Part shown: one piece after another, positions 1 through 64,000 of the stretch | Position numbering within the stretch: position 1 is the stretch's first letter | Layout of the letters: each line of letters starts with the position of its first letter | Notes under the pieces: generated by a model | What the model saw: only the letters and a program-made list of their open reading frames with translations | What the model was told of the DNA's origin: nothing | Databases searched by the model: none | Program-made: the position numbers and the translations under genes | Source of the DNA: Massilia sp. Root351 | GTDB lineage: Bacteria > Pseudomonadota > Gammaproteobacteria > Burkholderiales > Burkholderiaceae_D | Direction of reading: 5' to 3' | DNA: 64,000 bases | NCBI RefSeq assembly: GCF_001425045.1 | Contig: NZ_LMDJ01000004.1 | Span: 124,322-188,321, forward strand

Positions 1-379
1 ACAGCGGGTAGGGCAGGTCGGCGTCCAGGCTGCGCGCCGCCGCCGCCGTGGCTTGCCAGCACTGCTGCAGCTGCGGCAGCAGCGCCTGGCCTTGCGCGCT
101 CAGGCTGATCATCTTCTGGCGGCCGTCGAGCGCACCGGGCTCGGATGCGATCAGCCCGGCCTTGAGCATCAGCGCGATGGTCTGGGTGGCGGCCGGCTGC
201 GTGATGCCGGCCGCTTCCGCGATCTGGCCGATGGTGCGCGGCTCGCCCTGCATCAGCGCGCGCATCACCGGCGTGTAGCGCGGCCGGTAAGCCAGCCCCG
301 CTTCCTCGTAGGCGGCGCCTACCGCCCCGTCCAGCAGGTCGATCAGATGGCGCAATTGGGTTCCAAGTCCAGGTTTCAT
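1..379 (-). CDS. MarR-family transcriptional regulator (3' end cut by window edge)
   Basis: The first 126 residues of a winged-helix regulator, continuing past the left edge. The HTH region is visible around residues 50-85 (GQIAEAAGITQPAATQTIAL), followed by a wing with SEPGALDGRQKMISLS, the usual MarR DxR(R/Q) wing. MarR proteins bind palindromic operators as dimers and are usually released by small aromatic ligands. The start is the ATG at 379. No Shine-Dalgarno sequence precedes it, and a well-spaced promoter (386-414) would place transcription initiation almost on the ATG, so the mRNA may be leaderless. Its target genes probably lie left of the window; the DctSR genes to the right are on the same strand but upstream of it. 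The ligand cannot be told. Confidence 0.85.
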   Translation of the reverse strand, partial: MKPGLGTQLRHLIDLLDGAVGAAYEEAGLAYRPRYTPVMRALMQGEPRTIGQIAEAAGITQPAATQTIALMLKAGLIASEPGALDGRQKMISLSAQGQALLPQLQQCWQATAAAARSLDADLPYPL

Positions 380-385
380 GGGGAA

Positions 386-414
386 ATAATATCAGCAGTT
401 ATATAAGTGGTAAA
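386..414 (-). promoter_or_regulatory. Candidate sigma-70 promoter of the MarR gene with embedded operator
   Basis: On the minus strand the -35 is TTTACC (414-409), then 17 bp, then the -10 TATTAT (391-386). The expected start is about base 379, the A of the ATG. The perfect palindrome TTATATAA (399-406) lies between -35 and -10, which suits autorepression by the MarR protein. The promoter elements and palindrome are seen; the function is inferred. Confidence 0.4.
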
Positions 415-438
415 GTAATTTTTCGGCAAGGCAGGCGG

Positions 439-453
439 GCGCCGCTGCGGCGC
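439..453 (-). terminator. Candidate terminator stem after the DctSR-like genes
   Basis: The sequence GCGCCGC-T-GCGGCGC is a perfect 7-bp stem with a one-base centre, just downstream of the response-regulator stop codon at 457. There is no immediate U tract, so it is at best a weak intrinsic terminator or an mRNA-stabilising hairpin. Confidence 0.3.
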
Positions 454-456
454 GAA

Positions 457-1044
457 TTATTTCAGCAGGCCGGCCAGTTCGACAGCGGTCTTGACCTGCA
501 TCTTGTCGAAGATGTGGGCGCGGTGGACTTCCACCGTGCGCATGCTGATGCCGAGCTGATCGGCCACTACCTTGTTCATCTTGCCGGCCAGGATCAGGTC
601 CAGCACTTCGCGCTCGCGCGTGGACAGCGTGGCCAGGCGCGCGTGCACGGCGGCCGAGGCGCTTGCCTGGCGCGAGTTGGCCAGGCCTTCCTGCACCCGG
701 TCCATCAGCTGGTTGTCGTTGAAGGGCTTTTCGAAAAAGTCGAAGGCGCCGCGCTTGAGGGTGTCGACCGCCATCGGCACGTCGCCGTGGCCGGTCAGGA
801 AGATCACCGGCAGGCGCTGCGTCAGGCCGCGCGCGGCCAGCTGGTCGAACACGGCCACGCCGCTGATGTCGGGCATGCGCACGTCCAGCAGCACGCAGTC
901 GCCCTGCGGGTCGAAGGCGGCGCGCTCGGTCCACTCCAGGAAGTCGGCCGCGCTGGCGTAAGCGGTGGCGGCGATGGCGCGCGACGAGGCCAGCCAGGAA
1001 AGCGAGTCGCGCACTACGGCTTCGTCGTCCACGATATGCAGCAT
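457..1044 (-). CDS. dctR: FixJ/NarL-type response regulator, DctR-like
   Basis: A 195-residue two-domain regulator. The N-terminal receiver domain has the acidic pair D6/D7, phospho-acceptor D54 in LLDVRMPD, and the conserved lysine in FFEKPF. The C-terminal LuxR-type HTH (about 135-190) contains LSTREREVLDLILAGKMNK and GISMRTVEVHRA. It lies 19 nt downstream of the sensor kinase gene on the same strand, and both diverge from dctPQM. The Rhodobacter DctS/DctR pair controlling a dctPQM TRAP transporter is the obvious parallel. The ATG at 1044 is chosen because AGGGGA precedes it at good spacing; an upstream extension to 1146 would overlap the kinase gene. C4-dicarboxylate as the signal is inferred from context. 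Confidence 0.85.
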   Translation of the reverse strand: MLHIVDDEAVVRDSLSWLASSRAIAATAYASAADFLEWTERAAFDPQGDCVLLDVRMPDISGVAVFDQLAARGLTQRLPVIFLTGHGDVPMAVDTLKRGAFDFFEKPFNDNQLMDRVQEGLANSRQASASAAVHARLATLSTREREVLDLILAGKMNKVVADQLGISMRTVEVHRAHIFDKMQVKTAVELAGLLK

Positions 1045-1063
1045 AGTTAAGTCCCCTGTTGTT

Positions 1064-3073
1064 TTAATGCGCGCCGGCGGCCGGCAGCGTGAATGCGAAA
1101 ATGGTGCCACCGGCCGGGTTGGCCTTGTGCACCAGCGTGCCGCCATGGAATTCTATCGCGGTGCGGCAAATGCTCAAACCCATGCCCATGCCTTCGGCCT
1201 TGGTGGAGAAGAAGGGCGCAAACAGGCGCTCGGCCACGTCGTCCGGGATGCCGTGGCCCTGGTCGATCACTTCCACCATCACCTGCGCGGCCGCCGCGTC
1301 GTGGCTGGCGCGCACGCGCAGCAGGCGGCGCTCGGGCGGCACCTGGGCCATGGCTTCGATGCCGTTGCGGGTCAGGTTCAGCAGCACCTGTTCTATCATG
1401 ACGCGGTCGGCCAGCACCAGCGGCAGCGCGGCCGGGATATCGGCCTGCAGCGCGACATAGCTCTGCCGCGCCTGTAGTTCGATCAGCGCTTCGATGCCGT
1501 CCAGCAGTGACTGGACCGCCACTTCGCGCCGCTCCGGCGCGCGCTTCTTCACGAACTGGTGCACGCTGCGGATGATCTGGCCGGCACGCTGGGCCTGCGC
1601 ACCGGCCTGCTGCAAGGCCGGCCGCAGCAGGCCGCCGTCGAGCGGCTGGCCGGTGTCCTCGGCGCGCTGCATCACGTTCAGGGCGCCGGTGGTGTAGCTG
1701 GAAATGGCCGCCAGCGGCTGGTTCAGCTCGTGCGCCAGCATCGAGGCCAGCTCGCCCATGGTGGCCAGGCGCGCGCTGGTCTGCAGCTTCTGTTCCTGCT
1801 GCCGGTTCAGCTCTTCAATGCGCTTGCGGTCCGAAATGTCCAGGATGGAGCCCATCCAGCCGGTCTGCTTGCCGTTGTTGTCGACCAGCGGCGCCTCGAA
1901 AATCAGCACCGGCACCCGCTCGCCTGTGGCGCGCTGGAAAATGGTTTCGAACTGCGGCGTGACGTTGCCGGCCAGTACTTCGGCGAAGCGGTGCTGGTAT
2001 TCGCTCATCACTTCCGGCGCCCAGTAGGGCATAGGCGGCAGCTTGCCGATCAGCTCTTCCGGCGGGTAGCCGACGATCTGGCAGAACGCCGGGTTGACGT
2101 AGGTGACGCGGCCTTCCAGGTCGCGCGCGCGCAAGCCGGTCACCAGCGAATTTTCCATCGCGGTGCGGAAGGTCATCTGCTGGCGCAGCGCGCCCTCGGC
2201 GGCCAGGCGGCGCGAGATGTGGCCCCACAGCGCGAGCAGGCTCCACAGCAAGGCCAGCGACAGCACGATCACCGAGCCGACCAGCAGGTTGGGCAGCAGG
2301 CGCGGCTCGCTCTTGACGCTGTCGGTCAGCAGCGTCACCGAGGTGCCGGGCAGGTCCAGCGCGCGCTTGTGGGTGTAGACGCCGTGGCCGGCGCCGGCGG
2401 CCGAGCGGCGCGCCAGCACCTTGTCGTCGCGGTCGAGCAGGGTGATCTGGTTGTCCTGGGCGAACCACCACGGCACCAGCTCGTCGAGCACGGTGGCCAG
2501 CGAATAGTGCGCCACCAGCGTGCCGAGGTAGCGCTCGCCACTGTATACAGGGTAGTGGTAGTCCAGGCCGGGCTTGCTGGCGCCGGGCAGGAGCTCGGGC
2601 TGGCTGTAGATGGGCTTGCGGGCCAGGCGCGCGTGCTCGGCGGCGGCGCGCGAGTGCGGACCGAGGCCGGACTGGGCCGAGGGCGCCGTGGCCGGATCGC
2701 TGGTGGCGGCCACCGAGCCGTCCGGCAGCACCCACATCACGCGGCGGATTTCGTGTCCTGTTTGCAACAGTTGTACCAATCGCGCATGCAATTGTTTCGG
2801 GCTCAGATGGCCGGCGGCGATCTCGCCGCTCAGCGTGCGCATGGCCTCTTCGTGGCGTCCCAGCTGGAAGCGGATGGTCTGCTCCACCCACAAGGTGTCG
2901 GCAATCAGCTGTTCCTGGCGCTCGCTGCTTTCCATCTGGCGCGCCTGCCACGGCAGCCAGATCAGCACGGCCAGGAAGAACAGCACCAGCACCACCGGCA
3001 GCAGCCAGCGCACCGGGTTGGTGAAGTGCGGACGCGGCGGGCGGTCGGTGGCGGAGGTCATGGGGCGGAGCAT
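1064..3073 (-). CDS. dctS: Membrane sensor histidine kinase, DctS-like
   Basis: A 669-residue kinase. A first membrane helix (about 23-42), a periplasmic sensor region of roughly 215 residues, a second helix (about 262-283), a PAS domain (303-418, VNPAFCQIVGYPPEELIGK), the HisKA domain with phospho-accepting H448 in MLAHELNQPLAAISSY, and a HATPase with N box NLTRNGIEAM, G1 DQGHGIPDD and G2 GMGMGLSI. This is the DctS/DctB architecture for sensing external dicarboxylates. It is transcribed divergently from dctP (117 nt apart) and followed by its response regulator. An alternative ATG at 3061 would remove four residues; neither start has a strong ribosome-binding site. The ligand is inferred from the neighbouring transporter. 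Confidence 0.85.
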   Translation of the reverse strand: MLRPMTSATDRPPRPHFTNPVRWLLPVVLVLFFLAVLIWLPWQARQMESSERQEQLIADTLWVEQTIRFQLGRHEEAMRTLSGEIAAGHLSPKQLHARLVQLLQTGHEIRRVMWVLPDGSVAATSDPATAPSAQSGLGPHSRAAAEHARLARKPIYSQPELLPGASKPGLDYHYPVYSGERYLGTLVAHYSLATVLDELVPWWFAQDNQITLLDRDDKVLARRSAAGAGHGVYTHKRALDLPGTSVTLLTDSVKSEPRLLPNLLVGSVIVLSLALLWSLLALWGHISRRLAAEGALRQQMTFRTAMENSLVTGLRARDLEGRVTYVNPAFCQIVGYPPEELIGKLPPMPYWAPEVMSEYQHRFAEVLAGNVTPQFETIFQRATGERVPVLIFEAPLVDNNGKQTGWMGSILDISDRKRIEELNRQQEQKLQTSARLATMGELASMLAHELNQPLAAISSYTTGALNVMQRAEDTGQPLDGGLLRPALQQAGAQAQRAGQIIRSVHQFVKKRAPERREVAVQSLLDGIEALIELQARQSYVALQADIPAALPLVLADRVMIEQVLLNLTRNGIEAMAQVPPERRLLRVRASHDAAAAQVMVEVIDQGHGIPDDVAERLFAPFFSTKAEGMGMGLSICRTAIEFHGGTLVHKANPAGGTIFAFTLPAAGAH

Positions 3074-3190
3074 CAGACTTTCATGTGTCGCCAGCTATTG
3101 TGGTTTTCCACAGTTGCCGTGTATCGTACGAATGTTACAAACTGATATGGCACCCATAATAATGTACTTTAACCCCTCGGGAGACCCCAC

Positions 3191-4177
3191 ATGAAACTGA
3201 AAGCCACCCTGGCCGCGCTATGCGCCGTCGCCAGCTTCAGCGCCTTCGCGCAAGCCCCTATCGTCATCAAGTTCAGCCACGTGGTGGCCACCGACACGCC
3301 GAAGGGCCAGGCCGCCGAGCGCTTCAAGCAACTGGCGGAAAAAGCCACCAATGGCCGTGTGAAGGTCGAGCTGTACCCGAACAGCCAGCTGTACAAGGAC
3401 AAGGAAGAACTGGAAGCGCTGCAGCTGGGCGCGGTGCAGATGCTGGCGCCGTCGCTGGCCAAGTTCGGCCCGCTGGGCGTGAAGGAATTCGAAGCGTTCG
3501 ACCTGCCGTACATCTTCCCCACCAAGACCGCGCTGTACAACGTGACCGAAGGCCCGATCGGCAAGGGCTTGCTGAAGAAACTGGAAAGCAAGGGCATCAC
3601 CGGCCTGGCGTACTGGGACAACGGCTTCAAGGTGATGTCGGCCAACAAGCCGCTGCGCACCCCGGCCGACTTCAAGGGCCTGAAAATGCGCATTCAGTCG
3701 TCCAAGGTGCTGGACGCGCAGATGCGCACGCTGGGCGCCAACCCGCAGGTGCTGGCCTTCTCCGAGGTCTACCAGGCGCTGCAGACCGGCGTGGTGGACG
3801 GCACCGAGAATCCGCCGTCGAATATGTACACCCAGAAGATGCATGAAGTGCAGAAGCACGTGACCGTGTCCAACCATGGCTACCTGGGCTATGCCGTGAT
3901 CGTCAACAAGAAGTTCTGGGACGGCCTGCCGGCCGACATCCGCACCTCGCTGGAAACCGCGATGCGCGACGCCACCACCTTCGAGAAAGCCATCGCCCAG
4001 CGCGATAACGACCTGGCCATGGAAGCGATCAAGAAGGCCGGCAAGACGGAAATCTACACCCTGAGCGCCAAGGAACAAGCTGAATGGCGCAAGGTGCTGC
4101 TGCCGGTCCAGAAGGACATGGAAGGCCGCATCGGCAAGGATCTGATCCAGGCCATCAACAAAGAAGCTGCCAAGTAA
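3191..4177 (+). CDS. dctP: TRAP transporter solute-binding protein DctP
   Basis: A 328-residue periplasmic binding protein of the DctP/SiaP family. A Sec signal peptide (residues 1-20) ends at AFA-QA. The mature protein starts APIVIKFSHVVATDTPKG, typical of DctP, and keeps the ligand-carboxylate arginine region MRIQSSKVLDAQMRTLGANP and SEVYQALQTGVVDGTENP. It delivers C4-dicarboxylates such as succinate, malate or fumarate to the DctQM permease, with uptake driven by a sodium or proton gradient. GGGAG lies ahead of the ATG. It is the first gene of dctPQM, separated from dctQ by a strong hairpin. Confidence 0.93.
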   Translation: MKLKATLAALCAVASFSAFAQAPIVIKFSHVVATDTPKGQAAERFKQLAEKATNGRVKVELYPNSQLYKDKEELEALQLGAVQMLAPSLAKFGPLGVKEFEAFDLPYIFPTKTALYNVTEGPIGKGLLKKLESKGITGLAYWDNGFKVMSANKPLRTPADFKGLKMRIQSSKVLDAQMRTLGANPQVLAFSEVYQALQTGVVDGTENPPSNMYTQKMHEVQKHVTVSNHGYLGYAVIVNKKFWDGLPADIRTSLETAMRDATTFEKAIAQRDNDLAMEAIKKAGKTEIYTLSAKEQAEWRKVLLPVQKDMEGRIGKDLIQAINKEAAK

Positions 4178-4195
4178 CAGCACCCAGCGGCTCTG

Positions 4196-4223
4196 AGCGG
4201 GGCGGCGTTCTGCCGCCGCCGCT
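4196..4223 (+). terminator. Hairpin between dctP and dctQ (processing or attenuation signal)
   Basis: AGCGGGGCGGC, the loop GTTCT and GCCGCCGCCGCT form an 11-bp GC-only stem with one bulged base, followed by TTTCCCC rather than a true U tract. In binding-protein-dependent transport operons such hairpins commonly let the binding protein be made in excess of the membrane subunits, by partial termination or 3'-end protection. That role here is inferred. Confidence 0.5.
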
Positions 4224-4259
4224 TTCCCCTATCTCGCTTTCTCTGGAAAGATCTCGACC

Positions 4260-4832
4260 ATGAAATTCCTGGACCACCTGGAAGAATGGCTGATCGCGAC
4301 CCTGATGGGTCTGGCCACTTTCATCATTTTCGTGGCGGTGGTGCACCGCTACCTGTCAGGGCTGCCGATTCCCGGCCTGCAAGACGCCCTGATTCAAATC
4401 AACACCAGCTGGGCGCAAGAGCTGTGCATCTACATGTTCGTGTGGATGGCCAAGTTCGGCGCCGCCTACGGCGTGCGGACCGGCATCCACGTCGGCGTGG
4501 ACGTCATCATCAACCGCATGAGCACGCCGTGGCGCAACAAGTTCGTCATCTTCGGCCTGCTGGCCGGCGCGCTGTTTACCGGCATCGTCGGCACCCTGGG
4601 CGCCACCTTCGTGTGGGAAATCGGCCACACCGAACAGACCTCGGCCGACCTGGAAGTGCCGATGTGGCTGGTCTACCTGGCCGTGCCGCTGGGTTCCTAC
4701 CTGATGTGCTTCCGCTTCCTGCAGGTGATGGTGGCCTTCGTGCGCACCGGCGAACTGCCGAAACACGACCACTCGCACGTCGAGGGCCTGGAAGACGAAT
4801 TGAAGGCTGAAGAAAAAGGAGCCAAAGCATGA
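4260..4832 (+). CDS. dctQ: TRAP transporter small membrane subunit DctQ
   Basis: A 190-residue protein with four hydrophobic helices, as expected for the DctQ subunit, which joins DctM in the inner membrane. FLDHLEEWLIATLMGLATFI and the AKFGAAYGVRTGIHVGVDVI segment are typical of the family. The C terminus is cytoplasmic and charged. The gene overlaps dctM by four bases (ATGA), indicating translational coupling and fixed stoichiometry of the two membrane subunits. Confidence 0.93.
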   Translation: MKFLDHLEEWLIATLMGLATFIIFVAVVHRYLSGLPIPGLQDALIQINTSWAQELCIYMFVWMAKFGAAYGVRTGIHVGVDVIINRMSTPWRNKFVIFGLLAGALFTGIVGTLGATFVWEIGHTEQTSADLEVPMWLVYLAVPLGSYLMCFRFLQVMVAFVRTGELPKHDHSHVEGLEDELKAEEKGAKA

Positions 4833-6109
4833 ACGCCATGATTATCTTCGTGCTGCTGCTGGCGCTGATGCTGACCGGCATGCCGATCTCCATCTCGCTC
4901 GGCCTGACAGTACTGACCTTCCTGTTCACCATGACCGAGGTGCCGATCGAATCGGTGGCGCTCAAGCTGTTTACCGGCATCGAGAAGTTCGAGATCATGG
5001 CCATCCCGTTCTTCATCCTGGCGGGCAATTTCCTCACCCACGGGGGCGTGGCGCGGCGCATGATCAACTTCGCCACTTCCATGGTGGGCCACTGGCACGG
5101 CGGCCTGGCGCTGGCCGGCGTGCTGGCCTGCGCGCTGTTCGCGGCCGTGTCCGGCTCTTCGCCAGCCACCGTGGTGGCGATCGGCTCCATCATCCTGCCG
5201 GCCATGGTGCGCCAGGGTTACCCGAAGGGCTTCGGCGCCGGCGTCATCACCACCTCGGGCGCGCTGGGCATCCTGATCCCGCCGTCGATCGTGATGGTGA
5301 TGTACTCGGTCACCACCAATACCTCGGTGGGCAAGCTGTTCATGGCCGGCGTGGTGCCGGGCATCATGCTGGCCTTCCTGCTGGGCGTGACCACCTGGTT
5401 CCTGGCCCGCAAGCACAACTACCCGCGCATGCCGAAAGCCGGCTGGGGCGAACGCTGGGCCACCTTCCGCAAGAGCGCCTGGGGCTTGCTGCTGATCGTC
5501 ATCGTGATGGGCGGCATCTACAGCGGCGCGTTCACGCCGACCGAGGCGGCCGCCATGGCAGCCGTGTACGCCTTCTTCATTGCCGTGTTCGTCTACAAGG
5601 ACTTGAAGCTCAAGCAAGTGGGCAAGGTGCTGCTGGATTCGGCGGCGATGTCGGCCATGCTGCTCTACATCATCACCAACGCCGTGCTGTTCTCCTTCCT
5701 GATGACCAGCGAAAACATTCCGCAGCAAATGGCGGAGTGGATCACCGGCCAGGGCCTGGGCGTGATCAGCTTCCTGCTGGTGGTCAACATCCTGCTGCTG
5801 CTGGCCGGTAACGTGATGGAACCGTCGTCGATCGTGCTGATCATGGCGCCCATCCTGTTCCCGGTGGCCATGAAGCTGGGCATCGATCCTGTGCACTTCG
5901 GCATCCTGATCGTTGTCAACATGGAAGTGGGCATGTGCCACCCGCCGGTCGGCCTGAACCTGTATGTGGCGTCGGGAATCACCAAAATGGGGATTACCGA
6001 ACTGACCGTGGCGGTGTGGCCGTGGCTGCTCACCATGCTCGGTTTCCTGGTGGTGGTAACCTACGTACCACAAATTTCGCTGTGGTTGCCTAACTTGATT
6101 TACTCCTAA
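4829..6109 (+). CDS. dctM: TRAP transporter large permease subunit DctM
   Basis: A 426-residue, multi-helix (about 12) permease of the DctM/SiaM family, which carries out the ion-coupled substrate translocation. Family motifs include PFFILAGNFLTHGG, AVSGSSPATVVAIGSI and GALGILIPPSIVMVMYSV, and in the second half PTEAAAMAAVYAF and GVMEPSS-like GNVMEPSSIVLIMAPIL. The length matches the family. The start codon overlaps the dctQ stop, with AAAAAGGAG upstream. This is the last gene of the operon. Confidence 0.93.
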   Translation: MNAMIIFVLLLALMLTGMPISISLGLTVLTFLFTMTEVPIESVALKLFTGIEKFEIMAIPFFILAGNFLTHGGVARRMINFATSMVGHWHGGLALAGVLACALFAAVSGSSPATVVAIGSIILPAMVRQGYPKGFGAGVITTSGALGILIPPSIVMVMYSVTTNTSVGKLFMAGVVPGIMLAFLLGVTTWFLARKHNYPRMPKAGWGERWATFRKSAWGLLLIVIVMGGIYSGAFTPTEAAAMAAVYAFFIAVFVYKDLKLKQVGKVLLDSAAMSAMLLYIITNAVLFSFLMTSENIPQQMAEWITGQGLGVISFLLVVNILLLLAGNVMEPSSIVLIMAPILFPVAMKLGIDPVHFGILIVVNMEVGMCHPPVGLNLYVASGITKMGITELTVAVWPWLLTMLGFLVVVTYVPQISLWLPNLIYS

Positions 6110-6199
6110 ACTAAAAATTTTCTTGGCTCAAAAAAATGAGCAAAAAGCGAAGTGGATCAGTTATGATTGCTTCGCTCCAGAGGCAAACAAAACAAATAA

Positions 6200-6383
6200 C
6201 GATATCTGCCCTGGTAGCAAGAACATGAGGTTTAGTGGGGAGAGTAAGTAAAATAACGGCCTTGAATGCCGCATATACATTGAGGAGACACACGGTTCAC
6301 AGTATGTCGTTGGAAGATCGCCGAAGGCCGCCACAAGTGTGCTACGTCGACGCCAAACGGCCGGTTCCGTGCAAGCAGGATTG
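6200..6383 (+). ncRNA. ssrS: Probable 6S RNA (ssrS)
   Basis: A roughly 360-nt gene-free interval between dctM and ogt that ends in a near-perfect intrinsic terminator, so it very likely encodes a stable RNA. The ends are complementary in the staggered pattern of a 6S closing helix: CTGC (6206) with GCAG, GCA with TGC, GAAC (6221) with GTTC, and GTTT with AAAC (6355). An internal helix is framed by CACAC (about 6290) and GTGTG (about 6346). A small CGGC/GCCG hairpin with CTTGAAT in the loop sits in the 5' half. The apical part (CGGTT...TCGCCGAAGGCC) resembles the E. coli 6S apical loop region from memory. 6S RNA mimics an open promoter and binds sigma-70 RNA polymerase in stationary phase. Ends are approximate; the identity needs a covariance search. 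Confidence 0.6.
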
Positions 6384-6414
6384 AAAGCGCACTGTTGCAG
6401 TGCGCTTTTTTTTT
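6384..6414 (+). terminator. Strong intrinsic terminator of the 6S-like RNA
   Basis: AAAGCGCACTG (6384-6394), a TTG loop and CAGTGCGCTTT (6398-6408) form a perfect 11-bp stem followed by an unbroken run of T to 6414. This is one of the two clearest terminators in the window. Confidence 0.93.
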
Positions 6415-6441
6415 GCCTGCCCCATTTTGGTGGTGTAGTAT
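6413..6441 (+). promoter_or_regulatory. Candidate promoter for ogt-xerD
   Basis: TTGCCT (6413-6418), 17 bp, then TAGTAT (6436-6441). Each hexamer matches consensus at four of six positions. It begins inside the T run of the preceding terminator and would give a leader of about 22 nt for ogt. Confidence 0.3.
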
Positions 6442-6469
6442 TGATGCAACATTTTGCCCGACAACTGTG

Positions 6470-6991
6470 ATGAATAAACAACAGAGTAGCCATCTTTTCA
6501 ATGCCATCGTCGCCACCCCGTTCGGCGCGATGGGCATCCGCACCGGCGGCGCGCTGGTGACCGAACTGGTCTACCTGCCGCCGGACTACGCCGAGAAGGA
6601 GGCGCAGGACGCGGTGGCCGCGCTGGCGGCCGAGCAGATCCTGCGCTACTGCGCCGACGCCGACTTCCAGTTCACCTTGCCGCTGGCCAAGGTCGGCAGC
6701 GAGTTCCAGCGCCGCGTGTGGGCCGCCATCGGCAGCATTCCGCGCGGCCAGGTGCGCACTTACGGCGAACTGGCCAAATTCCTGGAATCGGCACCGCGCG
6801 CCATCGGCCAGGCTTGCGGCCTGAACTGGTTCCCGCTGGCCGTGCCGTGCCACCGCGTGACCGGCGCCAACGGCCTGGGCGGCTTCGCCCACCACGACGA
6901 CGCCAACGGCTTCCACCTGAACGTCAAGCGCTGGCTGCTGGCGCACGAAGGACACAGCGAGTACGCATGGCAGCAGACAACCTTGCTTTGA
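6470..6991 (+). CDS. ogt: Methylated-DNA-protein cysteine methyltransferase (O6-alkylguanine repair)
   Basis: A 173-residue suicide repair protein that moves the methyl group from O6-methylguanine (or O4-methylthymine) to its own cysteine. The active-site motif PCHRV is intact in WFPLAVPCHRVTGANGLGG, and the DNA-binding helix region RRVWAAIGSIPRGQVRTYGE is present. The N-terminal domain is Ogt-like with no Ada regulatory module. The ATG at 6470 is used because more upstream starts fall inside the terminator. Its 3' end overlaps xerD by 25 nt, so the two are probably co-transcribed and translationally coupled. Confidence 0.9.
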   Translation: MNKQQSSHLFNAIVATPFGAMGIRTGGALVTELVYLPPDYAEKEAQDAVAALAAEQILRYCADADFQFTLPLAKVGSEFQRRVWAAIGSIPRGQVRTYGELAKFLESAPRAIGQACGLNWFPLAVPCHRVTGANGLGGFAHHDDANGFHLNVKRWLLAHEGHSEYAWQQTTLL

Positions 6992-7869
6992 TCGACGATT
7001 TCTGCGACGCGCTGTGGCTGGAGGACGGCCTGGCGAAGAATTCGCTGGACGCCTACCGGCGCGACCTGAAGGCGTTCGCGCACTGGCTGGCGGTGGCGCG
7101 CCCGGCCGTGGCCGGCCTGCACGGGGTGGCCACGCACGACATCGACGCCTATTTCAGCGCGCGCCACGAGGACACCAAGGCCAGCACATCCAACCGCCGC
7201 CTGTCGGTGCTGAAACGCTATTACCAGTATGCGCTGCGGCAGAAACTGGTGGCGGCCGATCCGTGCCTGAAGCTGGCCTCCGCCAAGCAGGCGCAGCGCT
7301 TCGTGCACACGCTCAGCGAGGCGCAGGTGGAAGCGCTGCTGGCCGCGCCCGACGTGCGCACGCCGCTGGGACTGCGCGAGCGCACCATGCTGGAGCTGAT
7401 GTATGCCAGCGGCCTGCGGGTGTCCGAACTGGTGGCGCTGAAGACGTTCGAGCTAAGCCTGAACGACGGCGTGCTGCGCATCACCGGCAAGGGCGCCAAG
7501 ACGCGCCTGGTGCCGTTTGGCGGCCAGGCGCGCCAGTGGATAGAGCGCTACATGCACGAGGCGCGCTGGGCCATCCTGGACGGCCAGCAGGACGATGCGC
7601 TGTTCGTGACCGCGCGCGGCGGGCCGATGACGCGCCAGATGTTCTGGGTCATCATCAAGAAGCATGCGCAAAAGGCCGGCATCACCTCGCCGCTGTCGCC
7701 GCACACCCTGCGCCACGCTTTCGCCACCCACTTGCTGAACCACGGCGCGGACCTGCGCGTGGTGCAGCTGCTGCTGGGCCACTCGGACATCTCCACCACG
7801 CAGATTTACACCCATGTGGCGCGCGAGCGCCTGAAGCATTTGCATGCGCAACATCATCCCCGAGGCTGA
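6967..7869 (+). CDS. xerD: Site-specific tyrosine recombinase XerD
   Basis: A 300-residue tyrosine recombinase, the usual XerD length. The N-terminal SAM-like core-binding domain is about residues 1-90 and the catalytic domain about 105-295. Catalytic residues are all visible: the first arginine in MYASGLRVSEL, the lysine in TGKGAKTRLVPFG, HTLRH (SPHTLRHAFATHLLNHGADL), the second histidine in LLGHSDISTTQ and the nucleophilic tyrosine in IYTHVARERLK. With XerC it resolves chromosome dimers at dif. There are no attachment sites or phage genes beside it, so it is the housekeeping enzyme and not a phage integrase. The ATG lies inside the end of ogt. Confidence 0.95.
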   Translation: MAADNLALIDDFCDALWLEDGLAKNSLDAYRRDLKAFAHWLAVARPAVAGLHGVATHDIDAYFSARHEDTKASTSNRRLSVLKRYYQYALRQKLVAADPCLKLASAKQAQRFVHTLSEAQVEALLAAPDVRTPLGLRERTMLELMYASGLRVSELVALKTFELSLNDGVLRITGKGAKTRLVPFGGQARQWIERYMHEARWAILDGQQDDALFVTARGGPMTRQMFWVIIKKHAQKAGITSPLSPHTLRHAFATHLLNHGADLRVVQLLLGHSDISTTQIYTHVARERLKHLHAQHHPRG

Positions 7870-7942
7870 AAAATTTGCGTCGGCCGCAACTGCGTCATAA
7901 TGTAGCTGGACGAACACCGTTCGCAACATAGAGAGGTGGCAA

Positions 7943-8128
7943 ATGGCTAAGACAAATTTCCAGTATGAAAAGCGCCAACGAGAGCTGGAGAAGAAGAAAA
8001 AGGCCGAGGAGAAGGCGAGGCGCAAGCTGGAAGCAAAGAGCAGGCCTGACGGTGAGCAGGGTAGCGAACAGGATGGCGACGACAGCGCCGGCGACAGCTC
8101 CGGGGAAGCGCCCCCCGCACAGGAATGA
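7943..8128 (+). CDS. Small highly charged protein, unknown function
   Basis: A 61-residue protein. Residues 8-35 are a run of alternating Lys/Glu/Arg likely to form a single charged helix (RQRELEKKKKAEEKARRKLE); the C-terminal half is acidic, Gly/Ser-rich and probably disordered. GAGAGG lies eight bases before the ATG, and the codon use fits the neighbours, so I take it as a real gene. I recognise the type as a small hypothetical protein seen in related Betaproteobacteria, but cannot assign a role. Confidence 0.7.
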   Translation: MAKTNFQYEKRQRELEKKKKAEEKARRKLEAKSRPDGEQGSEQDGDDSAGDSSGEAPPAQE

Positions 8129-8245
8129 AGCGGCCGCGCCGTTACGTTTGGTAACAACTTATTGCATAATTTTACACAAGACCGTGTCTGCCCGGCATGG
8201 TTGCGGTCCTATACTCTCGCTGACTTTACTCTGCGGGAACTGTAT

Positions 8246-8866
8246 ATGAAGAAGAATCTGCTGCAACTGACGGCCTGTGCAATGGCCGCTGCCTTGACCA
8301 TGTCCCTGGGCGCCTGTGGCGGCGGTGGCGGCGACGGCGAACCCGCGGTGACGGACACGCAGATCGCCATCACCACCCAGCCGGTCGCCGTGACCGTCGT
8401 GGCCGGCCAGGAAGCCAGCTTCAGCGTGGTAGCAACGGGCGGCAAGCTGAGCTACCAGTGGCGCAAGGACGGCGTGGCCGTGCCCGGCGTCACCGCCAGC
8501 AAATTTACCTTCAGCCCTGCCTATGCCACCCATGCGGGCAGCTACGACGTGGTGGTGACCAACAGCCTCGGCAGCGTGACCAGCACTGCAGCCGTGCTGA
8601 CGGTGGGCCTGTTGCCGGCCATTACCACCCAGCCGGTGGCGCTGACCGTGGCGGCCGGAAAACCGGCCACCTTCACCGTGGCCGCCTCCGGCACGCCGAC
8701 GCTGACTTACCAGTGGCGCAAGGCCGGCACCAACATCACGGGCGCCACCGCGGCCAGCTACACCATCGCCAGTGTGGCCAGCGCCGACGCTGCCAGCTAC
8801 GACGTGGTGATCACCAATACCTACGGCAGCGCCACCAGCGCGGCCGCCGTGCTGACCGTCAACTGA
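8246..8866 (+). CDS. Lipoprotein with two immunoglobulin-like domains
   Basis: A 206-residue exported protein. A lipoprotein signal ends at LGAC (lipidated Cys about residue 21), followed by a Gly-rich linker. Two tandem Ig-like repeats of about 85 residues each start at ITTQPVAVTVVAGQEASFSV and ITTQPVALTVAAGKPATFTV. Each contains YQWRK, a S-Y-D-V-V core and a final AAVLTV strand, the bacterial I-set pattern. Such domains mediate cell-surface or carbohydrate contacts; the partner is unknown. An upstream in-frame ATG at 8162 would destroy the signal peptide, so 8246 is used. It is convergent with the RND operon's last gene. Confidence 0.85.
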   Translation: MKKNLLQLTACAMAAALTMSLGACGGGGGDGEPAVTDTQIAITTQPVAVTVVAGQEASFSVVATGGKLSYQWRKDGVAVPGVTASKFTFSPAYATHAGSYDVVVTNSLGSVTSTAAVLTVGLLPAITTQPVALTVAAGKPATFTVAASGTPTLTYQWRKAGTNITGATAASYTIASVASADAASYDVVITNTYGSATSAAAVLTVN

Positions 8867-8867
8867 C

Positions 8868-8891
8868 GCCGGCGAGGCGGCTCAGGCCGCC
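8868..8891. terminator. GC-rich hairpin between convergent genes
   Basis: GGCGGC (8876-8881), loop TCAG, GCCGCC (8886-8891), preceded by GCCGGC. It lies in the 15-nt gap and overlaps the minus-strand stop codon. No T run, so a weak bidirectional terminator at most. Confidence 0.3.
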
Positions 8892-9706
8892 GGCTCATCG
8901 GCGTACTGGATGTCGATCAGGGCGTCGTGCGGGTAGGCTTTGTTGCCCAGCGGCGGCGTATAGCTGTTGCCGTCGCTGCTCACCTTCAACGGCACGCGCT
9001 GGTCGCCGTAGGTCAGCGTGGCGCTGGCAATGCGGCGCGCTGCCGCCGTGGACAGCTGTATCTTTTCGTGGCTGCACCAGTCGGTGGTCAGCAGCAGCGT
9101 GTTGATCACGCCGGTAAAGAAGAATCCAATCTCCTCCTTGGCCGTAGCCACCAGCACCTTGCATTCCAGCCGCAGGTCGCCCAGCCGGCGCATGCCTTCC
9201 GGCACGCCCACGCTGTGGATGTCCGGCCGCCAGCGGTAGCTGCCTTTGGGCTTGTTCAGCAACAGATCCGCGTTTTCCTTCCTGGCTTCGTCGCTGCGCG
9301 GCAGCGAGAAAGTATGATCGGCCGCGACCGGCAGCGGAATCGAGATGGTGTCGCCGGCAATGCGCATGGCGAGATTTTCCATGTCGGCGGCCTGCGCCGC
9401 ACTGCGCGGGCGCAGCTTGAAGCGCACTTCCGGCGCGGTGGGCGCCAGTTCGTGGTAGTCGTCGAAGGCGTCCAGCCCGGCGGCCATCACGCGGTAGGTC
9501 TTCAGCTCCGGGTTGCGGATGCCGTTGACCACCACGGCGTTCTTGTCCCTGGCCGGTTCGGCCGCAGGCTCGGCGGCGGGTTCGGCAGCAGTCACGGCCA
9601 CCGCTGCGGCCACCGGTTCCGACGCCGGCGCCGGCTGCGCCAGCAGCGGCAGCGGGGCGGCCAGGGCGGCCAGGGCGGCCAGGGTCACGGATCTTCCTCC
9701 AGTCAT
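8882..9706 (-). CDS. Exported protein of unknown function, third gene of the RND operon
   Basis: A 274-residue protein with a signal peptide (about residues 1-24, cleavage after LLAQPA), a low-complexity Ala/Pro/Glu stretch with an EPAAEPAAEPA repeat (about 42-52), then a compact domain of about 215 residues starting DKNAVVVNGIRNPELKTYRV. The domain alternates beta-strand-like segments and ends in an acidic tail. Its start (9706) is 13 nt after the pump gene stop, with TGGAG ahead of it, so it belongs to the efflux operon. It is not an outer-membrane TolC-type channel: too short and without the channel repeats. I do not recognise the family. Confidence 0.7.
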   Translation of the reverse strand: MTGGRSVTLAALAALAAPLPLLAQPAPASEPVAAAVAVTAAEPAAEPAAEPARDKNAVVVNGIRNPELKTYRVMAAGLDAFDDYHELAPTAPEVRFKLRPRSAAQAADMENLAMRIAGDTISIPLPVAADHTFSLPRSDEARKENADLLLNKPKGSYRWRPDIHSVGVPEGMRRLGDLRLECKVLVATAKEEIGFFFTGVINTLLLTTDWCSHEKIQLSTAAARRIASATLTYGDQRVPLKVSSDGNSYTPPLGNKAYPHDALIDIQYADEPAA

Positions 9707-9719
9707 ATCGCTCCAGGGG

Positions 9720-12700
9720 TCAGGCGGCATCCGCCGTTTTGGTTTGTTCAGCCACGGCTGCCACCGTGGCCGCTTCCTTGCGGCCGCCCAGCCAGCGCGC
9801 GCAGCGCTTGCCCAGCGTGTCCAGGTAGGTGTAGGCCACCGGCACCACCACCAGCGTCAGCAGGGTGGAGGTGATGACGCCGCCGATCACGGCGCGGCCC
9901 ATGGGCGCCTGCGTTTCGCCGCCGTCGCCCAGGCCTATGGCCATCGGCAACATGCCGAAGATCATCGCCAGGGTGGTCATCATGATGGGGCGCAGGCGCA
10001 CCTGGCCGGCTTGCATGATGGCTGCGCGCTGGCCCAGGCCTTCGTGCTGGCCGTGGTTGGTAAAGTCCACCAGCAAAATCGCGTTCTTGGTCACCAGGCC
10101 CATCAGCATGATGAAACCGATCACCGAGAAGATGTTCAAGGTGCTGCCGGTAATGAGCAGCGCCAGCAGCACGCCGATCAGCGACAGCGGCAGCGACGTC
10201 ATGATGGCCACCGGCTGCAGGAAGCTGCCGAACTGCGAGGCCAGCACCAGGTAGATGAAGATCACCGCCACGCCCAGCGCCGTCATGGCGCCGCTCATGG
10301 TTTCGGCCATCTCCTGCGCGTTGCCGGCCACGTCGAAGCGTACCCCGGCCGGCAGCACGATGGTCTTCATGGCCTTTTGCACGTCGGCGTCCACGTCGCC
10401 GCCGGGACGGCCTTCCACGCCGGCGTACACCGCCACCCGGCGCTGCAGTGCCTGGCGCTTCAGCACCTGCGGGCTGGACGCGGGGATGAATTCCACCACC
10501 TGGCGCAGCGGCACCATGCGCGGCGTGCCGTCGGCGTTGGTTTTGCTGGACGCGATCGACAGGTCGGCCAGGTCCATCACGCGCTGGCGGCCCGACTTCG
10601 GCAGCTGCACGTTGACTTCGTAGTTCTGGCCGTCCGAGGCCAGCCAGTGGCTGACCTTCTCGCCGGCCACGAAGGGCCGCAAGGCGGCGCCGATCTGCTG
10701 CACCGACAGGCCCAGGTCGCTGGCCAGTTCCTGGTTGATCTTGATCATGGTGGACGGGTTGGCGCCCTCCTGGCTGTATTCCAGGTCGGCCACGCCCTTG
10801 ATCTTGCGCATCTTGTCCATCAGCTCGCGCGCCACGGCGTCCAGCTTGGCCTCGTCGGTGCCCAGGATGGCGATGAAGATCGGCTTCTGGCCCACCGACA
10901 GCTGGATGCCGGCAATCGGCGCCAGCCGTTCGCGGATGGCTTTTTCCAGCGCCTTCTGCGAGCGGCGGTGGGTCTTCTTCACGTCCGTCAGCTTCAGGTT
11001 CACCTCGGCCGAGTTGCGGCCGTCGCGCGTGCCCACGTTGGACAGGATGCTGTCGATTTCCTTGAACGGCGCCAGCGCCGCTTCCACCTGCTTGACCTTG
11101 TCGTTGGTGTATTCCAGGCTGGAGCCGACCGGGGTCTTAAAGCGCATGTTGACCCAGCCCTCATCGGTTTCCGGGAACATCTCGCCGCCTATCATCGGCA
11201 CCAGCAGCAGGCTGCCAGCGAAGATGGCGGCGGTCACCGCCAGCGTGGTCTTGCGCCAGTCCAGCGCCACCGCCAGCACCTTGCCGTACACCACGTGCAG
11301 GCTGTCCACGCCGCGCTCGACGAAGTCCATGAAGCGGCCCAGCCACGGCAGGTACTTGAAGCGGTCCTGCTCCGGATCCGGCCATACCGACGACAGCATC
11401 GGGTCCAGCGTGAAGGAGACGAACAGCGACACCAGCACGGCCACCGCCACGGTGATGCCGAACTGCAGGAAGAAGCGGCCGATGATGCCGTCCATGAAGG
11501 CCACCGGGATGAACACGGCCACGATGGCGAAGGTGGTGGCCATGACGGCCAGGCCGATCTCGTTGGTGCCGTCCTCGGCCGCCTGGTGGTGGTCCTTGCC
11601 CATGCCGAAGTGGCGCACGATGTTTTCGCGCACCACGATGGCGTCGTCGATCAGCAGGCCGATGCACAGCGACAGCGCCATCAAGGTCAGGAAGTTCAAG
11701 GTGAAGCCGAAGGCCTGCATGGCGATGAAGCTGGCCATGACGGAGATGGGCAGGGTCAGGCCGGTGATGATGGTCGAGCGCCAGGACTTCAGGAAGAAGA
11801 ACACGATCACCATGGTCAGCACGGCGCCTTCGATGATGGTGCGCTTCACGTTGTCGAGCTGGCTTTGCACGCGCTCGGACTGCGAATCGAGGATGTGCAG
11901 CCGGATCCCGGCCGGCAGCGTCTGCTGCAGCGCCTCGGCGGCCTTGCGCACGCCTTCGCCCACCACCACCACATTGGCGTCCTGCACCTTGGTCACTTCC
12001 AGCGAGATGCCGGGCTTGCCGTCGATGCGCGAATACGATAGCGCCTCTTCCTCGCCGTCGACCACGCTGGCCACCTGGTCCAGGTAGACCGGGCCGTTGG
12101 CGCGGCGCGCCACGATGATCTTGTTGAACTCGCGTGCGTCCTTGATCTTGCCTTCCACCCGCACCAGCTGTTCGGTGACGGACTGGCTGATGTTGCCGGC
12201 AGGCAGATTGGCGTTGGTGGTCTGGATCGCGCGGATCACCTCGTCCACGCCGATGCCCTGCGCCGTCATCTCGTTGGGCTTCAGGCTGATCAGCACCTGG
12301 CGCTTGGTGGTGCCCAGCACGCGCACCTGGCCCACGCCGGCCACGTTCTGGAAGCGCTTGGTGATGATCTGGTCGGTCATGGTGGACAGCTCGCGCAGGC
12401 TGTGCTTGTCCGAGCTGAGCGACAGCGTCACCACCGGGCGCTCATTGTCGCCTTCCTCGCGCGCGATGAAGGGGTCCTTGGCTTCCCTGGGGAAGCGCGG
12501 ACGCACCAGCGCCACCTTGTCGCGCAGTTCCTGCATCGCGCGGTCCATATTGGTGGACAGCTGGAATTCCAGGTAGATGCCGGCCCGGCCTTCCCACGAG
12601 TTGGCGCGGATGGTCTTCACGCCGCTGACGGTGTTGACGATGTCTTCCACCGGCCGCGTGATGTCGTTCTCCACCGCTTCCGGCGAAGCGCCCGGGTATT

Positions 12701-12848
12701 CGATCTCGATGGCGGCGAACGGCAGCTGCACATTGGGCATGGATTCCACGCCCAGGCGCTGGTAGGCGAACAGGCCCAGCACCATCAGCGCCACCATGAC
12801 CATGGTGGCGAACACCGGATTTTTAATGCTGACTTTGGTGATCCACAT
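9720..12848 (-). CDS. RND multidrug efflux pump, HAE1 (AcrB-like) family
   Basis: A 1042-residue inner-membrane pump. It starts with the family's MWITKVSIKNPVFATMVMVA first helix, followed by a large periplasmic porter loop, a central helix bundle, a second loop and a C-terminal bundle, the usual duplicated 12-helix RND layout. The proton-relay aspartates are in GLLIDDAIVVRENI, and the FxGF-like segments and GEMFPETDEGW are typical. It exports hydrophobic drugs, dyes or toxic compounds by proton antiport. It sits three bases downstream of the adaptor gene. No outer-membrane factor is encoded nearby, so a TolC-like protein from elsewhere must complete the system. Substrates cannot be told. Confidence 0.93.
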   Translation of the reverse strand: MWITKVSIKNPVFATMVMVALMVLGLFAYQRLGVESMPNVQLPFAAIEIEYPGASPEAVENDITRPVEDIVNTVSGVKTIRANSWEGRAGIYLEFQLSTNMDRAMQELRDKVALVRPRFPREAKDPFIAREEGDNERPVVTLSLSSDKHSLRELSTMTDQIITKRFQNVAGVGQVRVLGTTKRQVLISLKPNEMTAQGIGVDEVIRAIQTTNANLPAGNISQSVTEQLVRVEGKIKDAREFNKIIVARRANGPVYLDQVASVVDGEEEALSYSRIDGKPGISLEVTKVQDANVVVVGEGVRKAAEALQQTLPAGIRLHILDSQSERVQSQLDNVKRTIIEGAVLTMVIVFFFLKSWRSTIITGLTLPISVMASFIAMQAFGFTLNFLTLMALSLCIGLLIDDAIVVRENIVRHFGMGKDHHQAAEDGTNEIGLAVMATTFAIVAVFIPVAFMDGIIGRFFLQFGITVAVAVLVSLFVSFTLDPMLSSVWPDPEQDRFKYLPWLGRFMDFVERGVDSLHVVYGKVLAVALDWRKTTLAVTAAIFAGSLLLVPMIGGEMFPETDEGWVNMRFKTPVGSSLEYTNDKVKQVEAALAPFKEIDSILSNVGTRDGRNSAEVNLKLTDVKKTHRRSQKALEKAIRERLAPIAGIQLSVGQKPIFIAILGTDEAKLDAVARELMDKMRKIKGVADLEYSQEGANPSTMIKINQELASDLGLSVQQIGAALRPFVAGEKVSHWLASDGQNYEVNVQLPKSGRQRVMDLADLSIASSKTNADGTPRMVPLRQVVEFIPASSPQVLKRQALQRRVAVYAGVEGRPGGDVDADVQKAMKTIVLPAGVRFDVAGNAQEMAETMSGAMTALGVAVIFIYLVLASQFGSFLQPVAIMTSLPLSLIGVLLALLITGSTLNIFSVIGFIMLMGLVTKNAILLVDFTNHGQHEGLGQRAAIMQAGQVRLRPIMMTTLAMIFGMLPMAIGLGDGGETQAPMGRAVIGGVITSTLLTLVVVPVAYTYLDTLGKRCARWLGGRKEAATVAAVAEQTKTADAA

Positions 12849-12851
12849 GGC

Positions 12852-14129
12852 TCAGCTCCGCTGGCCCGGCACGCTGGCCTTGGCCGTGGCGGACGCCGCC
12901 GGGGCGGCGGCCGGCGCGGCCAGCTTGACCCGGGCGCCCGGTTTCACCGCGTCCAGCTTGGCCACGATCACCTGCGCCCCCGGCTGCAGGCCCGCGGTCA
13001 CTTCGGCGTAGCCGGTGTCCTCGTTGCGCAGGCCCAGCGTCACCGGCTGCGCCACCACCTTGCCCTGGTCCACCTTGTACACCACCTGGCGGCCGCCGTC
13101 GCTGCGCAGCGCGTCCACCGGCACCAGCGGCATGACGGCCGAGCGCTCGGTGACGATATTGCCCTTGGCGAACATGCCGCCCAGCAGGGCGCCGTCCTTG
13201 TTCGGCACCGAAATGTAGACCAGCATGGCGCGCGAGCCCGGCTCGGCGGTCGGATTGATGCGCGCCACCTTGCCGTGGAATTCGCGCGGCTGGCCATTGA
13301 CTGTGAAGCCATCGACCCGGAAGGCCACTTCCTGGCCCGCTTTCACGCGCGGGATCTCCGAGGTCGGCACTTGCGCCTCCAGGGTCAGCTCGTCCAGGTT
13401 GACGATGGTGTAGACGGGCATGTCAGGCGCGACTTTTTCGCCCGCCTGCACATGGCGTTTGGAAACGACCCCACTCATCGGCGCGCGGATCACGCTGTCG
13501 TTCAGCGCAATGCGGGCCATGTCCACCATGGCGCTGGCCGATTTCACGTTGGCCCGCGCCAGTTCCACGCCGTTGGCGGTGGTGTCGTAGGAAGTCGAGG
13601 AAATGTAGTTTTGCTTGAGCAGGGCCTGGCTGTTGGCGTGGTTGCGGCTGGCCAGGGCCAGCTTGGCCTGCGCCTCGTCCAGCACGGCTTGCTGCTGCGT
13701 CAGGCGGGCCTGCAGGTCGGCCTGGTCCAGCCGCGCCAGCAGCTGGCCCCGGGTCACCGCCATGCCTTCGCGCACCGTGGTTTCCCGTACTTCGCCCGAG
13801 ACCTTGGCCTTGATGGTGGCCTGGCTGATGGGGGCCAGCGATCCGGACAGTGGCAGGCTGAGCGACAGCGCGCGCGCATCGATGGCGGCCACGTCGGCGG
13901 CGGCCAGCTCGTACACGTCCGGGCCCTTGGGTTTCTTGTCGGCGGCGCTGCCGGCCGCTGCCGGTGCCGCCGGCGCCTGGCTGCGCGATTGCATGACGCT
14001 CCAGCCGCCGCCGGCCACGGCCAGCACGATCAGGGCCACCGCCGGCGCGCGCCAGCGTTTGCCCGCCTGCTGGGCGGGTTTGGCGGCGTGGTCTGGCTGG
14101 GAGGGCAGGGGCAAGGTCTCTATTTTCAT
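12852..14129 (-). CDS. RND efflux periplasmic adaptor (membrane fusion protein)
   Basis: A 425-residue HlyD/AcrA-type adaptor. An N-terminal signal-anchor (about residues 33-52, VALIVLAVAGGGWSVMQS), an Ala/Pro linker, a lipoyl/barrel-sandwich domain (LSGSLAPISQATIKAKVSG and the matching VIRAPMSGVVSKRHVQAGE), a coiled-coil hairpin between them (about 140-200) and a beta-barrel (IVNLDELTLEAQVPTSEI). It links the inner-membrane pump to an outer-membrane channel. The ATG at 14129 is preferred, with CAGAGAA upstream; an in-frame ATG at 14150 has no ribosome-binding site. First gene of the three-gene operon, divergent from the GGDEF-EAL gene. Confidence 0.92.
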   Translation of the reverse strand: MKIETLPLPSQPDHAAKPAQQAGKRWRAPAVALIVLAVAGGGWSVMQSRSQAPAAPAAAGSAADKKPKGPDVYELAAADVAAIDARALSLSLPLSGSLAPISQATIKAKVSGEVRETTVREGMAVTRGQLLARLDQADLQARLTQQQAVLDEAQAKLALASRNHANSQALLKQNYISSTSYDTTANGVELARANVKSASAMVDMARIALNDSVIRAPMSGVVSKRHVQAGEKVAPDMPVYTIVNLDELTLEAQVPTSEIPRVKAGQEVAFRVDGFTVNGQPREFHGKVARINPTAEPGSRAMLVYISVPNKDGALLGGMFAKGNIVTERSAVMPLVPVDALRSDGGRQVVYKVDQGKVVAQPVTLGLRNEDTGYAEVTAGLQPGAQVIVAKLDAVKPGARVKLAAPAAAPAASATAKASVPGQRS

Positions 14130-14186
14130 GTTGTTTCTCTGGGAGGCCATTTTTGGATGTTGCCACTGTAGGGAATTTCAAGAGGC

Positions 14187-14203
14187 CGCACCACGCCGGT
14201 GCG
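14187..14203. promoter_or_regulatory. Palindrome upstream of the RND operon (possible operator)
   Basis: CGCACC-ACGCC-GGTGCG, a 6-bp inverted repeat with 5-bp spacer, 58 bp before the adaptor start and 119 bp before the divergent GGDEF-EAL start. Its position fits a repressor site, but no regulator gene lies adjacent. Confidence 0.3.
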
Positions 14204-14321
14204 ACAAAGCGGTGAAAAGAGCGGCTGAACTGCAAAAAGGCGGGATGGAAGGTGCCGCACGGTATCGTCGCAGGGCGCACCTTTGACGCAGCGCAATGCC
14301 TGCGTCACGGACCGGGTGAAG

Positions 14322-16973
14322 ATGGATGGAACGCCCCCAGCGGGCACAACCCGCAGCGAGGCCAATGTGGAGCCGCAAGCACCGAACAACGCGCCGGCCC
14401 CGGCCGTGCCTGAGCCGGCCAGGCCCGGTCCGCCCTCCAGTCCGCCCTCCAGTCCCCCGGCCGGGGCTCCTGCCGGTGGCGCGGCCGCCGGTCCGGCCCA
14501 TCCCGCGGCCGCGCCCGCGGCCGCTCCCCCGGCCACTGCCGCCGGCGCGGTCCCGGTGCCGGACGCGCTGGAACTGATTTCCCGCCTGATCGACACCGTG
14601 GAGCCGTCCCAGCTGGTGGCCGTGCATTGCATCGACGATGCGGGCAATGTGGTGTTCTGGAACAACAGCTGCGCCGAGCTGTACGGCATTCCGGCCGAGG
14701 GCGCGCTGGGCCGGCCGCTGGCCAGGCTGCTCAGCTACGAGCGCGCGGACCAGCGCGCGCAGGCGCTGGCGGACGCCTGGCGCAGCGGACGCACCAAGCC
14801 GGCGCGGGACTGGCAGGTCAGCACGGCCGGCGGACGCCGGCTGTGGGTCAGTTCCACCCTGTTTCCGGTGGCGCAGGACGGCGTGGTGCGGCAACTGTTC
14901 TGCGTGGACGCCGACATCACCGCGCGCCGCCTGGAGGACGAGGCGCTGCGCGCGGCCGGTGTCAATTTCCTGCAGATGTACATGCGTTCGAGCGACGCCA
15001 TCCTGATGCTGCAGGGCGAGCGCATCACCGACCTGAACCCGGCCGCGCTGGCGCTGTTCAAGTGCCGCAACCGGGAGGACATCGTGGGCCGGCGCCTGCG
15101 CGACTTTTCCAAGCAGCAGCCGTCGCCGGCCGGCACGCCGCCGCTGCCCGGCATGGAGGACTACGGCCACAGCGACGGCAGCCTGCGCTACGACTGGCGC
15201 TTCGTCAACTGCAGCGGCGAGGCGTTCTGGGCCGAAGTGCTGATGACCTCGATTTCCCTGGACCACGGCTACCTGTTCTACGTGGTGGTGCGCGACATCG
15301 GCGCCCGCAAGCAGGCCGAGCGCACGCTGCACCTGGCGGCCCAGGTGTTCGAGAACTGCCGCGACGCCATCGTGCTGACCGACCGCCACCGCGCCATCAT
15401 CGCCATCAACCGCTCGTTTACGCTGATTACCGGTTATGCGGCCGAGGACATGCTGGGGCGGCCGCTGCGCTTGCACCACGGCGGCGTGGCGCCGGACGAC
15501 TTCCAGCGCCAGGTGTGGCAGGAAATGGACGCCACCGGCCACTGGCAGGGCGAAGTGAGCTGCCGCCGCAAGAGCGGCGAACTGTTCCCCGGCTGGCTGT
15601 CGCTGACCACCATCCGCGACAGCGCCGACCAGGTCAGCAACTACATGGGCATGCTGTCCGATATCACCGACCGCAAGCGCAGCGAAGACCACACGCGCCA
15701 CCTGGCCGAGCACGATTACCTGACCGACCTGCCGAACCGGGTGCTGCTGCTGGACCGGCTCAGCCTGGCGCTGGCGTCGGCGCGCCGCAACCACACCATG
15801 CTGGCCATCCTGTTCATCGACCTGGACCGCTTCAAGGACGTCAACGATACGCTGGGCCACCAGGTGGGCGACGAGCTGCTCAAGGAGATCGCTGCGCGGC
15901 TGGTGAAGTGCGTGCGCGGCGCCGACACCGTGAGCCGCCAGGGAGGCGACGAATTTCTCATCATCCTGGCCGACATCGGCGGCGTGGACCAGGCCGCGCA
16001 CGTGGCCGGCAGCGTGCTGAGCGCCATCGGCCAGCCCTTCCAGCTGGGGCCGCACGCGCTGCACGTGTCCGGCTCGATCGGCATCAGCCTCTACCCCAAC
16101 GACGGCGACGGCATCGAGCAATTGATCAACAACGCGGACGTGGCCATGTACCACGCCAAGGAGAGCGGGCGCAACGGCTTCCAGTTCTTCAACGCCGAGA
16201 TGCACGCCCAGATCGCCGAGCGCGTGCAGATGGAAAACGGCTTGCGCCAGGCGCTGCGCACGCAGCAGTTCGAACTGGCCTTCCACGCCGAGCTGGACAT
16301 CGCCAGCGGGGCGCCGGTGGGGGTCGAAGCGCTGCTGCGCTGGCGCCACCCCGAGCTGGGCCTGCTGCGCCCGGAGCGCTTCATGTCGGCCGCGGAGGAC
16401 GCCGGCTTGATGATCCCCATCGGCAACTGGGTGCTGCAGCAGGCTTGCCGCAGCGCGCAGCGCTGGCGCCAGGCGGGGTTCAGCCTGGTGGTGGCGGTCA
16501 ACCTGTCGGCGGCGCAGTTCGCGCAGAAGGGCCTGCTGGCCAGCGTGCGCGACGCGCTGGCGGCGTCCGGCCTGGACCCGTCCTGCCTGGAACTGGAGCT
16601 GACCGAGGCCATCATCATGAAGGGCGGCAACGCCGCGCAGGACACGCTGCAGGCGCTGCACGGCCTGGGCGTGCGCTTGACGATAGACGACTTCGGCACC
16701 GGCTATTCGCGGCTGGGCTATCTGAAGGACTATCCGGTGGACAAGCTGAAGATCGACCGGTCCTTCGTCCATACGCTGGACGGCAACACGGCAGTCATCA
16801 CCGCCATCGTGGCCATGGCGCGCAGCCTGGACATGGTGGCCATCGCGGAAGGGGTGGAAACGCGCGAGCAGCTCAACTTCCTGCGCAGCGTGGGCTGCCA
16901 CCAGTACCAGGGCTACCTGGCCGACGCGCAAGTGCGGGCCAGCGCGCTGGGGCCGCTGCTTACTTCAGCCTGA
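14322..16973 (+). CDS. PAS-GGDEF-EAL bifunctional cyclic-di-GMP enzyme
   Basis: About 883 residues. A Pro/Ala-rich N-terminal stretch (about 15-80, with PPSSPPSSPP repeats), then three PAS-like domains (about 80-200, 205-335, 335-455), GGDEF (about 460-615) and EAL (about 630-880). The cyclase motif is intact (SRQGGDEFLII, about residue 541), and an inhibitory I-site RGAD lies five residues before it. The phosphodiesterase keeps EALLRW, ELTEAIIM, DDFGTGYS, KIDRSF and AEGVET, so both activities are plausible. No transmembrane helix is seen, so it is probably a cytoplasmic sensor. The start is uncertain: TTG 14283, or ATG 14322 which I use. The 3' end overlaps the convergent EEP gene by 14 nt. 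Confidence 0.9.
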   Translation: MDGTPPAGTTRSEANVEPQAPNNAPAPAVPEPARPGPPSSPPSSPPAGAPAGGAAAGPAHPAAAPAAAPPATAAGAVPVPDALELISRLIDTVEPSQLVAVHCIDDAGNVVFWNNSCAELYGIPAEGALGRPLARLLSYERADQRAQALADAWRSGRTKPARDWQVSTAGGRRLWVSSTLFPVAQDGVVRQLFCVDADITARRLEDEALRAAGVNFLQMYMRSSDAILMLQGERITDLNPAALALFKCRNREDIVGRRLRDFSKQQPSPAGTPPLPGMEDYGHSDGSLRYDWRFVNCSGEAFWAEVLMTSISLDHGYLFYVVVRDIGARKQAERTLHLAAQVFENCRDAIVLTDRHRAIIAINRSFTLITGYAAEDMLGRPLRLHHGGVAPDDFQRQVWQEMDATGHWQGEVSCRRKSGELFPGWLSLTTIRDSADQVSNYMGMLSDITDRKRSEDHTRHLAEHDYLTDLPNRVLLLDRLSLALASARRNHTMLAILFIDLDRFKDVNDTLGHQVGDELLKEIAARLVKCVRGADTVSRQGGDEFLIILADIGGVDQAAHVAGSVLSAIGQPFQLGPHALHVSGSIGISLYPNDGDGIEQLINNADVAMYHAKESGRNGFQFFNAEMHAQIAERVQMENGLRQALRTQQFELAFHAELDIASGAPVGVEALLRWRHPELGLLRPERFMSAAEDAGLMIPIGNWVLQQACRSAQRWRQAGFSLVVAVNLSAAQFAQKGLLASVRDALAASGLDPSCLELELTEAIIMKGGNAAQDTLQALHGLGVRLTIDDFGTGYSRLGYLKDYPVDKLKIDRSFVHTLDGNTAVITAIVAMARSLDMVAIAEGVETREQLNFLRSVGCHQYQGYLADAQVRASALGPLLTSA

Positions 16974-17919
16974 GCCGCACCAGCACCTGGCCGTGGTCCG
17001 AGGTCTCGGGCCGCTGCTGGCTCAGGTGGTCGTTCATGTACGCCACGTCGTACACCGCGCCGATGGCGCGCGGCGAATCCGGGTGGAATTCCTCCGACAC
17101 CAGCACATGGTCGATGGTGCTGTAATGCCCCTCGTGCACGGTGGTGTAACCCACTTGCCGCAAATGGTCCTGGCGCAGCTGGATCTGGGCGCAGTCGAAC
17201 ATGCGCCCGCGCAGCGCTTCGCCCGGTTCGCAGGACGGGTTAGCGCCCAGCACGATGGTGGTGGTGACGGCGTCGGCCGTGTCGTTGAAGTCGCCCATGA
17301 CGATGCACGGGCGCTTGCCGTCCTTCATCACCTTGCTCAGCAGCACACGCAGCGCCACCGCCTCGGTGCCGCGCCACACCAGCGAGCGCAGGTTGGCCAG
17401 TGCGAAGTGCAGCGGGTCCTCGCCGCAGTCGTCGCGCCGGTAGTCGGGGCGGCGCGACTTCAGGTGCACCACCACCACGTCCACCACGGTCTCGTTGCGC
17501 AGCACCACCTGCGCGTGCAGCGGCGCGCGCGCGAAGCGGTCGGCATCGGGATTGCCGGAGTCGGACACCACGCCTTGCGGAAACTCGGCGTACACCGCGG
17601 GCGGCGCCGCCAGCGGCAGGCGCGACACCAGCGCCACGTTGGGCGTCAGGCGGGTGGCGTGCGGGTCCGGGTCGAAGCCGGCGTGGATGGCGTCCTGGTA
17701 CTTGCGGGTGCGCGACAGCACGTCGCGCAGCGCTGCCTGCGAAAAGATCTCCTGGAAAGCGACCACGTCGGCGTCGAGCTGGTCCAGCTGCTGCGCGGTC
17801 CACGCCGCCTTGGCCTCGTATTCCTGTTCAGAAAGCGGCGGCAGGTTATCGTACAATTGAGCGCCCGGCGGGGCGAGATTGCAGACATTAAACGTCGCGA
17901 AGCGAATTTCTTCCCGCAT
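16960..17919 (-). CDS. Endonuclease/exonuclease/phosphatase-family protein
   Basis: A 319-residue cytoplasmic member of the EEP fold (DNase I/Mg-dependent phosphodiesterase superfamily). Visible motifs: RFATFNVCNL at the N terminus, VVAFQEIF (metal-binding Glu), VVVVHLKS, VMGDFND (catalytic Asp-Asn), STIDHVLVS, and the terminal SDHGQVL with the catalytic Asp-His. All the metal and catalytic residues look intact. Substrate (nucleic acid, sugar phosphate or lipid) cannot be told from sequence alone. The last 14 nt overlap the end of the GGDEF-EAL gene on the other strand. Confidence 0.85.
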   Translation of the reverse strand: MREEIRFATFNVCNLAPPGAQLYDNLPPLSEQEYEAKAAWTAQQLDQLDADVVAFQEIFSQAALRDVLSRTRKYQDAIHAGFDPDPHATRLTPNVALVSRLPLAAPPAVYAEFPQGVVSDSGNPDADRFARAPLHAQVVLRNETVVDVVVVHLKSRRPDYRRDDCGEDPLHFALANLRSLVWRGTEAVALRVLLSKVMKDGKRPCIVMGDFNDTADAVTTTIVLGANPSCEPGEALRGRMFDCAQIQLRQDHLRQVGYTTVHEGHYSTIDHVLVSEEFHPDSPRAIGAVYDVAYMNDHLSQQRPETSDHGQVLVRLRLK

Positions 17920-17955
17920 AACGAAACTCCTATTGAACGGTTAGCGTATCACGGC

Positions 17956-18447
17956 ATGGCCAAAAAAGAGCATATTTCGGAAACCCCGGCGACCCAGATG
18001 CTGCGCAAGCACAAGGTGGCGTTCTCCGAACACCCTTATGACTACCAGGAACACGGCGGCACCACGGTGTCGGCGCGCGAGCTTGGCGTGGACGAGCACA
18101 CCGTCGTCAAGACGCTGGTGATGCAGGACGAAGCGGCCAGGCCGCTGATCGTGCTGATGCATGGCGACTGCAAGGTGTCGACCAAGAACCTGGCGCGCGG
18201 CATCGGCTGCAAGTCGGTCGAGCCGTGCAAGCCGGAGGTGGCGCAGCGCCATTCCGGCTACCTGGTGGGCGGCACCTCGCCGTTCGGCACCAAGAAAGCC
18301 TTGCCGGTCTATGTGGAGGAATCCATCCTGGCGCTGGAGACGATTTACATCAATGGCGGACGGCGCGGCTACCTGGTCGGCATCCGGCCGCAGGTGCTGC
18401 TGGACTTGATCGCGGCCAGACCCGTGCATTGCGCACTGGCTGACTGA
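17956..18447 (+). CDS. ybaK: Cys-tRNA(Pro)/Cys-tRNA(Cys) deacylase, YbaK family
   Basis: A 163-residue trans-editing protein that hydrolyses mischarged Cys-tRNA(Pro). It contains the family signatures [10 protein letters not shown], the catalytic lysine region [12 protein letters not shown] and [10 protein letters not shown]. The length is standard. The ATG at 17956 is chosen because the sequence upstream is the divergent promoter region of the EEP gene, and the family N terminus ([20 protein letters not shown]) starts here. Confidence 0.9.
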
Positions 18448-18515
18448 CGGCCGCTTGTTGTATAGTCGTCAGCCGCGCCGCAGTGGCCGGCGAAAATAGA
18501 ACAAGAAGGATAGCT

Positions 18516-19160
18516 ATGAATACAGCACTGATGACAGTGGCGATGGCCGTGGGCGCCTACCTGCTGGGCTCGATCTCGTTTGCCGTGGTGGCGAGCAGAC
18601 TGTTCGGCATTGCCGATCCGCGCACCTACGGTTCCAAGAACCCGGGGGCGACCAACGTGTTGCGCAGCGGTAACAAAAAAGCCGCCATTGCCACCCTGAT
18701 CGGCGACGCCGCCAAGGGCTGGCTGGCGGTATGGCTGGCGGTGCGCTACCAGGAACAGCTGGGCGTGGGCGACGTCGCCATCGCGCTGGTGGCCATTGCC
18801 GTGTTCCTGGGCCACTTGTGGCCGATCTTCTTCCGCTTCGTGGGCGGCAAGGGCGTGGCGACCGCCGCCGGCGTGCTGCTGGGCCTGAATGTCTGGCTGG
18901 GCCTGGCGACCCTGGCCACCTGGCTGGTGGTCGCTTATGCCTTCCGCTACTCGTCGCTGGCCGCGCTGGCCGCCGCCGTGTTCGCGCCGTTCTACTATGG
19001 CTTGCTGTTCGGCATCGACGCCATTTTGCTGGCGGTCGCGGCCATGAGCATGCTGCTGCTGTTCCGCCACAGCGCCAACATCTCCAACCTGATGGCCGGC
19101 AAGGAAAGCCGCATCGGCAGCAAGAGCGCCGGCGCGGCCAAGGCGGCGAAAAAGAAGTAA
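18516..19160 (+). CDS. plsY: Glycerol-3-phosphate acyltransferase PlsY
   Basis: A 214-residue polytopic inner-membrane enzyme that transfers the acyl group from acyl-phosphate to glycerol-3-phosphate, the first committed step of phospholipid synthesis. The three family motifs are present: GSISFAVV near the first helix, [14 protein letters not shown], and [15 protein letters not shown]. About five helices and a Lys/Ala-rich cytoplasmic tail. AAGAAGGA precedes the ATG. Confidence 0.93.
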
Positions 19161-19217
19161 GCGTTGAAATAGGCCGTGGCGGCCCCATCTTGCAGGGATT
19201 CACTCTGCGAGGCCGCC

Positions 19218-19871
19218 ATGACCACCCCCATCAAAATCGATTTCGTTTCCGACGTTTCCTGCCCCTGGTGCGCCGTGGGCCTGAACGCGCTGGAAACCGC
19301 GCTGAAGAACATCGGCGCCGAGGCGGCCCCCGCGCTGCACTTCCAGCCCTTCGAACTGAACCCCAACATGGGGCCGCAAGGGCAGGACATCACCGAACAC
19401 ATCACCCAGAAATACGGCGCCACGCCGGAGCAGCAGGAACAGTCGCGCGCCATGATACGCCAGCGCGGCGCCGAGGTCGGCTTCGACTTTGCGATGGGCA
19501 AGCGCAGCCGCATCTATAACACCTTCGACGCGCACCGCCTGCTGCACTGGGCCGGCGAGCAGGGCGGGGGCAAGCAGCGCGCGCTGAAGCACGCCCTGTT
19601 TACCGCCTACTTCACCGAAGGCGAAGACCCGAGCGCGCACGCGGTGCTGCAGGCGGCCGCCGTCAAGGCCGGGCTGGATGCGCAAGGCGCGGCGGCCGTG
19701 CTGGCCTCGGACCGCTACGCTGCGGACGTGCGCGCCGCCGAGCAGTTCTACCAGGGCCAGGGCATCAGCTCGGTGCCGGCCGTCATCATCAACGACCGCC
19801 ACCTGATCTCGGGCGGCCAGCCGGCCGAGCTGTTCGAGCGCGCGCTGCGCCAGATCATGGCCGGCGGCTGA
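19218..19871 (+). CDS. DsbA-family oxidoreductase, FrnE-like
   Basis: A 217-residue thioredoxin-fold protein without a signal peptide, so cytoplasmic. The active site is CPWC (C15-C18 in FVSDVSCPWCAVGLNAL), with the usual helical insertion and a C-terminal cis-Pro loop SVPAVIINDRHLISGGQP. This is the FrnE/2-hydroxychromene-isomerase-like subgroup of DsbA proteins, some of which work as disulfide isomerases in stress resistance. The ATG at 19218 follows GCGAGG; the more upstream in-frame start would add an unrelated 14 residues. Confidence 0.88.
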   Translation: MTTPIKIDFVSDVSCPWCAVGLNALETALKNIGAEAAPALHFQPFELNPNMGPQGQDITEHITQKYGATPEQQEQSRAMIRQRGAEVGFDFAMGKRSRIYNTFDAHRLLHWAGEQGGGKQRALKHALFTAYFTEGEDPSAHAVLQAAAVKAGLDAQGAAAVLASDRYAADVRAAEQFYQGQGISSVPAVIINDRHLISGGQPAELFERALRQIMAGG

Positions 19872-19910
19872 GCCCTGCCGATTTGCTGCCGGCGCGGGCT
19901 TGCGCTAAAC

Positions 19911-19938
19911 TTGTCTATGTAGCACCGAAGCTTATACA
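19911..19938 (+). promoter_or_regulatory. Candidate promoter of the GAF-GGDEF gene
   Basis: TTGTCT (19911-19916), 16 bp, TATACA (19933-19938); four of six matches in each hexamer. The predicted leader is about 30 nt. Confidence 0.3.
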
Positions 19939-19974
19939 CTAGACAAGCGCAACGACGCTACGAAGGGAAGGTTC

Positions 19975-21033
19975 ATGCTGGCTGCAGAGAATATACATCC
20001 GTTGGGCGCCCATCCGTTCAGCTGCGCAATCCCGCCGGACGACAGCCGCCGCGTGGCGGCGCTGCAGCGCTACCACGCGCTGCACATGCCGGGCTGCGAA
20101 GAACTCGCCTTCCTCGCCGAGCTTGCCGCGCAGCTGTGCGGCGTGCCTTACGCCCAGGTCACCCTGGTGGACGCCGAGCATGCCTGGATCCTGGCCGCCA
20201 GCGGCATGCCCACCGATACGCTGCCGCGCGGGCAAAGCTATTGCTCGCTGGCCGTGCTGGGGCAGCAGGCCACTGAAATCGAAGACCTGAGCGCCGACCC
20301 GCGCACTGCCCGCATGCCGCTGACGCAGGCAGCGCCCCGTCTGCGCATGTACAGCAGCGCCGCGCTCATCACGCCGGACGGCTACGCCATCGGCGCCCTG
20401 AGCGTGATGGACGTCAAGCCGGGCCGGCTGGACCACGCCCAGGCGCGCAGCCTGCGCCGCCTGGCCGCCCAGGCCATGGCGCTGCTGGAGGCGCGCGCCG
20501 CCCGCTGCGCGCTGCAGGCGGCCCAGGCCCAGCTGGCAGAGCTGGCCACCACCGATGAACTGACTGGCCTGCACAACCGGCGCGCGCTGCTGGGCAAGCT
20601 GAGTTTCGAAGTGGCGCGCACGCGCCGCTTCCGCACCCCGCTGTCGGCGCTGCTGATCGACCTGGATGGCTTCAAGGCCGTCAATGAACGCCATGGGCAC
20701 GAGGCGGGCGACCTGGTGTTGGCCAATGTTGGCCGCCTGGTGCGCGAAAACGTGCGCGTCATCGACCTGGCCGGGCGCTACGGCGGCCAGGAAATCTGCG
20801 TGCTGCTGCCGAACACGCCGAAGGAGGGCGCGCTCAAGCTCGCCGACAACCTGCGCGGCAAGATCGCCGCGCAGATCCACCGCGAAGCCGGGCGCCTGCT
20901 GCCGGTCACGGCCAGTATCGGCGTCGGCTCGTTCAACCACATGGACATCAACGACGGCGACAGCCTGCTGCGCGCGGCCGAACAGGCGCTGGCACGCGCC
21001 AAGGCCAACGGGCGCGACCGGGTGGAAAGCTGA
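19975..21033 (+). CDS. GAF-GGDEF protein with degenerate GGQEI active site
   Basis: A 352-residue cytoplasmic protein: a GAF domain (about 40-175, VTLVDAEHAWILAASGMP and RMYSSAALITPDGYAIGAL) then a GGDEF domain (about 190-350). The signature motif reads RYGGQEICVLLP, so the metal-binding Asp/Glu at position three is Gln and the Phe is Ile. Diguanylate cyclase activity is therefore doubtful. The inhibitory-site motif RVID sits exactly five residues before it and looks functional. It could act as a c-di-GMP receptor or a regulatory partner, or have altered activity. GAAGGGAAGG gives a strong ribosome-binding site. Confidence 0.85.
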   Translation: MLAAENIHPLGAHPFSCAIPPDDSRRVAALQRYHALHMPGCEELAFLAELAAQLCGVPYAQVTLVDAEHAWILAASGMPTDTLPRGQSYCSLAVLGQQATEIEDLSADPRTARMPLTQAAPRLRMYSSAALITPDGYAIGALSVMDVKPGRLDHAQARSLRRLAAQAMALLEARAARCALQAAQAQLAELATTDELTGLHNRRALLGKLSFEVARTRRFRTPLSALLIDLDGFKAVNERHGHEAGDLVLANVGRLVRENVRVIDLAGRYGGQEICVLLPNTPKEGALKLADNLRGKIAAQIHREAGRLLPVTASIGVGSFNHMDINDGDSLLRAAEQALARAKANGRDRVES

Positions 21034-21054
21034 TTCAGTTCACAGGAGGCAGCC

Positions 21055-21345
21055 ATGCCTAAAGCAATCTGGAACGGCGAAGTGATCGCCGAAGCGAACG
21101 ACGACGAAGTGCAGATCGTCGAGAACAACGTCTATTTCCCGATCGGGAAAGTGAACGAAGAGTACCTGCAGGACAGCGTGCACACCACCACCTGCCCGTG
21201 GAAAGGCACGGCCAACTACTACCACCTGGTGGTGGACGGCAAGGTCAACGAGGACGCCGCCTGGTTCTACCGCCACCCGTCCGACAAGGCGCAGCACATC
21301 AAGGACCACATCGCCTTCTGGCACGGCGTCGAGGTGCAGCGCTAG
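21055..21345 (+). CDS. DUF427 domain protein
   Basis: A 96-residue member of the DUF427 family, a small beta-tent fold. Family features: WNGEVIAEAND, VYFPIGKVN, HTTTCPWKGTANYY with the conserved Cys-Pro-Trp, and the aromatic C terminus FWHGVEV. Function is not established. AGGAGG precedes the ATG. Its stop codon shares one base with the GTG start of the next gene (TAGTG), so translation of the two is coupled. Confidence 0.88.
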   Translation: MPKAIWNGEVIAEANDDEVQIVENNVYFPIGKVNEEYLQDSVHTTTCPWKGTANYYHLVVDGKVNEDAAWFYRHPSDKAQHIKDHIAFWHGVEVQR

Positions 21346-22085
21346 TGCGCGGACTGCAAGCCAAGCCCTACCTGCAAAGCGTCAGCGCCGCGTACGGCCC
21401 CGGCGTCGACCTGGCGCTGTTCCCCTACTGCGTGCCGGCCGTGCGCGAGCTGCGCGAACTGGCATTCCACGCCGACGTCACCTTCTTCGTCGGCGAGAAC
21501 GGCAGCGGCAAATCGACACTGCTGGAAGCGCTGGCGCTGGCGCTGGGCTTCGGCATCGAAGGCGGCACCATCCACAACACCCTGCTCAACACCGCGCGCG
21601 CCGGCTCCACGCTGCAGGACCAGCTCAGGCTCTCGCGCAGTTTCCGCCGCCCGCGCGACGGCTACTTCCTGCGCGCCGAGAGCTTCTACAACGTCGCCAC
21701 CTACATCGACGACATGCCCGGTGCCACCGGCTACGGTAACCGCAAACTGCACTCGCGCTCGCACGGCGAAGCGTTCATGACCGTCTTGCTGGAAAAATTC
21801 CGGGGACAGGGGCTGTACCTGCTGGACGAGCCGGAAGCGGCGCTGTCGCCCAATCGCCAGCTGGCCGCGCTGTCGGCCATCCACCAGCTGGTGCAGCAAG
21901 CGTCGCAGTTCATCATCGTCACCCACTCGCCTATCCTGCTGGCCTACCCGAACGCGAAGATCTACTGCTTCGACGCCAGCGGCATCACCGAGATGGCGTA
22001 CGAGGACACCGAACACTACGCCGTCACGCGCGATTTCCTCAACCACTACCCGCGCCGCCTCGAGCAGCTTTTCGCAGAAGATTAA
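21345..22085 (+). CDS. ABC-type predicted ATPase (COG3910-like)
   Basis: A 246-residue soluble ATPase. Walker A GENGSGKSTLL (about residue 50), a shortened signature-like SHGEAF, Walker B LYLLDEPEAALS, and the H-switch IIVTHSPILLA. It has no membrane partner and is related to the SMC/Rad50-like and AAA_21-type single-domain ATPases. The GTG at 21345 is the only start that fits: it overlaps the previous stop, and the preceding reading frame is inside DUF427. It overlaps the next gene's ATG by one base (TAATG). Substrate unknown. Confidence 0.85.
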   Translation: MRGLQAKPYLQSVSAAYGPGVDLALFPYCVPAVRELRELAFHADVTFFVGENGSGKSTLLEALALALGFGIEGGTIHNTLLNTARAGSTLQDQLRLSRSFRRPRDGYFLRAESFYNVATYIDDMPGATGYGNRKLHSRSHGEAFMTVLLEKFRGQGLYLLDEPEAALSPNRQLAALSAIHQLVQQASQFIIVTHSPILLAYPNAKIYCFDASGITEMAYEDTEHYAVTRDFLNHYPRRLEQLFAED

Positions 22086-23311
22086 TGGACAACATCACCC
22101 ACACCGTCGTCGGCCTGGGCGTCGGCGAACTGGTGCAGCGCAGCCTGCCCGCCGAACCGGACGAGGCGGGCCAGCGCACCCGCCACCGCCTCTTGCTCAC
22201 CGCCTGCGCCGCGGCCAGCAATTTTCCCGATCTGGACCTGTTGCTGACCAAGCTGCTGCCCGATCCGCTCGGCTACCTGCTGCACCATCGCGGCCACACC
22301 CACACCCTGCTGTACGAAGTGCCGCAGGCGCTGCTGCTGGTGGCGCTGCTGTGGCTGCTTTGGCCGAACGCGCGCGCGCTGCTGCGGCGCAGCCATCAGG
22401 CCCGCGCCGGGCTGGCGGCGGCGGTGGTGCTCGGCTTCCTGCTGCACATCGGCATGGACTTCCTCAACTCCTACGGCGTGCACCCGTTTTACCCGTTCGA
22501 CGGGCGCTGGTTCTACGGCGACATGATCTTCATAGTCGAACCCGTGTTCTGGGTCGCGTTCGGCGTGCCGCTGATCATGGCGGTGGGCTGGCCGTGGCTG
22601 CGCTGGCTGCTGCTGGCGGGGCTGGCTGGCGTGCTGTGCTATTTCACTGCGCGCGGCTTCCTGGGCGCGGTCTCGCTGGCCGGCCTGCTGGCGCTGGGCG
22701 CCGGGCTGGCCGTGCTGAAGGCCGCGCGGCGCCGCAGCCGGCGCGCCATGGCGCTGGCGCTGCTGCTGTGCGCCGGCTTTGTCGCCGCGCAAGGCGTGGC
22801 CAGCACGGTCGGGCGCCAGCGGGTGCTGGCAGCGCTGCAGGCAGCCGATCCGCAATCGCGCATTCACGACGTGGCCATGACCGCCTTCCCGGCGCAGCCG
22901 CTGTGCTGGGTCTTCGTATCGATCGAAGCCGACGCAGCGGCCGACCGCTACCGCCTGCGGCGCGGGCTGATCAGCCTGGCGCCGGACTGGCTGCCGCCGC
23001 AGCAATGCCCGTCCGGCCTGCTCGACCCGCCGCCGCACAGCGCCGCCGTGCCCGGCATCGACCTGTACGGCCAGGTAAGCGGCAGCCTGGCCGGCCTGCG
23101 CGCCCAGAACGGCGGCAACTGCTGGCTGGCGGCCTGGCTGCGCTTCGCGCGCATGCCCGCCATCGTGGACGGCGTCGCCACCGACATGCGCTTCGCCACC
23201 ACCCCGCGCGGCAACTTCACCGCGCTCGACCTGGCCGCCACTGCCGGCCGCGCCTGTCCCGCCGACATCCCCGCCTGGACCCCGCCCCGCGCCGGCCTGC
23301 TCGCCCCCTGA
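22085..23311 (+). CDS. Membrane-bound metal-dependent hydrolase, YdjM-like
   Basis: A 408-residue integral membrane protein of the LexA-regulated YdjM/DUF457 metal-dependent hydrolase family. N-terminal MDNITHTVVGLGVGE and the histidine motif LLHHRGHTHTLLYE give the presumed metal ligands, and DFLNSYGVHPFYPFDGRW follows. About six to eight helices lie between residues 75 and 250, with a soluble C-terminal domain. The physiological reaction is not known. Third of three genes joined by one-base stop/start overlaps. Confidence 0.85.
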   Translation: MDNITHTVVGLGVGELVQRSLPAEPDEAGQRTRHRLLLTACAAASNFPDLDLLLTKLLPDPLGYLLHHRGHTHTLLYEVPQALLLVALLWLLWPNARALLRRSHQARAGLAAAVVLGFLLHIGMDFLNSYGVHPFYPFDGRWFYGDMIFIVEPVFWVAFGVPLIMAVGWPWLRWLLLAGLAGVLCYFTARGFLGAVSLAGLLALGAGLAVLKAARRRSRRAMALALLLCAGFVAAQGVASTVGRQRVLAALQAADPQSRIHDVAMTAFPAQPLCWVFVSIEADAAADRYRLRRGLISLAPDWLPPQQCPSGLLDPPPHSAAVPGIDLYGQVSGSLAGLRAQNGGNCWLAAWLRFARMPAIVDGVATDMRFATTPRGNFTALDLAATAGRACPADIPAWTPPRAGLLAP

Positions 23312-23326
23312 CCCATCACCCGCCCG

Positions 23327-23397
23327 GCAGCCTGAGCCGCATTTTGCCAAAACCAGGGGTCTGACCCCGATTTTAGGCAAAATGCGGCTCAGCTTGC
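23327..23397. repeat. Palindromic intergenic element, copy A
   Basis: An inverted repeat of about 71 nt. Outer arms GCAGCCTGAGCCGCATT and AATGCGGCTCAGCTTGC, inner arms TTGCCAAAACCA and GATTTTAGGCAA, and central palindrome GGGGTCTGACCCC. Folded, it gives a stem of about 34 bp with a few mismatches. It lies in a 242-nt gap downstream of the YdjM-like gene and could also terminate it. Copy B at 31700 has the same outer arms and core but different inner arms. Confidence 0.85.
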
Positions 23398-23460
23398 TTT
23401 AGCTATGTGGGGCGGTGAAATGACGGGGAAATTGATGGCGCAAAACGGTGGGGGTTCGTC

Positions 23461-23482
23461 ATTTTAGGCAAGCGGCGGCTCG
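23461..23482. repeat. Degenerate half copy of the palindromic element
   Basis: ATTTTAGGCAAGCGGCGGCT matches the right arm of copy A (ATTTTAGGCAAAATGCGGCT) except for three bases, and is preceded by GGGG at a similar place. No left arm is found, so it looks like a decayed or partial copy. The rest of the 23398-23553 gap holds nothing else I can name. Confidence 0.5.
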
Positions 23483-23553
23483 CGCGGCTGTGGTGTGCTT
23501 CCAGATGAGTGGGGGCGCGGTATCATGGCCGGATTCCATGCCTGTACTTGACC

Positions 23554-24492
23554 ATGACCCCGACTGAATCGCCGCCCCATGCCGCGCCGGCGCCCGTGAG
23601 CGCATCCACCGATCCCCTGCAGCACTACGGCAAGCCGGCCGGCGGCTGGCGCGCGCGCCTGTACGCGGTGATCTTCGAGTCGGATACCTACGCCGGACGC
23701 CTGTTCGACCTGGCGCTGATCGGCGCCATCGTGCTGAGCGTGGCGGTAGTGGTGCTGTCGAGCATGGCGCCGGTGGCGCGGAAGCACGGCACGCTGCTGA
23801 CATGGGCGGAGTGGTTCTTCACGGCGCTGTTTACCGTGGAATACATCGGCCGCCTGCTGTGCGTGCAGCGCCCGCTGCGCTATGCGCGCAGCTTCTTCGG
23901 CGTTATCGACCTGCTGGCCGTGCTGCCCAGCTATGCGTCGCTGCTGGTGCCGGGCGCGCATGTGCTGCTCGATATCCGCATCCTGCGCCTGCTGCGCATG
24001 TTCCGCATCTTCAAGCTCACCCTGTACATCCAGGAGTACGGCATGCTGGGCCGCGCGCTGATGGCGAGCCGGCGCAAGATCCTGGTGTTCCTGTCGGTGG
24101 TGATGATGGTGGTGCTGCTGCTGGGCACGGTGATGTTCCTGGTGGAGGGGCCGCGGCACGGCTATACCAGCATTCCCACCGCCGTCTATTGGGCCATCAG
24201 CACCGTCACCACGGTCGGCTTCGGCGACCTGGTGCCGAAGACCGACCTGGGCCGCGCGGTGGCGTCGCTGATGATGCTGCTGGGCTGGGGCATCCTGGCG
24301 GTGCCGACCGGCATCATCAGCTCGGAGATCGCCTACCAGCGCAGTACCGGCTACGCGCCGCTGCGGCGCTGCCCGGCTTGCCGCGCCGAAGGCCACGAGG
24401 TGCTGGCGCGCTTCTGCAAGGATTGCGGCAGCGCGCTGCCCGTCACGCCGGTCGCCCCGGTCCCGCCACCCCAGCCGGCCCCGCCGCCTTAG
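23554..24492 (+). CDS. Voltage-gated potassium channel with C-terminal zinc ribbon
   Basis: A 312-residue six-helix ion channel. S1 is at about 50-72; the S4 voltage sensor shows arginines every third residue (DIRILRLLRMFRIFKLTLY). S5, pore helix and the selectivity filter TVTTVGFGD follow, a GFG variant of GYG expected to pass potassium, then S6 (LMMLLGWGILAVPTGIISSE). The C-terminal tail carries CPAC...CKDC, a probable zinc-ribbon. The ATG at 23554 is the first that gives a sensible N terminus; earlier in-frame starts lie in the spacer. Its stop overlaps the convergent SDR stop. Confidence 0.9.
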   Translation: MTPTESPPHAAPAPVSASTDPLQHYGKPAGGWRARLYAVIFESDTYAGRLFDLALIGAIVLSVAVVVLSSMAPVARKHGTLLTWAEWFFTALFTVEYIGRLLCVQRPLRYARSFFGVIDLLAVLPSYASLLVPGAHVLLDIRILRLLRMFRIFKLTLYIQEYGMLGRALMASRRKILVFLSVVMMVVLLLGTVMFLVEGPRHGYTSIPTAVYWAISTVTTVGFGDLVPKTDLGRAVASLMMLLGWGILAVPTGIISSEIAYQRSTGYAPLRRCPACRAEGHEVLARFCKDCGSALPVTPVAPVPPPQPAPPP

Positions 24493-25340
24493 GCGGCTTG
24501 CTGCTGCACGTCGTCGTGGTCGGTCGACAGCGACAGGCCGATCCATGCGCCCAGCTCCTGCTCGACGAAACGGTTCTTCTCGCGCACCATGCGCACCGTG
24601 TCGCTGCCCAGCAGCAGGCGCACCGGCGGCTGCGCCGTGTCGGCCAGCTGCAGCACGGCCAGCGACAGCTTGCGCGGGTCGCCCGGCTGCTTCAGGCTGA
24701 TGCTGGCGGCCAGCGTGCGCATGGCGCCCACGGTGGCGGCATAGTCGCCCAGCTGCGCGCCGGTGGATACCAGCGAGTTCCCCTCCAGGAACCCGGTGCG
24801 GAAGTAGCCCGGCTCGACCACGGTGACGTGGATGCCCAGCGGCCGTACTTCCTCGGCCAGCGCTTCGCTGATGCCTTCCACCGCGAACTTGGTGGAGCCG
24901 TACACGCCCCAGCCCGCCGCCGCCGTGTAGCCGCCCACGGACGACATATTGATCACATGGCCGCTGCCTTGCCTGCGCATCTGCGGCAGCACGGCGCGGG
25001 TGACGTTGAGCAGGCCGAACACGTTGGTGTCGTACAGCGCGCGCACTTCCTCGGCGCTGGCTTCCTCGACCGCGCCCAGCAGGCCGTAGCCGGCGTTGTT
25101 GACCAGCACGTCGATGCGGCCGAAACGCTCCACGGCGGCGCGCGCGGCCAGCACGGCGGCCGCTTCCTGCGTCACGTCCAGGCGCACGGCCAGCAGATTG
25201 GGCTGTTCGCCCAGCGCGTCGATGACGGATTGCGGATTGCGGGCGGTGGCGACCACGCTGTCGCCGCGCGCCAGCGCGTCTTTGGCCATCAGGACGCCGA
25301 AGCCGCGGGATGCACCGGTAATGAACCATACTTTGGACAT
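24489..25340 (-). CDS. Short-chain dehydrogenase/reductase (SDR)
   Basis: A 283-residue classical-type SDR. N-terminal nucleotide-binding TGASRGFG, NNAGYG after the fourth strand, catalytic Ser in MSSVGGYTAAAG and YGSTK (Tyr/Lys pair). ATARNPQSV after strand two suggests NADP(H). This group often comes with a divergent LysR regulator and oxidises or reduces small carbonyl compounds; the substrate is unknown. AAGGAG precedes the ATG. It is divergent from the LysR gene at 25472 (131 nt), which is likely its regulator. Confidence 0.9.
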   Translation of the reverse strand: MSKVWFITGASRGFGVLMAKDALARGDSVVATARNPQSVIDALGEQPNLLAVRLDVTQEAAAVLAARAAVERFGRIDVLVNNAGYGLLGAVEEASAEEVRALYDTNVFGLLNVTRAVLPQMRRQGSGHVINMSSVGGYTAAAGWGVYGSTKFAVEGISEALAEEVRPLGIHVTVVEPGYFRTGFLEGNSLVSTGAQLGDYAATVGAMRTLAASISLKQPGDPRKLSLAVLQLADTAQPPVRLLLGSDTVRMVREKNRFVEQELGAWIGLSLSTDHDDVQQQAA

Positions 25341-25401
25341 GCTGGTCTCCTTGAGAGGGGTGGGGGGGGTGATGCAAGCCAGTTTATGCGGGGCAGCTCT
25401 G

Positions 25402-25419
25402 TTACACTAGATAGCGTAA
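25402..25419. promoter_or_regulatory. Candidate LysR-type binding dyad
   Basis: TTAC-N10-GTAA, a T-N-A type dyad of the LysR-regulator class, midway between the divergent SDR and LysR genes. Confidence 0.4.
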
Positions 25420-25471
25420 AGGCGTTTGATTTTCACGCTTTGGTTGTAAATAAAATGGAACACAGGAGCGC

Positions 25472-26392
25472 ATGGATAAATCCCGCGTCATCACCCTTTT
25501 CATCGGCGTTGTCCGCGCAGGCAGCTTCAGCCAGGCGGCGGCCGAGGTGGGGCTGTCGCCGCAGGCGGTCAGCAAGGCGGTGCGGCAGCTGGAGGACAAC
25601 CTGGGCGTGCGCCTGTTCCACCGCACCACGCGCAGCCTGAGTTTGACGGAGGAGGGCCAGCGCCTGTTCGAGCTGGCCAATCCCGGCCTGCGCCTGCTGG
25701 ACGAGGCGCTGGAGCAGGTGCGCAACAGCCGGCAGGACATGGACGGCATGATCCGCGTGGCCGCGCCCACGTCCTTCGGCAGCCACCTGCTGATCCCGCT
25801 GGTGCGCGACTTCCAGGCGCTGCACCCCGGCGTGCGCTTCGACTTGCTGCTGGAAGACCATTTCACCGACCTGATCGAAGCCAAAATCGACGTCGGCTTC
25901 CGGGGCGGCAACCCGCCCGAGCGCAACCTGATCTCGCGCCGCATCGGCGAGCTGGCGCTGCTGGTGTGCGCGGCGCCGGCCTACATTGCCCGCTACGGCG
26001 CGCCGCAGAGCGTGGACGACCTGCTGGCGCACCGCTGCACCGGCTTCCGCCAGCCCAACACGGGCCGGCTGATGCCGTGGGAACTGCACGGCGAGGGCGG
26101 CACGATCTACAAGGACATCCCCGCCGTGACCAGCTTCAACACCGCCGAAGCCGAAGCCGAAGCGGTGCTGGCCGGCATGGCGATCGGCCAGCTGGCCGGT
26201 TACATGGCCGCGCAGCACCTGGCCGCTGGCACGCTGGTGCACCTGCTGCCGTCCACCACGGTGACCAGCGGCGCCATCTATATGTATTACCAGCAGCGCA
26301 CCCAGATGCCGCAGCGCGTGCGGCTGTTCATCGATTTCGCTTCGGAACGGGCCCCCGGCCTGTTCCCGAAGATCAAACTGCTAAAGAGCTGA
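25472..26392 (+). CDS. LysR-family transcriptional regulator (SDR-linked)
   Basis: A 306-residue LysR regulator: N-terminal winged HTH (about 5-62, SFSQAAAEVGLSPQAVSKAV and FHRTTRSLSLTEEGQ) and a periplasmic-binding-like effector domain (about 90-300, starting GMIRVAAPTSFGSHLLIPL). CACAGGAG precedes the ATG. Its divergent position to the SDR gene suggests that it controls it, and itself. The effector is unknown. The next LysR gene starts one base after its stop. Confidence 0.9.
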   Translation: MDKSRVITLFIGVVRAGSFSQAAAEVGLSPQAVSKAVRQLEDNLGVRLFHRTTRSLSLTEEGQRLFELANPGLRLLDEALEQVRNSRQDMDGMIRVAAPTSFGSHLLIPLVRDFQALHPGVRFDLLLEDHFTDLIEAKIDVGFRGGNPPERNLISRRIGELALLVCAAPAYIARYGAPQSVDDLLAHRCTGFRQPNTGRLMPWELHGEGGTIYKDIPAVTSFNTAEAEAEAVLAGMAIGQLAGYMAAQHLAAGTLVHLLPSTTVTSGAIYMYYQQRTQMPQRVRLFIDFASERAPGLFPKIKLLKS

Positions 26393-26393
26393 T

Positions 26394-27302
26394 ATGGACC
26401 GTTTGCATGTGATGGGGGTGTTCGTCGCCGTCGGCGAGGAGCAGAGCTTTGCCGGCGGGGCGCGCCGGCTGGGGATGTCGCCGCCGGCTGTCACGCGCGC
26501 CATCGCCACGCTGGAGGAGCGCCTCGGCGTGCGCCTGCTGGACCGCAGCACGCGCCATGTGCGCGTCACCGAGGCCGGCCAGCGCTACCTGGACGACGCG
26601 CGCCGCATCATCGCCGAGGTGGACGAGGCCGACGAGGCGGCCGCCGGCAGCAACGCCGCGCCGCGCGGCCACTTGTCGGTGACGGCGCCGGTGCTGTTCG
26701 GCCGCCAGTACATCACGCCCGGCATCGTCGAGTACCTGCGCCGCTATCCGGGCATGGAGGTCAGCGCCATGTTCGTCGACCGCGTCACCAATATGATGGA
26801 GGAGGGTATCGACGTGGCGGTGCGCATCGGCGAGCTGCCCGACTCCAGCTTGCGCGCCGTCACCGTGGGCCAGGTGCGGCGCGTGATCTGCGCCTCGCCC
26901 GCCTACCTGGCCGAACACGGCACGCCGTCCAGTCCCGAGGCGCTGGCGCAACACGTCATCGTGATGTCGTCCGGTTCCAGCACACCGCCGGACTGGCGCT
27001 TCGCCAACGCCGGCCGCAGCCAGTCGCTGCGCTTCAAGCCGCGCCTGGTGGTCAACAGCAACGACGCGGCCATCGAGGCGGTGCGGCGCGGCTTCGGCAT
27101 TACCCGCCTGCTGTCCTACCAGGCCGAGGCGCTGCTGGCGTCCGGCGAGCTGACTTTGTTGTTGGAACAGTATGCCACGCCCGGCGTGCCGGTAAGCATC
27201 GTGCACCGCGATAGCCGCCAGGGCTCGGCCCGCATCCGCAGTTTTGTCGACCTGATGGCCGGGCGCCTGCGCGCCGAACCCATTTTGGTGCCCTCCGCCT
27301 AG
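26394..27302 (+). CDS. LysR-family transcriptional regulator (second of a tandem pair)
   Basis: A 302-residue LysR regulator of the CrgA/DsdC-like subgroup. HTH in QSFAGGARRLGMSPPAVTRAI, then RLLDRSTRHVRVTEAGQRY, and an effector domain starting LSVTAPVLFGRQYITPGIV. It starts one base after the previous stop (TGATATG), so the two regulators are co-translated. It is upstream of the nitrate transporter, but the sigma-54 promoter between them makes a regulatory link uncertain. The two LysR proteins are only distantly alike. Confidence 0.9.
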   Translation: MDRLHVMGVFVAVGEEQSFAGGARRLGMSPPAVTRAIATLEERLGVRLLDRSTRHVRVTEAGQRYLDDARRIIAEVDEADEAAAGSNAAPRGHLSVTAPVLFGRQYITPGIVEYLRRYPGMEVSAMFVDRVTNMMEEGIDVAVRIGELPDSSLRAVTVGQVRRVICASPAYLAEHGTPSSPEALAQHVIVMSSGSSTPPDWRFANAGRSQSLRFKPRLVVNSNDAAIEAVRRGFGITRLLSYQAEALLASGELTLLLEQYATPGVPVSIVHRDSRQGSARIRSFVDLMAGRLRAEPILVPSA

Positions 27303-27324
27303 CGCTCCGCCGCGCGTGCCGTGT

Positions 27325-27353
27325 TGCGGTGCGCCTGCTTTTGGTGCACCGCA
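27325..27353. promoter_or_regulatory. Candidate enhancer (NtrC-type) site upstream of nrtA
   Basis: TGCGGTGC and GCACCGCA form a perfect 8-bp inverted repeat with a 13-bp gap, containing TTTTGGTGCA, the right half of an NtrC site. It lies about 75-100 bp upstream of the sigma-54 promoter, the normal enhancer distance. Confidence 0.45.
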
Positions 27354-27427
27354 CAATGTCGGTGCCGAAAATACATTTCTTTCCCCGCCAAGCGGCATAA
27401 AGCCCCGTATTTGCGCGTTCCGTGGCC

Positions 27428-27443
27428 TGGCACAGCTATTGCA
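27428..27443 (+). promoter_or_regulatory. Sigma-54 promoter of the nitrate transporter operon
   Basis: TGGCAC-N5-TTGCA (27428-27443), matching the -24/-12 consensus TGGCAC-N5-TTGC exactly and with correct spacing. The start would be near 27454, giving a leader of about 50 nt. Nitrogen control by RpoN/NtrC is the usual mode for nitrate assimilation transporters. Confidence 0.8.
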
Positions 27444-27502
27444 AAGCTAGTTGCAGGGCAGGCGTCCGCCTGCCGCAGTTCACAAACTAGCATGGGGATA
27501 AG

Positions 27503-28735
27503 ATGGACAGCAAAATCAGCTTGACTCGCCGCAGCCTGTTGAAAGCCGGCGCCGCCACCGCACTCTCCGGCCTTGCCACGCAAGGCGTCTGGGCCGCCGG
27601 CTCGGACAAGCCTGAAAAGGAAGAGGTCAAAGTCGGTTTCATCCCGCTCACCGACTGCGCGTCGGTGGTGATGGCGTCCGTGCTGGGCTTCGACAAGAAG
27701 TACGGCATCAAGATCGTGCCGAGCAAGGAATCGTCCTGGCCCGGCGTGCGTGACAAGCTGGTCAACGGCGAGCTGGATGCGGCGCACGTGCTGTACGGCC
27801 TGGTCTACGGCGTGCACCTGGGCGCGGGCGGCCCCAAAAAAGACATGGCCGTGCTGATGAACCTGAACCACAACGGCCAGGCCATCACGCTGTCCAAAAA
27901 GGTGGCCGACAAGGGCGGCGTGGACGGTCCCTCGCTGGCCGCGCTGATGAAGAAAGACCCGCGCGAGTACTCCTTCGCGCAGACCTTCCCCACCGGTACC
28001 CACGCCATGTGGCTGTACTACTGGCTGGCCAGCTACGGCATCAATCCGATGAAGGACGCCAAGGTGATCACGGTGCCGCCGCCGCAGATGGTGGCCAATA
28101 TGCGCATCGGGAACATGGACGGCTTCTGCGTGGGCGAGCCTTGGAACCACCGCGCCATCGTGGACGGCATCGGCATCACCGCCACCACCACCCAGGAGAT
28201 CTGGCGCGACCACCCGGAAAAGGTGCTGGGCACCAGCGCCGAGTGGGTGAAGAAGTATCCCAATACCGCGCGCGCACTGACCGCCGCCATTCTCGACGCC
28301 AGCCGCTGGATCGACGCGTCGCTGTCGAACAAGATGAAGATGGCTGAAACCATCGCCGACAAGTCCTATGTGAACACCTCGGTGGACGTGATCAACCAGC
28401 GCATCCTGGGACGCTACCAGAATGGCCTGGGCAAGACCTGGGACGACCCGAACTCGATGAAGTTCTACAACGACGGCTCGGTGAACTTCCCCTACCTGTC
28501 GGACGGCATGTGGTTCCTTACGCAGCAAAAGCGCTGGGGCCTGCTCAAGGCCGAGCCGGACTACCTGGCCGTGGCCACGCAGATCAACCAGATCGACGTG
28601 TACAAGGACGCTGCCGCCATGGCCAAAGTGGCGGTGCCGAAAGCGCCGCTACGCAGCGTCAAGCTGATCGACGGCACCACCTGGGACGGCAAGAATCCGA
28701 AGGCCTACGCCGATTCATTCAAGATCAAAGCATAA
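27503..28735 (+). CDS. nrtA: Nitrate/nitrite ABC transporter substrate-binding protein
   Basis: A 410-residue binding protein of the NrtA/SsuA group. The N terminus has a Tat-type signal (TRRSLLKAGAATALSG). The mature part begins VKVGFIPLTDCASVVMAS and contains SSWPGVRDKLVNGELDAAHV, TFPTGTHAMWLYYWLASYGI and MDGFCVGEPWNHRA, diagnostic of the nitrate-binding family. It captures nitrate or nitrite in the periplasm. First gene of a three-gene operon behind a sigma-54 promoter, with GGGGATAAG before the ATG. Confidence 0.9.
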   Translation: MDSKISLTRRSLLKAGAATALSGLATQGVWAAGSDKPEKEEVKVGFIPLTDCASVVMASVLGFDKKYGIKIVPSKESSWPGVRDKLVNGELDAAHVLYGLVYGVHLGAGGPKKDMAVLMNLNHNGQAITLSKKVADKGGVDGPSLAALMKKDPREYSFAQTFPTGTHAMWLYYWLASYGINPMKDAKVITVPPPQMVANMRIGNMDGFCVGEPWNHRAIVDGIGITATTTQEIWRDHPEKVLGTSAEWVKKYPNTARALTAAILDASRWIDASLSNKMKMAETIADKSYVNTSVDVINQRILGRYQNGLGKTWDDPNSMKFYNDGSVNFPYLSDGMWFLTQQKRWGLLKAEPDYLAVATQINQIDVYKDAAAMAKVAVPKAPLRSVKLIDGTTWDGKNPKAYADSFKIKA

Positions 28736-28744
28736 GGAGCAGCC

Positions 28745-29680
28745 ATGAGCGCAGTCCTGCACAATATCGCCGCCGCACCAGCCACAGCCGCCGCAGTGCC
28801 TGCGGCCATAGCCGCAGCAGCCAATGACGAGGCGCCGCCCAAGCCGGCGCGCAGCGAGCGCATCGCCGCCAAGGGCATCAAGCTGGAATCGGGCAGCGCG
28901 CGCCTGCGGCCCTTCGTGATGAAGTATCTGCCGCCCGTGATCGGCCTGGCGCTGCTGGTGCTGGCGTGGCAGATCCTGGCCGCCAAGAACAGCAGCTTCC
29001 CCACGCCCTGGGCCACCTGGGAGGAGGCGGTCAAGCTGTTCTCGGACCCGTTCTACCGCAAGGGGCCGAACGACCAGGGCATAGGCTGGAACGTGCTCGC
29101 GTCGCTGCAGCGGGTGGGCATCGGCTTCGGCCTGGCCGCGCTGGTGGGCATCCCGCTTGGCTTCATCATCGGCCGCTTCAAGTTCATGTACGGCATGTTC
29201 AGCCCCATCATCAGCTTGCTGAAACCGGTGTCGCCGCTGGCCTGGCTGCCGATCGGCCTGCTGGTCTTCAAGGCCGCCGATCCGGCCGCCATCTGGTCGA
29301 TCTTTATTTGCTCGATCTGGCCGATGATCATCAACACCGCCGTCGGCGTGCAGCGCGTGCCGCAGGACTACATGAACGTGGCGCGGGTGCTGAGCCTGTC
29401 GGAATGGAAGATCGTCACCAAGATCCTGCTGCCGTCCGTCCTGCCCTACATGCTGACCGGCGTGCGGCTGGCCATCGGTACCGCGTGGCTGGTGATCGTC
29501 GCGGCCGAAATGCTGACCGGCGGCGTGGGCATCGGCTTCTGGGTCTGGGACGAATGGAACAACCTGAACGTGCCGCACATCCTGATCGCCATCGGCGTGA
29601 TCGGCATAGTCGGACTGTTGCTGGAATGGGCGCTGGTGTCGCTGGCCCAAGCCTTCACCTACGAACAAGTGGAGAACTGA
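28745..29680 (+). CDS. nrtB: Nitrate ABC transporter permease
   Basis: A 311-residue inner-membrane permease. A hydrophilic Ala/Pro-rich N terminus of about 60 residues precedes six helices. The ABC-permease EAA loop is visible (EYMNVARVL-like DYMNVARVLSLSEWKIVTKI, then LPSVLPYMLTGVRLAIGTAW). NrtB family features include GVGIGFWVWDEWNNLN. Nine bases separate it from nrtA, with AAGGAG in the gap. Confidence 0.9.
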   Translation: MSAVLHNIAAAPATAAAVPAAIAAAANDEAPPKPARSERIAAKGIKLESGSARLRPFVMKYLPPVIGLALLVLAWQILAAKNSSFPTPWATWEEAVKLFSDPFYRKGPNDQGIGWNVLASLQRVGIGFGLAALVGIPLGFIIGRFKFMYGMFSPIISLLKPVSPLAWLPIGLLVFKAADPAAIWSIFICSIWPMIINTAVGVQRVPQDYMNVARVLSLSEWKIVTKILLPSVLPYMLTGVRLAIGTAWLVIVAAEMLTGGVGIGFWVWDEWNNLNVPHILIAIGVIGIVGLLLEWALVSLAQAFTYEQVEN

Positions 29681-29681
29681 T

Positions 29682-30488
29682 ATGAGCGCGAACAAATTCA
29701 TCGACATCAGCAACGCCGAGATGGTGTTCAACACCAAGAAGGGCCAGTTCCATGCGCTGGCCAATGTGAACCTGGCGGTGCAGCAGGGCGAATTCATCAC
29801 GCTGATCGGCCACTCCGGCTGCGGCAAGTCCACCCTGCTCAACCTGATCGCGGGCCTGACCACCGCCACCGGCGGCGTCCTGCTGTGCAACGGCCGCGAG
29901 ATCGCCGGGCCGTCGCCGGAGCGCGCGGTGGTGTTCCAGAACCATTCGCTGCTGCCGTGGCTGACCTGCTACGAGAACGTCTACCTGGCGGTGGAGCGCG
30001 TCTTCAGCGCCAGCGAGAACAGCAAGCAGCTGCAGGAGCGCACCTGGGCCGCGCTGGCGCTGGTGGGCCTGACGGCGGCGGCGGGCAAGCGTCCCCATGA
30101 AATTTCGGGCGGCATGAAGCAGCGCGTCGGCATTGCCCGCGCGCTGGCGATGGAGCCCAAAGTGCTGCTGATGGATGAACCGTTCGGTGCGCTGGACGCG
30201 CTCACGCGCGCCCACCTGCAGGACGAGCTGCTGCGCATCGTGGCGGCCACCGGTTCAACGGTGGTGATGGTGACCCACGACGTGGACGAGGCGGTGCTGC
30301 TGTCGGACCGCATCGTGATGATGACCAACGGCCCTGCGGCGACCATCGGCGACATCGTGCAGGTGCGCCTGGCGCGCCCGCGCGAGCGCCTGGCGCTGGC
30401 GCAGGACCCGCTCTACATCGACTACCGCACCAGCGTGCTGGAGTTCCTGTACCACCGCCAGGGACGGCCGGCGCAGAAGGCCGCCTGA
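29682..30488 (+). CDS. Nitrate ABC transporter ATP-binding protein
   Basis: A 268-residue ABC ATPase. Walker A GHSGCGKSTLLN, Q-loop VVFQNHSLLPWL, signature ISGGMKQRVGIARAL, Walker B VLLMDEPFGALD and H-loop VMVTHDVDEAV. It is the single NrtD-type ATPase form, without the NrtC C-terminal regulatory domain. The ATG lies one base after the permease stop. No nitrate or nitrite reductase gene follows; the next gene (tsaD) is on the other strand. Confidence 0.9.
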   Translation: MSANKFIDISNAEMVFNTKKGQFHALANVNLAVQQGEFITLIGHSGCGKSTLLNLIAGLTTATGGVLLCNGREIAGPSPERAVVFQNHSLLPWLTCYENVYLAVERVFSASENSKQLQERTWAALALVGLTAAAGKRPHEISGGMKQRVGIARALAMEPKVLLMDEPFGALDALTRAHLQDELLRIVAATGSTVVMVTHDVDEAVLLSDRIVMMTNGPAATIGDIVQVRLARPRERLALAQDPLYIDYRTSVLEFLYHRQGRPAQKAA

Positions 30489-30555
30489 GCGCTGCGGCGG
30501 GTTGCGGCGTGCCGCCTGGCCCGCCCTGCGTCGGCCAATGCGCGCGGCGCCGTTC

Positions 30556-31596
30556 TCAAACAACCTTCAGCTCATCCAGCGGCCAGCGCGGGCGCACGTT
30601 GAAGGCGTAGTCCTTCTGCGCCGCGTCCGGGTTGATCATCAGGCGCATGGCGCCGGCAAAGGCGATCATGGCGCCGTTGTCGGTGCAGAACTCCAGCTCC
30701 GGATAGTAGACCTTGAACTTCTTCTTGGCCGCCGCCGCGTTCAGCGACGCGCGCAGCTGCGCGTTGGCGCCCACGCCGCCGGCGATCACCAGCCGCTTCA
30801 GGCCGGTGTGCTTGAGCGCCGACACGCACTTGGCCGTCAGCACCTCCACGATGGCGTCGACAAAGCCGCGCGCGATGTCGGCCTTGTCCTGCTCGCAGAT
30901 GTTGGCGATCACTTTTTCTTCGTGGTTCTTCACCACCGTCAGCACCGCCGTCTTCAGGCCGGAGAAGCTGAAGTTGAAATCCTTGGTGTGCATCATCGGG
31001 CGCGGCAGCTTGTAGGCTGTGGGGTCGCCGAACTCGGCCAGGCGCGAAATGGCCGGGCCGCCCGGATAGCCCAGGCCCAGCAGCTTGGCCGACTTGTCGA
31101 ACGCTTCGCCGGCCGCGTCGTCCAGCGTCTCGCCCAGCAGGGTGTACTGGCCCACGCCGTCTACCCGCATCAGCTGCGTGTGGCCGCCCGACACCAGCAG
31201 CGCGATGAAGGGGAACGCCGGCGGCTGCGAGGCCAGCAGCGGCGACAGCAAATGGCCCTCCAGGTGGTGCACGCCCAGCACCGGCTTGTCCAGCGCCATG
31301 CCCAGGCTGCAGGCGATCGACGAGCCCACCAGCAGCGCGCCGGCCAGGCCGGGCCCTTGCGTGTAGGCGATGGCGTCGATGTCGGCCAGCTGCTTGCCGG
31401 CGCCCGTCAGCGACTGCTCCAGCAGCGGGATGGCGCGCCGGATATGGTCGCGCGAGGCCAGCTCGGGCACCACGCCGCCGTACTCCTCGTGCATGGCGAC
31501 CTGGGAATACAGGGCATGGGAAAGCAGGCCGCGCTCGGTGTCATACAGCGCCAGGCCGGTTTCGTCACAGGAAGATTCAACGCCGAGAACGATCAT
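30556..31596 (-). CDS. tsaD: tRNA N6-threonylcarbamoyladenosine transferase TsaD
   Basis: A 346-residue ASKHA-fold enzyme that, with TsaB and TsaE, transfers threonylcarbamoyl to A37 of ANN-decoding tRNAs. N-terminal [19 protein letters not shown] is the family signature; the iron-binding histidines are in [12 protein letters not shown], and [12 protein letters not shown] and [13 protein letters not shown] are conserved. Length is standard. Essential gene in most bacteria. It is divergent from the small NirD-like gene, with palindromic element B between them. Confidence 0.95.
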
Positions 31597-31699
31597 TGGA
31601 ACAGTGCAAAGTGAAAGGGGAATCCGCCATTGTAATGGAAAGCGCGCCCGGCCCGCACCAAAGGGGCCCGCGCCGCACCGCCGCAGGGCGCACGGCCAA

Positions 31700-31768
31700 G
31701 CAGCCTGAGCCGCATTCCCGCACCTTCGGGGTCAGACCCCGAAGGTGCGGGAATGCGGCTCAGCTTGC
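31700..31768. repeat. Palindromic intergenic element, copy B
   Basis: A nearly perfect 69-nt inverted repeat: outer arms GCAGCCTGAGCCGCATT and AATGCGGCTCAGCTTGC, inner arms CCCGCACCTTC and GAAGGTGCGGG, centre GGGGTCAGACCCC. The outer arms equal copy A (23327) base for base in the same orientation, the core is the reverse complement of A's, and the inner arms differ completely while remaining complementary. It lies between the divergent tsaD and NirD-like genes. Confidence 0.9.
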
Positions 31769-31825
31769 CAAGGCTGGCATCGGTCTTGCTTCATCGGAAA
31801 CATGCAACCCGAAGGAGCCTGAACC

Positions 31826-32122
31826 ATGGCTGAGTATTGGAAACTGATCTGCAAGCTGAAAGACATCCCGCCGCAGGGCATGCGCCTGGTGCCGCGCGGG
31901 CTGGCGTGGCAGGAGCTGCCCGGCGTGGCGGTGATACGCACGCTGGACGACCAGGTCTTCGCCATCCTCGACGGCGGCGCGCGCCATTACGCCGTCAAGC
32001 TGGAGGAGGGCAAGATTTTCCTGGACCTGAATGAACTGAACGCCCCGGCCAGCCGTGCGGAAGCGGCGTTGGCGGGGGCGTTCGGGGTTGCCCCGCACGT
32101 GGGGGCGAATTCCTGGACCTAG
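31826..32122 (+). CDS. NirD-like protein lacking the Rieske iron-sulfur segment
   Basis: A 98-residue protein. Its first 51 residues read as the N-terminal part of assimilatory nitrite reductase small subunit NirD (YWKLICKLKDIPPQGMRLV, then GVAVIRTLDDQVFAILD). The following HYAVKLEEGKIFLDLNEL reads as the NirD C-terminal strand. In NirD about 45-50 residues lie between these, with the CPH and CPLH cluster motifs; here they are missing in frame, with only GGAR at the junction. The C terminus has a further 25 unfamiliar residues. AAGGAG before the ATG is intact. It may be a decayed gene or a repurposed small protein. No nirB is in the window. Confidence 0.65.
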   Translation: MAEYWKLICKLKDIPPQGMRLVPRGLAWQELPGVAVIRTLDDQVFAILDGGARHYAVKLEEGKIFLDLNELNAPASRAEAALAGAFGVAPHVGANSWT

Positions 32123-32169
32123 GGCGGGTGGGGCGGGTTGGCGGCCAAGCCGCGTCACCCGCCGCCCCG

Positions 32170-33228
32170 TCACGGACGCTTCAGCAGCTCCGCGTGCGCC
32201 TTGCGCAGCATGTCGGCCGTGGTGTCCCAGTCGATGCAGCCGTCGGTCACCGAGCAGCCGTACTTCAGCTCGCCCAGGTCGGCCGGGATCTTCTGGTTGC
32301 CGGCCACGATGTTCGACTCGATCATCACGCCCACCAGCGACTGGTTGCCGTGCGTGATCTGGTTGACCACGTCCGTCATCACCAGCGGCTGCAGTTCCGG
32401 TTTCTTGTAGCTGTTGGCGTGCGAGCAGTCCACCACCACGTTGGCCGGCAGCTTGGCCTTGGCCAGCGCCTGCTCGGCAATCGCCACCGACACCGAATCG
32501 TAGTTCGGGCGGCCGTCGCCGCCGCGCAGCACCACGTGGCCGTAGGCGTTGCCGCGGGTGCGCACGATGGACACATTGCCTTCGCTGTTAATGCCGAGGA
32601 AGGCGTGCGGATTGGCGGCCGACAAAATCGCATTGATGGCGATGCCGATGTCGCCGTCGGTGCCGTTCTTGAAGCCGACCGGGGTCGACAGGCCGGACGA
32701 CATTTCGCGGTGCGTCTGCGACTCGGTGGTACGGGCGCCGATCGCGGTCCACGCGATCAGGTCGCCCAGGTACTGCGGAGAGATCGGGTCGAGCGCCTCC
32801 GTCGCGGTCGGCAGGCCCAGTTCGCACACGTCCAGCAGGAACTGGCGCGCCTTTTCCATGCCCACGTCCACGCGGAAGGAGTCGTCCATGTCCGGATCGT
32901 TGATATAGCCCTTCCAGCCGGTGGTGGTGCGCGGCTTCTCGAAATACACGCGCATGACCAGCAGCATGGTGTCGGCCACTTCGGCCTGCAGCGCCTTGAG
33001 GCGGCGCGCATAGTCCAGGCCCGCCACCGGGTCGTGGATGGAGCAGGGGCCGACCACGACAAACAGGCGCTTGTCCTTGCGGTCCAGGATGGCGCGCAGG
33101 TCGGCGCGGCCCTGCATCACGGTGGCCGACGCGGCGTCGGTCAGCGGCAGTTTCGCGTGCAGCGCCGTCGGGGTCGGCATGGACGCGAAGTTGGTAACGT
33201 TTACGTTTTCGATATCTGGCGAGATCAT
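32170..33228 (-). CDS. aroG: 3-deoxy-7-phosphoheptulonate synthase, class I (AroG type)
   Basis: A 352-residue DAHP synthase that condenses PEP and erythrose 4-phosphate, entering the shikimate pathway. Conserved motifs: FVVVGPCSIHDP, MRVYFEKPRTTTGWKGYIND, DLIAWTAIGARTTESQTHRE, GFKNGTDGDI, VDCSHANSYKKP and GLMIESN-like GVMIESNIV. The N-terminal extension typical of feedback-inhibited Phe/Tyr/Trp isozymes is present. The ATG at 33228 follows GAGG; the longer reading frame upstream is an unrelated sequence. Confidence 0.93.
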   Translation of the reverse strand: MISPDIENVNVTNFASMPTPTALHAKLPLTDAASATVMQGRADLRAILDRKDKRLFVVVGPCSIHDPVAGLDYARRLKALQAEVADTMLLVMRVYFEKPRTTTGWKGYINDPDMDDSFRVDVGMEKARQFLLDVCELGLPTATEALDPISPQYLGDLIAWTAIGARTTESQTHREMSSGLSTPVGFKNGTDGDIGIAINAILSAANPHAFLGINSEGNVSIVRTRGNAYGHVVLRGGDGRPNYDSVSVAIAEQALAKAKLPANVVVDCSHANSYKKPELQPLVMTDVVNQITHGNQSLVGVMIESNIVAGNQKIPADLGELKYGCSVTDGCIDWDTTADMLRKAHAELLKRP

Positions 33229-33356
33229 GATTCGGTGCCTCAACTCTGTATTTTGATCAGGGGGACCTGTAAGTGTAGCCGAAATGCAGGATCGCTGCGG
33301 GCCGGCGCTGCATTGCAGCAATCGCGCCGCGGCAAGCCTTGGTGTAAGCTTCCCGC

Positions 33357-34310
33357 ATGAGCACACATCCCACTCCCTACCCGGCCGCGCATTTCATCAA
33401 GGAAATCGGACGCGGCAAAAAAGGGGCGCGCAGCATGACGCGCGCCGACGCCAACGAACTGTATCAAGCCATCCTGGACGGACGCGTGTCCGACCTGGAA
33501 CTGGGCGGCATCCTGCTGGCCATGCGTATCAAGGGCGAATCGGTGGACGAGATCGCCGGTTTCCTGGACGCGGCCGAAGCCTCGTTCACGCCGCTGCGGG
33601 CGCCGGCCGGCGCCTGTGCGCCGGTGCTGATCCCCACCTACAACGGCGCCCGCAAGATGGCCAACCTGACCCCGCTGCTGGCGCTGCTGCTGGCGCGCGA
33701 CGGCGTGCCGGTGCTGGTGCACGGCGTGGCGCACGACCTGGGCCGCGTGGCCACGGCCGAGGTGTTCGCCGAACTGGGCATCCACGCCGCGCGCGGCCAC
33801 GCCGAAGCCGAGGCGGCGCTGGCGGCCGGCAAGGTGGCCTTCATCACCATCGACGCGCTGGCGCCCAAGCTGGCCCATATGCTGTCGCTGCGCCGCATCC
33901 TGGGCGTGCGCAACTCCACCCACACGCTGGTGAAGATGATGCAGCCGTTCGCCGGACCGGCGCTGCGGCTGGTGTCCTACACCCACCCCGAGTACCTGGA
34001 AATGCTGGGCGAATACTTCAGCACGGCGGCCGCCCCCGCCCGCGGCGACGCCTTCCTGATGCGCGGCACGGAAGGCGAGACCGTGGCCAACGCCAACAAG
34101 GGCCAGCGCATCGACTGGTTCCACGGCGGCGAGCGCACCGTGCTGGTGGAAAAGCAGCTCACGGCCGAGCAGGAAGTGGTGCTGCCCGAAGACAAGAGCG
34201 CGGCCGCCACCGCCGCCTGGATCGCTGCCGTGCTGCGCGGCGACATCGCCGTGCCGGCCTCCATCGCCGAGCAGGTGGCGCAGTGCGCCAGGGTGGCGCG
34301 CAGCCTGTGA
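33357..34310 (+). CDS. ybiB: DNA-binding protein YbiB (TrpD2 family)
   Basis: A 317-residue protein with the anthranilate phosphoribosyltransferase fold: helical N-terminal domain (RSMTRADANELYQAILDG, LELGGILLAMRIKGE) and a C-terminal domain with PTYNGARKMANLTPLLALLL and GVRNSTHTLVKMMQPF. YbiB/TrpD2 proteins lack the catalytic motif, do not make tryptophan, and bind nucleic acids; the E. coli protein is LexA-controlled. Divergent from aroG with 128 nt between. Confidence 0.85.
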   Translation: MSTHPTPYPAAHFIKEIGRGKKGARSMTRADANELYQAILDGRVSDLELGGILLAMRIKGESVDEIAGFLDAAEASFTPLRAPAGACAPVLIPTYNGARKMANLTPLLALLLARDGVPVLVHGVAHDLGRVATAEVFAELGIHAARGHAEAEAALAAGKVAFITIDALAPKLAHMLSLRRILGVRNSTHTLVKMMQPFAGPALRLVSYTHPEYLEMLGEYFSTAAAPARGDAFLMRGTEGETVANANKGQRIDWFHGGERTVLVEKQLTAEQEVVLPEDKSAAATAAWIAAVLRGDIAVPASIAEQVAQCARVARSL

Positions 34311-34382
34311 CGGCAGGCGCCCCCGCCGGTGCCGTCCCCGTCAGGGTACAATGGCCGGTTTTGAAGCGGAATCGGAGCAGTT

Positions 34383-35591
34383 ATGGCGAAATTTGATGTG
34401 GCAGTGATCGGCGCGGGCGCGGCGGGAATGATGTGCGCGGCCGAGGCCGCCAAACGCGGGCGCCGCGTGGTGCTGATCGACCATGCCGCCAAGCTGGCCG
34501 AGAAAATCCGCATTTCCGGCGGCGGGCGCTGCAATTTCACCAATATCAACGCCGGCCCGGCCAATTTCCTGTCCGAGAACCCGCACTTCTGCAAAAGCGC
34601 GCTGTCGCGCTACACCCCGTCCGACTTCGTGGCGCTGGTCAGGAAATACCGCATCGCCTTCCACGAGAAGCACCGCGGCCAGCTGTTCTGCGACGACTCG
34701 GCCGAGCGCATCATCGACATGCTGAAGGCCGAATGCGCGGCCGGCGACGTGCACTGGCGCATGCCCTCCAAGGTCGGCAGCGTCGAACAGCTGGACGACG
34801 GCAGCTTTTTCCTCGTCACCGACACCGGCGACATCGAATGCGACAGCGTGGTGATCGCCACCGGCGGCCTGTCGATTCCGAAGATCGGCGCCTCCGCCTT
34901 CGGCTACCAGGTCGCCGAGCAGTTCGGCCTGCGCATGGTGGCGCCGCGCCCGGCGCTGGTGCCGCTGACCTTCGACGCCGACACCTGGGCGCCGTTCGCC
35001 CCGCTGTCCGGCATCTCGCTGGAAGTGGACGTGGAGACCGGCACGCTGAAGGGCCGCAATCCGGACGGCGCCCGTTTCCGCGAAGACTTGCTGTTTACCC
35101 ACCGCGGCCTGTCCGGCCCGGCCATCCTGCAGATCTCCAGTTTCTGGCAGCCGGGCGCGCCCATCGTCATCAACCTGCTGCCGGAAATGGACGTGGCCCA
35201 GGCGCTGATCGAGGGCAAGCAGACCGTCAAGAAGCAGCTCGGCAACGTGCTGGCGCAATGGCTGCCGGCCCGCCTGGCCGAAGGCTTGCTGCAGCTGCAC
35301 GGCCTGGCCGGCGACACCCGCCTGGCCGACATGCAGGACGCCACGCTGCGCAAACTCGGCGCGGCCATCAACCACTGGACCATCACCCCCAACGGGTCCG
35401 AAGGCTACCGCAAGGCCGAGGTGACCCGGGGCGGGGTGGATACGCGCGAACTGTCGCAGCAGACCATGATGGCCACCCGGGTGCCGGGCCTGTACTTCAT
35501 CGGCGAAGCGGTGGACGTGACCGGGTGGCTGGGCGGCTACAATTTCCAGTGGGCCTGGGCTTCGGGTGTGGCGGCCGGCCAGGCAGTCTGA
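34383..35591 (+). CDS. NAD(P)/FAD-dependent oxidoreductase, BaiN/HI0933 family
   Basis: A 402-residue flavoprotein. N-terminal Rossmann FAD-binding GAGAAGMMCAAEAAKRG with the following acidic VLIDHA, and the family motif EKIRISGGGRCNFTNIN. Toward the C terminus GGVDTRELSQQTMMATRVPG and YFIGEAVDVTGWLGGYNFQWAWASG close the FAD site. Members reduce varied substrates; the role here is unknown. GGAGCAGTT precedes the ATG. Confidence 0.9.
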   Translation: MAKFDVAVIGAGAAGMMCAAEAAKRGRRVVLIDHAAKLAEKIRISGGGRCNFTNINAGPANFLSENPHFCKSALSRYTPSDFVALVRKYRIAFHEKHRGQLFCDDSAERIIDMLKAECAAGDVHWRMPSKVGSVEQLDDGSFFLVTDTGDIECDSVVIATGGLSIPKIGASAFGYQVAEQFGLRMVAPRPALVPLTFDADTWAPFAPLSGISLEVDVETGTLKGRNPDGARFREDLLFTHRGLSGPAILQISSFWQPGAPIVINLLPEMDVAQALIEGKQTVKKQLGNVLAQWLPARLAEGLLQLHGLAGDTRLADMQDATLRKLGAAINHWTITPNGSEGYRKAEVTRGGVDTRELSQQTMMATRVPGLYFIGEAVDVTGWLGGYNFQWAWASGVAAGQAV

Positions 35592-35717
35592 TATCATTGC
35601 ATTCCCGGCGTGTGCTTTCCGCCCGGAGTCAGATGTTGGCAGGACGAAAAGGTTGCTCAAAAACAGACAGTTTCCATGTGAAACTGGCCTGGCGAGCCGG
35701 TTTTCCGTCCAAAGGTC

Positions 35718-35746
35718 TTCCCAATTTGGCCGAATACTGCTAATAT
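35718..35746 (+). promoter_or_regulatory. Candidate promoter of the rpsU-yqeY-dnaG cluster
   Basis: TTCCCA (35718-35723), 17 bp, TAATAT (35741-35746), followed by a leader of about 31 nt to rpsU. The hairpin CAGTTTC-N5-GAAACTG (35668-35686) just upstream may end the preceding transcript. Confidence 0.4.
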
Positions 35747-35783
35747 CTTTATCTTCCTAAAATCTAACGGTTTGAATTTTTAC

Positions 35784-35996
35784 ATGACCACTATCCGCCT
35801 TAAAGAAAACGAGCCGTTCGAAGTCGCCATGCGTCGCTTCAAGCGCACCATCGAAAAAACCGGCCTGCTGACCGAACTGCGCGCACGCGAGTTCTACGAG
35901 AAGCCAACCGCAGAGCGCAAGCGCAAGCTGGCAGCTGCCGTGAAGCGTCACTACAAGCGCATCCGCAGCCAGCAACTGCCTAAGAAACTGTTCTAA
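35784..35996 (+). CDS. rpsU: 30S ribosomal protein S21
   Basis: A 70-residue basic ribosomal protein, of standard length. [20 protein letters not shown] at the start and the Arg/Lys-rich [15 protein letters not shown] end are unmistakable. S21 helps 16S rRNA-mRNA pairing at initiation. The ATG at 35784 is used; an in-frame TTG four codons earlier is not credible. First gene of the macromolecular synthesis cluster. Confidence 0.96.
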
Positions 35997-36061
35997 GACT
36001 GATTCTTCAGGATAGCCCGGCAGTACGGCGTCGCGCCGCGGGGTGTCCTGTCCAGTCGCAT

Positions 36062-36090
36062 ACCCGCTCCGGTTCGCCGCAGCGGGTTTT
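36062..36090 (+). terminator. Terminator-like hairpin after rpsU
   Basis: ACCCGCT and AGCGGGT (7 bp, 12-nt loop) followed by TTTT then CGCATTTTT. In enteric bacteria a partial terminator between rpsU and dnaG keeps S21 far more abundant than primase; this hairpin is in the equivalent position, though here yqeY intervenes. Confidence 0.55.
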
Positions 36091-36129
36091 CGCATTTTTG
36101 CGCCACATTTTTCCCTGTGAGGAACGAGC

Positions 36130-36579
36130 ATGAGCTTAAAACAACAGATTTCCGATGACATGAAAGCCGCCATGCGCGCCAAGGAAGCCGGCAAGCTGGC
36201 CACCATCCGCCTGATGCTGGCCGAGATCAAGCGCAAGGAAGTGGACGAGCAGATCGACGTGACGGACGAGCAGGTGGTGGCCATCATCGACAAGATGGTC
36301 AAGCAGCGCAAGGACTCGATCACCCAGTTCGAAGCCGGCGGCCGCCAGGACCTGGCCGACATTGAAAAAGCCGAGCTGGTGGTGCTGCTGGCCTACAAGC
36401 CGGCCGGCCTGTCGGACGAGGTGGTGGCTGCCGAAGTGGCTGCCGCCGTGGCCGCTTCCGGCGCCGCCGGTCCGCAGGACATGGGCAAGGTCATGGCCAT
36501 CCTCAAGCCCAAGCTGGCCGGCAAGGCCGACATGGCCGTGGTGTCGGGCCTGATCAAAAAAGCGTTGACCCCAGCCTAA
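36130..36579 (+). CDS. GatB/YqeY domain-containing protein
   Basis: A 149-residue helical protein of the YqeY family, which shares the C-terminal domain of the amidotransferase subunit GatB and may bind tRNA. MSLKQQISDDMKAAMRAKE, LMLAEIKRKEVDEQ, and the tail ILKPKLAGKADMAVVSGLIK are typical. It is commonly found between rpsU and dnaG in many phyla. GTGAGGAACG precedes the ATG. Confidence 0.93.
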   Translation: MSLKQQISDDMKAAMRAKEAGKLATIRLMLAEIKRKEVDEQIDVTDEQVVAIIDKMVKQRKDSITQFEAGGRQDLADIEKAELVVLLAYKPAGLSDEVVAAEVAAAVAASGAAGPQDMGKVMAILKPKLAGKADMAVVSGLIKKALTPA

Positions 36580-36668
36580 GCTTTTCCGGCCGCCGCGCCG
36601 CTTGATCCGCATCAAGCCGGATCCGGGCGCGGCGGTATAGCCTCTGATGTAGAACAAGACTGATCGCC

Positions 36669-38465
36669 GTGATACCTCAATCCTTTATCTCCGATCTATT
36701 GAACCGCGTCGACATCGTGGACGTGGTCGGGCGCTATGTGCAGCTCAAGAAGGGCGGCGCCAACTACATGGGCCTGTGCCCCTTCCATAACGAAAAATCC
36801 CCCAGTTTCACGGTCAGCCCGACCAAGCAGTTCTACCACTGCTTCGGCTGCGGCGCGCACGGCACCTCGATCGGCTTCATGATCGAATATTCCGGCATGG
36901 GCTTCGTCGACGCCGTCAAGGAGCTGGCGCAGAACTGCGGCATGGTGGTGCCCGAGCAGGACGACAAGATCCCGCCGGCCCAGCGCGCCCAGATGCAGGC
37001 CCAGAGCATGGCGCTGTCCGAAGCCATGAGCCGCGCGGCCGACTACTACAAGTCCCAGCTGCGCTCGGCGCCCAACGCCATCGGCTACCTGAAAAGCCGC
37101 GGCCTGACCGGCGAGATCGCGGCCCGCTTCGCGCTCGGCTTCGCCCCCAACGGCTGGGACAACCTGCGGACCGTGTTCCCCGACTACGAGGCGCTGGCCC
37201 TGGTCGAGGCCGGCCTGGTGATCGACCGCGTCGACGAGGAAGGCAACCACCGCAAGCGCTACGACCGTTTCCGCGAGCGCGTGATGTTCCCCATCCGCAA
37301 CACCAAGGGCCAGGTGATCGCCTTCGGCGGCCGCATCATGGAGCAGGGCGAACCGAAGTACTTGAATTCTCCCGAAACGCCTTTATTTTCCAAGGGTCAC
37401 GAGCTGTACGGCCTGTTCGAAGCGCGCCAGGCCATCCGCGACGCGGGCTACGTGCTGGTGACGGAGGGCTATATGGATGTGGTGGCGCTGGCGCAAATGG
37501 GCTTCCCGCAGTCGGTGGCGACCCTGGGCACGGCTTGCACCAGCACCCATGTGCAGAAATTGTTGCGTCAAACTGACACGGTGATCTTCAGTTTCGACGG
37601 CGACAAGGCCGGCCGCCGCGCCGCCCAGCGCGCGCTGGAAGCCTGCCTGCCGCATGTGTCGGACAACAAGACCATCAAGTTCCTGTTCCTGCCGGCCGAG
37701 CACGACCCGGACAGCTATATCCGCGAATATGGCGCCCCGGCCTTCGAGCAGCAGGTGCACGAAGCCATGCCGCTGTCGCAGTTCCTGCTGCGGGTGGTGT
37801 CGGCCGAGCATGACCTGGGCGAGCCGGAAGGGCGCGCCCGCGTGCAGTTCGAGGCCAAGCCGCTGCTGCAGGCCATGACGCCGTCGGCGCTGCGCCTGCA
37901 GATCGTGCGCGGCCTGGCGACCATGACGCAGAGCAGCCCGGGCGAGATCGAGCAGCTGTATGAATTGAGCAAGCCGGTGGCCGAAGTGCGCAAGGCGCCG
38001 CAGCGCAGCAGCCGGCCGCAGCCGGTGGGCCTGGAGCTGCAGATCGTGCGGCACCTGGTGGCGCATCCGCCGCTGGCCTTCACGATAGACGAGGCCGGCC
38101 TGGCCGCCTTCGCCAACTTCGGCGACGAGTCGGCCGAGCGGCTGTACCAGCTGATCGCGGCCGCCATCGCGCTGGGGCCGCAAGGCAGCTTCGCGGCGCT
38201 GGCGCAGCATTTGAAGGAGCAGGGCAGCGAGTACGACGGCATCATCAGCGAGATCGCCGCCGAGCCGGAATCGGATTTCGAGGCCATCAAGACGTATCTG
38301 AGCAGCGCCATCCGCCAGATCCGCCGCGACGCGCTGAAGGCCGAGCTGGCACAGTTGTTCGCATCGAACTTGTCGTCCAGCGAAATTGGTGTACGCTACC
38401 GTGAAATTACTGCCATGCAAGATCAATTGGCGCGGGAGGATGAAGCGGCGCTGTCGGCCCGCTAG
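36669..38465 (+). CDS. dnaG: DNA primase
   Basis: A 598-residue primase that makes RNA primers at the replication fork. N-terminal zinc-binding domain with C37, H40, C58 and C61 (GLCPFHNEKSPSF, YHCFGCGAHG), then the RNA-polymerase/TOPRIM core with LVTEGYMDVVALAQ and FSFDGDKAGRRAA, and a C-terminal helicase-binding domain. Start codon is GTG (36669) directly before the family IPQSFISDLLNRVDIVDVVG sequence; the Shine-Dalgarno is weak, which fits the low abundance of primase. Confidence 0.95.
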   Translation: MIPQSFISDLLNRVDIVDVVGRYVQLKKGGANYMGLCPFHNEKSPSFTVSPTKQFYHCFGCGAHGTSIGFMIEYSGMGFVDAVKELAQNCGMVVPEQDDKIPPAQRAQMQAQSMALSEAMSRAADYYKSQLRSAPNAIGYLKSRGLTGEIAARFALGFAPNGWDNLRTVFPDYEALALVEAGLVIDRVDEEGNHRKRYDRFRERVMFPIRNTKGQVIAFGGRIMEQGEPKYLNSPETPLFSKGHELYGLFEARQAIRDAGYVLVTEGYMDVVALAQMGFPQSVATLGTACTSTHVQKLLRQTDTVIFSFDGDKAGRRAAQRALEACLPHVSDNKTIKFLFLPAEHDPDSYIREYGAPAFEQQVHEAMPLSQFLLRVVSAEHDLGEPEGRARVQFEAKPLLQAMTPSALRLQIVRGLATMTQSSPGEIEQLYELSKPVAEVRKAPQRSSRPQPVGLELQIVRHLVAHPPLAFTIDEAGLAAFANFGDESAERLYQLIAAAIALGPQGSFAALAQHLKEQGSEYDGIISEIAAEPESDFEAIKTYLSSAIRQIRRDALKAELAQLFASNLSSSEIGVRYREITAMQDQLAREDEAALSAR

Positions 38466-38505
38466 CGCGCCCGGCTTCCCCTATGAGCGCACGCCCGGGG
38501 GGCTC

Positions 38506-38533
38506 TGGAAATTGTAAAGTGGCGTGCTATAAT
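38506..38533 (+). promoter_or_regulatory. Extended -10 promoter of rpoD
   Basis: TGGAAA (38506-38511), 16 bp, and the perfect -10 TATAAT (38528-38533) preceded by TG one base upstream (TGCTATAAT), an extended -10. The start is near 38540, so the rpoD mRNA has a leader of about 360 nt beginning with the stem GCTAAG/CTTAGC (38539-38559). Confidence 0.6.
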
Positions 38534-38900
38534 AAAACGCTAAGTATTCAGTGCTTAGCTTTGGTGTTTCAGTTTGGAATTCTGTTTGTTTTCAGTAAGT
38601 TAGGCTCTTGATCGGTGCGGCGCTGGGACGATGCGCGCCACATCGGCGGCCGGGGCCGGAGTTTGGCCGGATGGCGCTATATGCAACCGCTCAGGTGCAG
38701 CGCCTGCCACCGGACATTCGTGGATCTAGCCCCCTTGCGCTGTCTACAGTAGAATTTCTGCCGAGCACGGTCCCGGGTTTGGACCGGCAGCGGCGGTTTC
38801 CTGTTTGCGCAGGGAGCCAGAAGGTGTAAGTATTCGTAGCATTGTTGCAAGAACTTTATCCTAACCCGTAAAGCAAGTCGTTGTGTAATCGAAAGCGCCT
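38534..38900 (+). other. Long rpoD leader without a convincing gene
   Basis: About 365 nt between the promoter and the rpoD start. It begins with the 6-bp stem GCTAAG-N9-CTTAGC. The middle part allows a 73-codon open frame from 38608, but its composition and lack of a ribosome-binding site argue against a gene. I recognise no riboswitch. A weak TAGAAT at 38750 has no matching -35. Confidence 0.5.
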
Positions 38901-41141
<2,241 letters not shown>

Positions 41142-41199
41142 GCACTTGACGACAGCCCGCGCAGCGCCTATGCTGCCGGGTCGTTGTAGTATCAGTTTC

Positions 41200-41278
41200 G
41201 GGCCCTTAGCTCATGCTTGGTTAGAGCAGAGGACTCATAATCCTTTGGTGCGCGGTTCGACTCCGCGAGGGCCTACCA
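41200..41278 (+). tRNA. tRNA-Ile (CAU, lysidine-modified type)
   Basis: A 79-nt cloverleaf with encoded CCA: acceptor GGGCCCT/AGGGCCT (G1-U72 wobble), D arm GCTC/GAGC with 11-nt loop, anticodon stem GAGGA/TCCTT with loop CTCATAA (anticodon CAT), T arm CGCGG/CCGCG with TTCGACT. CAU anticodons belong to Met, fMet or Ile2. The C4-G69 and C5-G68 pairs, known as TilS identity elements, and the overall resemblance to E. coli ileX, which also lies near rpoD, favour the minor isoleucine tRNA that reads AUA after lysidine modification. An elongator Met tRNA is the less likely alternative. Confidence 0.85.
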
Positions 41279-41287
41279 ATTAAGAAC

Positions 41288-41314
41288 GCCAACCCTGCGG
41301 GGTTGGCTTTTTTT
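41288..41314 (+). terminator. Intrinsic terminator after rpoD-tRNA-Ile
   Basis: GCCAACCC (41288-41295), loop TGCG, GGGTTGGC (41300-41307), then seven T. An 8-bp perfect stem with U tract. Confidence 0.92.
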
Positions 41315-41351
41315 ATTCCTGAGCCTGGTGCTCCGACCCTGACAGACGTAT

Positions 41352-41374
41352 GAAAGCCCGCGCGGCGGGCTTGC
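41352..41374 (-). terminator. Hairpin downstream of the cold-shock pseudogene
   Basis: AAGCCCGC and GCGGGCTT (8-bp stem, 3-nt loop), followed on the minus strand by TTC. Probably the old terminator of the pseudogene. Confidence 0.45.
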
Positions 41375-41410
41375 TGATTCAAGACGCTGACTCACCGATC
41401 ACCCCGGCAA

Positions 41411-41584
41411 TCAGCCGGGTATCATCGGACGCCTGCGACCCGCGCTATCGGCCCGGTGCTGCAGGCACATTATCTTGAAGCCGGTCGACTGGATGCCGCC
41501 GAAATGGGCGTACAGGTCAGCGCCGGCTGCGTCCGGCATGATGAGGCCGAAGCCGTTGGCATCGTTGAACCATTTAACGATACG
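41411..41584 (-). pseudogene. Cold-shock domain protein remnant
   Basis: Fifty-seven in-frame codons on the minus strand read as a decayed CspA-type protein: RIVKWFNDANGFGLIMPDAA, then DLYAHFGGIQSTGFK. The RNP1 motif is NGFGLI instead of KGFGFI and RNP2 is LYAHF. There is no start codon before the first codon (the position of ATG-GCA-ACC in normal genes reads otherwise), and after residue 37 the reading turns to unrelated sequence and stops at 57 instead of about 68. GAAGGAAG, an old ribosome-binding site, is still seen near 41600. The rest of the 41315-41734 gap holds nothing else recognisable. Confidence 0.75.
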
Positions 41585-41734
41585 GTTTGTTGAATGCTGA
41601 TGATGCTTCCTTCAATTAATTTCCGATCCTGCCTGCCGGAATTGCCGCCGCCAGCTGATTGACATTTCCCTGCTTTGGGATAGGCTGAGATGGTCTCTGC
41701 TGCATTCCGATTGCCAATCAAGAGGAGTGACGAA

Positions 41735-42007
41735 ATGCCTAAATATGTCATCGAACGCGAAATTCCCGGGGCTGGCAAGCTCACCAGGCCGGAACTGAAG
41801 GCAATTTCCGAGAAGTCCTGCAACGTGCTGGGCGAGCTTGGTCCGACCATACAGTGGGTCCACAGCTATGTGACCGACGACAAGATCTACTGCATCTACA
41901 ACGCACCCAACGAGGAGATGGTGCGCGAGCATGCGAAACGCGGCGGCTTTCCTGCCAACAGCGTCGCGCAAGTGCGGGAAATCATCGACCCGACGACGGC
42001 TGAATAG
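41735..42007 (+). CDS. DUF4242 (SCO4226-like) protein
   Basis: A 90-residue protein of the DUF4242 family, ferredoxin-like dimers, of which one Streptomyces member binds nickel. It starts PKYVIEREIPGAGKLTRPEL and contains WVHSYVTDDKIYCIYNAPN. Function here unknown. AGAGGAG precedes the ATG. The last 26 nt overlap the convergent alpha/beta hydrolase. Confidence 0.85.
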   Translation: MPKYVIEREIPGAGKLTRPELKAISEKSCNVLGELGPTIQWVHSYVTDDKIYCIYNAPNEEMVREHAKRGGFPANSVAQVREIIDPTTAE

Positions 42008-42962
42008 CGGCGCCCGCCGGCGCGGCGCCCAGCTTGCGCATGAAGGCGCCCGTCAGCTTGGCCACCTCGTCCAGCCTGGTGTCCATCACGAAGTGCCCGC
42101 CATCGAGAATGTGTACTTCCGCCGACGGATTGTCGCGGCGGAAGGCGTGCGCGCCGGGTACGGTGAAGGCCAGGTCGTGCTTGCCCCACACGACCAGCGT
42201 CGGCAGCTGGCGCTGTTTCAGCCACGCCTGCCAGGCCGGATAGGCAGCCAGGTTGCTCTGGTAGTCGAAGATCAGGTCGGCCTGGATTCTGGCCTGGCCG
42301 GGCCGGTTCAGGTAGGCGTACTCGTCCATCCACAAGTCCGGGTCGTAAGCCTCCACATTCGGGTCGTCGCCGATGTGGCGCGCGCGCGTGGCCGCCACTG
42401 ACTGGTGCACGGCGATCACGTCCTTCTCGTAGGCTGCGCGGTCGGCCCAGAACGGCTTGCGCTTGGTCCACATCGCGCCCAGTCCTTCTTCATACACATT
42501 CCCGTTCTGGAACACCAGGCCCTGGATCGCGGCGGGGCGGGCCATGGCCATGCGCATGCCGACCGGGGCGCCGTAGTCCTGCATCAGCAGCACGTAGCGG
42601 GTGGCGCCCACCGCGTCGGTGAACCTCTGCATCACCGCCGCCAGGTGCGCGAATGTGTAGGCGAAGCTGGCCGGGTCGGGCGCGTCGCTGTTGCCGAAGC
42701 CGGGGTAGTCCGGTGCGATCAGATGGTACTGGTCTCCCAGCTTGCGCAGCAGGCCGTCGTACATGCGCGATGAGCTGGGTACGCCGTGCAGCAGCACGAT
42801 GGTGGGCTTGCTGGCGTCGCCGGCCTCGCGGTAGGCAATGTTGACGCCGTCCACGGCAACCGTGCGGTAGGCCACCGGCGCGGCTTGCGCGGCGGCGGGG
42901 GTGATGGTGGCGCCAAATGCCAGTGCTGCCGCCGCCAGCGCGGCGCCTGAAGAATTGTTCAT
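41982..42962 (-). CDS. Exported alpha/beta hydrolase (dehalogenase-like), paralogue 1
   Basis: A 326-residue alpha/beta hydrolase with a signal peptide (residues 1-27, cleavage near AAA-QAAP). [18 protein letters not shown] holds the oxyanion motif; the nucleophile elbow is [11 protein letters not shown] with Asp as nucleophile, as in haloalkane dehalogenases and epoxide hydrolases; the catalytic His is in DGGHFVMD. The substrate is unknown. The ATG at 42962 follows GGAGA. Divergent from a clear paralogue at 43170. Confidence 0.87.
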
Positions 42963-43169
42963 GTCGGTCTCCGGGTTAAGTGGTGCGGCCACTGTAGCGG
43001 CGGTGCGCGCGGCCAGCCAGATGGCGCGGCGCAATGGATAGTTTCGCGGCGCGGAATTGCGGTCAGCGTAACAGTGAGTTGCGCTGCGCCTGATTCCCGG
43101 CCGGTGCCGGCCTTCCTAGAATGGGCTCACATTCTTCCGAATGCCAACCAACCGAAAAGGATACCAATC

Positions 43170-44171
43170 ATGCGCACCGCTCAATTCCTCCGCCAGGCCG
43201 CAGCAATGATGACCGTGGCGCTGGCGGTTCATGCAGCCTACGCCGCGCCGGCCGGCCAAGCGGCTGCATCCGCCCATGCCGCCAATGTCGCCAGCACGGC
43301 CGCCGTCAGCTACCGCACCGTGAAGGTGGACGGCGTGAATGTGTTCTACCGCGAAGCCGGCCCCAAGGACGCGCCCACCATCCTGCTGCTGCACGGCTTC
43401 CCCACCTCGTCGCAGATGTTCCGCAACCTGATCCCGCTGCTGGCCGACCGCTACCACGTGATCGCGCCCGACTATCCCGGCTACGGCCAGAGCGAGATGC
43501 CGCCGATGGACAAGTTCATCTACAGCTTCGACAACCTGGCGCGCGTGGTGGACAAGTTCACCGAGGCCGTCGGCGTGAGCAAATATGCGCTGTACGTGCA
43601 GGACTACGGCGCGCCGGTCGGTTTCCGCCTGGCGGCGGCGCACCCGGAGCGGGTGAGCGCCATCGTGGTCCAGAACGGCAACGCCTACAACGAGGGCATC
43701 GACAATGAATTCTGGGTGCCGGCGAAGGCGTACTGGGCCGACAAGTCCGAGGCCAACGGCGCCAAGCTGCGTCCGCTGTTCGAGATCGGTGCGACCAAGT
43801 GGCAATACACGGAAGGCGTGCGCGACGTGCAGCACATCAGCCCGGACGCGTGGACGGTGGACCAGGCCTATATGGACCGTCCCGGCAATAAGGACATTCA
43901 GCTGGAAATGTTCTACAGCTACGGCACCAACCCCGGCCACTATCCGGCATGGCAGGCCTACTTCCGCAAGCATCAGCCGCCGATGCTGATCGTGTGGGGC
44001 AAGAACGACAAGATTTTCCCGCCCGCCGGCGCCCATCCGTATCTGCGCGACCTGCCGAAGGCCGAGCTGCACCTGCTCAACACCGGCCACTTCGCACTGG
44101 AGGAGGACAGCGCCGAAATCGGCAAGCTGATGCGGAACTTCCTGCAGCGGCATGTGAAAGCGGCCAAATAG
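43170..44171 (+). CDS. Exported alpha/beta hydrolase (dehalogenase-like), paralogue 2
   Basis: A 333-residue alpha/beta hydrolase, paralogous to the divergent gene. Signal peptide with AYAAPA cleavage; [17 protein letters not shown], nucleophile elbow [12 protein letters not shown] and catalytic His in [11 protein letters not shown]. The shared [17 protein letters not shown] start indicates a duplication followed by divergence. AAAAGGAT precedes the ATG at 43170. Substrate unknown; periplasmic location inferred from the signal. Confidence 0.87.
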
Positions 44172-44219
44172 CCCGCAGCCCGGGCGCTGCCGGCAGGCGC
44201 GGCCAGCCTTGGTCCAGGT

Positions 44220-44699
44220 TCAGTCCTGGTTCAGGTTCAGTTTCACCTGCTGCAGCAATGCCAGCAGCGCTTGCTGCTGCTGCGCGCTCATGCCGCGCAC
44301 GGCCAGCGCATTGAGGATTTCCGCTTCGCGCTGGGCCGCCTGCTGGATGGCGCGGCCGGCGTCGGTCAGGGACAGGCGGGTGTTGCGGCGGTCGGCGGCA
44401 TCGGCTTCGCCCTGCAGCAGGCCGCGCTCGCGCAGCGCCGTGATCAGGCGCGCCAGCTGCGCCTTGTCGCGGCCGCTATGGCGCGACAGGTCGCTCTGGG
44501 TGGCGCCCGGGTGGTGCCCGAAATAGCCCAGCACTTTCGCTTCCATATGGGTCAGCTCGTGCTGGCCGTCGCGCAGGGCCTGGAATTGCCGGCTCTTGTA
44601 CTGGTGCATGATGGTGTGCACCAGCTCCAATACGGCCTCCTGCTGCTGCTCGCGGCAATGGTTGACATTGTCATTTGATTCGGGGATGATGGGTGACAT
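44220..44699 (-). CDS. MarR-family transcriptional regulator
   Basis: A 159-residue winged-helix regulator: HTH in PGATQSDLSRHSGRDKAQLA and the wing ADAADRRNTRLSLTDAGRAI. Long Gln-rich segments flank it (REQQQEAV near the start, SAQQQQALLALLQQ near the end). Divergent from the siderophore-interacting protein gene, 26 nt apart. The ATG at 44699 is used; a TTG two codons earlier is less likely. Two identical palindromes lie over its start, suggesting autoregulation. Confidence 0.87.
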   Translation of the reverse strand: MSPIIPESNDNVNHCREQQQEAVLELVHTIMHQYKSRQFQALRDGQHELTHMEAKVLGYFGHHPGATQSDLSRHSGRDKAQLARLITALRERGLLQGEADAADRRNTRLSLTDAGRAIQQAAQREAEILNALAVRGMSAQQQQALLALLQQVKLNLNQD

Positions 44700-44704
44700 T
44701 GTCA
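44663..44704. promoter_or_regulatory. Two identical TGACATTGTCA operators at the MarR gene start
   Basis: The 11-bp palindrome TGACATTGTCA occurs at 44663-44673 and again at 44694-44704, 31 bp apart centre to centre, close to three helical turns. The second covers the MarR start codon; the first is inside the coding sequence. A good candidate for MarR-dimer binding controlling both divergent genes. Confidence 0.6.
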
Positions 44705-44725
44705 ATCAATTGGAAAAGTAAAGAC

Positions 44726-45460
44726 ATGAGTATAGACTCTCCCGTCAGCCGTGTGCAGCGCGTGCGCCACGAGCTCAAGATCCGCCAGGCCGAGGTGGTC
44801 AGCGTGCGCAGCATCGGCAGCCATTTCCGCGCCATCACCTTCGGCGGCCCCGCACTACAGGATTTCCACAGCGCGTCCTTCGACGACCATGTCAAATTCA
44901 TTCTCGGCGACGGCCCGGACGCCGCCAAGCGCGACTACACGCCGCGCAGCTTCGACCCGGTGGCGGGCGAGCTGGTGATCGAGTTCGCGCTGCACGGCGA
45001 CGGCCCGTGCGCGGCGTGGGCGGCGCAAGCCGCGCCTGGCCAGCAGGTCATAATCGGCGGGCCGCGCGGTTCGCTGATCATCCCGGTGGACTACGCATGG
45101 CATTTGCTGGTAGGCGACGAAACCGGCTTGCCCGCGATCGCGCGGCGCCTGGAAGAGTTGCCGCGCGGCGCGCGCGCCACGGTCATCGTGAAGGTCGAGG
45201 ATGCGGCCGACCGCCGCGCGTTCGCCGGCGAAGCGGCGCCCGACGTGCGCTGGGTCGACAGCGACGCCCAATTACTGGCCGCCGTGCAGGCGTGGCCGCT
45301 GCCGGCCGGCGACGGCTACGCCTGGTGCGCGGGCGAGGCGGCCACCATGGCGGCCGTACGGCACGAGCTGGTGGGCGTCAAGGGCCTGGGCAAGCACGCC
45401 ATCCGCGCCGCGGCGTACTGGAAGCGCGGCGGCTGCGGCTATCACGACAACCTGGAATAG
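44726..45460 (+). CDS. Siderophore-interacting protein (ferric-siderophore reductase)
   Basis: A 244-residue flavin reductase of the SIP (ViuB/YqjH) family, which releases iron from ferric siderophores with NAD(P)H. FAD-binding RDYTPRSFDP, IEFALHGDGPCAAWAAQA, GPRGSLIIP, and the C-terminal AYWKRGGCGYHDN are conserved. Iron release from imported siderophores is the established role for the family. The ATG at 44726 is used. Divergent from MarR, which resembles the YqjI-YqjH arrangement in E. coli, although the regulator there is of another family. Confidence 0.88.
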   Translation: MSIDSPVSRVQRVRHELKIRQAEVVSVRSIGSHFRAITFGGPALQDFHSASFDDHVKFILGDGPDAAKRDYTPRSFDPVAGELVIEFALHGDGPCAAWAAQAAPGQQVIIGGPRGSLIIPVDYAWHLLVGDETGLPAIARRLEELPRGARATVIVKVEDAADRRAFAGEAAPDVRWVDSDAQLLAAVQAWPLPAGDGYAWCAGEAATMAAVRHELVGVKGLGKHAIRAAAYWKRGGCGYHDNLE

Positions 45461-46683
45461 GCCGGGCAGGCTTGCGGGCTGCTGCGCAGGGTCAGCGCCC
45501 AGAACAGCAGCGCCGCCAGGCTCACGCCGGCGCCCAGCGCGCACACGCCCAGCCAGCCGGCCGACGCGTACACGCGCGTGGAAGCCAGCGCGCCCAGCCC
45601 GCTGCCGGCGGCGTAGAACATCATGTAGCAGGCCACCACGCGGCTGTGCGCTTGCGGGTGGCGGCTGAAGATCATGCTCTGGTTGGTCACGTGGATGGCT
45701 TGTCCCGCCAGGTCGAGCACCATGATGCCGGCCACCAGCGCCCACAGCGACTGTCCGGTAAATGCCAGCGGCAGCCAGGCGGCCGCCAGCAAGGCCAGCG
45801 CCGCGCCGCTGGTGCGCTGGCCAAGGCCGCGATCGGCCAGGCTGCCGGTGCGCGCGGCAGCCAGCGCGCCCAGCACGCCAACCAGCCCGAAGGCGCCGAT
45901 GGCCGTGTGCGACAGCGCATGCGGCGGGGCGCTCAGCGGCAGCACCAGCGCGGTCCAGAAGATGCTGAGCGCGCCGAACATCAGCATGGCGATCATGCCG
46001 CGCACCTGCAGCGTGCGGTCGGTAAGCAGCATGGCCAGCATGGAGCGCAGCAGTTGCAGATAGCGCGGCGCCATGCCGCCTGCCGGGCCGGCTTCGCCGG
46101 GCGATGGCGGGGCGGCCGCCGCTGCGGTCTGCAGGGGCAGGGCGCGCCACAGGATGGCCCCGAGCAGCAGCGCCAGCAGGGCCGAACCGCAGTAGACCGC
46201 GCGCCAGCCGGCCAGGTCGGCCAGCAGGCCGGCCACGGTGCGCGCGCTCAGCAGTCCGATCAGCACGCCGGCCTGCACGGTGCCAACGATGCGCCCGCGT
46301 TTCGCAGGCGCGGCGGTGGCGGCAGCGTAGGCGATCAGGCCCTGCGTCATCGCGGTGCCCAGCAGGCCCACGGCCAGCATGCCGCACAGCAACAGCGGTG
46401 TGGCCGGCGCCAGGCCCACGGCCAGCAGGGCCGCGCTCAGCAGGCCCAATTGCACCAGCATCAGGCGGCGCCGGTCCAGCAAATCCCCCAAGGGCACGAC
46501 AAACAGCAGCGCCAGCGCGGATCCCAGCTGGGTGGCCGCGATCACCATGCCCAGCGCGGCATGCGCGATGCCGAATTCAAGCGCCAGCGCGTCCAGCAGC
46601 GGCTGCGCGTAGTAGACATTGGCGACGCTGACGCCGCAGGAAACAGCGAGCAGCAGCGTCATCAGCCGCGAACAAGTGGGCAT
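45442..46683 (-). CDS. MFS transporter (probable drug/metabolite exporter)
   Basis: A 413-residue, 12-helix major facilitator protein. First helix SVANVYYAQPLLDALALEFG is typical of the YbjJ/AraJ-like drug exporters; the loop between helices 2 and 3 reads GDLLDRRRLML. A cytoplasmic central loop rich in Ala/Pro separates the halves. ATG at 46683 follows GGAG. The last 19 nt overlap the SIP gene on the other strand. It is divergent from the HxlR regulator, its likely repressor. Confidence 0.88.
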   Translation of the reverse strand: MPTCSRLMTLLLAVSCGVSVANVYYAQPLLDALALEFGIAHAALGMVIAATQLGSALALLFVVPLGDLLDRRRLMLVQLGLLSAALLAVGLAPATPLLLCGMLAVGLLGTAMTQGLIAYAAATAAPAKRGRIVGTVQAGVLIGLLSARTVAGLLADLAGWRAVYCGSALLALLLGAILWRALPLQTAAAAAPPSPGEAGPAGGMAPRYLQLLRSMLAMLLTDRTLQVRGMIAMLMFGALSIFWTALVLPLSAPPHALSHTAIGAFGLVGVLGALAAARTGSLADRGLGQRTSGAALALLAAAWLPLAFTGQSLWALVAGIMVLDLAGQAIHVTNQSMIFSRHPQAHSRVVACYMMFYAAGSGLGALASTRVYASAGWLGVCALGAGVSLAALLFWALTLRSSPQACPAYSRLS

Positions 46684-46693
46684 GGGTTTCTCC

Positions 46694-46720
46694 AAACTGG
46701 TTTCAAATTAAAACTAGTTT
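46694..46720. promoter_or_regulatory. Two AAACY-RGTTT palindromes between MFS and HxlR genes
   Basis: AAACTGGTTT (46694-46703) and the perfect palindrome AAACTAGTTT (46711-46720), 17 bp apart centre to centre. The first is 11 bp from the MFS start. Likely binding sites for the HxlR-type repressor. Confidence 0.6.
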
Positions 46721-46786
46721 CGAGTGTAAGCAATCCAGTATTAAAATGCAACCACATTAAGCCGTGGAAAATCAGGAGAGCAAGAG

Positions 46787-47248
46787 ATGGCCAAGCGGAA
46801 AACGCTGAAACAGGACGCATGCCCGGTGGCGCGCGGACTGGATGTGGTGGGCGACCTGTGGTCGCTGCTGATCGTGCGCGACGCGTTCGACGGCGTGCGC
46901 CGTTTCAGCGCGTTCCAGAAGAACCTGGGCGTGGCCCGCAACATCCTGTCGGACCGGCTGCACAAGCTGGTCGGGCACGGCATCCTGGCGGTGTCGCCGG
47001 CCTCGGACGGCACGGCGTATGGCGAATACGTGCTGACCGCCAAGGGCCAGGCCCTGTTCCCGCTGCTGGTCAGTCTGCGCCAATGGAGCGAGCAGTTCCT
47101 GTACCGCGCGGGCGAGCCACATTCCACGCTGGTGCGCCAGGATACCGGCCAGCCGGTGCCGAAGCTGCGCCTGGTGGATGACACGGGCCGCGCGCTGGCG
47201 CCGGCCGATACCGTGGTGCGCAAGCTGCCGTCCGGGGAGGCTGCATGA
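46787..47248 (+). CDS. HxlR-family transcriptional regulator
   Basis: A 153-residue winged-helix regulator of the HxlR group: CPVARGLDVVGDLWSLLIVR at the N terminus (with the conserved, possibly redox-sensing Cys), recognition helix LGVARNILSDRLHKLV, and YVLTAKGQALFPLL. Divergent from the MFS exporter with paired operators between. Its stop overlaps the next start by four bases (ATGA), so the downstream exported protein is part of the same unit. Confidence 0.9.
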   Translation: MAKRKTLKQDACPVARGLDVVGDLWSLLIVRDAFDGVRRFSAFQKNLGVARNILSDRLHKLVGHGILAVSPASDGTAYGEYVLTAKGQALFPLLVSLRQWSEQFLYRAGEPHSTLVRQDTGQPVPKLRLVDDTGRALAPADTVVRKLPSGEAA

Positions 47249-48156
47249 AACCGGCATCCATTCTGTGCTGCGCCGTGTTGACCCACTGCGCCACTGCCGC
47301 CGCTGTCACGGCAGCGTTCGATTACCGCATCGGCGCCACCGGTTTTACCGAAGATGAGCACGGCATGCTGATCCACGCGCACGAGCCGCTCAAGCTGGAA
47401 GTGCGGCCCGGCGGCCGGGTCTGGCCGCCGCTGGTGGTCGACGACGGCGGCCGCATCTACGCGGGCGGGACCGTGATCGACGCGCTCAGCGGCCGCGTGC
47501 TGCAAACGGCCGGCAAGGGCGTGATCGCGCTGCCTTATGGCGTGCAGGTGGCGCCGGAGGCGGGCGGATTCCGTTTCCGCCGCAGCGCCGCACCGGGGCG
47601 CGACTGCCTGCTGCCGCTGCGCAAGCTCAACGCGGGCGGCGGCAAGCCGGCGCTGCAGGCCATGAAGGACGCCAACGTGGCGTTCGCGTCGTCGCCGCGT
47701 GGCGTGGTGGGCCTGGCCACGCACTTCGGCGCCGACGGCAAGGTCTCCGGCTACACCGCCAGCCTGATCGACGCCGCGTCCTGCAAGGTGGCGCACAGCA
47801 CGCCGCTGGGCAACCCGGATCTGCTGGTGGAGCTGGCGGCATCCAAGTCGGGCGGCTGGTGGATCACCGGCTCGGTCGAGCAGACGCTGCTGCGCTCGGC
47901 CGACGGCCGCAGCTGGCGCAAGGTGCCGCTGCCGGCGCAGCTGTCCTCGCTGGTGAGCAGCTATGCGGTCAACGACAGGGAAATCTGGCTGGCCGCCGCG
48001 CAGGCCGGGGACGGCGACGACAAACCCTATATGCTGACCTACTCCGGCGACGGCGGCGCCAGCTGGGCCAGCCTGCGGCGCGACGATCCCTTGCTGGGCC
48101 GGTTGCCGCCGGCGTGGCTGGAGGGCCAGCGCCGGCGCGCAAGCGGCGGCGACTAG
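47245..48156 (+). CDS. Exported protein with BNR/Asp-box-like repeats, unknown function
   Basis: A 303-residue protein with a signal peptide (residues 1-23). The body alternates short beta strands, with Asp-box-type repeats RSADGRSWRKV and SGDGGASWASL near the C terminus and a third degenerate one, so a beta-propeller is likely. Two cysteines (DCLLPL and SCKVAH) may form a disulfide. Overlaps the HxlR stop. Function not known. Confidence 0.75.
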   Translation: MKPASILCCAVLTHCATAAAVTAAFDYRIGATGFTEDEHGMLIHAHEPLKLEVRPGGRVWPPLVVDDGGRIYAGGTVIDALSGRVLQTAGKGVIALPYGVQVAPEAGGFRFRRSAAPGRDCLLPLRKLNAGGGKPALQAMKDANVAFASSPRGVVGLATHFGADGKVSGYTASLIDAASCKVAHSTPLGNPDLLVELAASKSGGWWITGSVEQTLLRSADGRSWRKVPLPAQLSSLVSSYAVNDREIWLAAAQAGDGDDKPYMLTYSGDGGASWASLRRDDPLLGRLPPAWLEGQRRRASGGD

Positions 48157-48220
48157 CAAGCGCCGTCTTTTGCGGCGTTTGAGTAATCTGCGGTTGAGAC
48201 GGTTCTTTTTCGGGTGGATC

Positions 48221-49051
48221 ATGGACGATCAGCAGATGCGGCAGACGGACGGCACGGCGGAGAGGTCGACGGGCGCGGCAGGCGGGACCGATCCGGCGCA
48301 GGCCGCCGGGCCGGCCGGCCTGGCGGGAATGGCTGGCCTGGCGGGGCTGGCGGGCGGCGCAGCCGACGCGCGCCGGGCCCGGTTGAGGACGCTGGGCTTG
48401 TGGTGCGCGCTGGTGCTGGCGGCGGTGGCGCTGGCTGGCGCCAGCTCGCTGATGTGGCGCAGCTTGCAGGCGGACCAGGCGATTGCCTTGGTGGCGCGCT
48501 CCGCCATGCCGGCGCGGGCCGAGCCGGCGCTGGCGCCGCTGCCGGAAGTGGCAAGCGCGCAGGACGTGGCGGTCGCGCTCGCCGCGCCCGCGCCGCAAGC
48601 CGTGCCGCCAGGTGAGCCTGCACGCCCCGCCTCGGCAACCGTTACTGGTGCCGCCACCGCCGCCACCGCTGCCACTGTTGCTATCGCCGCTGCCGGGCAG
48701 CCGGCCGCGGCTGCGCCGCAAGCAGGCGCCAGCCTTCCCGCTCCGCAGGCGCGGGCTGCGCTGGCCAGGCAGGGCAAGCAGGCGCAGCTTCCCGTCAAAC
48801 GCGCGGCGGTGCGGGCGAAAGGCGGGGCGGCTGGCAAGGCTGCGCCGTTGCGCCGCATCAAGGCCGCCGCACCGGCGCGCAAACCGGTGACGGCCGGCGT
48901 CCAGCGCAGGTTGGCACAGTGCAAGGAAAGGGCGGGAGACGCCGCCGCCGCGTGTTTTGCCCGCGCCTGCCGCAGCTACGCGCGCAACGCAGCGATCTGC
49001 CTCAACGACGAACCGGCACGCCGCCGCCAGCTGGCCGACCGGCGGCAGTAG
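48221..49051 (+). CDS. Ala/Pro-rich single-pass membrane protein, unknown function
   Basis: A 276-residue protein. A Gly/Ala-rich cytoplasmic N terminus with GLAGMAGLAGLAGG repeats, one membrane helix (about 60-80, LWCALVLAAVALAGASSLMW), a long low-complexity Ala/Pro spacer (about 100-220) that becomes Lys/Arg-rich, and a small Cys-containing C-terminal domain (CKERAGDAAAACFARACR). The gene at 49804 has the same layout. The order suggests an inner-membrane anchor with an extended periplasmic tail, but no function can be assigned. A hairpin at 48160-48180 lies upstream. Confidence 0.65.
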   Translation: MDDQQMRQTDGTAERSTGAAGGTDPAQAAGPAGLAGMAGLAGLAGGAADARRARLRTLGLWCALVLAAVALAGASSLMWRSLQADQAIALVARSAMPARAEPALAPLPEVASAQDVAVALAAPAPQAVPPGEPARPASATVTGAATAATAATVAIAAAGQPAAAAPQAGASLPAPQARAALARQGKQAQLPVKRAAVRAKGGAAGKAAPLRRIKAAAPARKPVTAGVQRRLAQCKERAGDAAAACFARACRSYARNAAICLNDEPARRRQLADRRQ

Positions 49052-49066
49052 GCGATGGCTGGTGTT

Positions 49067-49696
49067 TTACCGGGCCGCTTCGGCAGCGCTCACGTCGTGC
49101 ATTGCCACCACCAAGTCGGCAACGGTCAGCAGCGGCTTGAGCGGGAAACCATCCTCCAGGGCCACCAGCAGGCGGTCGGATGGCTGCTCGGGGCGCGCGG
49201 GCAGGAAAGCGAACTGGGGAAAGCGGGTCTCGCCGTGCCGCGCGATGTCGTGCAGGGTACGCGGCGCCGCGCGCAGCAAGCCGTTGCGCACATGGCGCTG
49301 GCGTTCCTCGCTGCGTTCCTTGAGTAGCGTGCTCAGGCGCGTTACTTCCTTGCGCAGGCGCTCCGCTTCGGCATGCTGGCGCTGCAGTTCCGCATCGCTC
49401 AGTTCTTCTTCCCATTGCGACAGTTTGAGCTGGCCGCGCTTGTGCAGGGCTTGCCGCTGCAAATCGATGTCGAGCGAGCTCAGGTGCTGCTGGTGGCTTT
49501 CCAGGTCTTGCACTTCCCGGGTGTCGCCGCTGGCGCGCAGCCATTTGTCGCCGAAGTCGAACACCAGGCCGTCATAGTAGAAGTACATCGGCAGCGGGTG
49601 CGGCGAGGACATCAGCAGCACCTGCTGTGCAGTCATGTTCCAGCGCTCGGCCAGTTCAGTCAGGGTGAGGGTGGTTTGCGGGGCATATAAGTTCAT
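49067..49696 (-). CDS. Cytoplasmic coiled-coil protein, unknown function
   Basis: A 209-residue protein. The N-terminal TLTELAERWNMTAQQVLLM looks like a small helix-turn-helix, followed by MYFYYDGLVFDFGDKW. A coiled coil (about 85-145) with repeated Glu/Arg/Leu heptads comes next, then a C-terminal segment. No signal or membrane helix. I do not recognise the family. It is convergent with the previous gene, and the ATG at 49696 is the first sensible start. Confidence 0.65.
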   Translation of the reverse strand: MNLYAPQTTLTLTELAERWNMTAQQVLLMSSPHPLPMYFYYDGLVFDFGDKWLRASGDTREVQDLESHQQHLSSLDIDLQRQALHKRGQLKLSQWEEELSDAELQRQHAEAERLRKEVTRLSTLLKERSEERQRHVRNGLLRAAPRTLHDIARHGETRFPQFAFLPARPEQPSDRLLVALEDGFPLKPLLTVADLVVAMHDVSAAEAAR

Positions 49697-49803
49697 GCGC
49701 GCAGTATACGGGCATTTGCGGCGATCCGCCCGGATCACGGCGAGCCAGGTGTGGTAGAGTCCTGTTCGCTTTTTTCTTGCTACCTCCGGACTATTTCACA
49801 CCT

Positions 49804-50730
49804 ATGAAGATGCAGACTACGCCGCGCCTCGAGCCCACCTTCGGCGACGCGCCGCCCGTGGCTGCGGCGCCCGAAGCCGCCGAACCTGTCTGGCTTGAGG
49901 CCGGCGAATCCCATACCGAGCCGCAGATGGCGCCGCCCGCCGGCGCCGCCGCTGCGCCTGCGGCCGCCGATGCCGCTCCCGCCGCCGCAAGCGCCGCTGC
50001 GGCGCGCCGTGCGCTGCCGGTGAAGACGATGGCATTGGGCGGCGCCGCCGCCGCTGGCCTGATCGCGGCGATCGTGTGGATCGGCAACACGGCGCAAGAG
50101 CAGCGCCACCGGCCGCCCGAACCGAAGGCCTTGGCGGCGCCTGCGGGCATGAGCGCCAAGGCATTGCCGGCGCCCGAAGTGCAAGCCATTGCTGCGCCCC
50201 GGGAGGTACCGTCGGCCTTCGTGGCGCCGTCCGAACCGCAGCATCCCGTGCCGGCGCCGCCGATGCCGGCCGGCGCCGGGGCAGCCGTGCCTGCCGCTGC
50301 GCCCGCAGCCATGCCGGCCGCCGCACACGGCACGACCGCCAGCGGCACTATCACCGCCGCCGGGGGCGTCGCGGCCGCCGCCACTGCCTTCGCGGGTCCG
50401 GCCGCCGCCCCGGCCCGTGCTGCTGCGCCGCCGGTCCGCACCGTCGCTCCCGTCCAGCTGCCGGCGGCGCCGGCGCCTGCCCAGCCGAAAGCTGTTGCCC
50501 GGGCGGCGGCCAAGGCCGCAACCGCCAAGCAGGCGAAGCCGCCCGCCAAGGCAGCCAAGGCAACCAAGACCGCCAAGGCCGGCGCCGTGCGCGAACCACG
50601 CAAACAGGCAGCGGCCAAACCGGTGCGCAAGGTGGCGCCGGCCGCCAAGCCGCGTTGCGAAGCGGCCAACCGCAACACGGCGCGCTGCCGCGCCATCAGC
50701 AAGGCGGCCAAGAGCAGCCAGGCAAAGTAG
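49804..50730 (+). CDS. Ala/Pro/Lys-rich single-pass membrane protein, unknown function
   Basis: A 308-residue low-complexity protein with the same layout as the gene at 48221. N-terminal cytoplasmic region, one membrane helix (about 77-98, TMALGGAAAAGLIAAIVWIG), a long Ala/Pro spacer, a Lys/Ala-rich stretch (about 225-285), and a short C terminus with two cysteines (RCEAANRNTARCRAISK). GTG-rich shadow frames make the start less certain; the ATG at 49804 is used. Function unknown. Confidence 0.6.
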   Translation: MKMQTTPRLEPTFGDAPPVAAAPEAAEPVWLEAGESHTEPQMAPPAGAAAAPAAADAAPAAASAAAARRALPVKTMALGGAAAAGLIAAIVWIGNTAQEQRHRPPEPKALAAPAGMSAKALPAPEVQAIAAPREVPSAFVAPSEPQHPVPAPPMPAGAGAAVPAAAPAAMPAAAHGTTASGTITAAGGVAAAATAFAGPAAAPARAAAPPVRTVAPVQLPAAPAPAQPKAVARAAAKAATAKQAKPPAKAAKATKTAKAGAVREPRKQAAAKPVRKVAPAAKPRCEAANRNTARCRAISKAAKSSQAK

Positions 50731-50742
50731 CCGGGTAAGGGG

Positions 50743-51057
50743 TCAGGCCCCGCGCCTGGCGTGGCGGCGGCTTGCCAGCCAGTCCGCGCCGCCGTTGTCG
50801 AGGGCGGCGGCAATGACTGCGGGCGGCAGGCTGTACACCGTGGCCCAGGTGGCGCGGCCGTCGCCGGTGTTGGCGGGAAAGCTGCTGGCCTCGATCGGCC
50901 AGTGATACTTGCGCTTGAGCGCCTTGATGATGGCCGCCAGCGAGGTGCGGCCCTGCAATGGTTCGGCGCCGGTCTGGTCGCTGTTCGACAACAGCACCGC
51001 CAGCACGGCCGCCCGCGCACTCAGCGGACCGGGGAATTTGGGAGTTTTACTTGCCAT
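50743..51057 (-). CDS. Small protein with possible winged-helix fold
   Basis: A 104-residue protein. LLSNSDQTGAEPLQGRTSLA and AIIKALKRKYHWPIEA resemble the HTH_39-type winged helix in which an HTH is followed by a wing (ATWATVYSLPPAV). Weak ribosome-binding site; the ATG at 51057 is preferred over earlier ones because the extra residues look unstructured. Function unknown. The hairpin GGGGTCAGGCCCC (50739-50751) overlaps its 3' end. Confidence 0.55.
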   Translation of the reverse strand: MASKTPKFPGPLSARAAVLAVLLSNSDQTGAEPLQGRTSLAAIIKALKRKYHWPIEASSFPANTGDGRATWATVYSLPPAVIAAALDNGGADWLASRRHARRGA

Positions 51058-51151
51058 GAGAGCATTGTAGCCTGAAGCATACGTCCTACGAAGATTCGGC
51101 AAAAGCGGCTGTTTGACGATATCATGACGGATTGCGTACGCTGGAGGCGCC

Positions 51152-52051
51152 ATGAAATTGGCTCTGGTTTCATTCTATTTATTAGCAATCTTTCACATTC
51201 ATTTCCGGGGCAAGGTGCGCCTGCCGTTCATGCGCCAGCTGTTCGACCATTCGTCGTTCATGGCGCCGATCAATCTGTTCATGCATGTGTTTTCCAAGGT
51301 GCCGTCCAAGCCCTACCTGGCGCTGGACCAGTTCAAGGAACTAGAGCCGCTGCAGCAGAACTGGCAGATCATCCGCGCCGAGGCGGAGAACCTGCTGGCG
51401 CTGAAGAAGATCAAGGCTGCCGAGCAGAACAATGACGCCGGTTTCAATTCCTTCTTCAAGAACGGCTGGAAGCGCTTTTACCTGAAATGGTACGACGCCA
51501 GCCATCCGTCCGCCGAACAGCTGTGCCCGCAGACTTATGCGCTGCTGAAGGGCATTCCCAGCGTGAAGGCGGCCATGTTCGCCGAGCTGCCGCCGGGCGG
51601 CAAGCTGAACCCGCACCGCGACCCGTTTGCCGGCTCGCTGCGCTACCACCTGGGCCTGGCCACGCCGAACGACGACCGCTGCTTCATCGACGTGGACGGC
51701 GAACGCCACAGCTGGCGCGACGGCCAGGGCGTGATGTTCGACGAGACCTATATCCACTGGGCCATCAACGGCAGCGAGAGCGACCGCATCATCCTGTTCT
51801 GCGACGTCGAGCGCCCGATGCGCTACCGCTGGGCGCAGGCGGTCAACCGCTGGCTGGGCCGCACCATGATGACGGCCGCCGCCTCGCCCAACGAGCAGGG
51901 CGACCAGACCGGCCTGGTAAGCAAGCTGTTCAAGGTGTCCTATGTGGCCGGCCAGTACCGCCGCCGCTACAAGGCCTGGAACAAGACCGCCTACAAGGCC
52001 ACCAAGTTCGGCCTGATCATCGCGCTGGCCGCCGCCATCATCTTGCTGTAA
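51152..52051 (+). CDS. Aspartyl/asparaginyl beta-hydroxylase family, LpxO-like
   Basis: A 299-residue membrane-anchored Fe(II)/2-oxoglutarate dioxygenase. Hydrophobic N-terminal helix, then the jelly-roll core with iron ligands in LNPHRDPFAGS (HxD) and YIHWAINGSESDRIIL (distal His), and an arginine that would bind 2-oxoglutarate. C-terminal hydrophobic helix (LIIALAAAIILL). In Salmonella and relatives LpxO 2-hydroxylates a lipid A acyl chain on the inner-membrane cytoplasmic side; that role is likely but inferred. Confidence 0.82.
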   Translation: MKLALVSFYLLAIFHIHFRGKVRLPFMRQLFDHSSFMAPINLFMHVFSKVPSKPYLALDQFKELEPLQQNWQIIRAEAENLLALKKIKAAEQNNDAGFNSFFKNGWKRFYLKWYDASHPSAEQLCPQTYALLKGIPSVKAAMFAELPPGGKLNPHRDPFAGSLRYHLGLATPNDDRCFIDVDGERHSWRDGQGVMFDETYIHWAINGSESDRIILFCDVERPMRYRWAQAVNRWLGRTMMTAAASPNEQGDQTGLVSKLFKVSYVAGQYRRRYKAWNKTAYKATKFGLIIALAAAIILL

Positions 52052-52059
52052 TCGTTGGC

Positions 52060-52389
52060 CTACTTGCTGGCCGGCAGGCGCTGGCTGGCTTCTTCCCTGG
52101 TCAGTATCCACACGTTCAGGATCTGGCCGTCGCTATCTTCCTGGTAGTTCACCACCAGGTTCTCGCCGCGCAGGCTGGCCGGCATTTCTATCGTGTTTTC
52201 CTGGTTGAAGATGCGCGCCGCCGGCGACAGCGTGCGCGTCTTGCCGTCGATGATGATGGACGGGTGCCAGGCCGGCGTCATCTTGCCGCGCTTGGCGTTG
52301 GGCGGGAAGGGGCGGCCGTCCGCCATGGCCAGCAAAGGCAGCAGCAGTGGTACGGTCAATAGCAGGGTCAAGCTGCGGCGTCTCCACAT
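52060..52389 (-). CDS. Small exported protein, unknown function
   Basis: A 109-residue protein with a signal peptide (residues 1-23, ending AMADG). The mature part ([43 protein letters not shown]) looks like a small beta domain that I do not recognise as a named family; similar short exported proteins occur in related genera. It is convergent with the LpxO-like gene. Function unknown. Confidence 0.65.
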
Positions 52390-52524
52390 GATGCGGGTCC
52401 GGTGGGGAAAACGCCAGCTTACCGCATCTCTGTTGTGCTGCGTAAATCCGTTGCGTGGCGCGCGGAGGCCGTGGCGCCATCGGACTATACTGGCTCTCCG
52501 GACGATGCGCTACAGGGAGATGCC

Positions 52525-54243
52525 ATGAAATGGTTTTACAACCTCAAGATCGCCACCAAACTGATCGTGTCTTTCGGCGCCGTGCAAGTGCTGGCGCTGA
52601 TACTGGGCTTGAACGCCATTGCGGCCATGGGCCGCATCAACCAGGCGTCGGATGCGCTGGCGCAGAACTGGATGCCCAGCGTGCAGGCCGTGATGTCGCT
52701 GCGCATCGACGTGGGCGATTTCCGCCGCTGGCAGTTGCTGCACATCCTGAGCAGCGAGCCAGGTTTTTACGACACCTACGAAAAACGCATGAGCGATACG
52801 CTGGCGGTGTTCCAGGCCGATAGCGAGCGCTATCAAAAACTCATTTCCAGCCCGCAGGAGAAAGCCCAGTACGATGCCTTCCTGAGCCAGTGGCAGCAAT
52901 TCGTCGGCGACAGCGGCAAGCTGGTGGACGCGTCGCGCAAGGGACTGAAAGACGAGGCGCGCGCGCTGGCCACCGGCGCCGGGGCGCAGACCATCACCAG
53001 CCTCAATGAACAGCTCAACAAGCTGGTCAAGCTCAACGTGGACGGCGGTAGCCAGGCCAGCGGTGCTGCCACCGCCACCTACGACCAGGCGCGCCTGGCC
53101 ATCGGCTTGCTGCTGCTGGCCACGGTGGTGCTGGGCATGCTGCTGGCGATGTGGGTGGCGCGCATCGTGGCGCGCCCGCTGCAGGAGGCCGTGACGGTGG
53201 CCAGGCAGGTGGCCGACGGCGACCTGACCAGGGAAATCGACGTCAAGAGCCGTTGCGAAACCGGGCAGCTGATGGCGGCGCTGAAGGACATGACGGCCAG
53301 CCTGCAAGCGCTGGTGGCGCAAGTGCGCAGCGGCACCGACACCATCGCCACCGCGTCCAGCCAGATCGCGTCCGGCAACCAGGACTTGTCCTCGCGCACC
53401 GAGCAGCAGGCCAGCTCGCTGGAAGAGACCGCCTCGTCGATGGAAGAGCTCACCTCCACCGTCAAGCAGAACGCGGACAACGCGCGCCAGGCCAACCAGC
53501 TGGCGCAGTCGGCCTCCGGCATCGCCGTCAAGGGCGGCGACGTGGTGGGGCAGGTGGTGGGCACCATGGCGTCGATCAATGAATCGTCGCGCAAGATCGT
53601 CGACATCATCGCGGTGATCGACGGCATCGCCTTCCAGACCAACATCCTGGCATTGAACGCCGCCGTGGAAGCGGCGCGCGCGGGCGAGCAGGGCCGCGGC
53701 TTTGCCGTGGTGGCAAGCGAGGTGCGCAACCTGGCGCAGCGCTCGGCGGCGGCGGCCAAGGACATCAAGACCCTGATCGGCGATTCGGTGGAGAAGGTGG
53801 ACGCCGGCTCGCGCCTGGTGGACCAGGCTGGCGCGACGATGGATGAAATCGTGGCCAGCATTGCGCGCGTGACGGACATCATGACCGAGATCACGGCGGC
53901 CAGCCAGGAGCAGAGCAGCGGCATCGAGCAGGTCAACACCGCCATCGTGCAGATGGACCAGGTAACGCAGCAGAACGCGGCGCTGGTGGAGCAGGCCGCC
54001 GCCGCGGCGGAGGCCATGATGGACCAGGCGGCGCACTTGAGCCAGGTGGTCAGCGTCTTCAAGCTGAACGCGTCGGCCATGGCCGGCGCCGGCGCGCCGC
54101 CGGCGCGCAAGGCGCACGCGGCGCCGGCGCCAGCCGTCAAGGCGGCCCCGGCCAAGGCCTTGCCGCCGGCGCGCGCGGCCGGCAAGCCGCAAGCCGCGCG
54201 CCTGGCGGCCAGGCCGGCGGCGGACGAATGGGAAGAGTTCTAG
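52525..54243 (+). CDS. Methyl-accepting chemotaxis protein
   Basis: A 572-residue chemoreceptor. Short cytoplasmic start, TM1 (about 10-32), periplasmic four-helix-bundle sensor (about 35-195, [20 protein letters not shown]), TM2 (about 193-214), HAMP (about 215-265) and the signalling domain with hairpin tip region [20 protein letters not shown] and [20 protein letters not shown]. The C terminus, after an Ala/Pro linker, ends DEWEEF, close to the NWETF-type CheR/CheB docking pentapeptide. CAGGGAGA precedes the ATG. Confidence 0.93.
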
Positions 54244-54256
54244 CCGGCCAGCGCCG

Positions 54257-54457
54257 TTACGGATGCCGCTCTTGCCAGGCTTTCAGGTCGGCGCGGTACT
54301 GGTCCAGCGCGTCCTGGTAGATGTCGTCCACGCAATAGGCGCAGCCGCTGTGGCAGCAGTCGCCCGGCTCGGGCGGGACAGGGGGCTCGGGGCGCGGGTC
54401 GGGCTGGGGGGGCTGCGGGGCTTGCTGCTCCGGGGGCGCTGTGTTGCGATTGTTCAT
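54257..54457 (-). CDS. Oxidoreductase-like domain protein
   Basis: A 66-residue protein. A Pro-rich N-terminal half (PPQPDPRPEPPVPPEP) and the conserved oxidoreductase-like motif DCCHSGCAYCVDDIY (four Cys, probably a metal or disulfide site), then a short helix. This is the small-protein family PF09791-type by memory. Function unknown. Five nucleotides before the start of the next gene on the same strand's upstream side. Confidence 0.8.
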   Translation of the reverse strand: MNNRNTAPPEQQAPQPPQPDPRPEPPVPPEPGDCCHSGCAYCVDDIYQDALDQYRADLKAWQERHP

Positions 54458-54461
54458 GTCG

Positions 54462-57400
54462 TTATTCCGCGCCGAGTGCCAGCAGCGCCTGGTTGCGTCC
54501 TTTTTCCTTGGCGCGGTACATGGCCTGGTCTGCCAGTTGCACCAATGCTTCGGCCGTGTTCTCGTCGTTCGGCGCCAGTACCGCCACGCCGATGCTGATG
54601 GTGACCACGCCGAACGGCGAGTCTTCGTGCGGTATCGCCAGCTTGGCCAGCTCGGCGCAGATGTCCTGCGCCACGCCGAAGGCGTCGGCGGCGTTGGTGG
54701 CGGCCGCCAGCAGCGCGAATTCCTCGCCGCCGTAGCGCGCCACCAGGTCGGTGCTGCGGCGTCCGTGCTTGGTGATCAGCTCGGCCACCGTGCGCAGGCA
54801 GGTGTCGCCGGCCAGGTGGCCGTAGCGGTCATTGTATTTCTTGAAGTGGTCCACGTCCATCAGCGACAGGGCCACAGTCTGCCCGGTGCGCGAGGCGCGC
54901 CGCCATTCGGCCGCCAGCGCCTCGTCGAAGCCGCGCCGGTTGCGCACCCCGGTCAGGCCGTCGGTGGTGCTGAGCGCGGCCAGCTTGCGGTTCGACTCCT
55001 CCAGCGCCGCGGTGCGCGCCGTCACCAGCGCGGCCAGCTCGGCCTGGCGCCGCGTCAGGCGCCGGATGCGCCAGCGGTGCGTGGCCAGCAGCCCGCCCAG
55101 CACCAGCAGGCCCATTGCCGCGCGGAACCACCAGCGCTGCCAGAACGGCGGCGTGATGATGATGGTCATGCTGGCCGGCTCGGCCGTCCACAGGCCGCGG
55201 TGGTTGGCGGCCCGCACGCGGAAGGTGTAGGTGCCCGGGTTCAGGTTGGTGTAGCTGGCGTTGCGGTGGCCGGCGTCGGTCAGCACCCAGTCGCGGTCGA
55301 AGCCGTCGAGCTGGTAGGCGTAGCGGTTCTGGCCCGGGTCGGTGTAGTGCAGCGCCGCGAATTCGATCGAGAACACCGAGGCCTGGGCCGACAGCGTCAG
55401 CACGCGCGGCGCCGTCACCGCGCCCTGCAGCTCGGCCCCTTCGCTGCGCTGGCCTTCGGCCAGCGAGCGGTTGAACACGGTGATGTCGGTGACGGCCACT
55501 TGCGGCGCCACCGTCTCGGTGCGCACCGCGCGCGGCGACACCGCCGTCATGCCATGCACGCCGCCGAAGTACAGCGTGCCGTCGCTGCCGGCGGCCGACG
55601 AGTTGGTGGTGTAGCCGTCGGTCAGGCCGTCGGCCGGGCTGTAGCGTTCGACCGCGCCGCTGGCCGGGTCCAGCCGGTACAGGCCGGCAATCGTGCTGGC
55701 CCAGATCTTGCCGTCCTGGTCGCTGCGGATGGCCAGCACCTTGCCCGCGCCCACCGCCGCCGCGTAGGGCTTGACGGTGAAGGCGCCGTTCGCGCCCAGC
55801 GTCACCAGGTCCAGGCCCTTGGCGGTGCCGACCCAGATGCGGCCGGCCGCGTCCTCGTGCAGGCTGGACACATTGTCGTCGGATAGCGAGGCCGGCGCAT
55901 TGCCGTTGGCCCCTTCGGCGCCGTCGGGCGCATGGCGCAGGTGGCGGAACTTGCCGCTGGCCGGGTCCAGCAGGTCCAGCCCGCCGCCATTCCATTCCGA
56001 GCCGGCCCATACGCGGCCGGCGCGGTCTTCCAGCACCGCCGAAGTGCCGTTCACGCTGCGGCTGGCCGCATTGGCCGGGTCGTTGGAATAGATGTGGAAG
56101 CGGTCCTGCACGCTGTCGTAGCGTATCAGGCTGTTGCCGGTGGCCAGCCACAGCACGCCGTGCCGGCCGGGCGCGATGGCGTTGATGTAGTCGCTGGCCG
56201 TGTTGCCGAAGCGGATTACCTTGAACTGCCCGTCCGGCCCCAGGCGGTTCAGGCCGTTGGCCGTGCCGGCCCACAGCGGGCCGGGCTTGCCGGCGCCGTC
56301 CTGGCCTATGTCCTGGTACAGGCTGTAGACGATGTCGTGGCTCAGGCTGCCGGGTTTGCCTTCCTCGCTGCGGTAGCTGGCCAGCACCGTGCCGCTGGCC
56401 GGGTCGTACAGGCTCAGCCCGAGATTGGCCGCCAGCCACACCTTGCCGTGCGGCGCCGCCGCCAGCGCCAGCAGCGCGTTGGTGGACAGCTTGCCCTGGT
56501 CCAGGCGGTGCGGCACGTGGCGCCGGAAGCCGCTGCTGTTCAGGTTGGCCAGGCTGATGCCGTCGGTAAAGGAGGCCACCCACAGCATGCCGCCGCGGTC
56601 CTGCAGCATGGCGCGCAGATTGTTGCCCGGCAGCGAATACGGGTCGTTGGACTGGTGCTGGTACTGGTCGAAGCTGGCCGCCTCGGGGTTCCAGCGCAGC
56701 AGGCCGGCCGACAGCGTGGTGGCCCACAGCGTGTGCTGGCGGTCGATGTAGAAGCTGGTGATGCGGCTGGCCGGGCTGGCGGCGGGGCGGCGCGGCGCCC
56801 ACGGCTGGCCGGCCAGCTGGCTCAGTACGCCGGCTTCCGTGCCCAGCCACAGGGTGCCGTCGCGGTCGAACTGCATCGCGCGCACGATGTTGCTGCGGCT
56901 GTCCGGGCGCGCGTCGCTGTCGATACGGTAGTGGCGAAAGCTGCTGGCGCCGGGCGCCAGGTAGTCCACGCCGCCGGGCCAGGTGCCGGCCCACAGGCCG
57001 CCGTCCCGGTCCAGCGCCAGGGCGTTCAGGTCGTTGCTGGCCAGGCTGTCCGGCTTGGCGGGGTCGTGCGCGTAGACCGTGAACTTGCCGCTGTCCGGAT
57101 CGAAGTGCTGCAGGCCGCCCCAGGTACCGATCCACATGCCGTCCTTGCCGTCGGAAATGATGTTCTTGACGATCAGCCGGTTGACCGGGCCGGACGGCGG
57201 CGCGAACACGGTGAAATCGTTGCTGTCCGGGTTGTAGCGCGCCAGGCCGTTGGTGGTGCCGGCCCACAGCCGGCCGCGCTTGTCCTCGAAGATGGCGGCC
57301 ACCCGGTCATGCGGCAGGCTGCGCGGGTTGTTGCGCGCGTGCGCGAACTTGACGGCGCGGTAGCCGTCGTAGCGGTACAGGCCGTTGCTGTGGGTGCCGA

Positions 57401-57635
57401 TCCAGACGAAGCCCTGGCGGTCCTGCAGCAGCGCGAGCATGGACGGCTCGTCGTTGTCGAGCGGCCCCAGCTTCTTGAAGCGCAGCGACGGCGGCGCCGC
57501 CAGCACCAGGCCGCACAGGCACAGCAGCAGCGCGGCCAGCAGCAGCGCGGCCAGCGGTTGCGGCCAGTGCGGCCGGCGCGGCAGGAAGGGAAGGGGGGAA
57601 GTGGGGGTTGCCATCCTTGCCATTATACATTTCAT
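54462..57635 (-). CDS. Two-component-regulator propeller diguanylate cyclase
   Basis: A 1057-residue membrane sensor. Signal/anchor (about 28-47), then many Reg_prop blades of a periplasmic beta-propeller (about 50-740, with GFVWIGTHSNGLYRYD, RLWAGTTNGLARYN and GMWIGTWGGLQHF), a Y_Y_Y domain (NRYAYQLDGFDRDW, AANHRGLWT), a membrane helix (about 845-865) and a GGDEF domain (about 890-1050) with intact ARYGGEEFALLA and an inhibitory-site RSTD five residues before. So it is a periplasm-sensing c-di-GMP synthase; the ligand is unknown. ATGs at 57635, 57623 and 57614 are possible starts. Confidence 0.9.
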   Translation of the reverse strand: MKCIMARMATPTSPLPFLPRRPHWPQPLAALLLAALLLCLCGLVLAAPPSLRFKKLGPLDNDEPSMLALLQDRQGFVWIGTHSNGLYRYDGYRAVKFAHARNNPRSLPHDRVAAIFEDKRGRLWAGTTNGLARYNPDSNDFTVFAPPSGPVNRLIVKNIISDGKDGMWIGTWGGLQHFDPDSGKFTVYAHDPAKPDSLASNDLNALALDRDGGLWAGTWPGGVDYLAPGASSFRHYRIDSDARPDSRSNIVRAMQFDRDGTLWLGTEAGVLSQLAGQPWAPRRPAASPASRITSFYIDRQHTLWATTLSAGLLRWNPEAASFDQYQHQSNDPYSLPGNNLRAMLQDRGGMLWVASFTDGISLANLNSSGFRRHVPHRLDQGKLSTNALLALAAAPHGKVWLAANLGLSLYDPASGTVLASYRSEEGKPGSLSHDIVYSLYQDIGQDGAGKPGPLWAGTANGLNRLGPDGQFKVIRFGNTASDYINAIAPGRHGVLWLATGNSLIRYDSVQDRFHIYSNDPANAASRSVNGTSAVLEDRAGRVWAGSEWNGGGLDLLDPASGKFRHLRHAPDGAEGANGNAPASLSDDNVSSLHEDAAGRIWVGTAKGLDLVTLGANGAFTVKPYAAAVGAGKVLAIRSDQDGKIWASTIAGLYRLDPASGAVERYSPADGLTDGYTTNSSAAGSDGTLYFGGVHGMTAVSPRAVRTETVAPQVAVTDITVFNRSLAEGQRSEGAELQGAVTAPRVLTLSAQASVFSIEFAALHYTDPGQNRYAYQLDGFDRDWVLTDAGHRNASYTNLNPGTYTFRVRAANHRGLWTAEPASMTIIITPPFWQRWWFRAAMGLLVLGGLLATHRWRIRRLTRRQAELAALVTARTAALEESNRKLAALSTTDGLTGVRNRRGFDEALAAEWRRASRTGQTVALSLMDVDHFKKYNDRYGHLAGDTCLRTVAELITKHGRRSTDLVARYGGEEFALLAAATNAADAFGVAQDICAELAKLAIPHEDSPFGVVTISIGVAVLAPNDENTAEALVQLADQAMYRAKEKGRNQALLALGAE

Positions 57636-57813
57636 TCATGTAACAGAATTACCGGAAGTTGGCAATTCGGCGCGGTTTCCGTGTACAGTGGCGGAAAATT
57701 AGGGTATCGTGTAGGCCGCTGAATTTGTATCCTGTATCCGCGCAAGCTGGCCCCGCCCTGCTGTCCTCCCGCCTCGCCGCTTTTCGCGGATTTTGTTGTT
57801 TATTGAAAAATTT

Positions 57814-59376
57814 ATGTCCGACACCGAGAACATTTCCACGCCAGAAGCCGTCCCCGCCCCTGCCGCCGCTGCCACCGCCGCCGTGGTTGACGCCGCCGCC
57901 GCCGAGCAGGTCCGCTTTGCCGACTTCGGCCTGTCGCCCGACATTCTGCGCGCGCTGACCGCGCAAGGCTACGTCCATCCGACCCCGATCCAGGCCCAGG
58001 CCATCCCCGTGGTGCTGCAGGGGCGCGACGTGATGGGCGCGGCGCAGACCGGCACCGGCAAGACCGCCGGTTTCTCGCTGCCCATCATCCAGCTGCTGCT
58101 GGCGCACGCCAACAGCTCCATGTCGCCGGCGCGCCACCCGGTGCGCGCGCTGATCCTGACCCCGACCCGCGAACTGGCGGTGCAGGTGGCCGAGAACGTG
58201 GCCGCCTACTGCAAGTTCACCCCGCTGCGCTCCTGCGTGGTGTTCGGCGGCATGGACATGAAGGGCCAGACCGTGGCCCTGAAGGCCGGCGTCGAGATCG
58301 TCATCGCCACCCCGGGCCGTCTGCTGGACCACATCGAGCAGAAGAACATTTCGCTCGGCCAGGTGCAGATGCTGGTCATGGACGAAGCCGACCGCATGCT
58401 CGACATGGGCTTCCTGCCCGACCTGCAGCGCATCATCAACCTGCTGCCCAAGCAGCGCCAGAACCTGATGTTCTCGGCCACCTTCTCGGGCGAGATCAAG
58501 AAACTGGCCAACAGCTTCCTGAAGGACCCGCAGCTGATCGAAGTGGCGCGCAGCAACGCCACCGCCGAGCGCGTCACGCAGGTGGTGTACAAGGTCAGCG
58601 AAGAGCACAAGCGCGACGTGGTGGCCCACATCCTGCGCCAGCGCGAGCTGAAGCAGGTGATCGTGTTCTCCAACACCAAGATCGGCGCCTCGCGCCTGTC
58701 GCGCAGCCTGGAACAGGAGGGCATGAAAGCCACCGCCATCCACGGCGACAAGACGCAGCAGGAACGCATGGCCGCGCTGGAGTCGTTCAAGAAGGGCGAG
58801 ATCGACGTGCTGGTGGCCACCGACGTGGCGGCGCGCGGCCTGGATATTTCCGACCTGCCTTGCGTGATCAACTACGACCTGCCGTACAACGCGGAAGACT
58901 ATGTGCACCGCATCGGCCGCACCGGCCGCGCCGGCGCCTCGGGCGACGCCATCTCGATCTATTCCGAGAAGGACGAGCGCCTGCTGGTGGACATTGAAAA
59001 ACTGATCAAGCAGACCATCAAGCGCGGCGAGCTGGAAGGCTTCGCGCCGTCGTCCTCGCGCGGCGAGCGCGACGACCGGCACGGCGAGCGCCGCCACGGC
59101 AGCCGCCGTCCGGAAGGCGAAGGCCGTTCCGGGGCGGGCAACGCCGCGGCCGGCGCGCCGTCCGGCAGCTACGGCGGCGGCGCGGGCGCACGCCCCGAGC
59201 GCAGCCGCTCCCCGTCGGGCTACGGCGGTGCGCCGCGCCGCGAGAAGATCGACCCGTGGTTCCTCAAGCCTTACGAGCCGGCCAAGAGCACGGCCCCGGC
59301 CCCCGCGCCGCTGCCGCAATCGAGCAAGCCGAAACAGAAAGTGGCGGCACTGCTGGGAGGCCTGCGCAAGCCGTGA
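57814..59376 (+). CDS. DEAD-box ATP-dependent RNA helicase (RhlE-like)
   Basis: A 520-residue RNA helicase. Q motif FADFGLSPDILRALTAQGY, motif I AQTGTGKT, Ia PTRELAVQ, II DEAD (LVMDEADRMLDMG), III SAT, IV IVFSNTKIG, V ATDVAARGLDI and VI HRIGRTGRAG. The long C terminus is Gly/Ser/Arg-rich with RGERDDRHGERRHG, the RhlE/CsdA type. It remodels RNA, for example in ribosome assembly or in the cold. Its stop TGA overlaps the GTG start of the next gene. Confidence 0.93.
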   Translation: MSDTENISTPEAVPAPAAAATAAVVDAAAAEQVRFADFGLSPDILRALTAQGYVHPTPIQAQAIPVVLQGRDVMGAAQTGTGKTAGFSLPIIQLLLAHANSSMSPARHPVRALILTPTRELAVQVAENVAAYCKFTPLRSCVVFGGMDMKGQTVALKAGVEIVIATPGRLLDHIEQKNISLGQVQMLVMDEADRMLDMGFLPDLQRIINLLPKQRQNLMFSATFSGEIKKLANSFLKDPQLIEVARSNATAERVTQVVYKVSEEHKRDVVAHILRQRELKQVIVFSNTKIGASRLSRSLEQEGMKATAIHGDKTQQERMAALESFKKGEIDVLVATDVAARGLDISDLPCVINYDLPYNAEDYVHRIGRTGRAGASGDAISIYSEKDERLLVDIEKLIKQTIKRGELEGFAPSSSRGERDDRHGERRHGSRRPEGEGRSGAGNAAAGAPSGSYGGGAGARPERSRSPSGYGGAPRREKIDPWFLKPYEPAKSTAPAPAPLPQSSKPKQKVAALLGGLRKP

Positions 59377-60377
59377 GCGTCCTGAATCACCAGCGCATTG
59401 CGGTCCTGCTGCCATGCTATAACGAGGCGCTGACCGTGGCCGCCATCGTGCGCGACTTCAACGCCTGCCTGCCGGGCGCGCCGGTCTACGTGTTCGACAA
59501 CAACTCCACCGACGACACCGTGGCCGTGGCGCGCGCCGCCGGCGCCGTGGTGCGCACGGTGACCCAGCAGGGCAAGGGCAATGTGATCCGCCGCATGTTC
59601 GCCGACATCGACGCCGACGTCTACATCATGGTCGACGGCGACGACACCTACGACGCCAGCGTGGCGCCGCAGCTGGCCGCCCGCCTGGTCGACGAGGGGC
59701 TGGACATGCTGGTCGGCACCCGCGTCACCGAGGAGCAGCAGGCCTACCGCTTCGGCCACCGCTTCGGCAACCGCCTGCTGACGGGCTGCGTGGCCGCCGT
59801 GTTCGGCAGCACCTTCACCGACATGCTGTCGGGCTACCGCGTGTTCTCGCGCCGCTATGTCAAGTCCTTCGCCGCGCACGCGGCCGGCTTTGAAACGGAA
59901 ACCGAACTGACCGTGCACGCGCTGGAACTGCGCATGCCGGTGGCCGAGGTGGAAACGGTGTACAAGTCGCGGCCCGAAGGCTCGGTGAGCAAGCTCAATA
60001 CCTACCGCGACGGCGCGCGCATCCTGTGGATGATCATCAAGCTGTTCAAGAACGAACGGCCGCTGCTGTTCTTCGCCGCCGGCGCCGTGGCCAGCCTGCT
60101 GCTCTCGCTGGGGCTGGCCGTGCCGCTGTTTGACACCTATATGCACACCGGCCTGGTGCCGCGCCTGCCCACCGCCGTGCTGTGCGTGGGGCTGGCCTTG
60201 CTGGGCGCCATGCTGCTGACCTGCGGCATGGTGCTCGACACCGTCACCCGCGGCCGCATCGAGCAGAAGCGCTTCGCCTACCTGCAGGTTGCGGCGCCCG
60301 CCGCGCGCCTGGACGCCGCCAGGAGCGGCGCGGCAAGCGATACCTGCGAGACCGGCGGCGTGCGCAACGCCGCATGA
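59373..60377 (+). CDS. Family-2 glycosyltransferase, membrane anchored
   Basis: A 334-residue GT-A glycosyltransferase. Catalytic start VLLPCYNEALTVAAIVRDF, then VYVFDNNSTDDTVAVARAAG and IMVDGDDTYDASV, and FETETELTVHALELRMPVAE. Two C-terminal membrane helices (about 230-300). Members transfer sugars to polyprenyl phosphate. The GTG at 59373 overlaps the helicase stop (GTGA), with GGGAGG upstream; next gene overlaps by ATGA. Sugar unknown. Confidence 0.85.
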   Translation: MSVLNHQRIAVLLPCYNEALTVAAIVRDFNACLPGAPVYVFDNNSTDDTVAVARAAGAVVRTVTQQGKGNVIRRMFADIDADVYIMVDGDDTYDASVAPQLAARLVDEGLDMLVGTRVTEEQQAYRFGHRFGNRLLTGCVAAVFGSTFTDMLSGYRVFSRRYVKSFAAHAAGFETETELTVHALELRMPVAEVETVYKSRPEGSVSKLNTYRDGARILWMIIKLFKNERPLLFFAAGAVASLLLSLGLAVPLFDTYMHTGLVPRLPTAVLCVGLALLGAMLLTCGMVLDTVTRGRIEQKRFAYLQVAAPAARLDAARSGAASDTCETGGVRNAA

Positions 60378-62083
60378 GGCTGGCCGCCGCCGCCGACCGC
60401 TGGACGCTCTACCTGGACGGTGCGAAAGCGCAGTCCGCCGCGCGGCTGCTGCCGCTGCTGTACGGCCTGGTGGCCCTGGCCTACGGCCAGGACGCCAACT
60501 GGGACCTGGGCAATTACCACTGGTACGCGCCGTTCGCCCTGCTCAACGGCAAGATCGGCTACGACCTGGCGCCCGGCCAGTGGCAAGGCTATTTCAATCC
60601 CACGCTGGATCTGCTGTACTACGGCCTGAACCAGCTGCTGCCGGCGCCGGCGGCCGGCTTCGCCATGGGCGCGCTGCACGGCGTCAACGCGCTGCTGCTG
60701 CTGGCCATCGCGCGCGTGCTGCTGCCAGCAGGCCAGCCGCGCGCGCGTGCCGCCGCGTTGCTGCTGGCGCTGGCAGGCTGCCTGCAGCCGGCTTTCATGG
60801 CCGGGGTCGGCAACACCATGGGCGACAACATGACCACCCTGACCGTGCTGGGCGCGCTGCTGTTGCTGCTGCGCGGCTGGCCCGGCTTGCTGGCGGGGGG
60901 GCGGCGCGGCGCCGCCACGGCCGTGCTGGCCGGCCTGCTGGCCGGCCTGGGCACCGGCCTCAAGCTCACCAACGCGGTGTACGCGCTGGCGCTGTGCCTG
61001 GCCATGCTGGGGCTGGCCATGCCGTTCCGGCTGCGGGTGCGCACCGCCTTCGTGTTCGGCGCCGGCGTGCTGGCCGGCATCGGCATCGCCGCCGGCCACT
61101 GGTACTGGCGCATGTGGAGCGTGTTCGGCAATCCCTTGTTCCCGCAGTTCAACGACCTGTTCCGGGCGCCGCTGGCTGCGCCGATCGGCATCGGCGACAC
61201 CGGCTGGATCCCCAAGGGGCTGGCGGAAAAGCTGCTGTGGCCTTTCATCTTCACCTTGCAGCCCAAGCGCACCATCGAGATCTTCATCGTGCCGCTGGTC
61301 TGGCCCATGCTCTACCTGGCCTTCGGCTGGCTGGCGCTGGCGCTGCTGCGCCGCGCTACCGCCCTGGTTCCGCTGGCGCCCGCGCCGCCGCTGGCGCCGC
61401 GCGTGCGCTACACGCTGCTGTTCATGGCGCTGGCCTACCTGGTCTGGCTGAACCTGTTCGGCATCTACCGCTACCTGACGCCGCTGGAAGTGCTGGCGCC
61501 GCTGGCGCTGTGGCTGATCGTGCAGCACTTGAGCGCGCACTGGGCCGCGGCGCCGCGTGCGCGCGCCGCGCGGCTGGCGGCCGGCGCGCTGCTGCTGGCC
61601 GCCGTGGCGGGCCAGGTACATGGCGGTTGGGGCCATGCGCGCTGGACCCTGGCCGGGATCGACGCCACCGTGCCCGCGTTTGCCGCGCCGCGCCAGAACC
61701 TGGTGCTGACCGTGCACGGCAATCCGCCCATGGGCTGGCTGGTGCCGTTCTTCCCGCCCGAGCTGGCCTTCGTGGCGCTGGGCGGCGGCTTTCCCGAGTC
61801 GCCCGCCTACGTGGCGCGCATGGAGGCCATGATGGCCGCGCGCAGCGGCCCCTTCTACGTGATGATGACGGCCGCCGCGCCGCAGCGCACCGCGCGCGCC
61901 GCCGCCGCGGCCGCCGAGCGCGACACGGCCGTGTTGGCCGACGCCCGGCAACTGCTGGCGCGCTACCGCCTGCGCTATGAACCGTCCAGCTGCACCGTGT
62001 ATCCGGCCGCGCTGGGCCGCAACCGCCACGCCTACCGGCTATGCCGGGTCGAACGGCTGGCGCAACAAGAGGAGAACCAATGA
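60374..62083 (+). CDS. Polytopic membrane protein, possible GT-C glycosyltransferase
   Basis: A 569-residue, about 12-helix protein. Near the N terminus WDLGNYHWYAPFALLNG carries an Asp and aromatic residues after the first helix, in the position of the catalytic acidic residue of GT-C polyprenyl-phosphate-sugar transferases, and the topology fits. No named family is certain. It overlaps its neighbours by ATGA on both sides, so it works with the preceding glycosyltransferase and the following GtrA protein. Confidence 0.65.
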   Translation: MRLAAAADRWTLYLDGAKAQSAARLLPLLYGLVALAYGQDANWDLGNYHWYAPFALLNGKIGYDLAPGQWQGYFNPTLDLLYYGLNQLLPAPAAGFAMGALHGVNALLLLAIARVLLPAGQPRARAAALLLALAGCLQPAFMAGVGNTMGDNMTTLTVLGALLLLLRGWPGLLAGGRRGAATAVLAGLLAGLGTGLKLTNAVYALALCLAMLGLAMPFRLRVRTAFVFGAGVLAGIGIAAGHWYWRMWSVFGNPLFPQFNDLFRAPLAAPIGIGDTGWIPKGLAEKLLWPFIFTLQPKRTIEIFIVPLVWPMLYLAFGWLALALLRRATALVPLAPAPPLAPRVRYTLLFMALAYLVWLNLFGIYRYLTPLEVLAPLALWLIVQHLSAHWAAAPRARAARLAAGALLLAAVAGQVHGGWGHARWTLAGIDATVPAFAAPRQNLVLTVHGNPPMGWLVPFFPPELAFVALGGGFPESPAYVARMEAMMAARSGPFYVMMTAAAPQRTARAAAAAAERDTAVLADARQLLARYRLRYEPSSCTVYPAALGRNRHAYRLCRVERLAQQEENQ

Positions 62084-62478
62084 CAGCCACTATCGCAACC
62101 CGGGTCCAGCTGCTGCGCTTCGCGGTGGCCGGCGTGGCCGGGCTGGTGGTCGATGTGGCGGTGCTGTACGCGGCGCTGGCGCTCGGCTGCAATTTCTACG
62201 CCGGCCGCGTGCTGTCCTTCCTGGCGGCGGTGTACGCCACCTGGCGTATCAACCGCCGCTACACCTTCCAGCCGGGCGGCGGCAGCCTGTGGGGGGAATG
62301 GTGGCGCTACCTGTCGGCCATGCTGGCCGGCGGCGCCGTCAACTACCTGGCCTCGGCGGCCGTGGTGGCGCTGGCGCCGCCCTGGCCGCTGACGCCGGCG
62401 CTGGCGGTGGCCGCCGGCTCGCTGGCCGGCATGGGCTTGAATTTCATCAGCGCCAAATGGCTGGTGTTCCGCCGTTAA
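62080..62478 (+). CDS. GtrA-family protein
   Basis: A 132-residue, four-helix membrane protein of the GtrA family, proposed to flip polyprenyl-phosphate-linked sugars across the membrane. LLRFAVAGVAGLVVDVAVLY, the RRYTFQPGGG loop and NFISAKWLVFRR at the end are typical. AAGAGGAG precedes the ATG, which overlaps the previous stop. Its end overlaps the convergent GtrB-like gene by four bases, so the gtrA and gtrB-type genes sit back to back. Confidence 0.92.
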   Translation: MTATIATRVQLLRFAVAGVAGLVVDVAVLYAALALGCNFYAGRVLSFLAAVYATWRINRRYTFQPGGGSLWGEWWRYLSAMLAGGAVNYLASAAVVALAPPWPLTPALAVAAGSLAGMGLNFISAKWLVFRR

Positions 62479-63416
62479 TCCTTGGCGCCGCCGTGCGATT
62501 CGCGCACCAGGTACACCGGCCGCCGCTTGACCTCGTGGTAGATGCGGCCGATATATTCGCCCAGCACGCCGATGCCGATCAGCTGCACGCCGCCGATGAA
62601 CATCACGCTCACCATCAGCGAGGCGTAGCCCGGCACGTCGATGCCGAACAGCATGGTCTTGACGGTGATCAGCAGCGCGTACAGTAGCGCGAACACGGAC
62701 GCGCCCAGGCCGACGTAGGTCCAGATCTTCAGCGGCGCCGTGCTGAAGCTGGTGATGCCTTCCAGCGCCAGGTTCCACAATTTCCAGAAGTTAAAGCTCG
62801 ACACGCCGGCGCCGCGCGGGCCGTGGTCGTACGGGATGGTCACGGTGCGGAAGCCGACCCAGGCGAACAGGCCCTTCATGAAGCGGTGGTTTTCCGGCAG
62901 CTTGCGCAGCGCCTCCACCACCGCCTTGTCCATCAGGCGGAAGTCGCCCACGTTGGCCGGCACCTGGATGTTGGAAATCTTGTTGTGGAAGCGGTAGAAC
63001 TGCACCGCGGTCAGCTTTTGCAGGGCGCCGTCGGTGACCCGGTCGGTGCGCTGGGCCAGCACCACCTCGGCGCCTTTTTCCCACTGCGCCAGCATGTCGG
63101 CGATCAGCTCGGGCGGGTGCTGCAGGTCGGAGTCGATCGGCACCACGGCGTCGCCCATGGCGCGGTCCAGCCCGGCGGTCAGCGCGGCTTCCTTGCCGAA
63201 GTTGCGCGACAGGTCGACCACGTGCACGCGCGGATAGCGCCGGTGCGCCTCCAGCAGCTCGTTCCAGGTGTTGTCGCGGCTGCCGTCGTTGACAGCGATC
63301 ACCTCGAAATCATACTGCGGCAGCGCCGCCGCCACGTCGTTGACGCGGCGAAAGAACTCGGACACATTGCCCGATTCGTTGTAGAACGGGGCGACCAGCG
63401 AGACGACTTTTTTCAT
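62475..63416 (-). CDS. GtrB/DPM1-type polyprenyl-phosphate glycosyltransferase
   Basis: A 313-residue transferase. GT-A domain with VSLVAPFYNESGNVSEFF, VIAVNDGSRDNTW and PIDSDLQHPPELI, typical of bactoprenol glucosyltransferase GtrB, then KLPENHRFMKGLFAWVGFRT and two C-terminal membrane helices. Attaches glucose or a related sugar to the lipid carrier. The ATG at 63416 follows GGAGAAAT. Two bases downstream of the DUF6311 gene. Confidence 0.92.
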   Translation of the reverse strand: MKKVVSLVAPFYNESGNVSEFFRRVNDVAAALPQYDFEVIAVNDGSRDNTWNELLEAHRRYPRVHVVDLSRNFGKEAALTAGLDRAMGDAVVPIDSDLQHPPELIADMLAQWEKGAEVVLAQRTDRVTDGALQKLTAVQFYRFHNKISNIQVPANVGDFRLMDKAVVEALRKLPENHRFMKGLFAWVGFRTVTIPYDHGPRGAGVSSFNFWKLWNLALEGITSFSTAPLKIWTYVGLGASVFALLYALLITVKTMLFGIDVPGYASLMVSVMFIGGVQLIGIGVLGEYIGRIYHEVKRRPVYLVRESHGGAKD

Positions 63417-63418
63417 TG

Positions 63419-64000
63419 CTATTTCTCCAGAGTGGCCGGCGCCGGGCGTTTGCACAGCCAGGCGAAATCGGCCTCGATACAGGTGGCGGCGGCCGGGCCG
63501 CCCATCAATTGCTCCGCCTCGGCGCGCTGCGCGAAATCGTCCTTGAAGAAGACGAAGCCGGTCGCTTGCGTGCCATGGGTGGCGATTTCTGCGGCGTAAT
63601 TATCGCAGGGCCGCTTGACCCGCGCCACATAGCCGGTGGACACCGTCATGTGCTGCTTGACCGCGTACAGCATGGTCGGCAGGTGGGTCAGCGTGGGCGA
63701 GGCCTTGCTGCAGCCGAACGGCGGATAGACCTGCAGCGCGCGGGTGGACGGGCCGAAGAAGCCGCGCCACACCGGCTGCGTGATGCGCTCGGTCACGCCC
63801 AGCGCCACCGTGTCGCGCACCAGGCGCTGGTGCGGACCCAGGTCCCAGATGTGCAGCACCAGCAGCGCGGCCAGCAGCGCGGCGGCGCGGCGCGGCGCCT
63901 GGTAGCGCCACAGCGTGATGACGGTAAAGGCGGTGAGCGCGTAGCCGACCGGCCAGAAGAAGCGGCCCGAGCTGCGCATGACCGAGGTCAGCTTGGCGGT
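63419..64000 (-). CDS. DUF6311-like membrane protein (5' end cut by window edge)
   Basis: The C-terminal 193 residues of a larger protein. Two membrane helices (GYALTAFTVITLWRY and AALLAALLVLHIWDL) follow the conserved MRSSGRFFWPVGY. A soluble C-terminal domain contains two or three cysteines (FGCSKASP, CDNYAAEI). The SGRFFWPVGY motif is what I remember of DUF6311 proteins next to surface-glycan genes. Translated with the GtrB-like gene. Confidence 0.75.
   Translation of the reverse strand, partial: TAKLTSVMRSSGRFFWPVGYALTAFTVITLWRYQAPRRAAALLAALLVLHIWDLGPHQRLVRDTVALGVTERITQPVWRGFFGPSTRALQVYPPFGCSKASPTLTHLPTMLYAVKQHMTVSTGYVARVKRPCDNYAAEIATHGTQATGFVFFKDDFAQRAEAEQLMGGPAAATCIEADFAWLCKRPAPATLEK

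Follow-up and report, generated by a model that had tools for sequence, protein, structure and literature searches.

A small gene near the nitrate transporter operon of Massilia sp. Root351 encodes the two ends of NirD, the small subunit of the assimilatory NADH nitrite reductase, without the middle that should hold the iron-sulfur cluster. Such a gene raises a simple question: is it a relic of a lost nitrite reductase, or a protein that has been kept for a job of its own? We examined it within its surroundings (the window, that is, the whole stretch of 64,000 nucleotides that was analyzed) and among its orthologues in related genomes, asking where it comes from, how it lost its middle, and what has been conserved since.

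A NirD-like protein without its cluster-binding segment

The gene, hereafter the orphan, is composed as follows.

31826..32122, + strand: orphan NirD-like ORF, 98 amino acids plus stop, with an ATG start, delimited with the help of orthologues
31812..31817, + strand: ribosome-binding site AAGGAG
31826..31972, + strand: N-terminal half of the Rieske base domain, residues 1-49 (alignments; omega 0.155 over 36 short forms)
residues 23-34, + strand: conserved loop PRGLAWQELPGV, inside the N-terminal half of the base domain (alignments)
31973..31981, + strand: three-residue linker GGA in place of the cluster-binding segment (alignment)
31982..32038, + strand: C-terminal half of the base domain, residues 53-71 (alignment; omega)
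32039..32119, + strand: lineage-specific tail, residues 72-98, with the core PASRAEAALAG (invariant residues; omega 0.096 over 36 short forms)

HMM support alone is weak, and it is therefore the orthologues that settle the NirD-like identity: the window protein fails the family score test, with 13.7 bits against TIGR02378 (NirD; cut-off 74.65), and its match to Pfam Rieske_2 (PF13806) reaches 16.1 bits, below the cut-off of 27. With the same NirD model, the orthologue from Pseudoduganella namucuonensis (L077) scores 67.4 bits and that from M. glaciei 87.3 bits. L077, of 139 amino acids, is the nearest orthologue that has the segment: between the same two ends it carries 44 residues with CPH...CPRH, where the window protein has GGA. 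The segment being gone, a Rieske ligand test found no CxH...CxxH cluster ligands in the window protein. The alignments thus indicate that the 98-residue ORF encodes a NirD-like protein that has lost its [2Fe-2S]-binding segment in frame.

The preliminary description, made from the window alone, had already read the ORF as a NirD lacking its Rieske segment in frame, with start codon and ribosome-binding site intact, and the comparison with L077 bears this out; only the size of the gap has to be corrected, from 45-50 residues to 41 relative to L077, slightly fewer than proposed (where it is kept, the segment measures 39-44 residues). Two features had escaped that description, the conserved tail (residues 72-98) and a sigma54-type promoter at 31775-31790. 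In the tail, P74, A75, S76, E79, A81, L82, A83 and G84 are invariant in both of our alignments, and both the tail and the WQELP loop are missing from four other NirDs compared (L068, L072, L073 and L074). A single-genome artefact or a sequencing error is ruled out by the occurrence of short forms in 36 of 66 aligned rows.

An ancestral nirB-nirD-nasA operon between tsaD and aroG

Three neighbors define the locus.

27503..30488, + strand: nrtA-nrtB-nrtC, nitrate ABC transporter (nrtB and nrtC over NCBIfam cut-offs; nrtA labeled from its position and a weak SsuA-family match)
30556..31596, - strand: tsaD, left boundary of the ancestral nirBD-nasA site
32170..33228, - strand: aroG-type DAHP synthase, right boundary of the ancestral site (start codon inferred from the ORF of the M. 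glaciei locus; the listed ORF extends to 33366)

The transporter operon lies at the distance first estimated, 1.3 kb (nrtC ends at 30488, hence 1.34 kb), and, in agreement with the preliminary description, no nirB was seen in the examined stretch of the window. The genome does possess nirB (C1:286834), a NirD over the cut-off (C1:289398) and a nasA relative, grouped on another contig than that of the window (C1 versus C4), with a 467-aa ORF before nirB. Of the 31 genomes examined in this respect, 30 yielded a nirB (E up to 1e-100), and a NirD scoring above the cut-off turned up in 29.

A scan of GTDB genomes for two conserved motifs gave 67 named loci, a selection that overstates how well the two motifs are conserved and passes over decayed copies. 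They belong to Massilia, Pseudoduganella, Duganella, Rugamonas and Janthinobacterium, with some records named to higher rank only. In 65 of the 67, tsaD and aroG flank the orthologue and no nirB adjoins it; 63 of these encode 93-139 amino acids, the two others being L138, frameshifted at 45 aa, and L136, which runs on to 175. Wherever a locus holds both genes, the orphan is convergent with aroG. Only two loci have nirB directly upstream, L132 (M. glaciei) and L097 (MAG ES-bin-46). The gene order of L132 is narK-like, nirB, nirD, nasA-like, the last standing between nirD and aroG (nirB and nirD are over NCBIfam cut-offs, and the nasA and narK labels are best matches below cut-off). The L097 contig ends before aroG and shows, after nirD, the start of an ORF labeled nasA-like for its likeness by eye to that of L132. 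At the same tsaD-aroG site, genome G171 carries a nirBD without loop and tail, and the nirB of this site is the sole nirB found in G125 and G171.

Since nirB stands upstream and a nasA-like gene follows nirD in M. glaciei and in the MAG, gene order argues that the orphan is what remains of a nirB-nirD-nasA operon at the tsaD-aroG site. The series of syntenic orthologues, which begins with a full-length NirD next to nirB and ends with the short form, likewise places the orphan in common descent with NirD. The origin suggested at the outset, from a lost nitrite reductase, is in this respect upheld.

The gene is not present everywhere. In a profile search, less selected than the motif scan and with profile rows chosen from the same family, the orphan was absent from 27 of 74 congeners (25 of 71 among good-quality genomes); it is therefore dispensable. 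As nirB is present in 73 of the 74, with or without the orphan, co-occurrence was uninformative as a clue to a partner. In a wider search with E up to 0.01, at least 135 of the 294 genomes of the family gave a match; it mixes orphans with ordinary NirDs and was not used for counts. We inspected 16 loci without the gene (13 of the same genus, 3 of other genera): the tsaD-aroG gap is a bare 100-172 bases in ten and 599-1263 bases in six. A 17th genome without the gene has no comparable aroG locus.

The segment was lost repeatedly, with nearly the same borders

For the counts of forms and for selection, 66 rows were usable (65 loci and the window), L136 and L138 being dropped for their overlong frame and frameshift. 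An automatic cut left 3-19 residues of the segment in 36 of the 66 and 39-44 in the other 30; it put three N-half residues of L093 into the segment of that row (19 instead of 16). All four ligands survive in six rows: L077, L084, L087 and L092, without nirB, and L097 and L132, with nirB.

Mapped by parsimony on a tree of tsaD, aroG and ybiB, the deleted or present state of the segment requires at least six changes. Support is under 80 for 12 of the 66 inner branches of this flanking-gene tree, and in our judgement four deletions stand without its weaker forks. One of the short-form groups, the window clade (the window, Massilia sp. Root418 and P. aquatica), nests with starred support within Pseudoduganella species that keep the segment. 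Each time, the borders of the deletion fall at nearly identical residues. The NirDs that adjoin nirB (L097:4072-4476 and L132:6001-6405) already carry a RGLAWQ(E/D)LP loop and a PAS(R/K)AE tail, which implies that both elements predate the loss of nirB.

The short forms are under purifying selection

M0 codon models were fitted with an in-house script that takes its branch lengths, after scaling, from the flanking-gene tree, with no codeml cross-check. Over the 36 short forms, omega was 0.155 for the N half, 0.199 for the C half and 0.096 for the tail, and omega = 1 was rejected for the three parts (2dlnL of 335, 99 and 197, respectively). For the whole gene, omega was 0.149 over the 36 short forms and 0.043 over the three sequences of the window clade. 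The weakest nominal rejection, with 2dlnL 5.0, concerned 19 codons of the window clade; two small-sample fits with extreme scale values, the window-clade tail and the Pseudoduganella tail, were left out. In Janthinobacterium the ligand-free segment has been kept and is itself constrained (omega 0.164, 19 sequences). Compared with L075, the window gene has 15 synonymous and 6 nonsynonymous differing codons; compared with L077, 19 and 19 of its 98 codons differ in these two ways.

Nine genomes of the Duganella clade provide a scale: omega was 0.119 for the orphan versus 0.057 for the NirD of their second locus, 0.036 for TsaD and 0.041 for AroG. The codon fits thus describe the orphan as constrained, less tightly than a working NirD subunit. 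The short form is conserved across genera under purifying selection; its homologues are related to NirD, and it is neither private to this genome nor neutral. The other part of the initial proposal, that the retained protein is decaying, is not supported: frames are open and of normal length in 65 of the 67 loci, omega is low and the promoter is conserved, even though loss of the whole gene is frequent.

A promoter sequence apparently inherited from nirB

The scans for regulatory sites used sigma54 and NtrC consensus sequences, and gave three features.

31775..31790, + strand: sigma54-type promoter TGGCATCGGTCTTGCT, starting 51 bases before the start codon (upstream alignments)
31675..31689, + strand: degenerate NtrC-like site GCAC-N7-GGGC (consensus scan)
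27428..27443, + strand: strict sigma54-type site ahead of nrtA; the window has no other besides that of the orphan

An alignment of 14 loci shows an invariant TGGCA...TTGC block upstream of the gene. The strict motif TGGCAY-N5-TTGCW lies at most 260 bases from the start in 64 of 68 rows, L136, L138 and the window included, for an expectation of about 0.018 per row. The four exceptions are L097 and L132, where nirB intervenes, L135, where the last base differs, and L139, so that 64 of the 66 rows without nirB have the strict site. None was found between tsaD and aroG in the 16 inspected loci that lack the orphan. At the level of sequence, then, a sigma54 -24/-12 box is present. The NtrC-like core GCAC-N7-GTGC accompanies it in 50 of the 68 rows, and the window and its three nearest relatives have it with one mismatch (GCAC-N7-GGGC).

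Sigma54-type sites also precede nirB itself in L132 and L097. Because the upstream regions of five orphans can be aligned with the one ahead of nirB in L097, tsaD-proximal bases and sigma54 box included, the orphan seems to have inherited the promoter of nirB upon deletion of the latter. The second nirB cluster of the window genome has a strict sigma54-type site as well, upstream of the 467-aa ORF and nirB. In Burkholderia cenocepacia, the values listed for nirB, NirD and the nitrate reductase gene upon mutation of ntrC are -6.5 to -6.8, and these genes are NtrC-dependent (PMC5491218).

The upstream region holds other elements. In the upstream regions of L075-L141, the distances that separate the NtrC-like core from the sigma54 box tend to group near 18, 29, 40, 52-54 and 60 bases, which may hint at helical phasing. 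A palindrome around GGGGTCAGACCCC occupies 31705-31763; its 15-mer CGGGGTCTGACCCCG occurs 61 times in the window genome, often paired about 120-230 bases apart, like a REP/REPIN family. In the window and in L075, this REP-like element separates the NtrC-like site from the sigma54 box. In Pseudoduganella flava (L087:5715-6005), a long inverted repeat, GAGGCCGTGTCC...GGACACGGCCTC, lies between tsaD and the orphan.

Structure models of the base domain

AlphaFold models computed from the family alignment were of low confidence, both for the short form (pLDDT 63, pTM 0.47) and for L077 (pLDDT 69, pTM 0.60). The short model shows six strands, placed as in the base domain, and that of L077 the same six plus four in the segment missing from the window protein; the tail has no defined structure in these models. 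With Foldseek, the L077 model gave 190 matches at E <= 0.001, and the low-confidence short model none, its best match, a Rieske ferredoxin, being at 0.007. With VIA-align, residues 4-72 of the low-confidence short model matched Rieske ferredoxins with Z up to 8.6 (2i7f, 1.8 A over 61 residues) and NirDs with Z 6.2-7.3, the E. coli protein at 7.3; a Z near 8 can reflect a common arrangement, and the 50 listed rows are all Rieske proteins or domains. Searched by sequence against solved structures, the short-form profile stayed at chance level (best E 0.046, ribonuclease PH; E 0.54 for 2jo6, the E. coli NirD structure).

A proposed retained base, and its alternatives

Descent from NirD, loss of nirB and nasA at the site, repeated deletion, selection and an inherited promoter sequence are what the aligned genomes demonstrate, and they frame any proposal on function. 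The reading that we favor, somewhat above even, is that the orphan is a retained, nitrogen-regulated, cluster-free NirD base, a surviving nirD that would act by binding a protein of nitrate or nitrite assimilation. Its history would run as follows. An ancestral nirB-nirD-nasA nitrate-assimilation operon stood between tsaD and aroG, and a second nirBD-nasA cluster elsewhere in the genome would supply nitrite reductase. Loss of nirB and nasA at the old site left nirD directly behind the sigma54 promoter of nirB. The electron-transfer cluster would no longer have been needed; on several occasions the cluster-binding subdomain was removed in frame, or its ligands were altered by mutation, and purifying selection continued to act on the Rieske base domain, the WQELP loop and the PASRAEAALAG tail. 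Expression would respond to nitrogen limitation through NtrC, and the protein would have a non-redox action, as adaptor or modulator, via loop and tail, its partner being most likely the second NirB or NasA. Several observations weigh against this reading: the gene is missing from many congeners that have nirB; Janthinobacterium lividum PAMC 25724 keeps it although no nirB or nasA was detected there; the NtrC-like site of the window clade is mismatched and, in the window and L075, followed by the REP-like element; synonymous and nonsynonymous differences from L077 are equal in number; and the structure models are of low confidence.

That the iron-sulfur segment was lost repeatedly, yet the gene conserved behind a nitrogen-stress promoter, points to a job that probably needs no metal cluster; the scaffold or decoy role raised in the preliminary description is possible on the sequences. 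In P. denitrificans, NasG, a small protein of the Rieske type, is reported to serve the reduction of nitrate as well as that of nitrite (PMC5424462), and a NirD-like protein may therefore contact both enzymes; a cluster-free base could bind and modulate either reductase. A review describes NirD as the structural subunit (PMC12830290). A bolder form of the proposal, which we advance as tentative, would make of the WQELP loop and the tail a second binding interface evolved beside NirB: the orphan would now be a free-standing nitrogen-controlled regulator in which the interface alone was selected after the second nirBD cluster took over catalysis, the iron-sulfur subdomain being stripped in parallel (in six lineages by parsimony). 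Nothing on such an orphan NirD was found in the literature, a weak absence as the search covered open-access PMC only.

The most serious competitor, which we consider rather unlikely, is a neofunctionalized nitrogen-starvation protein that kept promoter and base fold and has its partner outside nitrate and nitrite assimilation. It is suggested mainly by Janthinobacterium lividum PAMC 25724 (L120), which keeps the orphan and both promoter elements, and where no nirB or nasA was detected at E up to 1e-100. The loop and the tail, missing from the four other NirDs, are moreover among the most conserved parts of the orphan; they are, however, already found in the NirDs beside nirB, and in the window genome nrtABC and the second nirB cluster have strict sigma54-type sites upstream as well. 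Relaxed selection in L120 was looked for: the foreground omega of 0.190 exceeds the background of 0.116 without reaching significance (2dlnL 2.85). Among the 19 branch fits of this test, that of L133 gave a negative statistic and did not converge.

Slow decay, in which the orphan would be a relic that happens to have stayed open, is strongly disfavored. Repeated loss of the segment, frequent loss of the whole gene, the frameshifted MAG copy (L138; G334, with a contig of equal length, has one internal stop) and an omega about twice that of a working NirD could all be read in its favor, but every fit nominally rejects omega = 1 and gives a value far below it, the in-frame deletions recur with nearly equal borders, and start, ribosome-binding site and promoter are conserved. 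Least plausible is that the transcript or promoter alone matters, for instance through nitrogen-dependent antisense transcription into aroG: the conserved promoter and the convergent orientation would suit it, but selection bears on amino acids, tail included, and a nasA-like gene separates nirD from aroG in L132.

Comparison with known systems

The retained base that we favor is best judged against its relatives. With NirD, NasE and NasG, small subunits of assimilatory NADH nitrite reductases, the orphan shares ancestry and the two ends of the base domain, as well as the ancestral nirB-nirD-nasA order and the sigma54-type promoter of nirB. It differs from them in having no adjoining nirB, no cluster segment and a score below the NirD model cut-off, and in its extra WQELP loop and PASRAEAALAG tail.

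E. coli NirD lacks the cluster ligands too, as do the second-locus NirDs of the nine Duganella-clade genomes (L162-L170), in which no CxH/CxxH ligands were found in a full-length segment; both NirD-type proteins of these nine genomes therefore appear cluster-free. These second-locus NirDs have a full-length segment and an adjoining nirB, and the orphan has neither. The Rieske ferredoxins of aromatic dioxygenases, which carry cluster ligands, resemble the predicted base-domain fold of the orphan (Z 8.6 to 2i7f); they transfer electrons, whereas the orphan is without ligands.

NirP1, a small NtcA-controlled protein, binds cyanobacterial nitrite reductase, according to its description (PMC10907346). 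Small and nitrogen-controlled like the orphan, it could be a functional analogue if the orphan modulates nitrite reductase; the enzyme type and the organisms are different, the likeness is one of analogy, and binding is shown for NirP1 alone.

On alignment and gene order, then, the orphan is a descendant of NirD that nevertheless fails the score, operon and ligand tests for a NirD. Its locus offers a natural series at a fixed site, in several genera, from a NirD beside nirB to an orphan with ligands, to the loss of the ligands and to the excision of the subdomain. This series makes two questions testable: whether NirD, the E. coli-type NirDs being ligand-free as well, has a role besides carrying electrons, and whether a Rieske base domain can work without its metal-binding insert.
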